Source: Owenia fusiformis (taxonomy: Eukaryota; Annelida; Polychaeta; Sabellida; Oweniidae). Taken from it: a stretch of DNA of 64,000 nucleotides. This document shows positions 1 through 64,000 of this stretch, one piece after another. How positions within the stretch are numbered: the first letter of the stretch is position 1; the number at the start of each line of letters is the position of its first letter. Location of the stretch: positions 37,381,759-37,445,758 of the forward strand of contig CAIIXF020000009.1 of the NCBI GenBank assembly GCA_903813345.2, in the 5' to 3' direction. Made by a program: the position numbers and the translations under genes. Below the pieces are notes generated by a model that was given only the letters and a program-made list of their open reading frames with translations, did no database searches and had not been told where the DNA came from.

Positions 1-30
1 GTATATAGGTCGTATTCATATCAAATATAA

Positions 31-2190
31 ACAAGGCATTAACATGACAAAATGTCACCACCTAAAACAATTTGGTCAATTTAAAGCAAGTTGGAAAATA
101 CCTTTTGACCTAAGAAGAACTTCTGAGAACATGTAGATGATTTTGAAAAAAAAATTAGTCAATTTGAAGCAAGTTGAAAAAAGACCTTTTTGACCTTGAG
201 AAGGTCATTGAAGGTCAAAGGTCAAATCTAAAGTCAGATTTGAACTTCTGAGAACTTGTAAAGTCAAATTTGAACTTCTGAAAAGATGTAGATGATTTTG
301 AAAAAAAAATTTGGTCAATTTGAAGCAAGTTGAAAACAGACCTTTTTGACCTTTTTTGACCTTGAGAAGGTCATTAAAGGTCAAATGTCAAATCTAAAGT
401 CAGATTTGAATTTCTGAGAACATGTAGATGATTTTGAAAAAAAAGATTAGTCAATTTGAAGCAAGTTGAAAAAAGACCTTTTTGACCTTTTTTGACCTTG
501 AGAAGGTCAAATGTCAAATCTAAAGTCAAATCTAAAGTCATATTTAGATTTCTGAGAACATGTAGATGATTTTGAAAAAAAAAATTTAGTCAATTTGAAG
601 CAAGATGAAAAAATACCCTTTTGAACTTTTTTGACATTGAGAAGGTCATTGAAGGTCAAATGTCAAATCTAAAGTCAGATTTGAATTTTTGAGAACATGT
701 AGATGATTTTGAAAAAAAAATTTAGTCAATTTGAAGCAAGGTGAAAAAAGACCTTTTTGACCTTTTTTGACTTTGATAAGGTCATTGAAGGTCAAATGTC
801 AAATCTTAAGTCAAATCTAAAGTCAGATTTGAATTTCTGAGAACACGTAGATGATTTTGAAAAAAAAATTAGTCAATTTGAAGCAAGATGAAAAAATACC
901 TTTTTGACCTTTTTTGACATTGAGAAGGTCATTGAAGGTCAAATGTTAAATCTAAAGTCAGATTTGAATTTCTGAGAACATGTAGATGATTTTGAAAAAA
1001 AAATTTAGTCAATTTGAAGCAAGTTGAAAAAATACCTTTTTTACCTTTTTTGACTTTGAGAAGGTCATTGAAGGTCAAATGTCAAATCTTAAGTCAAATC
1101 TAAAGTCAGATTTGAATTTCTGAGAACACATAGATGATTTTGAACTTTTTTTTTAGTCAATTTGAAGCAAGTTGAAAACAGACCTTTTTGACCTTTTTTG
1201 ACCTTGAGAAGGTCAGATTTGAAGGTCAAATGTCAAATCTTAAGTCAGATTTGAATTTCTGAGAACACGTAGATGATTTTGAAAAAAAAAATTAGTCAAT
1301 TTGAAGCAAGTTGAAAACAGACCTTTTTGACCTTTTTTGACCTTGAGAAGGTCATTGAAGGTCAAATGTCAAATCTAAAGTCAGATTTGAAGGTCAAATG
1401 TCAAATCTAAAGTCAGATTTGAATTTCTGAGAACATGTAGATGATTTTGAAAAATAATTTAGTCAATGTGAAGCAAGTTGAAAAAAGACCTTTTTGACCT
1501 TGAGAAGGTCATTGAAGGTCAAATGTCAAATCTTAAGTCAGATTTGAATTTCTGAGAACACGTAGATGATTTTGAAAAAAACATTTAGTCAATTTGAAGC
1601 AAGTTGAAAACAGACCTTTTTGACCTTTTTTGACCTTAAGAATGTCATTGAAGGTCAAATGTCAAATCTAAAGTCAGATTTGAAGGTCAAATGTCAAATC
1701 TAAAGTCAGATTTGAATTTCTGAGAACATGTAGATGATTTTGAAAAAAAATTTAGTCAATGTGAAGCAAGTTGAAAAAAGACCTTTTTGACCTTGAGAAG
1801 GTCATTGAAGGTCAAATGTCAAATCTAAAGTCAGATTTGAAGGTCAAATGTCAAATCTAAAGTCAGATTTGAATTTCTGAGAACATGTAGATGATTTTGA
1901 AAAAAAATTTAGTCAATGTGAAGCAAGTTGGAAAAAGACCTTTTTGACCTTGAGAAGGTCATTGAAGGTCAAATGTCAAATCTAAAGTCAGATTTGAACT
2001 TCTGAGAAGATGTAGATGATTTAGAAAAAAATTGAAGTCAGTCTAAACAGTATTTGTTAAGTTATAGGAAGTTGTAAGAAATTGTTACAGACGCCGGAAC
2101 GCCAGACGCCGGATGCCAACCACCAACCGCCGTCGCAAAAAAACGGAGACCATAACAATATGTCACCACTTTTTGGTGGTGACATAACAA
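31..2190. repeat. Satellite-carrying dispersed element, long copy
   Basis: About 13 tandem units of roughly 135-170 bp fill most of this stretch. Each contains GATGATTTTGAAAAAAA, AGTCAATTTGAAGCAAG and runs of the word AAGGTCA in both orientations. The block is bounded by non-repeated ends: AACAAGGCATTAACATGACA on the left, and on the right a hairpin made of GTCACCAC, a short T-rich loop and GGTGGTGAC, ending near 2186. The same two ends recur around a shorter block at 50161-50891 and with no block at 47666-47792, so this is one mobile family with a variable internal satellite. The architecture resembles the pearl elements described from bivalves, which have been linked to non-autonomous Helitrons; that classification is inference. 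It probably sits in an intron or 3' region of the minus-strand MBT gene. No coding sequence was seen. Confidence 0.8.
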
Positions 2191-3677
2191 AATCAAGCCA
2201 GAGTATGTGAGTTGTTGTCCAGACAGACCAAACAGATGTATGGACAGATATACCCCTCCCAAGAAAACTTGGCTTCATGGAATAAAGTGTCCATCTGAGA
2301 TTTTCACTTTGTATCATTAGTGACATGAAGCTTATAAGGACAAATGAAACAATTTTGACTTACCTCTGTGAATTCCTTGTATTGTATGTGTGCATTTTCA
2401 AAACATTTATCTAATTTTCAAAACATTTATAATAGTCTCCAACAATTGAAGGTAGCAAAGTAATTGACTATACATTTAATTGAACATGTTGAGCATGGCA
2501 GTAGGTCTGCAATTTATCTGTATGACCTACTATAAAGCTCTATAAGATCAGAAGCAGCAGTACAGTAAGTCTGCATTCTTAATGAAATACAACCAGCCTT
2601 CATCTCAAGTTTCGTAAAACTATCAAATTAATGTTCATTTAATTGGTTTGATGACAGCTTGTAATCCGGGTTAGAGTACCACAGAATTGCCAAGTTTCAG
2701 AAGTTCACTTCTCACTACATACAGATTTAGACAGAACTGTGAGTGATTTATGTGTTTTTGCCTGATAATACAGTACAGCAAATGTAGTGTCTAAATCATA
2801 GGTTCTGGGCCGTTATAAAGATGGCAGCACAAAAAGAATCCAGTATTATCTTTTCCACATGAGAAACATAGATAAACACAGATCGATTACCATGCCATCT
2901 TTATTCAAAATTAATATTTCTATCGACCTTTGCCTATGGTCTAAATAAAAGTACCTATGAATGAGCAACACATTCCTATATAATGCCCTCTGGCGATTTA
3001 GGGATGCTATTGTAATTGTATTTTAAATTATATCAATGAAATAAATAATAATAATAACACAATTTTGATAAAATGTTAAAATGACATAAAAGCTTTATAA
3101 AGCAAAATAGATTTCCTCATGAATTTGGAGGAGGATAAATCTACATGTCGGGTATAGTTCAAGCGGCAAAATTTCAATGAATCACCACAAAAGAGAGGAA
3201 TTCTAGAATTATATTGGCATATCCAGCTTGTTCTCATCCTCCAGTTCTACTTATATTCATAGCATTATCATAATTTAATTTTGTTGAATAACCTATTAAA
3301 ATAAAAAGCTAAGATGCTTTGCCTTATATAGTATCTTTAAGACAATGTCTATCCCTATTTCTACAATCGAAATGCTATCTTGCAAAATTAGGTGTCATTG
3401 CAAAATTCTGGTGCAAAAAACAAAAAGCACAACATTTGCTTGAGTTCTTGAATGGCAAATTTCTGTTTTCAATTTTCTAATGCAAAATTCTCGAAAAATC
3501 CATAGTTTTTCTTGTGTATCTTGTGTGTAAATTTTGAAAAAAATGCAAATTTCTGAAGGGTAGGCAATGTAAGAAGACACCTTCGAAAAACTAGTACGAT
3601 ACGGATTCAAACCCGATTCAAACCCACTTAACCCGATTCAAACCCACTTAACTCAACCATTCACTCACTCATTCCAT

Positions 3678-4217
3678 AAACTAGACAACAGCAACGCCAA
3701 AGTGTAGCAAATCCCATCGAACAGCCATTTTTCAAAATGGCCACCTTCTACCAAAAGTGTCATAAGACAGTGTGCCATGCTTATAGTATTTACATACCAA
3801 ATATGAACAAAATCGCTCTACTACTTTTCAAGTTACAAAAATCGTAAAATAGCAAGTAAAGGCCGCCATTTTTCAAGATGGCTACCATGTGCTTCTTTGA
3901 TATCTATATTTCTAGCTTTATAAATGTCCTATATAATTTTTTTACATTTAAAACATATTGCTATCACAGTCTTACATATTGTACCTAAATTACTGTAAAA
4001 TCGGCACTAAAATGACGGCCATTTTGAAAATCGGCTTTTCGAGCAGAACTTCTACCACCATAAGGTATATGTGTACAAAATATAATCAAAATTGGGCCAA
4101 CGGTATTTGAGTTATTGCCCAGATGGACGGATGGACGTACGTATGTACGTACGGACGGATGACAAGACGGACGGAGGTGTTCCCTATATCCCTCCGAACT
4201 TTGTTCGATGGGATAAA
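3678..4217 (-). mobile_element. Helitron-like non-autonomous element, copy 1
   Basis: Read on the minus strand it starts TCCCATCGAAC after an A and ends in a small hairpin followed by CTAG before T. Those are Helitron termini (5' TC, 3' hairpin plus CTRR, insertion between A and T). Inside are GTAC/GGAC-rich simple sequence (4135-4170), the words CTATATCCCTCCGAACTT, and ATGGCGGCCATTTT-type palindromic words. Related copies lie at 4618-5602, 5862-6000 and 48194-49262. Short ORFs across it are not coding. Confidence 0.7.
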
Positions 4218-4617
4218 AATGATTGTACATACAGCTAGAATATATTGGTTAACAAGAATCTTATACACGATGTTTGAGAACTTTTCATTCATAGATTAAT
4301 TTTAACACGTTAATGGGCATTCCGCAAAAATATTATGACCGTGTAACACCCAAAAAGCATCTAAATTACTTGAGATGATCTTAAGCTATAATTTGTTTTC
4401 AATTGAGAGAAAAAATGTTAGCTGTTCAAAATAAGAAAAACATCTTTCACTTCTAATGGTTTTATAACATAAATAGGGTCTACTGGGGATCTACCCACCC
4501 TAGAAATGACAATATGAAAGATCTTTAAAAGTTGATAAGGTCTATTCTATTATATAAATGTATATATGTTGCCTAACTCAAATGCCTATTTTAGATCCTG
4601 GCTACTCCTTAAGTAAC

Positions 4618-5602
4618 CAGAACAACGGCAACGCCAAAGCGTAGCGAATCCCATCGAACAGCCATGGATGGCATTTTTACAAACAAAGTACATAGCAAAA
4701 ATGGCAGGCATTTTTCAAAATGGCCGCCTTCTACCAAAAATGTCATTAGACCATTTGCCATACTTATAGTATTCACATACCAAATATGAACAAAATCGCT
4801 CCACTACTTTTTGAGTTATAGTAAAATACGTTAAAATGACGGCCATTTTGAAAAATGGCCGCCTTCTACCAAAAGTGTCATTAGACAGTGTGCCATGCTT
4901 ACAGTATTCACATACCAAATATGAACAAAATCGCTTCACTACTTTTCGAATTATAGTAAAATACGTTAAAATGGTGGCCATTTTGAAAATGGCCGCCTTC
5001 TACCAAAAGTGTCATTAGACAGTGTGCCATCCTTATAGTATTCACATACCAAATATGAACAAAATCGCTTCACTACTTTTCGAGTTATAGTAAAATAGGT
5101 TAAAATGGCGGCCATTTTTCAAAATGGCGGCCATTTTTTAAAATGGCCACTTTCTACCAAAAGTGTCTTTAGACAGTGTGCAATGTTTATAGTATTCACA
5201 TACCAAATATGAACAAAATCGCTCCACTACTTTTCGAGTTACAGCAAAAATCGTAAAATAACGAGTAAAGGCCGCCATTTTTCAAGATGGCTGCCATGTG
5301 CTTCTTTAATATTTACATTTCTAGCTTTATTAATGTCCTATATAATTTTTTTACATCTAAAACATATTGCTATTACAGTTTTACATATTGCACCTAAATT
5401 ACTGTAAATTCGGCACTAAAATGGCCGCCATTTTGAAATGAGCGGCCATTTTGAAAATCGGCTTTCGAGCAGAACTTCTACCCCCATAGGGTATATGTAT
5501 TTGATATAGGGTATATGTATTTGAGTTATTGCCCGGACGGACGTACGTACGTACGGACGGAGGCGTTCTCTATATCCCTCCGAACTTCGTTCGATGGGAT
5601 AA
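4618..5602 (-). mobile_element. Helitron-like element, copy 2, with internal tandem units
   Basis: Same ends as the copy at 3678-4217 (minus strand: TCCCATCGAACGAAG at the start, CTGG at the end, both fitting TC...CTRR). About four units of roughly 120-150 bp lie inside at 4690-5270. Each carries AAAATGGCCGCC, TGTCATTAGACAGTG and AATCGCTCCACTACTTTT. The number of units differs between copies, so the interior expands and contracts. No protein is encoded; this is a non-autonomous derivative. Confidence 0.7.
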
Positions 5603-5654
5603 TAACAAAGAATGTATATGATCACTGATCATATTGTTCTGTGTTTGATATTAC

Positions 5655-8600
5655 CTGTCTTGTATTTCCTGGGAGCCATTTTTATGCCCCTTCCCACCAT
5701 TACATCTCTCAGTCATGTTCTCCCTAGTATTGGCAGGATCTACAAAATAAATATGTACATGTAAGAATATGTGCACTGGAAGCAAATGTATTTTATATGT
5801 AAATGTCTCAATATTTATATTTATGTACATGTATAAGTACTCATTATTAATGATTAATAAAACTAGATAACAGCAACACCAAAGCGTAGCAAATCCGATT
5901 TTATAAGATCTTTCTACTACTTTTTCAGTTACATAACACATAAACATGTTGAACCTAAATTACTGTAAAATCGGCACTAAAATGGCGGCCATTTTTGAAC
6001 AAGCATAACAATCTATTGAATGTGATAAATTATATTCGGATAAACAGAAAATAATTACAGATATGAGTACATGATTAAAATAGAAAATTTAAATAAATCC
6101 AACTTACAAAGTGGTGGTGACTCAAGGGGATGCCCAGTTTCTTTACACCAACCACATGGGAATATATCAACACTATCACAATCCAGCCAGAAATCAGACT
6201 CTGCTGGGTAGCCATCAAAATGGATCTTTATTTTATGATTGTTCACTTCAGCAATTCTTGCCACCCTGATAAGTGTAGGATTGAGAAGATCTACTGCCTC
6301 CAGGCTCATGTTAACTTCCCAATGGTCTGCCTAAAGTACAAAGCATTAACATGAATCGAATGTCATCTCCTAACTTTTTACAGATGCTTTTTTTACAATT
6401 TGCCACCACTTCTTGTATATAACAATATGTCACCACTTCTTGTCTATGACAATATGTCACCACTTATCTATGACAATTTGCCACCACTTCTTGTATATGA
6501 CAATATGTCACCACTTGTCTATGACAATATGTCACCACTTGTCTATCACAATATGTCACCACAACAATCAGGCACTGGGGGCACCATGTAACCACTTAAG
6601 TTTAATGACCTTTTTTAATGTATCTCCTTTAAAGTGAGCATTATTTTTGCTAGCATGGAAAAGTACACAGCCCTGTCATTTGACACCATGTTATAGTAAC
6701 TGTTAAGTTTGGCATCAAGGGGCTGATTTAAGAGGGTACATGACTTTCAAACAGGAGCTATCTCTATAGCTATCAGACCATGCATACTGAGCATAGTGAC
6801 AGTGAATCAAGTCTATTAGCCTAACAGTAAGCAAATCATGATAATCCTAATAATGGCAAATCTGGTAAAAACATCTACTTTAGAATCCTATATCTGACAA
6901 TAGGTATACAAATTATGTAATCCTCAACAAGATGAAATGTCAAGTTGTGCAATGCCTGAATAATATTCCCTTGCAATATTTACATTACCTGTTTAAATGC
7001 TGATAGTGGTACAGGTAATGCCTTGACTTTCTGGAGATATATTGGCCAACTGAAACTTTCCAAATCTCCATCAAACTCTGAAAGTAAAAACAAACAAAAG
7101 TGATGCACAGGAAATGCTTATCCAAAAATCTAGGGGGAGAATAATTGTATATAGGGAGACACAAAAATGAGTAATGATTTCTCAACCCAACCTTTGAGAA
7201 TCTGGGATATTTTGCACTTTACTGTACCAGATCTGAGAGTGAGTAGAAAACGTACAAGCATTCACATTTCATTATTTATTTCATTGTTACATGTTTCAGA
7301 TTGGCTGTTTAATTAAATGCAACCAGAAAAAAGGTAAAAAACTAGAAAACAGCAATTCCACTTCGTTCAGTGGGATTATTTATTCACAATAACACCTTTT
7401 TACCCATATACTATAATTTCTTAAGAGGAAAGATTTGACTATGATTTCTTAAGAAGAGAGTAATTTATAATGAGGAGATTTTTTGTTCTCCAGGCAGTGT
7501 TCTTGTCTGGTAATCCATCTATTCATGGATGGTATGATTTAAAATTGAAAAGGTATGCAATCCTTAGAAGCCTAACTTAAATCATGATTGTCAACTTAAC
7601 CTAATACATGCAGAATTCAAATTGAAGAGTTTGGATTGTGAGTTTGGGTCCTGGCCAAGACAAGTTATACTGTTCAGGAAAGAAAGCAAGGGAGGGGGGG
7701 GGGTTTAGAGCCATCCTGTTTTAGTAAAATAAAATAATTCATATTTGCACAAGTGATATCATTTCAATAGCTATATATTTTGTATATAGTTTTAAAGAAG
7801 GTAGGCATTGCTTTTAATAAAGAATTCAAAAAATATATTATTTTCAATAAAATGTTGATTTGTGACGTCAAATATTTGAATGTTCCGCCACTTTAATATA
7901 AGAACAAGAGTTCTGATTACCAAATATTAGACAACAATTTCATTTGATACTTAAACAGGTTATGATGCTGTACATTGTTACAATGTTTATAAAAAGATAA
8001 AAGTGGCCTCCATTTCAAATGCATGAATTTGAGCAAAATATTTGCAGATTGAAACATTTTTCATTATTATTAACTATCTTTTAAATGTAAGAATTTATCA
8101 GAAGATGACATTCATAGCCTAATGGTGTGTTGTTTGTTGTTTACGTTTGAAATAACCTGCTCAAAGAAAAGGGAAATTGTTTTCAAATATGCAGTCATTA
8201 CCCAGGTCATCTTGTGTAGTTTAGAGTTAGAATAACTTGAACCCCTGAGAGCCTTATTAAAGTTATTTTAAATTCACTTGAGAAATGACACTGAAATTGG
8301 TATCGCAACAAAATAAGGTTGAAAATCAGATTTTCAAAAGTCAGTTTCAGAGCTGATGCCATTTGCTTTAAAGAGCAAGAACCACAAATTCTATCCCAGT
8401 TATTTAAATACTTGCTAGCTTTTTAACCTTATCACCTTCACTTTTATTACTGGATCATTCTGGGATGAGAAGACAAACTGAATAATTCGATAATTCCTAA
8501 TTAATGTTTCTCAACTGAAAACTAATTTCATAGTTAAAATTAAGTTTTAGTATAATATTGCAGTCATTTTACTTTGGGCATTTTTAGAATTACTCAGGTA

Positions 8601-11600
8601 AAACAAACCCATCCCATAAATTAAGAGAACTAGTTAACTTGTGTACCTGGATGGATCATGTCAATGTGCCTATCTGAGACGAGACTAACTGAAGTGACAC
8701 CCAAACTATAGTCTCAGCCTTGCATTGACAAGCCAGTATATGGTCAAATATGTTGGTTCTGAAAACCTTGTTTCAATTTTATGAAAAATCTGAGATAGTT
8801 TGGAGATGAACTTTGCTATGCATTTTGTAAAAACACTTTCAAATATGAGAAGGGAAGGGGGCAAATTATCTAACACCAATGCTGAGGTTTAGCAGGTTCC
8901 ATTCAAAAAATTTTTAATGCCAGATATCTTTATAAACCAAGGGATGATGAACATTCACAAATTGTATTTATGTCAGAAGATTTATCACAGTGTATTTGGT
9001 CCTTCCTTGCTATGAATGCCTGGGTATAAAATTAGAACTTTTTAAAAGGAGAAAACATTCATGATTCAAATAAATTTTAATAACTTTTAACTTTATCTTC
9101 GAAAGTTGTTTTTTCAAAATATTTTTAAGAACAAAATAACCCGAAGGAAGATAAACGTTCAAAAATTACATTCATGCCAGAATTACTTAACCTCAAATTA
9201 TTTATGACACAATCACAACATAAATGCGCAATGTAGGAGCAAACTGACTCATACAACATTGGTTTGACGGAGAAAGAAATAGAAAATAGGCGCAATGGAA
9301 AAACTTAACTTCAATACTATAGTCTCTCAAGACAAACCGGTGAGTAATTTTTATTAAAAGTTTTTTAAGTAAATAATGGTATACATGACAAAGTGAATGG
9401 AAGAGCAGTGAACTGGTATTTTCAACTTTTACGACTTTTTTCATATGTTGATCAGTGTTCTCACCAGGAAATTTTAGGACTGTTTTTTTCACCCCCCCCC
9501 CTGCATGTGAGATTGGAGATTTCCTATCAATATACTTTTCAAAATACTACTGAAGAGTATCTGCCTAATTTAATCACAATGCACATTTCTAAAAGGTATC
9601 TGACTTTCTATTCCTTATTTCTATCTAGTTTTTTTATGTATTTTCTCAAGAGATTTACCAAAAATGTGACAAGGATGTAAAATTAGACTCCAGAATTGTT
9701 TTCTAAAACATTTTAGACTTTGACAGAGCTCTCAGACTATGGCACAAGAGAGTCTGAACACATTAGACAAAAAGGGGAAGCTGCAGAGTCTAAAAACCTA
9801 GTGAGAACCCTGATGATCAGTGCGGAATCTCATCAGTTAGAAATTAAATGCCTATTTTATTGTTAACCCATCAGCAATTAGAATTGTTTAAGTTAAATAA
9901 TTTGATTGACATGTAAAGTTATCAACCCTTAATATATTTTGAGCCCATTTTTTAAATATGAAAAATTGCTTTTTGGACCCTTCTCAAAAATATGGCTAAT
10001 GCAGATGAAGAACTTTTCAAAAACAAATAACCAATCAAGACCCATTAAGAAATTCCAAATCCACCATGATCTATTCCCTAGAACCCCCTTTAACAACATT
10101 GTTGCTCTGTAACTATTGCCAATATCATCAGTAAGAGTAACAGTTCTACTTTTATTATTCAGATGTCTGATGTGAAGACCAACAATGACGACAAAGTAAA
10201 GAAGATGTACATTGTGATTGCAATTGAAACTGCAATGATAGTTGGTTTGATGGCTGGATGTGTTTGCATATACCTTAGTACCCGGAATATTTGTCCCCTA
10301 TCAAAGGTACGATAGCTACTATATACCTTTTAAAATTTTAAATCCATAAATTTAACACCAGAAAATGTTTTTCTAACAACATACAAGGTCCAATTCATCT
10401 ACAATTCAATCTAACCTGTTATTAGATAAATAAATGGTACATGCAAATAAATATACAAAGGTATATGTATAAATAAGACACTAATGTTCATGGTATCCTT
10501 TAAGAAACATTTACTCCTGTCTGCAGGGATACAGAGTGAATGTGCATAATAAAGATGGGGTGACTGTTAGAGAGGACATTGATGTGGACAGAGAACATGG
10601 AGTTGTGATTCACCATGTATCCAACCAGGCCATCCTTACACATCGTAAATTGGTAAGAGCTGGCAGTTAGCATTTACTTATATTGTTGTTTTCATTATAA
10701 CATATTGCAGCATTTTGTTTCTTTCTCAACATCAAAACATACATGAATATAGCTGTAGTCGTTTCAGTGATGAGCTAAAAATTGGCAAGACTAGAACCAC
10801 CTTTTAAAAATTATGAATAATACAAATTTATTTCAGGGTGTCAGTGTAATGAGGTTTGCAGCAGAGAAGGAGTGCTACATTAGAGAGTTGATGGATGACC
10901 AAGAAAAGGAATTGGGTGATGAACAGGACAAAGGCAATGAAGTAAGTCACTCAATGATTAATAATATTAAGAAAGGGGGTTGGGAAAGACATTATGAATT
11001 CTCACTTTTCTTTCATTTTATTAAATATTATACAAATAGTGACTGCCATTGAGGGCAATAGTGTAAATTATTTCCCGGAGGGAATATCCTCTAAAATGTA
11101 CCATTCCCGAAGCCACTGAGGGAATAGTACATTATAGAGGATATTCCCAAGGGGAAATCATTTACACTATTGCTCGAAATTAGGCAGTCACTATTTGTTT
11201 TATTATATACCCTGTACTGACTCTTGTCCCGTTTCCCCTGCGAAGGCCAAAATGGCTTAGAAAGCCCCCTCCCCGGGTCCATTGTTAGCATTATAAGCTG
11301 TGACGTCATCATATGCTCAACAGAAATTTTTGCCTAAGAAATTTCTGAGACTCTCACTTGACAAATTCAATCGCTTTTAACATGTGAAATAGATTATCAT
11401 AACACTTGAAATTACACAGACGTATTGAGCTTAGGGGACTTTATCCACGTTGCTTATACTGTATTGTTCATGCACGTCTGTCATGGTGAACGGAGTGTTT
11501 GTGCTCATCCTTCATTTTTCTGTTTTTCAGACGTTTCCAAGGGTAATAGAAGTTACAATCGTGATGTCAGCGGGCAATAGTTCAAATGTATATTCCCGCT

Positions 11601-14600
11601 GACGTCACATTTGAGGGAATATAACTTTTGAAGGGAAATAGTAAATCTATTTTGGAACATTTGACTAGGTATTGACCAATCACCCGGCCCCTTAGGTATT
11701 CTTTAAAAATTGATATCTCTTGTTTTGTGTATTTGTATCTAGGAGGTGATTGATGTAAATGTTGATGAAGTAAGAGAATATAACTATGTAAAATCAGATA
11801 GACCGGTTGACATGACTGCTCTGGGGGATAATATTGGAGAGTTCTGCAAGGGGACGGAGATATCGTGGGTTCGGAAAAAGAAAGATGAACCAGACAGTGC
11901 TCCTAAAGGTAAAATCAATAACAATACATTTAAATGTTTGTATCATCAACATAATATTTGTTTTCATTAAAAAAACTTTATTTCGCATATAATAAAACAA
12001 ATGGTGATAAAGAAGCATATTCTGTAAGGTGGCATAAAAGTCTCTCTGAAATACCTTCTGTTTGTTGAATGAATAGTTTATACATGCCACGGTTTAATCC
12101 AGATCACACCACAATGGAAGCACTGGTAGTTGAATATCTTAAACTTTGGTTCTAGAGAAAACACAATCTATGGAGGAAATCTGCACATTTTTGTCAATTT
12201 TTAGTCTCACTAATTGTATTGTTGCAGCTTCACAAAAAAAGTTTCCACTAAAACTACTCAAGATAGTGCTCCAAACACTTCTCTACACCATGTGAGACAT
12301 TGTATTAGAATGTTTAAAATTATTAGATCATTTTTTGTATTTTTAGTGTTTCTTTGAAGTGACATACCCTTTGAAAAATCAAAGAGAGTCGGCGTGGCAT
12401 AATGGGACCAGATATGCTATAATGACTACTTATACTGCTCCAAGTAGTGTTCTCAAATCATTTCCAAACCAAATATAACAACATTAATTGATATCATTGT
12501 ATACTATTTATTGAAATACAGAAGAAAGGAGAGATGATATGATAAAAGTTTACAAAATTTTCAATGGACATGTCAGTATCAAATCAAGTTCCTTCTTCAT
12601 TGAGAATAAATCCACCACCAGGGGTCGTCATAAACTATATAAACAATGTCTTGGACTTGACATTGGGAAAAACTCCTTCAGCCAAAGGATTATTTATGAC
12701 TGGAACTCATTAACATCATTTATCATACAATCTCAATCATTAGAGACAACACGCATTGGAAACGGGAACAATTTAATCATGATATGACATGAAGATGAGG
12801 ACAACTACAGGATCCAAAAGTTATCTCATGAAATTTGAAGGTGATGTCTACAGTGGTTCTGTCGAGTATGGATGGACGAACAAACAGATGTGTCTAGGCT
12901 CACAATATGGCCCTATGGGGACATAAAAAGACTAGGATCTTGAGCCTTAAATTAAACTTTGTTCAATTTCATATGTTTGGATATATTTATTTTTCAGATC
13001 ATCCTCAAGATCGAGTAAAACGTCAGAAAAAGGGCAAAATCCAAAGGAATTCCACAGCCTCAATAAAGACCAAATCCCCAAGAATGGCTACAACTAGCAC
13101 AAGGACAATCTCCAAAGTTGTCTGCGTATACAGAGTAGTAAGAATAACGAGGATATATGTCATAACACCACGTTACATATATGTATGTACGGTGATAGAA
13201 GCAGAACTGGTGGGAATACTATTTCTACACTGACCTCAAAAATTATCTTTCTAACAGATTCAGCCAATTATAATAATAAATGACTCATTGTCAATGTCAA
13301 AATCTGAGTAGAAAAGAAGAAATTTTTTTTTATTTATTTATTTATTTATTTATTTATTATCATATTCATTTAGTATTATATATATATATTTTATTATTTT
13401 ATTTTATCGACTCTTTAGATGTCATATCATGACATATTAGTCACTTAGGTAGAGCAGTTCTTCCCATTGTCGAGTTGAGGAACTGGTATCTTTATCCTGG
13501 CTAGAACCATAGACAATTCTAGCCAGCGCCAGCCTTTTATCGAGTTAGCAGCACTCTAGTAATCGCCAGTATAGGTCAGCAGTCATAGGTCAAAGACAAA
13601 TCACAAGAAGTGCTGTGACCTGGGTTTGAACCCAAGACCTCTACTTTTCAGCTTGAAGCCAGACTTCCTGCTTTTCAGACCAATGCCTTAACCACTAGGC
13701 CAACCCGGCGACCTACATTAACAGTGTTGGCACTTGATACCCATAAAAGGGCATATCAGTGCTAAAATCAAAAGTTGTACAATATAAAAATATATTACAA
13801 TTTATATGAATTGAATGAAGCAAGAAATACAATTATAGATATCATGCCAGCTCATGTTATAAAATACGACAATATACAAAAATGCCTGCACATAAACAAT
13901 TCAAAAGTGAAAAATACAAACATAATACAATTGTGGAAGAATAACAGTACATGCTCATGGCTCAGTAACAACTCAGTAACAATTTATTAATGTTTTTTTG
14001 TAATTGTATTTAAAGGAGTAAAATGATGGTAGAGATTGAAGGGATGTTGGTAAATTGTTCCATATTATTGTTCGAGTATTGAATTGATTTTTTTGTTAAG
14101 TTTGATTTAAATTTGCATGGGATAATGTGATGGATTTGTCTCGTGGAACGAATGTGTCTGAAATTAATATTCTGTTTAAATAAATGAGAAGGAACGTGTG
14201 CTGGTTCTTTAACTATATTATACATGAATTTTGCTTTTTCTAATTTATGAATATCAAAGATAGTTAATATATGCAATTGCTTGAATAGTGGTAAACTTGG
14301 GTGAAGTAAATCTAAATTTAAAGATAATTTGACAAATATTTTTTGAATTGCATAAATCTTGTCTAATAAAAATTTGTTGGCATTTCCCCATATGATGTTA
14401 CAATATGAAATGTGAGAATATATAAGTGAGTAATATATATCTAGCAAAGCTGTAAAATTTAATTTGTAGCGAATTTTGTAAAGTATACCTAGTGTTTTGG
14501 ATATTTTCGAAATAATATAAGATATATGTTCGTTCCAATTTAATTTATTGTCAATTATTACTCCAAGAAAGTTTGTTTTTTCAACTCGTTCAATAGTATT

Positions 14601-17600
14601 TCTATCAATAATTAACTGATATTTGGGATCATTGAGTTTAGTTTTTGACTTAGTAAAGATCATATAATTAGTTTTATCTATGTTGAGTGAAAGTTTATTG
14701 CTCTTGAACCAATTAGAAATATTAATCATTTCATTATTTGCAATTTTGAATAAGTTTTCTAGGTTATCATCTTCGAGGCATATATTAGTATCATCAGCAA
14801 AAATAACTAATTTGAAAATATCTGATACCTTAAAAAGATCGTTTATATATAGTGTAAATAGTACTGGTCCCAAGACAGAGCCTTGAGGGACAATGCATAT
14901 TACAGTTTAACAATATTCATTAATTTACTATACTATGTATAGTGTCTTAAAAATTAAAAATTCGATAAATAATGCCATATGTTTTCAATAGCCTATACAT
15001 GTGACATCACATTCGTTGAAAACCTGTATTTTTTTTTTTAAATACACCTTTCATATCGATGACTTATGCATGGATGGAATACCTTGTGGTATTTTTAGTC
15101 ACATGGTACATGACTGACCAATCACAAACTGATTATCACTACAGGGAAATAATAATATACTTTATCTTCATGTTCTGTATACTGCTTGATTACAGCAATA
15201 ATAAATAAAAAAAATGTAGCTAAAAATGCATCAATGAAAAGTGTTACCTCACACCCATTTGCCTTTTGTTCAGAACATACAATATTTTATGTGCCTAGGT
15301 TTCGATCCTCCAAATATTGTGAAGGATCCACATGCGGGTTGTCTATTCTGCAATTACTCTAACAATCTGAGTGAGAATAAGTGATTTTCAGATATGTAAC
15401 TTCAGAGAAATTATATGATAGGAAGTTTCCAGTCAACAGATTTCTTACATATGGAATCTTTTCTCAAAAGAACTTCGTTTGATGGGATAAAGATTTCCTG
15501 TCTAATTTTGATGAAAATATTACTTTAAAAGGTTCAAAAGTAAGATACATGTATAAAACAAACTGATCCAATAAAGTACAAGTACAGGGTGACCGGAAAA
15601 AAAGGAGACTGTACTTTAATCTTGAGGAAAGTCAGAGCAAGATCTTGCTAGAGAAGCATAAGCCTTGCCCGTAGCCAGGTTTTACCAAGGGGGAGCTTTT
15701 GCAAAGGGGGAGCTTTTACTCTTTTGGCTAAAACTGCATGCAAAAAGTGCTCAGAATGGTGAAGGAGCCAAAAACTGCATGATTTAGGGTGGAGCTTCCC
15801 ACCCTCTAGCTCTCCCTGGCCATGGGACTGTTACTCAATTCACCTATTGCAACCCAAGCAATAATACAGTTTATTTGCATTTAACACAAATACAACAAAA
15901 TGAGTCTTCTCTATTTTTTATAGCATATCCCTTCTGATTCTTTGTGAATGATAAAACAAACAAAAAAACTGGCTAAGTACATGACATAGGTATGGTGAAG
16001 CACAGCCATATTTTGAAAGTATGTACCTTTTTACTTAACAAGAGATAATTGTGTCAATATAATGCTAGTAAATATATTCCTAGATCTTCAGTACTAATTA
16101 GTGTATTTCTTTATAAAGTTAATTACAATATATATCATTGACTAAAATCAATAAGGTCATAAAATAAATTATGAGCTGGTAAACAGGATTTGGCTGTCAA
16201 TATATTTAGACTTTTACATGCAGTTCAGGTTTAAGTGGTGTATATTTCTCACATTGAAAACTCTTCAAACACAATGTTGTTAATCTCAATTACAATTTAT
16301 TTATTACACCATCATCCAATCATTGGTTTTTAGGCACGACAATGTACAATAGTGTACAATAATGTTTTTACAATTATATTTATATTATATTCTCAATTCC
16401 TTCCAAGGCTCAAATAAATAATTGCATAATTAAATTAAAACATCAACATCACAAAACAATTTTTAAAGAATTAATATTTTTACAAAAACCAGAAGCAAAA
16501 ATTGTTTTCTAATACTATCAATCACTTTGACATTTAAAATGCCATTATTTTAAGAGGCAAAAATCATCAATAATGCTGGTTATAAATGCTAGTTATTACA
16601 TATAGAGTATAGCTCAAACAATTTTTGATTAAATCTTTTAAACGTGGACATGTTTTGAGAAAGTGTTTATTTATAGTAGTATTAAAAGTGCCTTTAAAAA
16701 CATGTCTCATAAATCTCAATAACAATTTAAGTCAAGTATTATTTTAAGAAAATACATGCTTGATTCGAGTGTCACTCAAGTAAAGAACAGAAAACATCCT
16801 TCTTGAGCAAAAAATTGATCAAAATATTTGCTTTATAAAATAATTCCCTTAACAGCAACAATAACAAAATCCTTATTGATTACAGGTACATTATTTTCAA
16901 AGTTATGGCCTTATATAAGGGTCAGTTAACAAGCAAAGGCCAGAAGAAACAACATCCTCATGATAGAAGACAGAAAAACATTTATTCCAGAAGATGGAAA
17001 AAGATAACACATATATTGTTACCGATGAAAAACTGGTGAGTGAAACACTGTTAAATATTAATTCCACTTGTTTGTTTTAGTGACATCTATCTCTAATGTC
17101 ATAAAAGACAATTTCATAATTTTCACTCAATTCATATGGCAGTGTTTTTTTTATTTTATTTTAGGGATTTAATATGGCTTCAAACACTAAGAGGACATAC
17201 ATTGGGGTGATAGTGACACTAGTGGCTATTGTACTGGGACTCACAGCAGGTTGTGTATACCTGGGACTTCAACATCAGATATATCAACATCATATTTCAA
17301 AGGTAACATTGACAGTCAAATTGTTCTTTCTCTAATGCTCTGCATGTATTGCATATACAATGTATTCAGTTTTGTCATCAAAGGATGGCACCCTTTGCAA
17401 TACCAATGATGCATATGAATGTTGTATTGTATAATGGACTTCAAAAAATCTTGCAGTGGATCATCTTTTGAACCATGGTAATACACCAACAATAATGTTT
17501 GACAGAGGAAAAGTATTCCTCAATACAGATATGGTGCAGAGACATCTGTGCATTAACTTAGATATTTCAACATGTATTACATATCTTGTCTTCAAACCTT

Positions 17601-20600
17601 CAGAGTTGATTGATGATTAAATATCATTTATCATCGGCAAAAAATCAAAGAGATTGGTCTATAAAAAGCACCCGTGCAAAAAAGTGTCTATTACTTGATC
17701 ACCCCTTGTATAGATTAATGGTACTGCTATCAGTATTTTTCTTTTGTTTTTTTTCTGACATGTGGTACTTATTTTAAAAGTGTTTCCTCACAGGGCATAC
17801 AAAGCTATAAAGTGAATGTTCACAATCCTGATGGGACAACAGTTCGAGAAGTCATTGACGAAGACAGAGAGAATGGTTTTGAAATTCACCATGTGTCCAA
17901 CCAGGCTATTCTTACTCATCACAAATTGGTGAGTGCTAAACCAGGCTATTTTTACTCATCACAAATTGGTGAGTGTTAAACCAGGCTATTTTTACTCATC
18001 ATAAATGGTGAGTGCTAAACCAGGCTATTCTTACTCATCAAATATTGGTGAGTGCTAAACCAGGCTATTTTTACTCATCATAAATTGGTGAGAGCTAAAC
18101 CAGGCTATTCTTACTCATCACAAATTGGTGAGTGCTAAACCAGGCTATTCTTACTCATCATAAATTGGTGAGTGCTAAACCAGGCTATTCTTACTCATCA
18201 CAAATTGGCGAGTGCTAAACCAGGCTATTCTTACTCATCACAAATTAGTGAGTGCTAAACCAGGCTATTCTTACTCATCACAAATTGGTGAGTGCTAAAC
18301 CAGGCTATTTTTACTCATCACAAATTGGTGAGTGCTAAACCAGGCTATTCTAACACATCACAAATTGGTGAGTGCTAAACCAGGCTATTCTTACTCATCA
18401 CAAATTAGTGAGTGCTAAACCAGGCTATTTTTACTCATTACAAATTGGTGAGAGCTAAACCAGGCTATTTTTACTCATCACAAATTAGTGAGTGCTAAAC
18501 CAGGCTATTTTTACTCATTACAAATTGGTGAAAGCTAAACCAGGCTATTTTTACTCATCACAAATTGGTGAGTGCTAAACCAGGCTATTTTCACTCATCA
18601 CAAATTGGTGAGTGCTAAACCAGGCTATTCTAACTCATCACAAATTGGTGAGTGTTAACAAAGAGCATTTATGATAAAGAGTACCATAAAGGTTAATACA
18701 TCAATCCAAATAATATGATTTAATCCCCAGGGCAAAATCTGTTGAGTTAGCTAAAGTAACATCAACTTCCCAGAGTGGTACTGAATAAAATATGTTTTCT
18801 CAAATCATTTCATATTTTGAAAATTTCATGCTAGAACTAACTAGCCAATATTGGTAATGTCAAACAAGGTTCAACAAAATGTCACAACCTACAGATGCCA
18901 AAGACTGACCACTGGAGCCAAATGCAAATTACAAATGGTGGCTACATGTCATTACTTCTTCAGCACTAGTTCTGATGAAGAGCAGTTTTATTTGTAACAA
19001 ATTGTTGATAGATAGTGATGGATAATATGAGCTAATAAAATGAGATTAATTGTATCAGTTGTATCTATTACTAACTGAAAATTCTTACAAATGTACTTTC
19101 AGGGTATCAATGTGATGAGACTAACAGTGGAGAAGATGTGCTTCATTAGAGAGTTGATTGATGAAAAAAATAAGAAAAGGAGAGACAGAGAAGACAAAGA
19201 CAATGAAGTAATTTACAAAATATTTTTATTGGTTTAGTTTACTACTCAATTTAAATGATATTGTTGATGCAAATGTATACTCTTTCACTACCCCCCATAT
19301 ATGGCTCCTTGGGGTCAGGTTAAAATGTGGAATAATTGTGAAAAGAAACATGTGAATATCACACCCGGTGATCGTGAATATGGGACGGAGGGGGGGAGCA
19401 GGCAATTTCTGCTAGGAAATTCAACAAATCTGGAAGATTTATTTTTTCAAGAAAAAGTTTACTATTGAATTGCTAAATGGATAGGCACACGGTATGGTAG
19501 AATATGTTAGGTTTTCTGGGATTTTTTCTGAAACGATACGCATCTAAGGTATGAGATCTATTAAAAAAGGCGCAAGGCCATCAACAGGCACAAATCAACG
19601 TTTTTGCTATAAATCAAGCAACAATGGTCTGGACGACCTGTAATAAATACTTGTAAGTGAAGTTATCATAACTAAATTAATGTCATTGCTGAATTTATAA
19701 AATAAGTTTCCATATGTGAAATAAAAAATAATCGAAAATAATGAATTTGGGACGGAGGGGGGGAGGGGACGGAGGGGGGAGCAATATGTATATAAGACAT
19801 GATTAGAGATGTTTCGCGACTTTAAGTCCTCTTACTCCAAATGTCCCAATTTTTCAGTCTCCAGGGGTATATCATCCAGTTTCTTACTAAGTTAATGAGT
19901 TAATTTTTCAAATACAAGAATTGGTGTGAAGTTGTTTCACTTTATAGAATTATTACTCCCCCCCTCCGTCCCCTCCCCCCCTCCGTCCCATTTTAATTAT
20001 TTTCGATTATTTTTTATTTTACGTATGGAAACTTATTTTATAAATTCAGCAATGACATTAATTTAGTTATGATAACATCACTTACAAGTATTTATTACAG
20101 GTCGTGTAGTCCATTGTTGCCTGATTTATAGCAAAAACTTTGACTTTTGCACGTTGGTTGCGTTGCGCCTTTTTTAATAGATCTTATATCTTAAAAGAGT
20201 ATCGGTTGAAAAATAATCCTAGAATACCTAACATATTTTATCATACCGTGTGTTTATTCAATTTGCAATTCAATCGTAAACTCTGTCTTGAAAAAATAAT
20301 TTTACCAGATTTGTTGAATTTTCTAGCGGAAATTGCCTGCTCCCCCCCTCCGTCCCATTTTCACGATCACCGGGTGTGAATATACTACTAAAGTTTCAAA
20401 CAATAATATTTATTACTTTGGTTTAAAATGAAAACTTAAGGTTTTCGTGAAAAATTCCCCTTATTTTTAGAGGCGGCCATCTTGAAAAAAGGTTGTGTAA
20501 AACTAGTCACCAATATACATCTTTCAACCAAATATGAATAAAATCTGTCTACTAGTATTTGAGATATCTTCAAGACAGATGGACGGATGGACTGACAGAC

Positions 20601-23600
20601 AGAGGGCTTCACTATATCCCTACAGAACTTCCTTGGGATAATAAGCATCCATGTACATGTATATGAATATATGCTTCATTTTAGGGGGTCATTGATGTGA
20701 CTGTAGATGAAGTAAGAGAATATAACTATGTAAAATCAGATCGACCAGTGAACATGGCTGCCCTGGGTGATGCGATAGGAGAGTTCTGCAAGGGCACTGA
20801 GATATCTTGGGTTGAGAGAACCAATGAAGGTGACGAACAAGCACAAGAGATTCCTCCAGGTATTGCTCATGAATTTCTGTCAGAAAGATGAAGAGACAAA
20901 ATTTCATTCAGATGATGGCAAAAGAGAAACTGCCTTATCAGCATAATATTAATTTTTCTTACAAAAAGGAAATGAGGTACACTGTATTTGTTTTCCTTTT
21001 TGGTACAAATGTTTTCACAGATTTATCCATGCTAGTGGATAAGTGGGCGTGTGGGAGTATTGCACCTGACATTAATGTTGCACTGTAAGAAGTCCTACTT
21101 TTTGTCCAAAGTCTATGAGTAAATGTTGTTATTATATATTGTTGTTATATTTATTATCTGTTTCAAAATGTATGGAGAATCAATATTTTTCCAAAATTTT
21201 CTTTCCAATTATTTTTCAACTTTTTTTCAATATTTTCTTTCCAATTATTTTCTAAAATTTTTTTAAATTTTTTTTTAAATAACCAAAAATCAGGATACAG
21301 GATATATCTTACCAACTTATTTCCCTAAAACTCTAGTGGGCATAGGATAAAGCTGAATCTTTCGTTTCTACCTTCTACAGTTGTCAATAATCAACAAGAA
21401 GAATGATGCCTATCAATTGTTAAGAAGTTTAAGTACATATTGCACATTGCTTCTATGTAAGAATGTTCAGTCCTATGACTACTGAATACCTGTCAATGAA
21501 ACTTTTCTAATTGAGCACCTGTTCGGTGGAACACACGTTGCAGTTCCGAGGGTGTTCTACATAAAAAGGTTTTACTGCTTGCTAATATTTCCAGGTCTAG
21601 CTCATTCTCGAGAAAAGCGGCAGAGATCACCAAGCTATACAAAGACTTGCTGGATGGAAGATGAAGAGTACTGTGCAAGAAAAGGATGGCTTTTCAGAGC
21701 AGGGAAGTGTCTTGACTGGTCAAGTCATTGGGTTGAAAAATGTGAAACGGTTTATTCGTAACAATACCAAAATGATAGAGTGCATTAAAAACCAATAAGC
21801 TTTAATCATGAAGTGCTGTAAATACATTTTGAACCATATAGTAAAAGTGCTATTTAAATCTAATATAATGATAATACTTGTTATCAATTGACTCTAATGA
21901 GAGCAGGTATCAACTTCTTTATTAAACGACTGATGTATGTGATGATACAGTATTCATATACTGCATGATGGTTATGTTAAGGCATTGGATATGGAGTATA
22001 TCCTGAGGGAAATATAGATATTCTACCAAGAAGACTAAGCAATGCATGATCAAAAATATTCTGAAAAAACTTGCCTTATATTGTATTGCTAGCCATAGGA
22101 TGACACTGGCCGGAGAGAATGTAAAGCTGATGAAAAATGTTAAAACTATTTTTGTGTGTTTATATTAATTGTACATATTGTAAATAATTATCACTGGTTC
22201 TCTAAGAAGACCTTGAACTGAGCTACCCAAAATAAATATATTTTTTAAATCAAATCAAAAATGTGGAATTTGTGAAGGACTTTTGGATGAAAGGAGAAAT
22301 ATATACTCTATTATGTTACTTACCTTTTGGGGGTCTCAGAATTTTTCCATTTTCCTTGGACCATCCAACAGGATGGAGGCAGGGGCTGGAGATTGAACTC
22401 CAATATTCAGTCTGTTCAGCACAGTTATCCAATTGAACAAGTATCCGCCCACCATGTATATCTTTCACAGTCCCTACGTACATAACATCTGGGTGTTCTT
22501 TACTTGGGGCTTCTAGCTTCCTCCCTACTTTAAAGCTATGGTTTGACAGCACCTAGGTGTGAAACATCAATCTTGGTTAAATGGGATTTCATCACAAAAA
22601 CATGTATGTAGGTTAAATTGGGGTTATACAAAACATTAACATATCACATTGAACTTTTTAGTTCATATGTTTGAGGGATGAGAACACTTACTTCAATCTC
22701 TAAATGTACAGGCCCGTAGCCAGGTGGGGTTCACAGGGTTCGGGCGAACCCCCCTGGCCAAAAATTCTTTCAAAATCATGCAGTTTTTCACCATTTTGAG
22801 CAGTTCTCAAGTGATTTTAGCCATATTTGGGCCAAAATTGTCAAATGTGAACCCCCCTTACCTGGAAATCTTTGAAAACTGAACCCCCCCTTGGCAAATC
22901 CTGGCTACGGGCCTGATGTACCTATAGACTATTTCTGACTCATAGGATTCCAAATGAAATGAAGGACCCACGGTCCTGTGCTCACACAGTTTGGAACCTT
23001 CAGAGGAATGTATATCCTGACTTTCAAACAAAAATATTGACTTGGATTTGTAGTCTCGAACTTTAAGAAACTTAGATAGCACAGTTGTGTGACCTAGTTT
23101 GATGACCTTTGACCTTGAAAATTTTACTTATTCAGAGCTCAGTAAGGTCTTTGTGATTAAACTGACCAAAATTTACATCTAAAAATCAATTTGAAAAATC
23201 AACTTTTTTGACCTTTCGAAGGTCACTGAAGGTCAACTAAAGGTCAAATCCTAAAACTAATGTCAGATTTGAACTCCTGGCAACTTGTAGGTGATTTTCC
23301 TCAAAAAAATTGGTCAAATTGAAGCAAGTTGAAAAATAACTTATTTTTACTGTTTTTTGACGTCAAATATCTCAAAAACTGTAAAAATTTGATGCTGACA
23401 TATATTGAGCAATATGTAGGGATACTTATATCTAGTAATGATGTAATTCATTGCAAGAAATGATCAAGTATAAGGCAAACTTTGAGAAACTTGTCAATCA
23501 CAAAACCTGCCATTGACTTTATACATGAGAAAGTTTCCTGAAAATGACCAAGTCCGACTTTTTGTCAAATTTTACAGAGTAAACACCAAAAACTGTAATT

Positions 23601-26600
23601 CCAAGAGCTTTGAAATCTTCAGAGGACATAAGTTGCATATACAGCAACTACTAAAAGTTATTTGAAAGTTCTACTTCAACAAAGTGTCTAGTATTTACAG
23701 AAAATTTGACTTTTTGACAATGGCGTTGATAGGTCAAATAGGCATTATGGATATGCATAAAATGAATGTGGATATGACTCAATCCGAATAGCAGTTTGGA
23801 CGGATGGACGGACGGACCAACGGACGGACGCCTGGTCGATCCCATAGGCTCACTGTGTGAGCCAAAAAGTATGAAGAGAAACTTGATTTCTTATTTATGC
23901 TCTTCTCTATTCTCAAACACTGGTTGGAAAATAAACAACTGGTAATAACTCTAGTAATTTGTGGCAAGAAAATTAACAATGCAAGACTCAATGTTTATAG
24001 ATGAGACTTGGAAGTATTACCTGTGTGTTGATACCGTTTTGAAAGAGGGATTCTGGTGCTGCTTCCATCTTTGTTTTCTTCAGGTACGATTGCCATGGAA
24101 ACTCTCCAGAATACCCTGTAAATGCTACAATACATTATTGCCATGGAGACTCAACAGAATACCCTGTAAATGCTACAATACATTATTGCCATGGAGACTT
24201 ACCAGAATACCCTCTAAATGCTACAATACATTATTGCCATGGAGACTTACCAGAATACCCTGTAAATGCTACAATACATTATTGCCATGGAAACTCTCCA
24301 GAATACCCTATAAATGCTACAATACATTATTGCCATGGAAACTCTCCAGAATACCCTGTAAATGCTACAATACATTATTGCAATGGAGACTCACCAGAAT
24401 ACCCTGTAAATGCTACAATACATTATTGCCATGGAGACTCACCAGAATACCCTGTAAATGCTACAATACATTATTGCCATGGAGACTCATCAGAATACCC
24501 TGTAAATGCTACAATACATTATTGCCATGGAAACTCTCCAGAATACCCTGTAAATGCTACAATACATTATTGCCATGGAGACTCACCAGAATACCCTATA
24601 AATGCTACAATACATTATTGCCATGGAAACTCTCCAGAATACCCTGTAAATGCTACAATACATTATTGCCATGGAAGCTCTCCAGAATACCCTGTAAATG
24701 CTAAAATACACTATTGCCATGGAGACTCGCCAGAATACCCTGTAAATGCTGCAATACATTATTGCCATGGAAACTCTCCAGAATACCCTGTAAATGCTAC
24801 AATAAGTTGTTGCCATGGAAACTCTCCAGAATACCCTGTAAATGTTACAATAAATTATTGCCATGGAAACTCTCCAGAATACCCTGTAAATGTTACAATA
24901 AATTATTGCCATGGGAACTCTCCAGAATACCCTGTAAATGTTACAATAAATCATTACCATCTCTCCCAAATTCACTGTAAATATAAATATAACATTATAT
25001 CATTGCCAGATTTCCCTGTAAATAAAACAGTAAATTATTCCTATGGAAACTCTTAATAAATACCCTGTAAAAATTACAATGAATTACTAAAACGGAAACA
25101 AATATTAATGTTATTTTTGATGTTAACAAAGAATGATTACATAATTTATAAGAAACTAATATTTTTATTTTTAAATGAAATTTATGATATATTTTACCTC
25201 ATATAAAAAACATAGTCAAATCCATGTGAAAACACTCAGATACTAACAGAATGAGAGCCCTTTAACAAACTGTAGGCTAGTAGTTGTCACACAGGAGAAA
25301 TAAAAGTAAATCACAAAATCAAAAGCATTACAAGCAAATTCAGATCTATAATGATGACATAGTCATTATCAAAAATGATGCCACTAAAAACTATGTCATG
25401 TTTGCTATCATAAACAATATGCCCTTTACCACTCCTAATAGCATAAGTTCTCATTTTATATTAAAATATACCAATAAGAATACATAATAGGTCTACATAA
25501 TATCAAATTGCAAGCTTGTTCCTCTAATTAAAGGCACAAGAAGAGATAAAGTTGCGTTGAGAGTAAGTAAAAATTGTCACAATTTTACAATGTTTGCTCT
25601 CGCCATTCTATGTCAAGTCTATTTTCTAAAAAGTCCAACATTTCTGATTCTGATATTTAAGGTTATTCGAAACACAAAAGTAGGTTTTCATTACAGGGTG
25701 GCCCAGAGGTAAGATCAAAGACATTGCTTCTTCAATACTACTGATGCAATCATCATGAAACCTGGTACACAATGTATCCAAACATTACTCTGTTAATACC
25801 CTGAGATTAATGATTCAACCATTTAATTGGTCAATATCATGTATGCTATGGTAACCCATATGATGTTACGTCACCTGGAGCAAAACATTTGCTCTGGTGA
25901 TTGTCACATCAATGTGATGTCACATTTCTAAAATCATATTTATATTTTCAACAATTCTTTGCTTTTTACAAGTCAAGTGATTTTCTAAGGTTTATAAATG
26001 ATCTCATATTTCAGTTGAAGGCAACCAAGAAGTAAATCATGTTAAGTAAAAGAGCAATACAACAATTCTCAAGTCTTATGAATGCAAGAAAGGAATGGGT
26101 ACAATATGTGGGGAAGACTGGAGGATAAAAAGGCAGGTTAATGCAACACCAAATCAGTCCTAGTGTAAAAGAAGTCACTCCTCAAACCTGAACTCAAATT
26201 CTACTCTTTTTTGTTCTTGATATCTTAAAAATCATTTCATTATTTTGGTACTCCATCACTATGTGTGTACTATAATAGGGAGGTTAAGATACGTGAATTG
26301 AGAGCAGGAAAGTAATCTCCGGGGGTTAAAATATTACACGCTCACATACAGGTTCCTTTAAAAATGTGTAACTTAACCTCCTTAATATGTAAATAAAATG
26401 TAAATAAAATGTAAATAAATGTACAATTGTTTCAAATGATTTTTTACTTTTTAATATAAAGCAAATGTCATCTAAAACATATATTGCAACAGATTTATAA
26501 TATGCCTTATTTAAAGTGCCAATTCGGTAATGTCCATTTATTTTTCTTTGTACAAATAGATTCAATGGGTATTGGTTGGTAGAAATAGTATACCAACAGA

Positions 26601-28627
26601 CTCACATCTTCATCCGATTGTCAATTAGTGCCAAAATAAGATTTCCCGAAAAAAAAACATGACGTCACAATCAGAACCGGTTATGGATTTTAATCGGCAA
26701 TGCGTTATGCAACTCGAATGTAAATTCAGAAGTGTTCATGTTATACTGTGTTCTGATTGGCCAGAAAGGAGTAACGCTTCTCAAAATCACCTCATGGTTC
26801 AATGCCTTTTGGTTGTAAGATTTTAAACAGCATTGAGTTATGTAACAGGATCAACTCAACGTGTATAGTTCCTATACTGTATTCTGATTTGCCAGAACGT
26901 AATTCTACATGACTAGCTTTGTGAAAACGCACCACAGGGTCGGGAGCTCTAATTGAGGTATTATATTTTTCGCTCATCGGAGGAAAAATCATGGCTCCAA
27001 AGTAGTCAAAGTTGAATCATTTCTGCACTGCATTGAATGCAGTGGCAATCAATTACACTGACACTTTATAAGCACGTTCGGAGATCATTAACTCCAGCAA
27101 CATGTTCAAAACCTGTTCTGATCGTGATGTCATGATTGGCACTTGACATTGAGTTCCCCGTTTTGAACATCAAATTTCACGTTTATAGAAAGATTTACAA
27201 AAACGGTACATGGTTTGATTTGTAAGTGGTGTTTACTTCATTTAAAACATGTATAAACTGAATTTTGACCCCATGAGCATCGAACAGACACTTTAAAGTA
27301 GAATTTAAGTTCAGGATTGGACACAAACATCACTCATCCCAAAGCAGCAAATATGTGGGTGTTTAATAACTTACCATTGTTTTAACTGTGAAATAAATAA
27401 TTAAATTAATTAATAAGTTAGTAAATCAAATATATACTTCTAATGTGGATAGTTTATTTCTCATATATGTAAGTAAATACCTTTACCAGCGATGACATTG
27501 ACTAACATTGTATGGAAAACATTAGCTATGATAGCTATTTATGTTATCCAATAAATAAAGTATTACAATATTTATGTAGGTGAGCCAAGTCCATGATGAC
27601 TTGGTCCCAGTTTCACCCAGACTGATATGAGATTTGGACATGATTTCAAAGCTATAAATCAAAGCCACTCTTTACTTGAAAACTCAATGTTGTATCATAT
27701 CCATTATATTCTGTCAATATCATATTTGGATTAATCCCCAACAACTATTAACAACAATGCATAAATCAGCACATACCATTTGGAGGCTGTAAGTGTTTGC
27801 CATTGCGTGCTGCCCATCCAGATGGAAATAGGTCCATTGAGTCCATTCTACACCAGACATCATAACTGTCACTATAGCTATCAAGAGTGAGTCGCATCCT
27901 ACACCCTAGCACCTCAGCCACAGTTGCAACAGAATACAAGGGAGCTCTTCTTGGATCAGCCAACTCAAGTTTCATACCAACTTTGAAGCGGTTTTTAATC
28001 ATTGGAAAATCCTAAAATTATAAAATACAATGAATTGAAACAAAGGTCTACACAAGAAAATTCACAAAACCACCAAAACTTTTAAAAGTTTCTGTAATAG
28101 AGTATAGCATTTTTCGGACACCTTGTACTCCTATAAGCTAGCATTCTACCAGTTCCATATTACCAAAGACTAAAAATGCTGCAGAACAAAAAATAATCTT
28201 CATAATGGTTTGGGTTCTGGATCACAAAATGAACATGGCAATTAAATATGTTGTGGTCAACTTCTTCATTCAATACAAACAAACAAACAAACAAACAAAC
28301 AAACAATCAATCAATGCTCTACCTGTGTGAATAATCCAGTGGGGGCTGCAGTCAAATGATACCTTTCTAAATAGCTCTGCCAGGAAAACATTTCTGAAAA
28401 ATAAAATTGAGAGCTTTTTATAAATCTGATATTAAAAAATCATGGCAAATTTTGAAAAATTTAAAGATTATATTAATTAAAAGACCATGTGTACTGATAG
28501 AAGAATTTGATATTCTAATATTCCAATCAATATAATATGTACCCATTATATTTTCCCCTTTAGACTTTTCCCTCGATGAATGTGTTTTTTCAGTACTGTC
28601 ATAGAGGTTTTGTAGTTTACCACTCAT
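5655..28627 (-). CDS. L3MBTL: MBT-repeat chromatin protein, L3MBTL1/3/4-like (3' partial)
   Basis: Minus-strand exons, listed 5' to 3': 28627-28543, 28393-28323, 28011-27777, [linker exon not found], 22552-22324, 7077-6989, 6330-6108, 5739-5655. All have AG/GT borders and, apart from the gap, matching phases. The protein starts MSGKLQNLY and continues with a FSWQSYLE..LTAAPTGLF linker, MBT repeat 1, MBT repeat 2, a second linker (ESFSWPIYLQ..LSAFKQ), MBT repeat 3 and an 85-bp exon of unknown function. MBT repeats bind mono- and dimethyl-lysine on histones through an aromatic cage, usually in compaction or repression. Repeat 3 (LEAVDLLNPTLIRVA, KIHFDGY, DIFPCGWC, TGHPLESPPL) is closest to the third repeat of L3MBTL1/3/4. 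Repeat 1 ends in phase 1 while repeat 2 starts in phase 0, so one short exon must lie between 22560 and 27770. The C terminus (zinc finger or SAM domain in relatives) lies further left or outside. Large introns host other genes on the opposite strand. Confidence 0.85.
5862..6000 (-). mobile_element. Truncated Helitron-like element copy
   Basis: It begins on the plus strand with ACTAGATAACAGCAAC..AAAGCGTAGCAAATCC, matching the CTAG end of the family, and jumps to the inner words TACTGTAAAATCGGCAC and AAAATGGCGGCCATTTT. It lacks the TCCCATCGAA end, so it is an internal deletion. It lies in the intron between MBT-gene exons 5655-5739 and 6108-6330. Confidence 0.6.
6108..6330 (-). CDS. L3MBTL: L3MBTL-like exon, MBT repeat 3
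   Basis: A 223-bp exon (acceptor CTTTAG, donor GTAAGT) encodes ADHWEVNMSLEAVDLLNP, RIAEVNNHKIKIHFDGY, DFWLDCDSVDIFPCGWC and TGHPLESPPL. The cage Asp and Asn (VDLLNP), the Phe of HFDG and a Tyr in place of Trp are kept, so in this protein repeat 3 is the best candidate for a working methyl-lysine pocket. It is preceded in phase by the linker exon 7077-6989 and followed by exon 5739-5655. Confidence 0.9.
6400..6565. repeat. Minisatellite, about 24-bp unit
   Basis: Six or seven copies of a unit built on ACAATATGTCACCACTT and GTCTATG lie in tandem just upstream (in gene sense) of the MBT repeat 3 exon. The word ATGTCACCACTT also forms the hairpin end of the satellite-carrying element at 31-2190, and AGCATTAACATGA at 6340 matches its other end, so this is probably a rearranged remnant of that family. 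ORFs read through it are artefacts. Confidence 0.75.
6989..7077 (-). CDS. L3MBTL: L3MBTL-like linker exon between MBT repeats 2 and 3
   Basis: An 89-bp exon between acceptor ACTTTCAG and donor GTAATG. Its first two bases complete a Glu codon left open by exon 22552-22324; 29 codons follow, including FDGDLESFSWPIYLQ and LPVPLSAFKQ. This is the FxWxxYL..P..AF linker seen between MBT repeats. It ends in phase 0, matching the next exon. Confidence 0.85.
7342..7375 (-). mobile_element. Minimal 34-bp Helitron-like remnant
   Basis: On the minus strand it reads TCCCACTGAACGAAG at one end and TTGCTGTTTTCTAG at the other, flanked by A and T. It therefore keeps both termini of the family at 3678-5602 and almost nothing between. 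It was probably produced by internal deletion; chance similarity is possible given its size. Confidence 0.45.
7378..9290. other. Intronic or intergenic DNA without recognised features
   Basis: AT-rich sequence between the MBT linker exon and the first BRICHOS gene. Apart from a short poly-G run near 7694-7702 I see no coding exon, RNA gene or clear repeat. The promoter of the plus-strand gene at 9295 must lie in its right part, but no convincing TATA box or initiator stands out. Confidence 0.5.
9295..13233 (+). CDS. BRICHOS-domain membrane precursor with cationic C-terminal peptide
   Basis: Exons: 9295-9339, 10163-10306, 10527-10652, 10837-10941, 11743-11908, 12998-13233. Every border is AG/GT and the phases match (0,0,0,0,1), giving 273 residues. 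Residues 1-30 are cytosolic, 31-53 form one membrane segment (type II signal anchor), and about 65-190 form a BRICHOS domain with Cys118 (KECYI) and Cys175 (EFCKGTEISWV) as the conserved pair. RVKR at 201-204 is a furin site. The 69-residue tail contains CVYRVVRITRIYV then ITPRYIYVC (Cys238 and Cys259), a basic, alternating beta-strand stretch like a disulfide-closed hairpin. BRICHOS domains chaperone beta-prone peptides released from the same precursor. In polychaete worms such precursors release beta-hairpin antimicrobial peptides, so a defence peptide is the best guess, not shown. Start: the ATG at 9295 heads a 15-codon exon mirrored in the paralogue. The gene is nested in an intron of the minus-strand MBT gene. 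Confidence 0.82.
11034..11196. mobile_element. Palindromic MITE in intron 4 of the first BRICHOS gene
   Basis: The termini AAATAGTGACTGCC and GGCAGTCACTATTT are perfect inverted repeats. Further inner pairs, GGGCAATAGTGTAAAT with ATTTACACTATTGC and GGGAATATCCTCTA with TAGAGGATATTCCC, make almost the whole 163 bp fold back. No target duplication is obvious. A second short palindromic piece with related words (GGGCAATAG, GGGAATATA) lies at 11551-11650. Confidence 0.75.
11549..11608. repeat. Short palindrome related to the MITE at 11034
   Basis: GTGATGTCAGCGGG faces CCCGCTGACGTCAC about 20 bp later, with GGCAATAG and ATATTCCC words shared with the element at 11034-11196. It is probably a diverged or truncated member of the same fold-back family. 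It lies in intron 4. Confidence 0.5.
12520..12790 (+). pseudogene. LINE reverse-transcriptase 3' relic
   Basis: A frame running from about 12520 to the stop at 12787 reads RRDDMIKVYKIFNG, STTRGRHKLYKQ, FSQRIIYDWNSL. This matches the C-terminal end of the LINE ORF at 37770-39640 (GDLIQVYKIMNE, NTRGHCQKFYKP, FSQRTIDDWNNL). Only this tail is present, as expected from 5'-truncated retrotransposition. It lies in intron 5 of the first BRICHOS gene, in the same orientation, and is not part of that gene. Confidence 0.8.
13275..13280 (+). terminator. Poly(A) signal of first BRICHOS gene
   Basis: AATAAA lies 42 bp after the stop codon at 13231-13233, inside TAATAATAAATGACTC. It is the first match downstream and is suitably placed for a short 3' UTR. 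Confidence 0.5.
13330..13713 (-). mobile_element. tRNA-derived SINE
   Basis: On the minus strand it opens with a tRNA-like head: A box TGGCCTAGTGGTTAAGGC (13702-13685) and B box GGGTTCAAACCC (about 13633-13622). These are pol III promoter elements. The head does not pair into an acceptor stem, so this is not a working tRNA gene. An unrelated body follows, ending in an (AAAT)n tail at 13358-13330. It lies just downstream of the first BRICHOS gene. Confidence 0.75.
14010..14907 (-). pseudogene. 5'-truncated LINE reverse transcriptase
   Basis: A minus-strand frame of about 290 codons begins inside the RT domain at VPQGSVLGPVLFTLYINDL, continues with the catalytic motif FADDTN, LSLNIDKTNYMIF, FLGVIIDNKLNW, and ends at 14010. 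RT fingers and the endonuclease are missing, so this is a dead-on-arrival copy of a non-LTR element. A stop lies just upstream of ICIVPQGS near 14907, marking the 5' break. It is a different family from the LINE at 37540-39655, with very AT-rich codon use. It separates the two BRICHOS genes. Confidence 0.85.
14910..16990. other. Intergenic DNA between the BRICHOS genes
   Basis: AT-rich, with no exon or RNA gene seen. It contains a diverged relative (about 15664-15830, GCCCGTAGCCAGG at one end and CCCTGGCCATGGGA at the other) of the MITE at 22709-22915, and a short GAACTTCGTTTGATGGGATAA remnant at 15472-15492 of the Helitron-like family. The promoter of the gene at 16994 should lie near the right end; nothing distinctive is visible. 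Confidence 0.45.
16994..21761 (+). CDS. BRICHOS-domain membrane precursor with four-cysteine C-terminal peptide
   Basis: Exons: 16994-17035, 17165-17302, 17794-17928, 19103-19207, 20685-20859, 21595-21761; AG/GT borders, phases 0,0,0,0,1, 253 residues. It has the same exon plan as the gene at 9295-13233, with Cys118 and Cys175 at identical positions. Membrane segment about residues 25-48 (TYIGVIVTLVAIVLGLTAGC); BRICHOS about 65-190 with YKVNVHNPDGTTVRE, HHVSNQAILTHHKL, EKMCFIRELID, VDEVREYNYVKSDRPVNM, FCKGTEISWV. REKR at 204-207 is a furin site. The 46-residue tail carries Cys217, 225, 237 and 248 (KTCWMEDEEYCARKGW, GKCLDWSSHWVEKC), rich in Trp and near-neutral in charge, probably two disulfides. 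It shares no similarity with the tail of the other gene. Likely role: regulated release of a secreted peptide under BRICHOS chaperoning, target unknown. It is nested in the same intron of the minus-strand MBT gene. Confidence 0.82.
17901..18657 (+). repeat. Minisatellite made from an exon/intron junction, about 19 x 40 bp
   Basis: A 40-bp unit repeats from the last 28 bp of BRICHOS exon 3 into intron 3. It consists of the exon end (CCAGGCTATTCTTACTCATC, ACAAATTG) plus the start of the intron (GTGAGTGCTAAA). The first unit is the real junction; the rest lie inside the intron, and nearly every copy keeps a GTGAGT donor. One copy (near 18001) is 39 bp. Because 40 is not a multiple of three, use of a later donor would usually shift the frame, and an in-frame TAA appears in the second intronic unit. 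Confidence 0.9.
19360..20378. mobile_element. 1-kb fold-back element
   Basis: It starts CACACCCGGTGATCGTGAA and ends TTCACGATCACCGGGTGTG, flanked on both sides by AATAT (5-bp duplication). Arms of about 400 bp are inverted copies of each other, including GGGACGGAGGGGGG blocks at the outer and inner ends (19381-19395, 19750-19780, 19960-19990, 20342-20356). The spacer is short. It sits in intron 4 of the second BRICHOS gene and encodes nothing; a cruciform or hairpin is likely. Confidence 0.8.
20460..20645. repeat. Diverged relative of the Helitron-like family
   Basis: GGCGGCCATCTTGAAAA, AATATGAATAAAATC, GACGGATGGACTGAC and CACTATATCCC..GAACTTCCTTGGGATAATAA follow the order of words in the copies at 3678-5602 but with many changes. 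It is an old remnant in intron 4, just before BRICHOS exon 5. Confidence 0.55.
22231..22236 (+). terminator. Poly(A) signal of second BRICHOS gene
   Basis: AATAAA lies about 470 bp downstream of the TAA at 21759-21761, close to the next MBT exon on the other strand (22324). No earlier perfect match was noticed in the 3' region. Confidence 0.4.
22324..22552 (-). CDS. L3MBTL: L3MBTL-like exon 5 (or later), MBT repeat 2 with lost cage
   Basis: A 229-bp exon (acceptor CACCTAG, donor GTAAGT) encodes an MBT repeat: HSFKVGRKLEAPSKEHP, YVGTVKDIHGGRILVQLDNC, EYWSSISSPCLHPVGWSKENGKILRPPKG. In L3MBTL1 the second repeat holds the methyl-lysine pocket (Asp and Asn after LEAV, then Phe, Trp and Tyr around HFDxWxxxYDYW). 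Here those positions read Ser, His, Leu, Cys and Thr, so the pocket looks dismantled while the fold motifs (HPVGW, PPKG) remain. It starts in phase 0 and ends in phase 1. Confidence 0.85.
22709..22915. mobile_element. MITE with 16-bp inverted termini
   Basis: It starts CAGGCCCGTAGCCAGG and ends CCTGGCTACGGGCCTG, perfect inverted repeats, with ATGTA on both sides as a 5-bp target duplication (22704-22708 and 22916-22920). The 207-bp interior, rich in AACCCCCC and its complement, is partly self-complementary. It encodes no protein. A diverged relative lies at about 15664-15830. Confidence 0.85.
23090..23865. repeat. Dispersed repeat with AAGGTCA words and GGACGGAC tail
   Basis: The left half (23090-23340) shares GAAGGTCACTGAAGGTCAA, GTCAGATTTGAACTCC and AATTGAAGCAAGTTGAAAA with the satellite monomer at 31-2190. 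The right end (23790-23865) has GGACGGATGGACGGACGGAC and GATCCCATAGGCTCACTGTG, unlike either end of that family. It is probably another satellite-related mobile element with a single monomer-like core. No coding frame. Confidence 0.6.
24084..25056 (+). CDS. Orphan repeat exon: 18 perfect 16-residue units plus one diverged (5' end missing)
   Basis: After a strong acceptor (TTTGTTTTCTTCAG, ending 24083) a frame stays open for 324 codons to the TAA at 25054-25056, with no ATG, so it must be joined to upstream exon(s). The unit is PEYPVNATIHYCHGDS, 48 bp, spaced exactly 48 bp for 18 copies without an indel. Changes in this frame are mild (N/D, V/I, A/V, and silent changes in the Ser, Gly and His codons), whereas a second open frame is stopped by TAA at 24702. 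A diverged last unit at DNA level still reads LPDFPVNKTVNYSYGNS. Each unit has one Cys and an N-glycosylation sequon (NAT). This suggests a secreted or cell-surface repeat protein. An in-frame stop at 24040-24042 limits the exon upstream. The phase (one base before the first codon) differs from the BRICHOS last exons, so a link to those genes is unproven. Confidence 0.55.
25060..27770. other. Intron of the MBT gene without further recognised features
   Basis: AT-rich DNA between the repeat exon and MBT repeat 1. One short MBT linker exon (FxWxxYL type, phase 1 in and phase 0 out) should lie between 22560 and 27770. I searched by eye for Trp and Tyr/Leu codons at the right spacing and found no convincing candidate. 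Confidence 0.4.
27777..28011 (-). CDS. L3MBTL: L3MBTL-like exon 3, MBT repeat 1
   Basis: A 235-bp exon with acceptor TTTTAG and donor GTATGT encodes one complete MBT barrel: FKVGMKLELADPRRAP, YSVATVAEV, LTLDSYSDSYDVW, DLFPSGWAARNGKHLQPPN. The Asp of the usual LExxDxxNP cage motif is present, but the Asn and the Phe of HFDxW are not (APL and LTLDSY here). It is therefore probably structural or peptide-binding, as in first repeats of known L3MBTL proteins. It ends in phase 1. Confidence 0.85.
28275..28312. repeat. (CAAA)n microsatellite
   Basis: About eight AAAC/CAAA units followed by two CAAT units, directly next to the donor of MBT-gene exon 2 (28323). It could affect splicing if expanded; no other role is visible. 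Confidence 0.85.
28323..28627 (-). CDS. L3MBTL: L3MBTL-like exons 1-2 (N terminus and first linker)
   Basis: Exon 1 (28627-28543, 85 bp) encodes 28 residues from the ATG and ends in phase 1 at a GTACAT donor. Exon 2 (28393-28323, 71 bp) follows TTTTTCAG and supplies the last two bases of a Glu codon, then 23 codons including FSWQSYLE and TAAPTGLF. FxWxxYLxxxxxxAAPxxLF is the helix that precedes each MBT barrel. Exon 2 ends in phase 0, as exon 3 requires. Upstream 5' UTR and promoter were not identified. Confidence 0.85.
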
Positions 28628-29237
28628 GATTCTTTATTTTGTTGTTTACCACTCTGTCTGTAGGATGGGTTACATATCTTCATTAATCAACATGCTGAAA
28701 AAATAATTACATTTTATTTATTTTGGTATTAAATACAGATATAGAAAGATAGTTCTTATACATCATGTATATAGTGCTGAGTTTGTGAAGGCAACTTAAT
28801 TTGGATATGATTCACATTACATCCCTCACCCCCTCTCGATTGTTTTCATAGATTTTGTTCATCTTCTGCTTCCAATGCCACACACTTTGGATGCAAATGC
28901 TGACTTATATCCTGTTACTGTGGGGTGTGTCAGCTAGGGATGGGAAGGTTACCTGAACGTTCTCAAACTCAAATTGAACAATTCCATGATTTGTTTATCT
29001 GGCAAAGCTTGCTAGGGGGTGAATCAAAAATGCAACAAAACAAACCTAAGGTTGAACAAGAAACGAGTTCATACTCCTTTCCATTGTTGATCATTACATA
29101 TATTTATCTTAATTATCTAACAGAACCTTTCCTAGATTGTTCAACTGCTGGGTTTATGAGCCTTAGTTACCTTATCTATATATTAATAAGTCAATGTATA
29201 GCTTACATATTTTGAGCTACTCCCTACTTCACATAAA

Positions 29238-32200
29238 GGTGCAGGAATGGCTATATCGTCGTATAGCGATATATATCGTCTCTCAGACGATATATTCGTG
29301 AAACTATCTCTCCCCATCCTCAAATCGAAATATATCCGATATATATCTCCGGGGTAGGATATATATCGAATATATCGTGTATATCGTGTATATCGTCATC
29401 CATAAATATAAGAACTTTTTAACAAACCTCTGTATTGAAGATATATATCTAATATATATCTTGAAGACAGGATATATATCGATTATAGCGTACATATCGT
29501 GTATGTATCGCTCTATATCTAGGAAAGAGGATATATATCGTGTATATCGTTATCATGTGTATATCGCTCTATATCTTGGAAAGAGGATATATATCGAATA
29601 TATCGTGTATATCGTCATCCATAAATATAAGAACTTTTTTTAACAAACCTCTGTATTGAAGATATATATCCGATATATATCTTGAAGACAGGATATATAT
29701 TGATTTTAGCGTATATATCGCGTGTGTATCGCTCTATATCTAGGAAAGAGGATATATATCGAATATATCGTGTATATCGTGCTTGAAAAATAGGGTATTC
29801 GATATATATCCTGTCTTCAAGATATATATCGGATATATATTCCCAGTTTACAATTTTGTTAAATCAGTTCTTATATTTTTCAAACATGATATACATGATA
29901 TATTCGATATATATCCTCTTTCCAAGATATAGAGCGATATACACACCATATATACCATACATTCGATATATATCCTCTTTTCAAGATATTCAGGATTAGA
30001 GGGATGATATCAGGGTATATTAAATTTTTTTTACATGTTTTCCAAAAAAAAATCATTTTCAATTTTTTTCAGTTTTTCACAAATTTTCATATTTTCAAAA
30101 TTTTCATTTTATCCAAATTTTTCATTTTTTCCAAAAATCGTGTATATTTTGATATCAAGACAAATATCAAGTAGGTATCTTTTTTTCACAAATTAAATTT
30201 ATTTCCCAAAATTTATTTTTTTCCAAAAATGAGTTTTTTTAATATTTTTTATTTTTTGATTAAAATTATCTTCACATTTTAATTTCTTTAAGTATTTTGT
30301 TCTTCTTGCCCTTAAACTTAATTTCTCAATGTACTTGGGAGTAGGTTATACCCTCCATAAGTTTTGCAACCCTAACCCCCTCATTGAACTACATATCAAA
30401 GGCTCTTTTTGTTTGAATTTTTATTAACATTACCTTTTGAAAAAATACTTATTGTATTGATGGAAATGTAACTTGACTTCATTTCCAATGCCCCCAAGGT
30501 TTCCCAATTTTTTCCTCAATCACAATAGGTCGAAAATTGATGATAAACTTTATGAATTTGTGAAAATCGTCATTCCTATGTAAACCAATGGAAAATGGTG
30601 GGTTCGGGGCAAATCTGATTTCAGGGTATCCAACCAGTAAAAGACTCACCTAAAATATTTTTATAATTATAGAAAATTGAATTGTCTACTTTTTGTACTC
30701 TAAGTGTTCAGAGTACTTTGAAGACCTATAACTTTTTAAAACTGAGGAAACATATCAAATTTTTATTAAACAAAGTAAGCAAATACAATTTTGGCCACCT
30801 AACTTGTATTTTTTGCAAGATCTCAGATGGATAAATATTCTGTCATATGACTTGCGGTAAACCTACCATTTCCCATTGGTTTACATGGGAATGTCGATTT
30901 TCCAAAATTCATCAGATTTATCATCAATTTTCAACCTATTGCAATTGAGGAAAAGAATTGGGAACATTTGGAGGCATTGGAAATGAATTAAGTTACATTC
31001 CCATCAATATTATAAGTATTTTCCTCGCAGGTAATGGAAATAGAAATTCAAACATAAAGAGGCTTTAACACGTAGTTCAATGAGGGAGCTAAGATTGCCA
31101 AACTTACGGAGGGGAGTGTATGTAACGTAAATATTTCTAAGATTCAATCCTTTTTTCTCTCATTCAACAGAAGATTTTGAGTAGATGTTGCTCTTGACCA
31201 TGGTATAAGGTCGTTATTCACCTGTCGGGATGATATGGGTAATATCCCTCGGATGATATCGATATTTCCCTCGGATGATATCGATATTTCCCTCGGTCAC
31301 TATAGCGTATGTATCGTTAGTATATCGCTCTATAGGATATATATCGAATATATAGAGGATGTTCTTTTTATTCCATAGTTAAAGTCATCATCAGAATCGC
31401 CGGAAATTCAGTTATTTAATTCGAGTTTTCCAAACGATCCTGCGATGTTGACACTTAGCGTCGTTTAGAGTCTGAAGTAGCAAAAATCCATAAACCATCG
31501 CATACGACGCCGTATGTCATGGCTAAAAAACTGTATGCTATGGTTAAGTAAAAATTTGTCAAAAATATCATATTTTACCACTGATTACAAAAATACCGTT
31601 TTTATTTTCACATGTTATCCTATGAATATCATGCTAACTATGGAATAAATCGTATATATCATGTGTATATCGGTCAATATCTTGAAAAGAGGATATGATC
31701 AAATATATCGTGTATATCATTAGTTTATCGCTCTATATCTTGAAAAGAAGATATATATCGAATATAGCGTATATATCGTGTGTATATCTATATCTTGAAA
31801 AGAGGATATATATCGAATATATCGTGCATATCGTGTATATCGTCATGGATAATTTTAAGAACTGATTCAACAAACCCTGTATTGGAGATATATATCCGAT
31901 ATATATCTAATACACAGGATATATATATCGAATATAGCGTATATATCGTGTATATCGAATATATCGTGTACATCGTGTATATCTTGTAAATCGTCGTGCA
32001 TAATTTTAAGAACTGATTCAACAAACCCTTATTGGGGATATATATCCGATATATATCTAATACACAGGATATATATATCGAATATAGCGTATATATCTTG
32101 TATATATCGTTCTGTATCTTGAAAATAGGATATATATCGAATATATCGTGTATATCGTGTATATCGTCGTGTATAATTTTAAGAACTGATTCAACAAACC

Positions 32201-32993
32201 CTGTATTGGGGATATATACCCGATATATCTTTAAGACAGGATATATATCAAATATAGCGTATGTATCTTGTGTATATCGTTCTATATCTTGAAAATAGGA
32301 TATATATCGAATATATCGTGTATATCGTGTATATCATCATGGCTAATTGTAAGAACCGACTCAACAATCTCTGTATTGGGGATATATATCCGATATATAT
32401 CTTAAACACAGGATATATATATCGAATATAGGGTATATATCGTTCTATATCTTGAAAAGAGGATATATATCGAATATATCGTGTATATCGTCATGGACAA
32501 TTGTAAGAATCGACTCAACAATCTCTGTATTGGGGATATATATCCGATATATATCTTAAACACAGGATATATATATCGAATATAGCGTATATATCTTGTG
32601 TATATCGTTCTATATCTTGAAAATAGGATATATATCGAATATATCGAATATATCGTGTATATCGCCATGAATAATTTTAAGAACTGATTCAACAAACCCT
32701 GTATTGGGGATATATATCCGATATATATCTTGGAGACAGGATATATATCGAATATAGCGTATATATCATGTGTATATCGTTCTATATCTTGAAAATAGGA
32801 TATATATCGAATATATCGTGTATATCGTCATGGGTAAATGCCAGGAACATGATAAAATCTGGAGAAGTATATCTGGCCAGATTTTATATAGCCTTATATA
32901 TCGACGATATATATCGAATATATCACATGTAAGTCAATGAGAGGCAGTATAGCGATATATATCGCTATACAACGATATAGCCATTCCTGCACC
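29238..32993. mobile_element. 3.75-kb element of GATATATATC-type repeats with inverted termini
   Basis: It starts GGTGCAGGAATGGCTATATC and ends GATATAGCCATTCCTGCACC, an inverted pair that continues inwards through GTATAGCGATATATATCG. The outer parts are arrays of 150-190-bp units containing CGATATATATC, AAGAACTGATTCAACAAACC and GTATTGGGGATATATATCC. The middle (about 30317-31135) is a second, nested inverted repeat: CTCATTGAACTAC faces GTAGTTCAATGAG, and CCAATGGAAAATGG faces CCATTTCCCATTGG. No credible protein is encoded; short Ile/Tyr-rich ORFs are artefacts of the ATATC repeats. It is probably a fold-back DNA transposon that amplified internal satellite. Confidence 0.75.
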
Positions 32994-32999
32994 ATTCTC

Positions 33000-35355
33000 C
33001 TACTTCACTAGATCTCAGAGCTTGATCCTATAAAGATTCTACTGGGCAGTAGGCACATCAAGACTCCAGGCGATCATATTATATTTAAAGGGGGTTACAA
33101 TGACATGAATGGTATACTAAGTATGAAAACTTATCCACTTTCAGTTTGATTTGATCTGCATTTGACTATAGATTACCATTTTCACTTTAAATAATGCTGA
33201 GTACCGGTGTCAGTCTTATTTTGAAATTCAATTTAGTTCTGATGATGTTCCAAAGGCTAAAATACCATCCCATTCTATCCCGAAGTTTGTTCCTATGATC
33301 CCATTTGTATGTGTCACCCTGAATGTGAATATATTCACAGAATATTTGTCACACTATAAATGATAATTGTATGGCCCTTAATGAGGTTTCTATTGAAAGG
33401 AGCTATTGAATTGATGTTTGCATTGTGTAATCATAAGAGTATCATTAGCATTTTGTTTGATACTGAAATTGCAAAGGTGATAAAAATCAATTATTAAAAG
33501 AAACTTGTATGCATTATTTGTTTAAAACTAAAAATAAAAGCTCTCCTCATCAATTTGAGAAAAGATGAAAATCAAAACCAAAATCAACTTACCCTATGCA
33601 GCAAACATTTCTAAAGCATTAGGTAATACTGATTTTAATCCAATATATGTGTAAGGTTGGTGGTGTCATTTCACATTTATTTATTTAGATTTACTAAACA
33701 ATCAATAAATAAGACTTCAAAGACTTTCAAGACAAAGCTACACACCATTCTCAGTTGGTGAGATACCTTTTTATCAAGCCAAAATATTCTTGTGAAATAT
33801 ATGGACCAGTATTTATCAATTATCATCTTTTAATCTCAAAGCCTAATGACAAAATTCATCCATACACATAACATTTCTTCAAACTTAAAATCTTTTTTTT
33901 CTTAGAGTCTAAAAATGATAAATCTTATGGCCAACCTCCAAAAGGAACATAAAGCATGGTACATACCACACAGAACAGACATGTGGGTGCAATATATAAC
34001 ACAGTCAACCTCAGAGTTACTTTAAATGTAAATGACCCATACATACAAAGCAGTTTTACTGCTTCCTCTCAATTTCAAATGCTTGATTCTTAAAATGAAT
34101 AGTTGTAAATCAATTGGATGCACTACATTACAAACATATTAGTGATCATAACCATACCAAATGATTTAGTCACTCTTTACTTTAGTTTTCAAGAAGTGAA
34201 GATTTGAAGTATGAAACAGTTTTCTATGTGCAGGTTTAGTAAAGCTATAAAAGTGACACATTCCAGAAGTCCTACTACAGGTCATTTGTCAGTATTCCAG
34301 ATAAGAACTTTGGTTCTTACAGATGTTATCAACACAATCTTATTAAAGGTCCAATGAGAATATATCACATTTGTCCTTGGCAACATTTTTGGAAAATCAG
34401 TCTTGGATGTTTTGACATTACTTTGACTTTATACATAAAGAAGATGAAGCAATTGAAACATTGAGAATTAAGATCATGTATATTTTAACACATTCTAAAT
34501 TCTAAAAGCATTTTAAAAATAGAGATTCAACACCCTTTTCACAACAGTTAAATATTAATTGAAATGTTCATTTCAGTTATGTGTCCCAATGTCCCATGCA
34601 CTTTCAATGAGAAACATACTTTTTTATCAACACTATAAAGAAAAATTGATTTGATGAGTTCTTTGTACAGGTATATGCATCTCAAAATAAGAGACTTGAT
34701 TAATAGACAATCTGGTAAGTATTACCACCCTGAGTCACTAGATGGAACTTTAATGTGAAATGTGATATCTTAGAAGCCTTCAAAATGCACATATCTTTAA
34801 ACAGCAGAGTAACATATGATACTTACAATTAATATTCTAGGTAGCAAATTGCTCTCATGAATGGATGTATCTAGCTTCAAAAATTCTAAATCAACATTAA
34901 TTCACTTAACAATAAAATATTGTAAGTAATGTAGTAAGTTAAATACATGTAGTTTATTGAAATCTCACACACCAGTTTATATATCTTAAAGATTGTATGT
35001 ATCAGTATGTCCCATTCCCAGAGGTACATTCCCACTCTTATACATGTATAAAAAAGGTTTTGATTTTCATGCTCATATACTTGACCAACCACATTATTTT
35101 ATCTATCCTACCTTGACATGTATTGAATTTGGATTTAATGGCCGATGTAAATAAAATGTAAATAAGATAAGGTACCATAACATTTTGGCAGTTGTACATT
35201 TCAATGTGAGCAAAGATTGTAGAAAAACAAATTCATTTCTTATGGAGATATATTAAATACAATTTTAGCATTATTGTATTGTATCTTGCAACTGTAATTT
35301 GAAACACTTAAAATTTGATACCTGTATATTTTGCAATAAACCTAAATTTGTTAAT
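33000..35355. other. Non-coding DNA without recognised features
   Basis: AT-rich sequence upstream of the minus-strand MBT gene and far upstream of MTBP. No exon-like open frame, RNA gene or clear repeat was seen on either strand. Confidence 0.5.
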
Positions 35356-35357
35356 TG

Positions 35358-35754
35358 TTACATTAAAATTTTAAATGTTTGTGAGTACTTTGAATTTAGA
35401 AAATAAGCAATCAATTGACCAAATTGAAACAGTTTATGTAAAAATAGAAACATTTATATTTATCCCAACTTTTGTATATTTTAGTTTGTTTTGTAGTTTG
35501 GCTATCATATCTGTGTCCTCTTATATTTTGATACTTCTCTGCCATGTTATTTTCGGAAAAATTAACATGGCTGAAACTTCCTAAATTACAAAAGGCCACA
35601 GCTTTGCTGCAGATTATACATTACTATCTGAAATATACAAAAGTTAGGATAAATATATATGTTTCTATTTTTACATATACTGTTTCAATTTGGTCATTTG
35701 ATTGCTTATTTTTTAAATTCAAAGTACTCACAAACATTTATAATTTTACTGTAA
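35358..35754. mobile_element. Palindromic MITE
   Basis: Arms of about 130 bp are inverted: AAATGTTTGTGAGTACTTTG faces CAAAGTACTCACAAACATTT, and ATTGACCAAATTGAAACAGT faces ACTGTTTCAATTTGGTCATT. The spacer contains a further pair around CCATGTTATTTTC and AAATTAACATGG. The short ORFs on both strands mirror each other and are not genes. Confidence 0.75.
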
Positions 35755-36221
35755 AGCATCTAATCTTGAATATAGCAAAGGACTTTTAAATAATTCATTC
35801 TTTAATGTATTTTCTATGTATTAAACTATTATTAGTTTATATTTGAACCACTGCCAGGTATCATACTTCACTGTAAAGGTAATTATTTTCCTCCCTCTTG
35901 GATTCACTCCCTGATAACACTAATACTGGATTCTACAGTTTATCAATATTTGTATCAAAGATGCAGTTTCGATAGCCAGAGTCTGGGGACTGAGTACACT
36001 ATCATTATGTCTCATTCTATCATTTCATTAAGTATTTAATAAGTGTAATACAAACTTTAGGGTTGTATTCAACAAACCTCGAAATACCCCCCCCCCCTTC
36101 CTGCATACACTATCAGCAATGGACTTTCTTGGCCTAGGGGTTTGTAAATCTACACATATATATCTATCAATTTGTGTTGTTATCATTAAAAAGTATTAAA
36201 AATATTACCTTGAATTTAGAT

Positions 36222-36787
36222 TAGGGCTGCCATCATTAGTCGGAACGTCGACTTGTCAGTCAAAATGCAAGTTCGACAACGAAGTCGACAAAAATTCCCG
36301 TCATGTCGACAGCAAACGATATCAATACTTACTTGAAAATATCCAAATGGCCCCAATACATTTCAATACACATTTCAACGTGTTATGTGCGCGTATTCTG
36401 CGGAAATATTGTTCACATTCATTTCATTTTCCAAAAATAAATTCACCCGGAAGTTCCCTTCATGACTTCTCTTCTCTCTTGCGAGACGTTGTACGAGATT
36501 TCGCCCGAGCAGTCGAAATAAATCCCGGTCGAAACATTGCAGGTATTTGTCCCATTTTCGTCTATAATATTCTATTAACTTGGCATTTAGTAACAATATT
36601 AGGCAATTACATAACATTTGTATGATATTTGTGTTGAAAGATTTGGAAAAAACGAACCAACAACACAGAAATAATTTTTCTTTTTTTCCCGATGATTTTT
36701 TCTCCCTGGAAAGTTCGATTGTCGACAATATTTTCGACAGCAGAGTTCGACTGTCGACACTGACATTTGAGTTCGATGGCAGCCCTA
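36222..36787. mobile_element. hAT-type non-autonomous element
   Basis: Termini TAGGGCTGCCATC and GATGGCAGCCCTA are inverted, and the element is flanked by a perfect 8-bp duplication ATTTAGAT (36214-36221 and 36788-36795), as hAT transposase makes. Sub-terminal GTCGAC-rich words (GTCGACTTGTCAG, CTGTCGACACTGAC) are also inverted. The 566-bp interior has short ORFs with no transposase motif. Confidence 0.88.
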
Positions 36788-37363
36788 ATTTAGATACATC
36801 TAAGTTCAGGCAACGAATTTAAAATTGTTAATTAGCTTAGGCAACAAAAAATCATGATGATGATGATTCATCGAACATACAATTCTCCCTAAATACTGTA
36901 AAAACTCGATTAATCCGCTATAAATGAAGCTATAAACAATGATTATAATATAATCGACTTATTTATACATATATTATAGTATTCCATTGTCATTTACCAT
37001 GCAAAAATCATAAAATAAATACATTTTTTACCTTTTTCAAATTTTCCACTCCCGCCATTGACCGAACAACACTTTTTTGGGGCACATTTGCGTAGAAGTT
37101 AAACCTCAAAATGAACTCATTAATAAGAAATTAACAAGTGTTTGAATTATCGAAAACCTTAATTGTATCCGTGACAATAAGATCTGTTCCAAGTTTTACC
37201 TTTAAAAAGTATTATTGTACGAGAAATCGAATCTAGTATGAAAACCGCGGATTAATTTACAATGTCTATATGTCGCAAATTGTCACCAGTCAGTCTTTGC
37301 GAGAACCGGGAAAACTAAAAAAAATTGACAAATTTGTCAACAATTCCTGTCTTATACGCTATT

Positions 37364-40300
37364 ATGGAGCATAAATTAATCATATTAGCATGTCGAAATA
37401 TATCAGGTAACTATTTCTTACGTTTGACGTGATTTTGTGGATAGAAAAGTGGGGAAAGAGGTGTTTATAACTGACATCAACAAGGCTACATTCACAGAAT
37501 CAGTCCCTAACATTTTATATACAGTGGGGGACATAAAGAATTCATCATCATCATCATGTTTAGGAGGGTAAGGTTAGTCCTGTGTTGTCCTCCCTTCTGG
37601 TTTTATTATTTACATGGATTCTTATGGGCAGTTTTCAATTTCTTTGGTATTTTATTTCCCAAAGACGGTATTGTTTTAATTAAATGTGACGGTTGCACTA
37701 AAATTATGTTGAACATGGGCAAAAAACTAGTGTAGTGTGAACTGGTCATCCTGGGTCTCTGGTGATCTTCTACATGTCTGGGTAGTAGTAGGTATCGACC
37801 TTTACCTTGAAATCATCTAATGTTAAGGCTGTAACTACATTCTCTGGGAGGTTGTTCCAGTCGTCTATAGTACGCTGACTGAAGAACCCTCGTCTCAGGG
37901 CAAGGTTACATCTGGGTTTGTAGAATTTCTGGCAGTGGCCTCTTGTGTTGGTGTGACTTGGGGTAAAGAAGTGGGATGGCTCTATCTTGTCTATCTCATT
38001 CATGATTTTATATACTTGAATTAAGTCTCCTCTTTTCCTCCTGTATGTCATCGGAAATAGGTGAAGCTGCTTTAGTCGTTCTTCGTAGGGTAGGTCGGTC
38101 ATGCCGGTGATGAGTTTGGTGGCTCTCCTTTGTATTTTCTCAATCTTATTAATGTCCAATTGATATCTGGGATTCCAGGCTACGGTGCAGTATTCCAGGT
38201 GGGGGCGGACTAGGGTTGTATATAGGGGGAGGAAAATATCTGCATCTTTGTTTGAGAATGTTCTTTTGATTGCACCCAAAATCTTATTTGCTTTGTTTAC
38301 ACAGTTGGAGACATGGTCATGGAACTTTAAATCCTGGTCAATGGTCACGCCAAGGTCACGTTCTTTGGTGACATCTTCCAGTGGTTGGTTATCTAGTGTG
38401 TATTTGTGGTTGTTGTTATTGTTCCCCAGATGAAGAACTTTACATTTGCTGGAGTTGAATTTGAGCAGCCATTTTTCGGACCACTTGACAAGTTCGTTAA
38501 TGTCTTCTTGTAGTTTAGTGATGTCGTCTTGTCTGGGAATGGCATTGTACAGCTTCGTGTCATCAGCGAAGATTTTCAAAGTGCTTTTAACTTTCTCGGG
38601 AAGATCGTTTATGTAGATTATGAAGGCCAGTGGTCCGAGGCTCGAGCCTTGAGGGATACCACTGGTGACTTCAGTCCAGCTTGAGAGGCTACCATTGACT
38701 TTGACTCTCTGTCTTCGTTTAGTCAGGAATGCAGTCAGCCACTTTAGAAGGTTCCCCTTGAAGCCATAGCTGTTTAGTTTTTCAAGTAGTCTGCAGTGCG
38801 GTACGCTGTCAAACGCCCGGGAAAAGTCAAAATATATTACGTCTATTGGGTTGCCAGTATCGAGTAGACTTGTCCAATCCTCGAGTACTGTAAGCAACTG
38901 GGTGCTACATGAACGCCCGGGTACAAACCCGTGTTGGGCATCTGTTAATAAGCCCAGTGTCACCATGTGGTTTACCATTGCGTCCCTAATTATGGATTCC
39001 ATGGTCTTACACAGGATACAAGTTAGCGATATTGGACGGTAGTTGCTGGGAGCTGTTCTTTTACCCTTTTTGTGGATGGGTGTTATCTCGCCATCTTTCC
39101 AGATTGATGGTAATGTTCCTGAATCTAGGGATTTGGTAAAAAGCAGACTGAGAGGGAGGGCTAGTTCATGTGAACATTCCAGTAGAAATCTTGCGGGAAT
39201 ATTGTCGGGGCCGGGGGATTTGCAGGCTTTGAGCTTTTTGAGTTTATGTAGGACTAGTTCCTCTGTAAATTCTATAGTTTCCAAGGTTTGGGTTGATCTG
39301 GGAGTTATTCTGGGGATGTTTGTGTCGTCTTCTACAGTAAACATGGTGGCGAACTATTGACTTAGGATGTTTGCCATTTCCGTATTCTCATCTGTTGTAC
39401 TACCATCTGGCTTGTCTAGTGAGCTGATCTTGGGGCGCGTCCTGAGTTTAGAGTTGACGTATGCCCAGAAGGCCTTAGGATTAGTCTTTATTTGTTTGGC
39501 TATATCTTTCTCAAATTCTTTACATAGCTGTCTGCATAGTCTTCTGGTTTCATTGCTTGTTTTCTTTGCTTTCAGGTAGTCTTGATACGTCTTGGTTTCT
39601 CTGTAGTGTTTCCAGGCCTTGGCTTTTCTTCGCAGTTGCCTTAATTACAAAAGAATTACAAAAGCTATTGAAATTACATGCTGTCGCACATGTAATAAAT
39701 TCTTACCTCAGTGTATTCAGTGCTCTATTTTCTCCGTCCTAGTAAGTCCAGATATAGTGGAATTCGTGTCCATAATGACAAATAAGAAGAACTTCAAAAT
39801 TTGAAGTGGAATTCACATGTTAATGCCGACTCTTCAAATGTTGAGGTGATTTTGGAGCCCGATGGCGCCGCAATGTGGATTGGCTCCCAGAATGCAACAT
39901 GACACCTGTCAGCTTTCAAAATGCCGTTCTGCCATTTTGAAGTCTGTCACATTAGGTTACCTGATGTTGCATTCTGGGAGTCAATCCTCCTTGTATCACA
40001 AACATGGTGATTCATGAAAACATTCATTTGATTTGGTAGAGATTTATCCATCATTTTAAGGTATGAAGCTTTGGATTCATTTATTGTGCTACTAAAGTGA
40101 ATGGGAATTATTTTCTACTGCGGGAGAGTTTGAGACGCGAAACTTCAGAATTAAGCTCATTGTGACAACTTTTGAGGGTTGAGATTTATTTTTGTCCCCC
40201 ACTTTAGATTGTCTGATATCTTTGCACGTAAATGCTATAGAATTAAATGAAAGCATACTATTAAATTTGTGTAAATATCATGGTTCAAGCATAGTTTATT

Positions 40301-43300
40301 GCTATTTTTGCAAAATTACATGTCAATATCAAGAATTCCAAATAATTAATTTAATTTGTAATTAATTCTTTGAAACAAATTCTTTTAGATGAAGAAAGAG
40401 CAGAATTGCTGTCTGTTTATGATGCTGGAAGGAGCTGCAGATCTTTTAACACAACAGTGCTCTCACCTGTACAGCAGGTAAACAATCTTATACAAGGGAA
40501 CATAAACATAAACTTTGAAATAATTCCTAATATAAAGTCCGTTGTCAGTTTGTATATCTATTTACAAAGTTTCTGTTAGTGATCGGGCCATATAAAATTA
40601 ACATGACAATTTGTTATTAATTTTTTTCAAGGATGCACTTCAGCCACCCAAATTTATTTAACACCGCTGCAAACCACAATGTTCTCTTTTTAAAATTGAA
40701 GTGTTGTTAAAGATTGAACAAATTTTCTAGAATAAAGTTTATTATAATACAATATAATATTATTTATAGCCTATACATATGTTTGCAGTCTCTATCACCT
40801 ATGTAATATAATGGGCATTCAACATATCCCTTTTGTAAACATTTTAGGATTTGGAAGTGGATGTTAATTGTTGGCTGAAGACAAGACAGCAACTAGGTGA
40901 TCGTCTAAATACATTGGACAGGAATATGGAATCAAGGTACACATGTACATGTAGCTCACTATCCTTCATATATACAGGGTGGGTCAATTTAAAAAAATGC
41001 ATTAGAAAAAATAGATGACTCAATTTGTAAACAAGATGAAATACAAGTACATTGTAAGTCTATTATATATGTTATACAAAATTATTGTTCAAAATTCGAA
41101 AACTAGATTATTATTCAATGCTAAAAGGAAGGTAAAATAATTTATTAATTTATTATTCTACTCCATTCTACTTGAGTTACAAAGGTTTAAAACTTAAAAT
41201 TTACAAATCGTATATTTTAGATAAAAACTAAGTTAGCTTGATTTTATTTCTAATGCAGTCATTTCCATTGCCTCACCTTGTACAGGAGAAGATAATAAGT
41301 TGAAATCTCCATTTGCATATAGCTAAACCCTATATAAACATGTATTTCACTTTATAGTAAAATCTGTTTATATTAAGTGGAACACCCTTCTAATTTTGTA
41401 TCACTGCTTAGATTTCAGTTTAATCCATGTCATCTTCTATACAAGGGATAATGAATGCTATGGCGATTGTACTTTTAGTGAACAGACAGACCTTCTTGCT
41501 GACAATGTCCATAAAACTGTGGATTCTTTGCCAATTCAAGGTAAAGACAGCATTTAAATTAAACCATGAATGAAATAAAAAAAGAAATTGTGTTGAATTT
41601 TAATATTGAGCTACAAAACTTGTTTTGGTAGCTTTGTAAGTTGCAATTTTTTTTAATTTTTCGAGTTTCTCACCTACATAATGTATATTGATTGCTTCAA
41701 GTAGATTCTGACAGGTGTGGTGTAAATTGTGTAACTTTATGGATGAATGGAAATACAAAATGGTGATTGTTTAAGCCACCATCCTCAAAAATTGTTATTT
41801 CAAACAGGTAATCTGTCTTTAAATTTGAATTGGTTGGGAACACATCAGCTGTTTTAAATGTTTCAAACTTTGTATATGTTGTATATGTAACTTTGTGTTG
41901 TTATCTCTTCCAGGACAAATAGTTAATGTGCTATGGTTCTGTTCAGGCGATATTCCAATTAGGTATGTACATGTTGGTTACTGATTGGTAGATAGTCATT
42001 AGCAGTTTTGACGATTTCCAAAAATGAAATGTGTTACTGTCTATGACCTACATTATTAAAAAATTGAATACAATGCAAGTGAGCGTGTCTATACAGCTGC
42101 TTATAAATCTTAGTTTTCCATTTTCAGTAAGCATTTTGGTTTGTTTGGAGCATTAAAGCGACTTGTGGAATGGGAAAATGCAATGGTGTACCTTGTTCCT
42201 CCTCTCGAAGGGAGGTCCTCGAAACACAGATGGACCAAAAGTCCCAGTAGAATCAAAAGTCCCAGTAGGATCAAATCCCCTTGTAGGACTAAAAGTCCTG
42301 CTAAAGAAGCATCATTTACGCAGCAAGCCAAACCTTGGCTAGATGCGTTGAAGGCTGACATGCTTTATGGACTTGATAATAAACTACATGCAATTATTAA
42401 CTGCACATGGAGAGGCTGTATGCTCATACCTGATAAAAAGGTAAGTACATTGAAACCTATCCATCTGAACCATTGGGACTGGCTAAAAGTGCTCAGATTG
42501 ACAGGTTTTCACATTTTGAGAATAACCTGGGAAAAAATTCTCATTTTCACAAATCAGTTCAAAACATGATTTTATGTCACCATATTGTACTTCTACTTAA
42601 TTTGGCGCTACTTATTTTGTACTAATTAATGGGGAATTTGACTTTAACAATTTGGAGGATCCGCCAAATTAAAACTGCCGCAAAATTAAGTAGAAGTACA
42701 GTAAACAAAATGTTAAAATTTTGTCATTGCAACCAGATGGTATCATTTTGTAATGTTAATGACTTGTTTGAATTTTCAAGTGCAAATGGATTTTTAAAAA
42801 CTGAGTTCAGATTAGTGGTCGGAGGTAATACTGCATTACCGGCAACGGCACTAATTTGACCTAATGCCGGCATCAAAATCTTCTTACCGGCAATGGACGG
42901 CATTCAGCTGAATTAGATTCCCGGGTGGAATCAGTCAAATTCCTTCAACAGTATGATCTCTATAGTTTCTTTTCTCACTTATTAACTAAACTGTTATGTA
43001 TAGAAACCGATTTGTGTACATAACTAAGAAAAATAAACAGAATTAAACTATTTTCCTGAAGTTGAAGTTTCACTTTACCTATTATCGCCCGATTTGAAGT
43101 TCAGAACGAGGCTGAAAATACAACGAACGAAAACTCATTTATTTTACGAGTTTATATCACATGAACCGTTAGAATCAGGATTGTTTAGTGGTTTAAAATG
43201 ATTTTGAGTGGGTTCTACTGTTTCTACAGCTAAATTAAGTGGTATGTATGGCGTACTATGAGATTTTTGGCGAAATATACCCGGGGAAAACCTTTTTTTA

Positions 43301-46300
43301 GCTTTTTTCAAAATACTTGCTAAATAGTCGGTAAATATCGGTAATGACATACGGTAATACCGGCACCACTTTTCATTACCGGTCCGAGCACTATTTCAGA
43401 TTACTGTAATGTTCAGATGCAATTCTACTTGCTTACTGATTCTTTGCACCTGTGCACTATGTATTATTACTATTAGTATTACATTTGACTTTTCAGAATA
43501 TGAGTCAGATGGTGATACCTGGATTGAAACTGCAGCAAATCAATGATACAACAGAACAACAAAATGATTTGGTTAAAGATAGGGTAAAACAAACATTATT
43601 ACTAAAGCTGACTTTATTGAGCTGTATGCTGATATTTAACATAATATCAGAATATAAGTTAAATGTTATAAAAATCTATAAAGAATCCCAGAATTATTTT
43701 TATTAAAATACATGAATATTTTTGCCTTATATTTGAGAGAGCTGTAATTCAGTTATCCTCTATCAGCATATAGGCTACAATCTTTTTGAAAAAATTATCA
43801 AGGAAAAGTGAAATGACCTACTGTTTATTTAGAATTTTTATTTTACTGCTTTATTTAAGACTGTTAACAACTTTTTACTTTCTATTTCAGCTAGCTGGTA
43901 TGTGTATTTGGAGATATATGGAGTATATACATGAAATTGATATGTCAACTCTACCACTTTACCTCATTGCAGCACACAAATATCAACTGTATCCTTTTAA
44001 AAGTGCAAATAATTCAACCCTTATCTGGATTCCTACTTTTATCTTCTTGACTTCAGGGTAACTTAATGCCTTACAAATGAAATAGAGCAAACCTCTTCAA
44101 AATAATACCTCTAAAATGCCTGTATTAAACTAATGGAGGAATATCTCAGTACAATTTAAAATTCATTAAAGGTGTGTAAAGTTATAATTATGTATTAGAT
44201 TTAAAATGAACCTAATATTGTTCCTTAATTCAGTTGATTTTCTAGATGTTTATCATCAACTAAATGTGACATGGAGAAAACCAAGGCTTTTGTGAGGCAC
44301 TTCTCTGAGAATAGACATGTAAGTTTTAATCCAGATTTTTTAATTGACTTCTTGAAATTATCATCTGAATCTATTTTTCATATTAGAGAAACCATCACCT
44401 TCATTTTTGTGCTGAGCATTTTTCATTCTTGATCCATGTCTTACAAGTTAAGTACTTATGTACAAATCAGCTTCAGTATTTGATATTGAAAAACTAATGT
44501 CAAGTTGACAGTTTTTTTTATAGTCTATAGCACACATGCAGCGTATCATGTGTACATGTACATTTATTTCACATGTGTATGGCAGATTGGCTGCATAGTA
44601 CGGCTCCAGTACAGTAAGGATGTGTTCATCCCTAAGAAGAATGGCAAAATAGGAGATGGTGAATACAATACAGTGGCTTGGTTGAAACAAATCGGAAAGA
44701 ATGTCGGCAACATATCAGGTACATAGAATGGTATTTTTTCAACACATTTTTATAATGCTTTGTAATATTTCATAGTCTTGTGATTGTCCTTGTGCTACAC
44801 ATGCATCCAACTTTCACCCATTCTCTTCCTTTAGTACATACATTTAACACATTACATAAAAGCATGTTGTGTTGTTCTGTAAGCTTTACTCAACATTTGG
44901 GCTGTCATACTTTGACTCAGTAATATTTGGATATGTAAAGTAGTACAGTGAACTTATATTGTCAAAATAGAGTTCATTTTGGAGGATTAGAGTCAACACA
45001 CTGCAGGTCAGGTGTTATTTCTCAATTTTGAAAGATATGGTTAAGTTTCAAGGCGAGTCAATTTCCATGCACATGTATGTTACTGCTTACTGTGCTTAGG
45101 GATAGACATTGAACGCTACTGCACCAGTATGAGGTTCTAAAGAATGATTATGTTTTTCAGTGGAGGTCAAAATGGAGACAGGAAAACAGATGTGCCATCT
45201 ATTACTACATGCAGGAACTAACTCGGACTCAGGTGTATTACAAGCTTACATGCTTCATTCCCCAGACAGTATTAATGCAGGTTTTCTTAATGACGTTATC
45301 ATGCAGGATTTGCGTCAACCATCTTCCAAACAATGCCAGTGTGCAAATATGAAAGAGCGTGACCTCTCAGAATCTCAAATTAAACTCAAGGAAGGAGACC
45401 AGTGTAACTGCCAGTGTTCAATAGGGAAGGACACTTCATTGAATGACAATATTGGTTCTTTACCATGTTTTGATGGAGATATTTTTGTTGCTATGGAGAC
45501 AGAGATATATGATTTACAGAAGGAGGTTGTCAAGAAATGGATTGGTAAGTATTAGAGTTACTAAGTAATAGATTGATAAACAAACATATAGTATTGCGTC
45601 TGATAATACAGTCTGAATAGATTTTAAACAGATTAGCCTGACACTAAATTGCGAAAATAGAATCAAATGTCGTGGTATGATGCATATGGCATGAATTTTG
45701 TAATATTTCATTTACAGAATGTGCCTAGTTTCACCGCTACACTTTAGCCTATACATTATCATTTTTTATGAAATGAACAAAATCGTTTCAGATTGCCAAG
45801 GTGCTGGTAATGTTACCGAGGTAGATGCAGTAAACATAGCCAACAAAGTGAGGGAGTCTATTTACACAAGATATACAGAATCCCTACCTGGTACCCAGTT
45901 ATCAGATCTTCCTCCTAGCATTAGGCCTATAAAAACAGGTAAACAAATACTTCACAGGTATAAATATATATACTATATCAAGTTATAAAGAGGATTATTT
46001 AGATCATTGAGACACAAAAATAGATAAAACGATAATCATAAAGCTTTGTTTATTTATGAATTGCTATCTTATTTATATGTAACATATTCAAAAATACATG
46101 TAGATACTTATATTGAATAAGACATTGGAACAGAAGATTCAAAAGTCATTTTGAGTTAATCATAGATGTTCTTACTCTTAGATAATACTGTTATAATATG
46201 TATAAAATCATTGATCTTTCAGAGTTATCTATTGACCAAAACCACAATATGGAGAGAAGAGCACTTGCTTTCTACGAACAACTGAATCGTAAGTTAGCCC

Positions 46301-49300
46301 GTACAAGGTCAGGAGACACCCTAGTTCCTCCAAGCCCACCTAAAGGTGACGCTGCTATCTACCTCGAGGCAAAGGACTTAGTACGAATGTTCAATAAAGA
46401 TGGAGCTGCAGCACGTCGTTCTAAAAAAGAACCAGTTGCGGTAGGTATTGACTATTTTAAAACAGCCAAAGTAGAGTAAATATATTTGGTATTAATGTGG
46501 ATGAATAGGCTAGGATCCCTATTTATTTCCCTTAACTCCTTAAAGTCAGAGAAAACGGATATATCAGTCACAGAAATTTCTCAATAAAATGAAACTTTGA
46601 ATGAGTAATTTTTCTGTGTTCAGTTATTTTACCAAAATGAACATCAAAATTGTATACAAGTGGTTAATGTAAGAGGATCTTATTTATCATATTGGCTCAA
46701 CTTGAAATATTGAACTCAGATGAAATATATTATTGTTTAATGTTTATTTTAGAGTCAGTCCAATGGTGCTCAATTCCCCAAAGTAGACAGTGCTGATGCT
46801 ATAAGAAGTAACTGGCCCGACAGTAAAGACGCAAACTACCATGGCATATAGTATGTAAATTAAATTATTATTTGTTGACAGTATTTCTGTCATCATATAT
46901 AATAAGGATAAAATACAGCTCCTACCCAATCTACATATTTATCTGCTAAAGCTGCAACCTGAAAACCAATACATACAATCATACATGTATATCTAATGTA
47001 TTTACTGTAAATGTAATTGATTATATTTCTAAGACCCTGCTTTATGTTTATGAACACACTTTCTATCTATTACAAAGCAAGTTGCATAATATACCGTACG
47101 TGTATACACACTTTTTAGTTATTACAAAGGCAGTGAAACTGATGAAATCCAAAAACAAACTATTGAGTCTCGCTTCATCAGAGATGAGTTCTCCACAACG
47201 TGTAGCTACCTTCAGGTTAACTCCCCCGCAACTCTCGCTGCCTTGACCGGAACTGAGAATTTACGCAGGTCACCAAGGAAGAGTTTAACAAAGAAGGCTG
47301 TTGAGATCTCAAAGAACACCAGAAAAGGTGCATTAAAGTAAGTGGTACTTTAATACTTTATAGAAATGGAAGTTGGTTCACAGGAATGGTTGTTGTCAAC
47401 ATGGGAGGACTTCAGATCTATCATTTAAATGGAATTATGGACCACCTAAAATGCAAGTTATGGCAAAATTATTTCATTTATTGCAATCTGAGAGTCAAAA
47501 GTTTAGCGAGAGGAATCTCAGTACTGTATAAGTACATCACTGTTTGCTCATAAAAAAAGATTCCACCATTGTTGAGAAAGAATTTGCAAAAATGCAAAGG
47601 TTACATTTTTTGGGTCACCCTGCACAAATAAAACCTTATTGGTTGAGAATAAAAAACATGAATGGTTTTATGTCCCCACCACAAGTGATGAAATATTGTT
47701 ATAGTCTCCAACTTTTTATGGATAGTGTTCGGTGGTTGGTATTTGGCATTTAATGTCTGGCGATGGTGACATTTTGGATGTCAATGCCTTGTATTGGATT
47801 GCAACATCACCTATCTGTTCTAGGTCACCTCCAAAGCTAGGAAAAAGTTCAAAATATGATAGGCGTATGTCCCCGAGAAAACCCAGAAAACACATCTCAC
47901 CAAAATCTAAATCTCCCATGGTGACACAAAACAGAGGCAATGTAGAGGTGAAGAAAGGAGTTCCTGAAAAGGCTGAAAAGAATGTTAAAATAGATGAAGA
48001 TCTCAGTATGAAGACAGAGAAGTCCACTACTGCACAACTTAAGTCGGCAAGAACATCAAGATCAGAAAGACATAAAAAGGTATAATGTAAAAACCTTGAA
48101 AAATATGGCACACACAAGTGTGATTTTAGTTGTACTTTCTTGATTTCAAAATCCATTATTTTTCCTGTAGTTTTTTACAAAAACAGCTTCTTATCCCATC
48201 GAACGAAGTTCGGAGGGATATAGGGAACGCCTCCGTCCGTCCATACATCCGTACATACGTCCGTCCGGGCAAAAACTCAAATACCGTTGGCCTGATTTTG
48301 GTCATATTTTGTATACATATACCCTATGGGGATAGAAGTTCTGCTCGAAAGGCAATTTTCAAAATGGCCACTCATTTAAAAATGGCGGCCATTTTAGTGC
48401 CGATTTTACAGTAATTTAGGTGCAATGGTCAAAAAATGTAGGACGTTAAAAAAGCTAGAAATGTAGATACGAAAGAAGCACATGGCAGCCATCTTGAAAA
48501 ATGGCGGCCTTTACTCGTTATTTTTCGATATTTGCTATAACTCGAAAAGTAGTGGAGCGATTTTGTTCATATTTGATATGTGAATACTATAAGCATGGCA
48601 CACTGTCTAATGGCACTTTTGGTTGAAGGCGGCCATTTCGAAAAATGGCCACCATTTTAACGTATTTTACTATAAGGCCATAAGAAGTGCATTCTCTGTT
48701 TTGCGTCTCCTTGCTTGCACGATTTTGAGTAAATCAGAAAAAACAAACACATCCAAATAGTAATTACAAGGGTTTGAAAGAACCATCGCATTTCATTCAA
48801 TCAGAATCGGACGAAATTGCAGATCATTTGATGTGCGTCAAAATTGACAATGTTATTGATTACTATTGCATACATTGTGTATTTTCTTATTTTGTACCCT
48901 TGAATAATAGCTATGCTTAAATATATTGTATAGGATGTATAGATTTGTGTTTGTAATCACTGCAAATTGGCATGTCATCCCTTTATATGCCCATAAACAA
49001 GTTTGTGTTTTTTCTTGAGTTTGTGTTTGTTTTCCTTGTACCCTTGCATGATTTGGATTTTGCCATGACGCAAAACAAATAACCTACTTCTTATGGCCTA
49101 ACTGGAAAAGTAGTGGAGCGATTTTGTTCATATTTGGTATGTGAATAATATAAGCATGGCACACTGTCTAATGACACTTTTGGTAGAAAGTGGCCATTTT
49201 GAAAAATACCAGCCATGGCTGTTCGATGGGATTTGCTACGCTTTAGCGTTGCTGTTGTCTAGTTGTGACTAGGAGATCTTTTATTCATGATATTTTCAAA

Positions 49301-49931
49301 GTTGCAGTTTTAATTTTAAGAAATGCTTTAAAACTCGTTAAGGAAACACTGAAAATTTATCTCCAGGAATTTTTCATTTTAGAATTTACAGAAAACTACA
49401 ATTTTATTGAACCTTGGCGTAAAAATTGTAGGATGGTAGGTTTGGTTTTAGTTTGGCCATCATGGTACATGAATTGAATATTTAATATAACAAACAGCTT
49501 CAATTCTTTTAATAACAGTTATTTGATATTTTTTGTTGTAGAAATTATTGGAGATTGTTGAAGAAGTACTGAAGGAAAATGGTATTACTAAACAAGACAA
49601 ACTGTTTGCTAGATGTTCCCAGAGGTTATACACTACAACAAAGATGTTTGTAAAGGTACGAATAACAAGAAATAGTATGTCAAGTGATCAGCAATTTCCT
49701 GGACTATTCCTGTAAACATACATCATGAAATATCATCTTAGATTGACCACTCCCAAAAAATAATTGCATTGAAATATTTAACACACAAAAAATGTTTTTA
49801 TTAATTAAAACTACACTTATTTGTTTCAGGATCTGAAGACATCACATAACCTTTCAACTGAGATGAGGAAAATTGCAGAATCTCAAGTCCAGACTGTCCT
49901 AATGTTTGAACAGAGACATACCAAGAAATAA
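37364..49931 (+). CDS. MTBP: MTBP (MDM2-binding protein), Treslin partner in origin firing
   Basis: Eighteen exons: 37364-37406, 40389-40477, 40848-40936, 41446-41540, 41914-41962, 42128-42440, 43497-43583, 43891-43988, 44246-44318, 44586-44718, 45161-45544, 45792-45938, 46223-46440, 46753-46850, 47119-47337, 47824-48079, 49542-49655, 49830-49931. All have AG/GT borders and phases that fit; total 2607 bp, 868 residues (human about 900). MTBP binds Treslin/TICRR and helps load CDC45 at replication origins. Family signatures from memory: GALKRLVEWENA, EAKDLVRMFNKDG, NYHGIY, RFIRDEFSTTC and the C-terminal ARCSQRLYTTTKMFVKDLKT, which is the Sld7-like/DNA-binding end. Exon 1 (MEHKLIILACRNIS) is the least certain but has a good donor and matching phase. 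Residues 160-178 carry four S-P-x-R/K CDK sites in a tandem 6-residue repeat, and exons 15-16 add more. Introns hold a LINE, hAT, Helitron and Harbinger copies. Confidence 0.92.
37540..39655 (-). pseudogene. LINE reverse transcriptase with one nonsense codon, in MTBP intron 1
   Basis: A minus-strand frame from about 39640 to 37770 reads RRKAKAWKHYRE, then KTNPKAFWAYVNSK (upstream of RT), KKLKACKSPGPDNIPARFL, YRPISLTCILCKTMESII, FDFSRAFDSVPH, GIPQGSSLGPLAFIIYINDL, catalytic FADDTK, and a C-terminal RRATKLITGM..NTRGHCQKFY..FSQRTIDDWNNLP domain. One in-frame TAG at 39353-39355 splits it; the ATG downstream at 39342-39344 opens the 524-codon part. Endonuclease and ORF1 are missing, so it is 5'-truncated. 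The 3' end runs to a (GAT)n-like tail near 37546-37560. It is antisense to MTBP; the clade (CR1, Jockey or L2 group) is not settled. Confidence 0.88.
39877..39987. mobile_element. Short palindromic MITE
   Basis: GGATTGGCTCCCAGAATGCA faces TGCATTCTGGGAGTCAATCC, and CAAAATGCCGTTCTGCCATTTTG forms the loop-side pair; almost the whole 111 bp folds. It lies in MTBP intron 1 between the LINE and exon 2. No target duplication was recognised. Confidence 0.7.
42813..43393. mobile_element. hAT-type MITE in MTBP intron 6
   Basis: Termini TAGTGGTCGGA and TCCGAGCACTA are inverted with one mismatch, flanked by GTTCAGAT (42805-42812) and TTTCAGAT (43394-43401), an 8-bp duplication with one change. Subterminal TTACCGGCAA and GGTAATACCGGCAC words are also inverted. 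The TAGTG..TCGG terminus and 8-bp site point to hAT. No transposase is encoded. Confidence 0.82.
47666..47792. mobile_element. Satellite-free copy of the satellite-carrying family
   Basis: It has the family's end TTTTATGTCCCCACCACAAG..TGATGAAATATTGTTATAGTCTCC, the middle GTTCGGTGGTTGGTATTTGGC, and the other end GGTGACATTTTGGATGTCAATGCCTTG with no tandem monomers between. It lies in MTBP intron 15 just before exon 16 (47824). Compare 31-2190 and 50161-50891, which carry about 13 and about 4 monomers. Confidence 0.75.
48194..49262 (+). mobile_element. Helitron-like non-autonomous element in MTBP intron 16
   Basis: It starts TCCCATCGAACGAAG after an A (48193) and ends GCTACGCTTTAGCGTTGC, TGTTGT, CTAG before a T (49263). 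The 3' hairpin a few bases from CTAG and the A|T site are Helitron hallmarks. The interior has GTCCGTCC simple sequence and one or two ATGGCGGCCATTTT units. It is the reverse orientation of the copies at 3678-5602. A Harbinger-type MITE (48676-49098) is inserted in it. Confidence 0.78.
48676..49098. mobile_element. PIF/Harbinger-type MITE nested in the Helitron-like copy
   Basis: Inverted ends GGCCATAAGAAGT and ACTTCTTATGGCC, followed inside by GTTTTGCGTC and TGACGCAAAAC, bounded by TAA on both sides (48673-48675 and 49099-49101). A TAA duplication fits PIF/Harbinger. Other Helitron-like copies in this window show the empty site ACTATAACTCG with a single TAA, so the insertion and its duplication can be read directly. 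No protein is encoded. Confidence 0.85.
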
Positions 49932-50031
49932 GGCTTCAGTTATCAATAACACAATAGTTCAAGAATATAAGGACTCTGGAAATGAATCAAATGATAATGT
50001 ACTGTGATATAAAGAGATGGAAGAATACATG

Positions 50032-50037
50032 AATAAA
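50032..50037 (+). terminator. Poly(A) signal of MTBP
   Basis: AATAAA about 100 bp after the MTBP stop at 49929-49931, in a TA-rich 3' UTR; the first good match downstream. Confidence 0.65.
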
Positions 50038-50160
50038 AATTCATAAAAATTACAAATGATTGTGTATATAATTTTACAATTTTAAATTCCAAATGTGTTT
50101 AGTAGAGGAGTGAGGAATTTAACCAGCTGGGAATGTCTCTTTATTTTGATCCACTATGGT

Positions 50161-50891
50161 TTTTATGTCACTACCAAAAAGTGTTGACATATTGTTATTG
50201 TCTCCATTTTTTGTGACGGTGGTTGGTGATTGGCGTTTGTAACAAATTCTTAACTTCCAATAACTTAACAAATACTGTTCACACTGACTTAATTTTTTTT
50301 CAAAATCATCTACAAGTTTTCAGAAGTTCAAATCTGACTTAAGATTTAAGATTTGACCTTCAGTGACCTTTTAAAGGTCCAAATAAGGTTTATGAATGGC
50401 GAGTGGCGTCTGTAACAAATTCTAACAACTTCCAATATTAAACTTGACAAATACTGTTTAGACAGACTTCAATTTTTTCAAAGTCATCTATAAGTTCTCA
50501 GAAGTTCAAAGCTGATTTGACCTTCAATGACATTTAGAAGGTCAAAAAGGTCTTTTTTCAACTTGCCTCAAATTGATTAAATTTTTTTTTCAAAATCAAG
50601 TTCAAATCTGACTATAGATTTGAGATTTGACCTTCAATGACCTTCTCAAGGTCAAAAAATGTATTTTTCAACTTGCTTCAAATTGACCAAATTTTTTTTA
50701 AAATCATTTACAACTTCTAGGAAATTCAAATCTGACTTTAGATTTGAGATTTGACCTTCAACGACATTCTCAAGTCAAAAAAGGTCAAGAAGGTCTTTCG
50801 ATTAAAAAAGGTGAAAGGTCTTTTTTCAACTTGCTTCAAATTGATTAAATTTTCTAGGTGGTGGTGACATTTTGTCATGTTAATGCCTTGT
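50161..50891. repeat. Satellite-carrying dispersed element, middle-length copy
   Basis: It has the ends ATGTCACTACC..GTGTTGACATATTG and GGTGGTGACATTTTGTCATG..AATGCCTTGTT around about four monomers (AAATCATCTAC, AAGTTCAAATCTGACTT, GACCTTCAATGA, CAACTTGCTTCAAATTGA). These are reverse-complement to those at 31-2190. It lies directly downstream of MTBP. Confidence 0.8.
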
Positions 50892-50899
50892 TATTTCAT

Positions 50900-51790
50900 A
50901 CTTTGATCTTGGCTTCTGTTTTTTGATTCTTGTAGTCCACCAGGTTTGTTGAAATGAAATCTCCCAACATGTTCTATCTTTAATTACACTGTAATTTTAT
51001 CCCTCATTATATTACATGCACTTATGGAGAATACACAGTATGGATACTGTATTGAACAACTGCTCTCAGAGTATACTTACTTGCAGCTTATACTTGCTGA
51101 TAATTTAAAGGCCTTGTAGAAAGTTTTTACCTCTGCACTGTGAAGCATTTGTAGTCCTCGCAATCAAGATCTGATGTATGAAACCATTTCTAAATTAAAA
51201 TATAGATTGAATCGAGTTAATTGGTTTCATGTAAAAAGTGGATTGGATCAGGAATTTACAAAAAACATTACTAGTATTACTGTTTTTACCATTGATCCCT
51301 TCCCACAAGTTGAATATGGAGATATGATCTTTGTTTGCAGGCTACTTTTAGACCATTAGCATAAGATTTATTAATAATGTGCAACTCAAAATCAAAGTTA
51401 AAAGTTGTCTGTGATGTAACTATAAATGTGGCATTCAAATGTAGCCATTTGTTTTTTGTACAATTTTCTCAATTATGATGAAATCCTCATGAACTTTCGA
51501 TTTCTTATACATTCACTGCATGAAACAGTTGTGTACTTACACAGTATCAATATACTTTTTAAATTATGGACACCACTATTTCATGCATCTTTCTGCAGAA
51601 AATTACATTGAATTCAGAAAGTTGTTCCAAAACTAGGGGGGGGTACCTTATTTATGTCACACGTGACATGGAGCTGGGTGCCAAACCAAAAAATCAGAAA
51701 GAAACTGAGCAACATTGCAGATTTTTTTTTCTTTTATTAAGTTATTCATTTGTACAAAGAATACTATACAATGTGTGTAGGTGACTGCTT
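50900..51790. other. Intergenic DNA without recognised features
   Basis: Between the satellite element and the DIRS retrotransposon. A poly-G run at 51637-51644 is followed by GTACCTTATTTATGTCACACGTGAC. No exon or RNA gene was seen. Confidence 0.4.
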
Positions 51791-52466
51791 TGAGCATTCT
51801 ACCTCGTTACAGCATCAAGTATCACGTGAGATGGTATTGCGCATGTGCGGACATCTAGATCTTCAGTGTATTGCAGGACATGACTATGAGCGGACGTAGC
51901 TCTGAGTAAGCGTATGTACAATGTTTTATTTTCCTTGTGTGTGATCAATCAAACTTGTCACATACATATTGCATCAACAACTTGATGCAAGTTGTCTAAA
52001 CATACACTTACTCCAGTTCTGCTTCTGTGATTTTATGCACAGATTCTAGAGGGAAATACAGTCAATAAGTTGATTTGCACTTCCCAACTCGAACGCCAAA
52101 TAAGTTTGGTTTTCGTCAGACGGCAATATTTCCTCAGTAGGATATTATTGCTACATTTTGAATCAACAAGTTGATTTGAATCAAACAAAACGAACACCAA
52201 ATAAGTTTGGTATTTGTTCAGTAATCGTTCCTCAATAGGATAGGATTGCTACATTCATTTGAATCGTGAAATTCATTTGAAGGTGACTATTTGTAATAGT
52301 TTATGCTTGAACGCCCTCAAACGCTACTGTAGTGTGCACTCACATTCAAACCCGGTAAGCCAGGTATTGAATATCGGTGGCGAATAGAATAAATTCACCA
52401 CGCTTGAAGTGCGACATACTGTAGCAACGTGTAATTTTGATTCACTACAATTAGGAATATTATACG

Positions 52467-53732
52467 ATGGCGTCTCAACAAATGTTGTACAAACCAGAGG
52501 GAGCATTATCACCAAGTGACGATGCACTTTTGGACGAACCAATGGATACTGATAAAGGTCCGTCTACTAGCTCAAATGCTTGTGAAACTGGTTCTAAGAC
52601 CAAGGATAGGTCTAAATCTGGTGATATAGGATCAAAGAAATCCCGAAAATTGTCTTCAAAACAAGACTTTTCCGACAATAGCCTCCAGAGTTTGACTCAG
52701 GCTATAACAACCTCAATATCCAGTGGACTGGGTGCAATTCAAAGCACCTTGTCGGGTGTAATGACTTCGTCCATTAAAGACCTGCAAAAGTGCATACAGC
52801 ATTCTCAATATGCTGAGGATGTAGATGACTTTGGATATAATGATGAGGAGGATGAAATTGACCAGGATCAATTCAATGATGATACCGATGGTTGTGAACC
52901 ACCACCTAGAAAGAAACCTAAGGTTTCTGATCAGGAGGAGCAAACGGATGAACCAGCTAGGAAAGCCTCATCACTGATGCAAAGCCTCCAAGCAAAGGTG
53001 AAAACCCATGAAGAAATGGGCCCACCATTGAGTGATGGAGCGGCTGCTCTATTAAATGATCTCATACAGTCAAATATGAACGATGATGATGAAAAATTAA
53101 AATTTGACAAATATAAAACGCCTTCTAATACCCCCAATGTCAGCACGACCAAGGTCAATGAGCAAATTTGGTCACGTGTATCTGCTGATGTCCGGTCGAG
53201 TGACATCCGCTTACAGAAAACACAGGCTCCACTTATTAAAGCTACGATCGCTTCAATGCGTGCATTAGAAATGATCGACGAGTTAAAGCAGAATTTGGCC
53301 TCCGTCTCTGATGATTATGATGATACTTTGGGCAAAATTGCTGAACTCATGTACGATAGCATTGAACTTTCTTGCAGTGCTAACTACAAGTTTAACCTTC
53401 GACGCAGGGAATTATTCAAACCTGAAATCAGTCAAAACTTTAAGCATCTCTGCGCGAAGTCAGTCCCTATTACTACCTACCTGTTTGGCGACGACATCAC
53501 GAAACAAGTTCGTGATATTGCCGAGATGAACAAAACTCAACTTAAGGGAGTTTTCCCCTCTAATGATAACAGGAGTGGATTTAGAGGACGCGGCAAGGGG
53601 CGCGGACGTGGTCGAGGTCGAGCTTCTTTTTTAGGCCAGCGCCAGCGGGGCAACCAATCCAAATGGAAAGAAAGCCAGGGAAAGGGGAAGAGATCAAGAT
53701 CCAACCCAGACAAGAAAACCCAATCCCAATAG
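52467..53732 (+). CDS. DIRS gag-like protein
   Basis: 421 residues. The first 80 are Ser/Lys-rich, then SLQSLTQAITTSISSGLGAI starts a helical part. An acidic stretch (residues about 115-140, DDFGYNDEEDEIDQDQ) and PPPRKKPK, a likely nuclear signal, follow. The core (about 215-360) ends FKHLCAKSVPITTYLFGDD. The C terminus (about 370-400) is an Arg/Gly box (RGRGKGRGRGRGR), as in DIRS gag proteins lacking zinc knuckles, and probably binds RNA. It overlaps the RT ORF by 70 bp in another frame, so frameshifting or re-initiation is needed for RT. Confidence 0.78.
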   Translation: MASQQMLYKPEGALSPSDDALLDEPMDTDKGPSTSSNACETGSKTKDRSKSGDIGSKKSRKLSSKQDFSDNSLQSLTQAITTSISSGLGAIQSTLSGVMTSSIKDLQKCIQHSQYAEDVDDFGYNDEEDEIDQDQFNDDTDGCEPPPRKKPKVSDQEEQTDEPARKASSLMQSLQAKVKTHEEMGPPLSDGAAALLNDLIQSNMNDDDEKLKFDKYKTPSNTPNVSTTKVNEQIWSRVSADVRSSDIRLQKTQAPLIKATIASMRALEMIDELKQNLASVSDDYDDTLGKIAELMYDSIELSCSANYKFNLRRRELFKPEISQNFKHLCAKSVPITTYLFGDDITKQVRDIAEMNKTQLKGVFPSNDNRSGFRGRGKGRGRGRGRASFLGQRQRGNQSKWKESQGKGKRSRSNPDKKTQSQ

Positions 53733-55849
53733 CCTCCATACAATCGTCCCCAGCCATGGAAGGTGATATTACAGAGGTAAGAAATTCTCTGAGAAATATG
53801 GTTAAAATGTTCAAAGGCGGTCGATTGAAACAATTCTATCAGGCATGGTGTTCAATAACGTCAGATGAATCTATTCTTAAAACTATTAGAGGCTATGATA
53901 TTGAATTCATAGATGATGTACCTTACAGTGAGCATCAACGCGCATTAAAATTTTCAGAATCAGAATGTTTGGCGGTTGATGAGGAAATTGAAAAATTCCT
54001 AATGAAAGGCATAATCGAAATAGTTGATAGATCGAATATCGGTTATTTGTCATCAATTTTTCTGACCCCTAAGAAAGATGGGTCAAAAAGAACCATATTA
54101 AATCTTAAAAATCTGAATGAGCATGTTGAGTATCACCATTTTAAAATGGAAAATCTTCAAAATGCCATCAGTCTTGTAAGTAGGAATTGTTTCATGTCCA
54201 CCGTCGACGTAAAGGACGCCTATTACAGCATTCCAATTTCAACAGATTCACAAAGGTTTCTTCAATTTGAATGGAAGGGTAAAATATACCAATATACATG
54301 TCTTCCACAGGGCCTTTCATCAGCCCCTCGAATTTTCACGAAAATCTTGAAACCTGTATATTCCATTCTACGCAACGAAGGCCATCTGTCGGTGGCTTAC
54401 ATTGACGATTCTTGTCTCTTTGCAGAAACATATGACGAATGCAAACGAAACATTCTTGCCACCATGCAAAAGCTTCAGAGTTTGGGCTTCATACTTCACC
54501 CAGAGAAGTGCGACCTGGAACCTAAACAGGTAGTTACATTCTTAGGTTTTCAATTAGATTCGATCAACATGAAAATTAGCCTTACGACTGAAAAAGCTAT
54601 TTCTATAGTTTCCTTGTGTAGAAAGCTTATAAGTCAACGCAAAGTTGAGTGTTCAATAAGAGAATTGGCTCAATTAATTGGAAAACTGGTCGCATCTTTT
54701 CCCGGGGTGACATATGGCCCACTGCATTATCGTATCCTAGAGCATGAGAAAATAACAGCGTTGGCACGGAATCGTGGTAATTTTGATGCTAACATTGTTC
54801 TTTCTCGTGAAGCTATTAGTGAAATAAAATGGTGGATGGATAATGTGAAATCTGCATTCAAATGTTTATCTATTGCAGAACCTCGCCACCTGATAAGGAC
54901 GGATGCCAGCATGATGGGCTGGGGTGCCTTTGACGTAACCCATAATGTTAAAACTGGTGGACGATGGACAAACGAAGAATCTGAAAATCACATCAATTAT
55001 TTAGAACTTTTGTCTATCTATTTAGGTTTGAGGTCTTTATGCCGAGCATCTGATGGTCTCCACGTCAGGGTCGAAACTGATAATACCACTGCTCTCACAT
55101 ACATCAATAAAATGGGGGGTACGAAATCAGCTTCTTGCAATCAGCTTGCTAAAGAAATCTGGCAATGGTGTATTTTGCAAAATATTTGGCTATCATGTAG
55201 TCATATAGCTGGTGTTGATAACATTGAGGCTGATTCCGAATCTCGCCTATTTCATGACGATACAGAATGGATGATTCAAAAATATGTGTTTCATGACATT
55301 GTCCAGTTAGATGGTTGGCTGAAACCCAATATAGATTTATTTGCTTCCAGGTTGAACAATCAATTGAAGAAATACGTTTCTTGGAAGCCAGACCCGAATG
55401 CTCAATTTATTGACGCCTTTTCAAAAAATTGGCACAATTTGCTAATATATGCATTTCCTCCTTTCAGTTTGCTGATGAGAGTTATGCAAAAGATAGCGAA
55501 CGACCAAGCAGAAGCGATCGTTATCGTTCCCCTTTGGTCGACACAACCTTGGTGGGCAAAAATGTTACGTTTGCTGGTGAAAAACCCTGTCGTTCTACCT
55601 CGCAAACCGAACCTACTATATCTTCCATACAAGGACGATCAGCATCCCCTTCGACGGAAATTGACTCTAGTGGCTTGCAACTTATCAGGGAACATCTCAA
55701 AAACCAAGGCGTATCGGGACACGCTGCTGAGATCGTCATCAATTCGTGGAGACCACTTTCTCAAAAACAGTACGCGGTTTACCTCAGAAAGTGGATTCAG
55801 TTCAACAGTGCTCGGGAAAGTAATCCCCTTCGTCCAACTTTACAAATAG
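53663..55849 (+). CDS. DIRS reverse transcriptase, RNase H and methylase-like domain
   Basis: 728 codons. RT: KGIIEIVDRSNIGYLSSIFL, KKDGSKRTILNLKNLN, STVDVKDAYYSIPI (first Asp about residue 181), LPQGLSSAPRIFTKIL, catalytic YIDD (about 246-249), and LGFQLDS. RNase H with all four acidic residues: RTDASMMGWG (about 412), INYLELLSIYLGL, VETDNTTALTYI, NIEADSESR. Then NIDLFASRLNNQLKKYVSW, IDAFSKNW and YAFPPFSLLMRVMQKI, the module after RNase H that is annotated in DIRS elements as a DNA N6-adenine methylase-like domain. The last 140 codons overlap the recombinase ORF in another frame. The first ATG used is a convention; the true start depends on how the ORF is reached from gag. Confidence 0.9.
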   Translation: MERKPGKGEEIKIQPRQENPIPIASIQSSPAMEGDITEVRNSLRNMVKMFKGGRLKQFYQAWCSITSDESILKTIRGYDIEFIDDVPYSEHQRALKFSESECLAVDEEIEKFLMKGIIEIVDRSNIGYLSSIFLTPKKDGSKRTILNLKNLNEHVEYHHFKMENLQNAISLVSRNCFMSTVDVKDAYYSIPISTDSQRFLQFEWKGKIYQYTCLPQGLSSAPRIFTKILKPVYSILRNEGHLSVAYIDDSCLFAETYDECKRNILATMQKLQSLGFILHPEKCDLEPKQVVTFLGFQLDSINMKISLTTEKAISIVSLCRKLISQRKVECSIRELAQLIGKLVASFPGVTYGPLHYRILEHEKITALARNRGNFDANIVLSREAISEIKWWMDNVKSAFKCLSIAEPRHLIRTDASMMGWGAFDVTHNVKTGGRWTNEESENHINYLELLSIYLGLRSLCRASDGLHVRVETDNTTALTYINKMGGTKSASCNQLAKEIWQWCILQNIWLSCSHIAGVDNIEADSESRLFHDDTEWMIQKYVFHDIVQLDGWLKPNIDLFASRLNNQLKKYVSWKPDPNAQFIDAFSKNWHNLLIYAFPPFSLLMRVMQKIANDQAEAIVIVPLWSTQPWWAKMLRLLVKNPVVLPRKPNLLYLPYKDDQHPLRRKLTLVACNLSGNISKTKAYRDTLLRSSSIRGDHFLKNSTRFTSESGFSSTVLGKVIPFVQLYK

Positions 55850-56325
55850 GATTGGACTTTCTCACCGAACTGTATAATCAAAAGGTGAGCTATAGCACGA
55901 TTAATACAGCCAGATGCGCACTATCGTCATGCATCACATTCGACGGGAATGTGACTTTTGGCAATCATCCCATCGTAATTCGTTTCATGAAGGGCATTTT
56001 CAACGAAAACCCCCCAGTGCCTAGATATATTGCAACATGGGACGTCTCTGTAGTTTTGGAATATCTAAAAACGCTCTCTCCAGTTAATGAACTTAAGTTA
56101 CAAACACTTACATTGAAACTGGTTGCTTTGATAGCCTTGGTCACAGCACAGCGTTGTCAAACGATACATATGTTAAATATTAAAGACATGATATGTGAAG
56201 AGGACCGATACGTGTTTCTCTTGTCAGAACATCTGAAACAATCAAAACCAGGATATAAACCTTTGAATATTGAACTACATAAATATAGTGATCGACGACT
56301 TTGTGTCTTCTCAACACTCTCAGAG
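55429..56325 (+). pseudogene. DIRS tyrosine recombinase, truncated by LTR insertion
   Basis: The frame gives an N-terminal linker, an SAM-like core-binding part (SGHAAEIVINSWRPLSQKQY, YLRKWIQF, GLDFLTELYNQKVSYSTINT, GNHPIVIRFMKGIF) and the start of the catalytic fold with the first Arg in TAQRCQTIHMLNIKDM (codon 56152-56154). It is followed by YVFLLSEHLKQSKPGYKPL and RRLCVFSTLSEC. The His-x-x-Arg and the Tyr nucleophile are missing: at 56326 the frame runs into LTR sequence and stops at 56382. The real start is uncertain because the frame overlaps RT from 55429. The copy cannot be active as it stands. Confidence 0.82.
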
Positions 56326-58975
56326 TGTCACGACCCTCGTATGGTAGCGTGGTTTGGGGGTCGCAAACAGAATACAATCTAAGAATCAATAGTTTGATTT
56401 GATGTTTTCATTATCTTAGTTTCGGGACAAGTTCAAGTAAAAGTTGAAATGTGTATCCCTATTTATTTGAACAACATCCGTGTTCCCAGTATCATACCAA
56501 AATGTGATCAAATTGGAATACATTTTGCGATGAAAATTTAGGGATAAATTAGGGATAAATTGAGGGATAAAAATTTAGGGATAAATTTAGGGATAAAATT
56601 TAGGGATAAATTCTGGGATAAAAATAATTGGGATGAAGTGGGACAATTTCGGGATAACGATTACGGGATAACAAAATCTGAATATAGACTAAGTAAGATT
56701 TGTCAGTTTTCAATGTAAGTTGTATGTCTCATAAAGGCGAATGGCAACAGACTCCAGATTCTGAATGTGCCCAGTGTTCAGTTGTATCAAATAAGTATAA
56801 TGTTAGGGTGTGAGTATAACCAGGTGGAAGTCTTAGCCACTGGGGGCTACAATGGACTTCGAGCTGTATATAAAGCTCACTGTTCACATTTAAAATGGGA
56901 GATTTTGTAAGAATTAAAGTAGGGCTATTTCAAATCAAGAGTCTGTCAAACTCACCAGGGGATAATATTACTTGTACACCATTTAAACAAGCAAGTAAGA
57001 AAACATTGGAAGTAAATGATGTTTGAGGTAACGACTTGGAACCAGGGTGAATGAAATTCTCACTAATATTCTCAATAAGACAAAGGTTAAATAAGAAAGT
57101 AAGATCCTGGATTGTACTTTAGCTTTGCACTATTGCATAGTTTCTGGGAAAATATATGTATGACTTATTGTGAGTGATTGTTATTCAAAGAAGCCCTTAG
57201 CAAATATGAGCTAAGATAAAGCTTGTTGCTTGAATGTTAGTATCACTTAAGTCACCTGGAATTTAGTCGGAATCTATTTTTAATCCAGAATCTACTTCAG
57301 ATAAAATGAAAGGGGAATTTTCTAACATATATATAAACAATTGAACACAAGAAGTGATATTCTGTGGATTTTTATATAATGTATAAAAACGACTCTATTT
57401 CTATTTACTAATCTACACAAACATTACACAATTCAGTACTGCCGAGATGGTATATCAAGTAAATAATCTCTAAAACCAAACATGCACAAAACAGCACAGC
57501 TAATGGAAGTTTAGTAAAACAATTTGCAATAAAGCCTAAAATGTGTCTTTTTCCAAAAATGTAACTCAACTGTGCAATTTTATATAATCCCAGTGGGATT
57601 GAAATCAGCTCTCTATACTACTCACATGAAAAGTAGATAATCATTTTGCCACTATCAGACTATGGTACAATTGGCAAACAAATGGGAAACAGTATTTTAA
57701 AAGTATTCTAGTATCTATAATGAATTAGAATGTGGTTAACATAGAATTAGACCAGACATGGAAAACTAGAAGGGGAGGGGGTGTCTTAAGTCAGAAGATG
57801 GGCTTCGAAAAGTACTTCAATGATCAGTTGTTTGATAATGGTCCCATAAGCCTGTTATTTCACCTTTAAATTACCCAGAATTTAACATACAAATATACAA
57901 AGGAGTATTTCTAGTGTATCAATAAAATTTACCCTGTGAACAAACTAAATACAGTCCCAAACTGGATGGGGGGGGGGGATGTCGTATAGAGGTGTATATG
58001 AACCCCTGGAATTTGCAGTTGACTGGTTTAGAGCAAGTTACATAAGGTTCGTAAAGACCGTAACTTTTCGTACACCTTGTCAAATATTCCTAAACGATTC
58101 CCTGTGGGAATGTTGTATAAGAGGTTTCAAGGAACCCCGGGAACTTGATTTCGACGCTAGTTAATAAGTTACATAGGTTCTTTAAGACAAAAACTCTGCG
58201 TGTAACCTTGTGTTAACCTTGTCAAATGTTCCTTAACAATCCCTGGGACAATTTAAACATGGGATGTTCACAAGGCAAATAAATAAAATTAAGGAAAAAG
58301 TCAAGTGGACAGATACTTCTTTTCAAAGACTAAAACTCTGCAAAAATACAATTAGATCAAGTCAATTACCTTTACCAACTCGTACACCTAAGTTGGTTTA
58401 TCTGCGGCAATATAAATATCCAATTTTAGTGACGATTTAATGTTTAAAATTCCACAAAATGTTTTCCATGTCTGGCCGGCTTGAATTCGAATCATAAAAA
58501 GCACAGAAAAAGACAATTCACTTAAATCGTGCTTATTTACTTAAATCAAGCTTAATAAGCCTCACTTTGGATTTTGAAAACAATCCCAGACAACTGCCCT
58601 TTCTAAAAAGTTTGTAACGTAACATTAAACATGAAACTGGGCCTAAAACCTTCACATTAAACTCTTATTATGAACAAAATATATATGTTGACATTGATCC
58701 TGTAAATAATATTACATGAAAAACACAAGAGAAGTTTATTAACCTAAATATAAATATAGAGTAAAAAATGATTAAACTTAAACCATACTTTAAGAGCATA
58801 GCCAAAGTAGTAATACTGACTACCCTTTTACAGAATTTAAATTATTTTATAACTCTTGAAATATTGAGTAAATAAAAACACAATTGATAAAGTGAAGAGC
58901 AAAAAGTTAAACAAAGTGACAATCCTTCAAGACAATTCCATTACCATGCTCAAAGTAATCTGAAGGATCGTCACA
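56326..58975 (-). mobile_element. Left LTR (3' LTR in minus sense), about 2.65 kb
   Basis: The sequence from TGTCACGACCC (56326) repeats at 62851 and matches to the window end (about 1150 bp) with a single difference that I noticed by eye (A at 56573, G at 63098). In minus sense the LTR begins TGTGACGATCC (58975) and ends GGGTCGTGACA (56326), imperfect inverted TG..CA termini. It is unusually long. Both copies hold a cluster of AGGGATAAA repeats (56539-56670) and GTATATAAAG at 56869. It interrupts the DIRS recombinase. ORFs within are short and meaningless. Confidence 0.82.
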
Positions 58976-58993
58976 CTGCTCCCCCTTAAAAAC
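58976..58993 (-). promoter_or_regulatory. Polypurine tract of the LTR element
   Basis: On the minus strand TTTAAGGGGGAGCAG lies directly before the LTR start TGTGACG. A purine run touching the 3' LTR primes plus-strand synthesis in LTR retrotransposons. It fixes the element's orientation as minus and the LTR border at 58975/58976. Confidence 0.7.
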
Positions 58994-60734
58994 AGTTCGT
59001 CCTCGAACTCTGAAATTATAAAGATGCAAAATCATATATAAACACCATTACCTAAAATAGGCATTTCACACACCATTTACTACAACATAGTACTCAGTAA
59101 AGGTATTGATAAACATATATACACAATAAGGTTCTAATGTATAATCAGTTTACTTCTTAATAAACATAAGTCTAAATCAAATACAATGTTAGTTTACACT
59201 TTTCTCGATTTTTCACCTGAAATACATAACATAAAAAGGGTAGCATAATCTAATAAACAATCACGTTTAATTACGAAAAATGTCTCTAGCAGCATCAGTG
59301 TCTTGTATCTTTCCCTTGTAGGTTATGGTTCTTGTGAATGGTTGAAGTAATATCCATACTGTCTGTACTGTTTATCAAACGTTCTTACCATTACATTCAT
59401 TGATGATACAGTCATTGTCACTGGTTCCCCACTATAATAGGGAAATGTGTTTAGTATTTGGCATGGTCTCTAGTACAATATAAAATTGAGATTGTCAGCC
59501 ATTCTTCGTGTCCTTCCTCAAAATGCAGAGTCATCACAAAGCTGCAGAATCCATTCTTATAAGTATAGGGTACATGTTTCTGTTCATAAGCCTTAATTTT
59601 CAATGTCAATATTAAGAGTGGCTCCCAATATCGTCGATTCATTGGGTACACCAAATAAGTCACTTTAATCGAACAGCAATCATGATAGTGTTCATCTGTT
59701 CAGATTACTTTCATAATAGCATAGTGTACAATGTTCATTAGGTTGAAGGTCATCACTTGGTTCATGCTGGGCTGGAATAAAAGTGTTACAGTCCTGGAAA
59801 TAAGACTGGTTAATCACATAGTACAATTATAAATTTTGAATATCACATGATATGATATGATTTGGCCAAAATAAAGGGTTATCAAACGAAATTGAATCAA
59901 TCAAACGTATCTTCAAGATATATCCTTTCACAATCAGCTTCGGATTGGTAGCATTCAGATAACATCTCATAACATTTGTACTGGGAATGATTCAAATTCA
60001 TTCACCATTGCCCTTTCAAAAAGAACGGTAGTTGAGGTGGGACTCGGGAGTGTGAACCTAATAATGGGGAGTTGTTCACATGAATAACCTAGTCGATAAC
60101 TGGGTGGGCAAGATGGGAGACACCTATCAAAACCTGCCAGAAAACCAGGTATATCACTTAAATAAAGAAAATGGATTGGCCATATCCACGGTGTCACTCA
60201 ATCCCAGTATCTAAGTTGTTATTCATAAAAGTTGAGTCACCTCATTCAGGAGAGTTTCTGGATTCAGTTGTCATATTGCCATTTTCTTACATACTTGATG
60301 GACTAGTTTGTTTCCAAACAGTGTAAATGTTTACAAACATTGGTTGATCAGGCCAATATCTGCAGTGAACACTACTGCTTTGGTAAAGTAAGGCTTTATG
60401 GCAACCAAGGACAACAAACTTGTGTCACCATTGGGGAATTGGCATGCTGTTGTATGCTTTTCAGGGTACAAAGCCCAAAACAGCCAATGATCCCAGGTAA
60501 ACAAAGACACAGTCAAGGAGGGAAATTTTCAACATCGATATGACTAATGTACAAATAAGCATAAGCTTTCTGCGAAAGAAAACATGCTTACATCAGTACA
60601 TTAGCAGCAAGGTTTTACAAGTCAACTATATTTAGTATCAATTGGGTGTAAAGAGGGTGGTTCTGTAAGCCACTTTTGTGAAAGGTGAAGTGCGTCTTTG
60701 TGGCTTGGATATTAGACACACATACCATTATCAT
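58994..60734 (-). other. Interior of LTR element without pol
   Basis: Between gag and the polypurine tract, where protease, RT, RNase H and integrase should lie, no frame longer than about 80 codons and no RT or integrase motif was seen on either strand. The element is therefore non-autonomous and would need enzymes from a relative. Confidence 0.65.
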
Positions 60735-62720
60735 TTAGTGTTCAAGCTGATCTAAACTTCCCTTCAGGGAAGGACAATCAGTTACACGATGATCATTTCC
60801 ACAGTTGAAGCAAGCTTTGACACCAGTAACCCGAGAGTTGGGATGTCTCTTTTCACAGTCAAAGATGGAGTGGTTTCTAGTGTCACATATTTTACAATAT
60901 GAGGCATATTTCTTTGCATTGGACTTTGGATTCTTTGCAAGGGTCTTCATCATAGTCTCAGTCAGATTTTGACTGAGTATCGCCATCTGCTGCTGAACTA
61001 TTTTAGTAATTTCAGCTTCTGAGATGCGATAAGATACTTCTGACTGTCTCGACTGGGTTTGGGTATTATTCAAGTCATACTGTTTTAGTAACTCTTCATC
61101 AGAAGAGTCAGGACTGGGCATTTGTGAACATTGGACAAGAGGATTCAGCGGTGCATTGTTTACTACTCGGATTTTTCCAACTTTATCTTTAGTACCCTGA
61201 TTTAAATCTGGTTCTTGGTCTAATTGCTCTTGCTCTTCATTTTTAAGCAGGGAGTTGAGCAATTGACCTTTGTGAAGGGATTTAGATCTATCTACCTGTA
61301 TACCGGGAATTCGAGTCAATTTGACAGATTGAGACCGCTTAAAAGAAGATCTCTCTATGGGTGGTGGTATTCTATCAGATGAGATCAGCAAAAGGCTCTG
61401 CATAGTCTGCTGTGCCAGTTCATCCCCATACGCTGCTTGGAGCATGCCACCTTCATGAGGTGCCAGTGGCATTGGAGCAAGGGATGGAACCTGGTAGTCG
61501 ACCTGCACATCCTTTACTACTCCCAGTTTGCTAGAATGACCTACCAAATCATAGTTTGGCATTGGCATGGTATAAACATCTTTTCTCTCTTGTTTGACAT
61601 TAGTTGGGGACTTCAGTGTCAAATTACGGGAATGACAGAAATCTGGGATCTTTGGTCTAAATCTGGGAATGTCAGTTATCTTAATTGGGGGAAGTAAGGG
61701 TCTACATGGAGAGGACTGAAATTTGTATGGCCAGCTCTGTGGCTCATTTTTCTGATTCGCAGTTGGTAATAGAGGAGAAGTATGCATTGACTGTTTGCTT
61801 GGGTTTGAATCAGAAAAACTGCCATGACTTGCAGATCTTCCATGAGAAGAAACCTTTGTGGATGTCATTAAACCCTGTCCAGACTTTCTACCAGCTGTAT
61901 GAGTAGATGCACTGGACGGCTTACCAGGGTAAGCATGAGGGGGTGTTTGGACATCTAAGGGTTTTCTAAATTGGAATGTTCCCCTTGTTGACAGTTTATC
62001 CAATGGCTTTTGCAATTCAGAGGACTTAGCAATTTGAGAATCACTTTTCCTTTCATACTTAGGGTGTAAAACTCTTTGATCTTTAGTCCCAAAATCCGTT
62101 TTCAGATAGGGGGCTAAACTGAGGGGTGAAAAAGCTTATTTAGCAGTAGCTCTTGTTCCATAGGCTGGAAGAGGCTTTAAAGGAGGTGTTTTAGATGGCA
62201 TTCCCCCATAAGCACTCATCAAGGTTTCCTTTTCAAGGGACCAAGGTGCACCAGCTATGGGGGGTTCATATGCCCCACCTCTACTACTCACACTTTTTTC
62301 ACCTTTTTTTGAAGATACCAAATTCATGTCACTTTTTGGGTCTTTAGTCTCCTGCTTAACCATTTTAAGCAGGGGATTAAACAACCTACCCTTGGGAAGT
62401 GGTCTAGGCGTATCTTACCGTAATTTAGGAATGCGCGTCAATTTGACAGGCGGAGAAACATTAAAAGATGGTCTCTTTATTGGGGGTGGTGTAGTTGCTG
62501 AGGATTCAAGTGGAAGTGTATTGTCTTGAGCCAATTTCAACTCTTGTTCATTAAGGTGTTGATGGCCCAATACAACTTCAGAATCATCAAACCACCCGGG
62601 GATAATAGTGTCAAAAGTTTCCGCCTGCGATTTGTGGCTAGATAAGGGTCTTTCAGTGGATTCGGACACGTGTAATGGGGTGCGCTTTGCGAGATTAAAG
62701 ATGTCTGACTTTTCCGACAT
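60735..62720 (-). pseudogene. Broken gag with zinc knuckles of the LTR element
   Basis: Minus-strand frames: 62720-62415 (MSEKSDIFNLAKRTPLHVSE to a stop), 62384-62136, and 62015-60735 (426 codons). The last ends in two knuckles: CKICDTRNHSIFDC (CX2CX4HX4C) and CFNCGNDHRVTDC (CX2CX3HX4C), then CPSLKGSLDQLEH. Knuckles mark a nucleocapsid, and spacing with a CFNCG second knuckle recalls BEL/Pao gag (tentative). PPPIKRPSF..VKLTRIP near 62450 recurs as PPPIERSSF..VKLTRIP near 61320, each followed by KG(R/Q)L(F/L)N(P/S)LLK, so a roughly 1.1-kb module appears duplicated inside gag. The start at 62720 lies 130 bp inside the 5' LTR border, as expected for gag. Stops between the frames suggest decay, or a structure needing checking. 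Confidence 0.65.
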
Positions 62721-62850
62721 TGTTAATTACAGTTAATGATCCCGCTTTGAATATTAATGAGTGCAAATTAGCATAAACGTAAGTAATGGCGTAAAACTGG
62801 GCTTGGGTCAATACGTCAAGTATTACATCACACCGCTAGGCCAACATTTC

Positions 62851-64000
62851 TGTCACGACCCTCGTATGGTAGCGTGGTTTGGGGGTCGCAAACAGAATAC
62901 AATCTAAGAATCAATAGTTTGATTTGATGTTTTCATTATCTTAGTTTCGGGACAAGTTCAAGTAAAAGTTGAAATGTGTATCCCTATTTATTTGAACAAC
63001 ATCCGTGTTCCCAGTATCATACCAAAATGTGATCAAATTGGAATACATTTTGCGATGAAAATTTAGGGATAAATTAGGGATAAATTGAGGGATAAAAGTT
63101 TAGGGATAAATTTAGGGATAAAATTTAGGGATAAATTCTGGGATAAAAATAATTGGGATGAAGTGGGACAATTTCGGGATAACGATTACGGGATAACAAA
63201 ATCTGAATATAGACTAAGTAAGATTTGTCAGTTTTCAATGTAAGTTGTATGTCTCATAAAGGCGAATGGCAACAGACTCCAGATTCTGAATGTGCCCAGT
63301 GTTCAGTTGTATCAAATAAGTATAATGTTAGGGTGTGAGTATAACCAGGTGGAAGTCTTAGCCACTGGGGGCTACAATGGACTTCGAGCTGTATATAAAG
63401 CTCACTGTTCACATTTAAAATGGGAGATTTTGTAAGAATTAAAGTAGGGCTATTTCAAATCAAGAGTCTGTCAAACTCACCAGGGGATAATATTACTTGT
63501 ACACCATTTAAACAAGCAAGTAAGAAAACATTGGAAGTAAATGATGTTTGAGGTAACGACTTGGAACCAGGGTGAATGAAATTCTCACTAATATTCTCAA
63601 TAAGACAAAGGTTAAATAAGAAAGTAAGATCCTGGATTGTACTTTAGCTTTGCACTATTGCATAGTTTCTGGGAAAATATATGTATGACTTATTGTGAGT
63701 GATTGTTATTCAAAGAAGCCCTTAGCAAATATGAGCTAAGATAAAGCTTGTTGCTTGAATGTTAGTATCACTTAAGTCACCTGGAATTTAGTCGGAATCT
63801 ATTTTTAATCCAGAATCTACTTCAGATAAAATGAAAGGGGAATTTTCTAACATATATATAAACAATTGAACACAAGAAGTGATATTCTGTGGATTTTTAT
63901 ATAATGTATAAAAACGACTCTATTTCTATTTACTAATCTACACAAACATTACACAATTCAGTACTGCCGAGATGGTATATCAAGTAAATAATCTCTAAAA
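62851..64000 (-). mobile_element. Right LTR (5' LTR in minus sense), runs off the window
   Basis: It starts on the plus strand at TGTCACGACCC after AACATTTC and matches 56326-57475 base for base apart from one change noted at 63098. It holds the same AGGGATAAA cluster (63064-63195). The near identity of the two LTRs, which are identical at insertion, points to a recent insertion. A primer-binding site should lie just left of 62851; the minus-strand reading GAAATGTTGGCCTAGCGG has a TGG a few bases in, but the tRNA is not identified. Confidence 0.82.

What the first reader, a model, noticed from the sequence alone, without database searches (positions are those of the whole stretch)
9295..21761. 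Tandem BRICHOS precursor genes with conserved chaperone exons but unrelated C-terminal peptide exons
Seen: two six-exon genes share exon phases, the two BRICHOS cysteines at identical residue numbers (118, 175), near-identical exon 5 (VDEVREYNYVKSDRPV, GEFCKGTEISWV) and an RxKR site at residues 201-204 and 204-207. The part after the cleavage site, all in exon 6, shows no similarity: one is basic with two cysteines, the other near-neutral, Trp-rich with four cysteines. Known: BRICHOS domains assist folding of the peptide in the same precursor, and polychaete BRICHOS precursors release antimicrobial hairpins. Inference: a modular locus in which the peptide exon is replaced or diversifies while the membrane-anchored chaperone is kept, perhaps an undescribed host-defence or signalling peptide family.
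Basis: partly seen in the sequence, partly recalled or inferred. Interest (0 to 1): 0.9.

Follow-up and report, generated by a model that had tools for sequence, protein, structure and literature searches.

The report
Paired BRICHOS genes, unrelated terminal peptides
Two neighbouring genes of what looks like an annelid worm make nearly the same membrane-anchored helper protein but end in two unrelated peptides, a variation on a known kind of worm defence-peptide gene in which the helper also seems to have lost a residue that almost all its relatives keep.

Summary
Two six-exon genes (9295-13233, 16994-21761) share intron phases 0,0,0,0,1, C118/C175 and RVKR/REKR sites; their last exons show no similarity. 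This is the published plan of annelid BRICHOS antimicrobial-peptide genes (alvinellacin). Membrane-anchored BRICHOS precursors with unlike peptides in one worm are published too, so the kind is known.

New here: (1) At least 18 BRICHOS loci lie in this genome. The window pair's peptides differ far more than those of several other old pairs. In cluster C7 the chaperone exons of copy a match its neighbours at silent sites while its introns and peptide exon do not, so chaperone and peptide exons have separate histories; the window pair itself shows no such silent-site contrast. (2) The near-universal BRICHOS Asp is His in both genes and a third relative, Asp in the other 13 genes read; a published survey of 1908 single domains lists D, N, E, S only.

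Not settled: replacement versus fast divergence of exon 6, expression, activity. Gene 1's peptide is predicted as a long beta-hairpin; gene 2's matches nothing known.

The parts
9295..9339 (+). gene 1 exon 1 (N-terminal tail)
   Evidence: donor gtgagt
10163..10306 (+). gene 1 exon 2 (anchor helix; hydropathy maximum at residues 33-51)
10527..10652 (+). gene 1 exon 3 (linker; ends with H102-R-K-L at the usual BRICHOS Asp position)
10837..10941 (+). gene 1 exon 4 (BRICHOS Cys118)
11743..11908 (+). gene 1 exon 5 (BRICHOS Cys175; ends in phase 1)
12998..13233 (+). gene 1 exon 6 (RVKR 201-204 and basic 69-aa peptide with two Cys, predicted beta-hairpin)
13275..13280 (+). AATAAA signal after gene 1
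16994..17035 (+). gene 2 exon 1 (N-terminal tail)
17165..17302 (+). gene 2 exon 2 (anchor helix; hydropathy maximum at residues 27-45)
17794..17928 (+). gene 2 exon 3 (ends with H102-H-K-L at the Asp position)
17899..18658 (+). 40-bp minisatellite, 19 copies, each like the end of exon 3 plus its 5' splice site
19103..19207 (+). gene 2 exon 4 (BRICHOS Cys118)
20685..20859 (+). gene 2 exon 5 (BRICHOS Cys175; ends in phase 1)
21595..21761 (+). gene 2 exon 6 (REKR 204-207 and neutral Trp-rich 46-aa peptide with four Cys)
21784..21789 (+). ATTAAA signal after gene 2

Best explanation
A tandem pair of BRICHOS peptide-precursor genes of the annelid BRICHOS-AMP kind. Each makes a type II membrane protein: short cytosolic tail, anchor helix, linker, BRICHOS domain in the ER lumen, then a basic site and a C-terminal peptide (anatomy shown; topology inferred from hydropathy). 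The BRICHOS domain keeps the peptide from aggregating while it folds and forms disulphides, and a furin-like protease releases it (inferred from family knowledge). Gene 1 would release a basic beta-hairpin, most likely antimicrobial; gene 2 a small disulphide-bonded neutral domain of unknown target. The phase-1 intron just before the cleavage site makes exon 6 a self-contained cassette, so chaperone and peptide exons evolve separately: chaperone exons under purifying selection and, in some clusters, apparently homogenised between neighbours; peptide exons free to change. In this branch the usual BRICHOS Asp has become His, which may alter its pH response (inference).
For: Exon number and phases equal those published for alvinellacin. 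Both chaperone parts align with C5d/G4 (scores 105 and 122, no shuffle of 500 as high), which scores 48.3 bits with Pfam BRICHOS; C7a 44.9 and C10a 35.6. Chaperone exons 2-5, gene 1 against gene 2: dN 0.27-0.30, dS 1.0-1.2 by three methods. Anchor helix 2.29/2.60 on the 19-residue scale, basic residues on its N side. Gene 1 peptide modelled as a 17+17-residue hairpin, pLDDT about 95 over most of it in the best model. C7: silent differences at codons for identical residues 16/180 (a-b) and 15/177 (a-c) in exons 2-5 against 21/41 and 21/39 in the peptide exon (Fisher 5e-9, 1e-9); between a and b or c only exons aligned in the 3.1-kb loci compared; the unlinked pair C5d-C8 shows no contrast (41/102 against 15/36, p 1.0). 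His at the Asp position in G1-G3, Asp in the other 13 genes read.
Against: No transcript was seen. Pfam scores of G1 and G2 are under the cut-off and G3 has no Pfam match. In gene 1's model the turn lies at residues 252-255, so C238 and C259 do not face each other as in arenicin (my inference from the strand positions; coordinates were not seen), and only two of five models were fairly confident. Its likeness to arenicin-1/-2 is weak (shuffle p about 0.03, uncorrected for 20 comparisons). Gene 2's peptide is not cationic. The window pair itself shows no silent-site contrast between exons 2-5 (38/103 overall, p 0.19), and C7b-C7c and C5a-C5b show none between chaperone and peptide, so the separate-history evidence comes from some pairs of other clusters.
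Confidence: 0.8

Rival explanations
1. Exon 6 of one gene was physically replaced: an unrelated terminal exon was captured behind the chaperone exons, with the phase-1 intron as joint.
For: No similarity in any of nine frame pairings or in DNA; class change (2 Cys, +10.8, hairpin against 4 Cys, neutral, mixed fold). Other pairs with similar or higher silent divergence in the peptide exon keep recognisable peptides: C5d-C8 36/75 identical, C7a-C7b 43/78, against 14% here.
Against: No donor copy of either exon 6 found elsewhere in the genome (one match each, itself; masked or missing stretches remain possible). Neutral drift at d 1.0-1.2 gives a score as low in 11-49% of runs. C10a-C10b shows a homologous terminal exon at 36% peptide identity while chaperone exons 3 and 5 differ at only 11/111 silent codons.
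Confidence: 0.35
2. One gene is decaying: gene 2 (or gene 1) has lost its peptide function and exon 6 drifts.
For: Peptides unalignable; neutral drift would suffice.
Against: Both frames intact over six exons with consensus splice sites; four Cys and a consistent predicted fold in gene 2 (five models 78-84); exon 5 dN/dS about 0.1 over its first 43 codons.
Confidence: 0.1
3. The released peptides are not defence peptides but signals, or the membrane-anchored chaperone itself is the product.
For: Gene 2's peptide is neutral and Trp-rich; acidic Cys-rich BRICHOS peptides exist in this genome (C5 cluster) and 11-Cys ones without pronounced cationic character in H. filiformis.
Against: The closest published architecture is antimicrobial; gene 1's peptide is cationic and predicted as a hairpin.
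Confidence: 0.3

Closest known systems
Alvinellacin / capitellacin precursor genes (Alvinella, Capitella)
   Same: Alvinellacin: six exons with only the last intron in phase 1; intron positions nearly conserved in capitellacin (PMC4002450 legend); BRICHOS, then peptide in the last exon; tandem duplication and recombination between copies (PMC5431198 passages)
   Different: Those have a signal peptide, not an anchor. In Alvinella pompejana the peptide is monomorphic and the chaperone diversifies; in the window pair the chaperone is kept and the peptide differs
HfBRI precursors of Heteromastus filiformis; BvBRI/UuBRI/UcBRI-21 of spoon worms
   Same: Transmembrane BRICHOS precursors (5 of 13 HfBRI, and the three spoon-worm ones) with basic site and C-terminal peptide; varied peptides in one species (PMC10745061 introduction and section 2.1; PMC9410094 passages)
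   Different: Described from transcriptomes; the parts I read give no locus structure. Their sequences stand in figures and supplements that I could not read, so they were not compared
Arenicin-1/-2
   Same: Basic two-Cys peptide, hairpin; a shared CVY..VR stretch
   Different: Arenicin is 21 aa with Cys3-Cys20; here 69 aa, 20 residues between the Cys, weak likeness (p about 0.03), Cys not opposite in the model
BRICHOS domains with Asp (Bri2, proSP-C and most others)
   Same: Two Cys, overall domain; the intron 4 residues after the position is shared with this genome's ITM2-like gene
   Different: His at the Asp position in G1, G2, G3; a survey of 1908 single domains reports 97% D, 2.7% N, the remaining 0.3% E and S (PMC9627735 section 10)

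Membership tests
BRICHOS domain (PF04089) | Profile score over the curated cut-off (25 bits) | tested here: not met
   G1 22.9 bits, E 1e-4; G2 15.7 bits, E 0.017; G3 no match. Related by alignment to in-genome members, three of which pass (48.3, 44.9, 35.6 bits). I therefore call them BRICHOS-related by descent, not members by the Pfam rule
BRICHOS domain (PF04089) | Two disulphide Cys in the domain | tested here: met
   C118, C175, aligned in G1-G4; the bond itself not testable
BRICHOS domain (PF04089) | Near-invariant Asp upstream of the first Cys (97% in the survey, so usual rather than strict) | tested here: not met
   His in G1, G2, G3; Asp in 13 other genes of the genome; the survey reports no His
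Annelid BRICHOS-AMP precursor genes | Six exons, introns phase 0 except the last in phase 1, peptide in last exon | tested here: met
   G1 and G2 against PMC4002450. G3 lacks the last intron
Annelid BRICHOS-AMP precursor genes | Hydrophobic signal or anchor, linker, BRICHOS, dibasic site, C-terminal peptide | tested here: met
Annelid BRICHOS-AMP precursor genes | Released peptide kills microbes | not testable with these tools
   no assay; G1 peptide cationic, G2 neutral
Arenicin-like beta-hairpin | Disulphide-closed two-strand hairpin | tested here: inconclusive
   Hairpin predicted, but C238/C259 not opposite in that register; single-sequence model, 2 of 5 models fairly confident; no PDB match by sequence and none by Foldseek at E <= 0.001
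Host is an annelid | Erythrocruorin linker C-terminal family (annelid-restricted as recalled) | tested here: met
   three matches within 15 kb of C6, over the cut-off, one of them with a stop inside

The most novel reading that the evidence does not exclude
A branch of BRICHOS chaperones in which the pH-sensing Asp is His, giving a reversed charge switch (neutral when folding in the ER, positive in acidic vesicles) that frees the client on acidification and makes the chaperone tolerant of many clients; this would let the terminal exon be exchanged or remodelled while, elsewhere in the family, chaperone exons are repeatedly copied between neighbours, exon by exon.
Probability: 0.2. Interest if true: 0.8.

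Novelty: new variant of a known kind. Interest (0 to 1): 0.6.

Why it matters
It shows at gene level how one chaperone can serve unlike peptides: the peptide sits in a cassette exon whose history can differ from that of the chaperone exons. That makes a testable system for chaperone-client specificity, for the reverse of the Alvinella pattern, and for the role of the conserved BRICHOS Asp, for which nature here offers a His version in three genes beside Asp relatives in the same genome. The genome also yields a list of BRICHOS peptides to test (predicted hairpin, Cys-rich basic, Cys-rich acidic, neutral Trp-rich).

Tried and rejected
Exon 6 as mis-read intron: less likely, because two exons, and no others on the plus strand of the window, meet acceptor, phase and basic-site criteria, at the expected places.

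Exon capture from elsewhere in the genome: each exon 6 finds only itself; not excluded, since a donor may be lost, masked or missed.

Using lack of similarity as proof of replacement: dropped after the neutral simulation.

Homogenisation within the window pair: tested over exons 2-5, not seen.

PDB and fold searches for the two peptides gave nothing of use. Gene 1 sequence: none. Gene 2 sequence: two weak hits, the better one (1ouv, E 1.8e-4 for the whole chain) driven by repeats with no stretch significant alone. Foldseek: none at E <= 0.001; VIA-align on the 7 chains Foldseek offered for gene 2's peptide: none at Z >= 2. Gene 1 precursor and profile A1 against PDB: no BRICHOS entry.

Terminal exons of the C1, C3 and C4:15.56 Mb genes: looked for, only doubtful candidates or none (the pattern did not find exon 5 of C1b); left out of all peptide counts. 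C5c (C5:8432.4 kb) was not fetched; C5a exon 3 is outside its locus; both absent from the Asp/His count.

Literature: ten searches. BRICHOS with gene conversion (two papers, one the Alvinella paper, which reports it between tandem copies), with tandem/annelid/genomic (two papers) and three of histidine/aspartate/polychaete/BRICHOS (10 of 44 papers listed) listed no title on unlike terminal exons in tandem genes or on His at the Asp position. That is no proof of absence: only open-licence papers are held and most were seen as listings.
Full report
Observation. Both gene models hold: six exons each, GT..AG introns, phases 0,0,0,0,1, 273 and 253 aa, C118/C175, RVKR 201-204 and REKR 204-207. Chaperone parts align (score 516), released peptides do not (score 22, p 0.11-0.14). 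In DNA, exons 3, 4 and 5 align at 76-86%, introns and exon 6 not at all.

What it is. The exon plan equals the one given for alvinellacin (PMC4002450, legend passage seen). Transmembrane BRICHOS precursors with varied peptides are published from Heteromastus and spoon worms (PMC10745061, introduction and section 2.1 read; PMC9410094, passages). The host genome holds the Eryth_link_C family, which I recall as annelid-restricted. Pfam BRICHOS matches of the pair are under the cut-off (22.9 and 15.7 bits) and the third relative, G3, has none; the link rests on alignment to in-genome relatives, of which C5d, C7a and C10a pass, on the two Cys and on the gene plan.

Genome survey. The BRICHOS family search lists 15 places, 3 of them over the cut-off; with G1, G2 and G3, which it misses, that makes 18 loci, a lower bound: C9 pair (window), G3 on C4 at 9.91 Mb, four on C5, one on C8, three on C7, two on C10, two on C1, one on C3, one on C4 at 15.56 Mb, and an ITM2-like gene on C4 at 0.08 Mb (the ITM2 name is by recalled resemblance). 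Exons were read, in part, for 17; C5c was not fetched. Peptides read: G1 basic two-Cys; G2 neutral four-Cys; G3 basic seven-Cys in the same exon as the BRICHOS end; C5 (three copies) and C8 acidic ten-Cys; C7 (three copies) eight-Cys; C10 six- and five-Cys. Those of C1, C3 and C4:15.56 Mb were not found with confidence.

Separate histories. I compared silent changes only at codons for identical residues. C7a-C7b: 16/180 in exons 2-5, 21/41 in the peptide exon (p 5e-9); C7a-C7c: 15/177 and 21/39 (p 1e-9); C7b-C7c: 13/182 and 4/62 (p 1). Between a and b or c only exons align within the 3.1-kb loci compared (94.7-96.1% for exons 3-5, 69-70% for the peptide exon), not the introns; between b and c a 763-base stretch over exon 5, intron 5 and exon 6 aligns at 90.6%. 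C5b-C5d: exon 3 3/34, exon 4 8/17, exon 5 4/33, peptide 17/42 (heterogeneity p 6e-4; chaperone against peptide p 0.009); C5a-C5d weaker (p 0.04); C5a-C5b none (p 1.0). The unlinked pair C5d-C8 is even: 41/102 against 15/36 (p 1.0). The simplest reading is exon-limited homogenisation of chaperone exons between neighbours, with the peptide exon escaping; assembly error or strong silent-site constraint is not formally excluded, but the unlinked control speaks against constraint. Recombination between tandem copies as such is published for Alvinella (PMC5431198, passages).

The window pair. Its silent differences do not differ significantly over exons 2-5 (9/17, 13/32, 3/17, 13/37; p 0.19), 38/103 in all, so it looks old and unconverted. 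Pairs with similar or higher silent divergence in the peptide exon keep 48-55% peptide identity (C5d-C8 36/75 at 15/36 silent, C7a-C7b 43/78 at 21/41), while here identity is 14%, background. That makes exon 6 of this pair an outlier against those. Replacement is not proven: neutral drift would also erase similarity in 11-49% of simulated runs at d 1.0-1.2, and C10a-C10b has 36% peptide identity and dN/dS 1.7 over 25 codons although chaperone exons 3 and 5 differ at 11/111 silent codons.

Asp to His. The residue four before intron 3 is Asp in 13 of the 16 BRICHOS genes read, the ITM2-like gene among them, and His in G1, G2 and G3; the distance to the first Cys is 16 in G1-G3 and in the ITM2-like gene. 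Pfam profile position 10 falls on this Asp in C5d, C7a and C10a, counting from the matched ranges; in G1 the match starts at position 12, so His102 lies at position 10 by extension. A survey (PMC9627735, section 10 read) gives 97% Asp, 2.7% Asn and the remaining 0.3% Glu and Ser for 1908 single domains; passages of the same paper tie the Asp to a pH-dependent assembly switch with pKa between 6 and 7. What His does there is inference. Precursor sequences of other annelid species could not be read, so I cannot say whether they share it.

Peptides. AlphaFold without an alignment gives gene 1 a hairpin at residues 235-251 and 256-272, pLDDT about 95 over most of it in the best model, but only two of five models are fairly confident and the Cys are not opposite. 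Gene 2 gives a compact mixed fold, five models 78-84, without a PDB match. Likeness of gene 1 to arenicin-1/-2 is suggestive only (p 0.034 and 0.027 among 20 comparisons).

Mechanism. Shown: anatomy, conservation, cassette exon, separate exon histories in some pairs of other clusters. Inferred: type II topology, chaperoning, furin-like release, defence role of gene 1's peptide. Compared with Alvinella (PMC5431198, abstract and passages), where the peptide stays identical and the chaperone varies, the window pair runs the other way.

Noticed in passing
window 17899-18658: From the end of exon 3 into intron 3 of gene 2 run 19 copies of a 40-bp unit like the end of exon 3 plus its 5' splice site, so many donor-like GTGAGT sites lie in tandem.
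   Followed up: partly
L018-L020, L034, L035 (C7 cluster): Chaperone exons 2-5 of copy a nearly identical to those of b and c at silent sites while its introns and peptide exon are not: exon-limited homogenisation.
   Followed up: partly
L032, L033 (C10 pair): Tandem BRICHOS genes whose short Cys-rich peptides (hairpin-like by eye, not modelled) differ in Cys pattern, dN/dS 1.7.
   Followed up: partly
L008 (G3, C4:9.911-9.919 Mb): Third relative with His at the Asp position; it lacks the last intron, so BRICHOS end and a basic seven-Cys peptide share one exon.
   Followed up: partly
L027 (C8): BRICHOS precursor with a long Asp/Ser-rich tail after the Cys-rich part.
   Followed up: no
window 14010-14903, 37773-39353, 53585-55846: Reverse-transcriptase frames of mobile elements; the first lies between the two genes.
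   Followed up: no
window 24043-25056: Long tandem repeat (unit about 48 bp by eye) with long open frames; Pfam hits there look like repeat artefacts.
   Followed up: no
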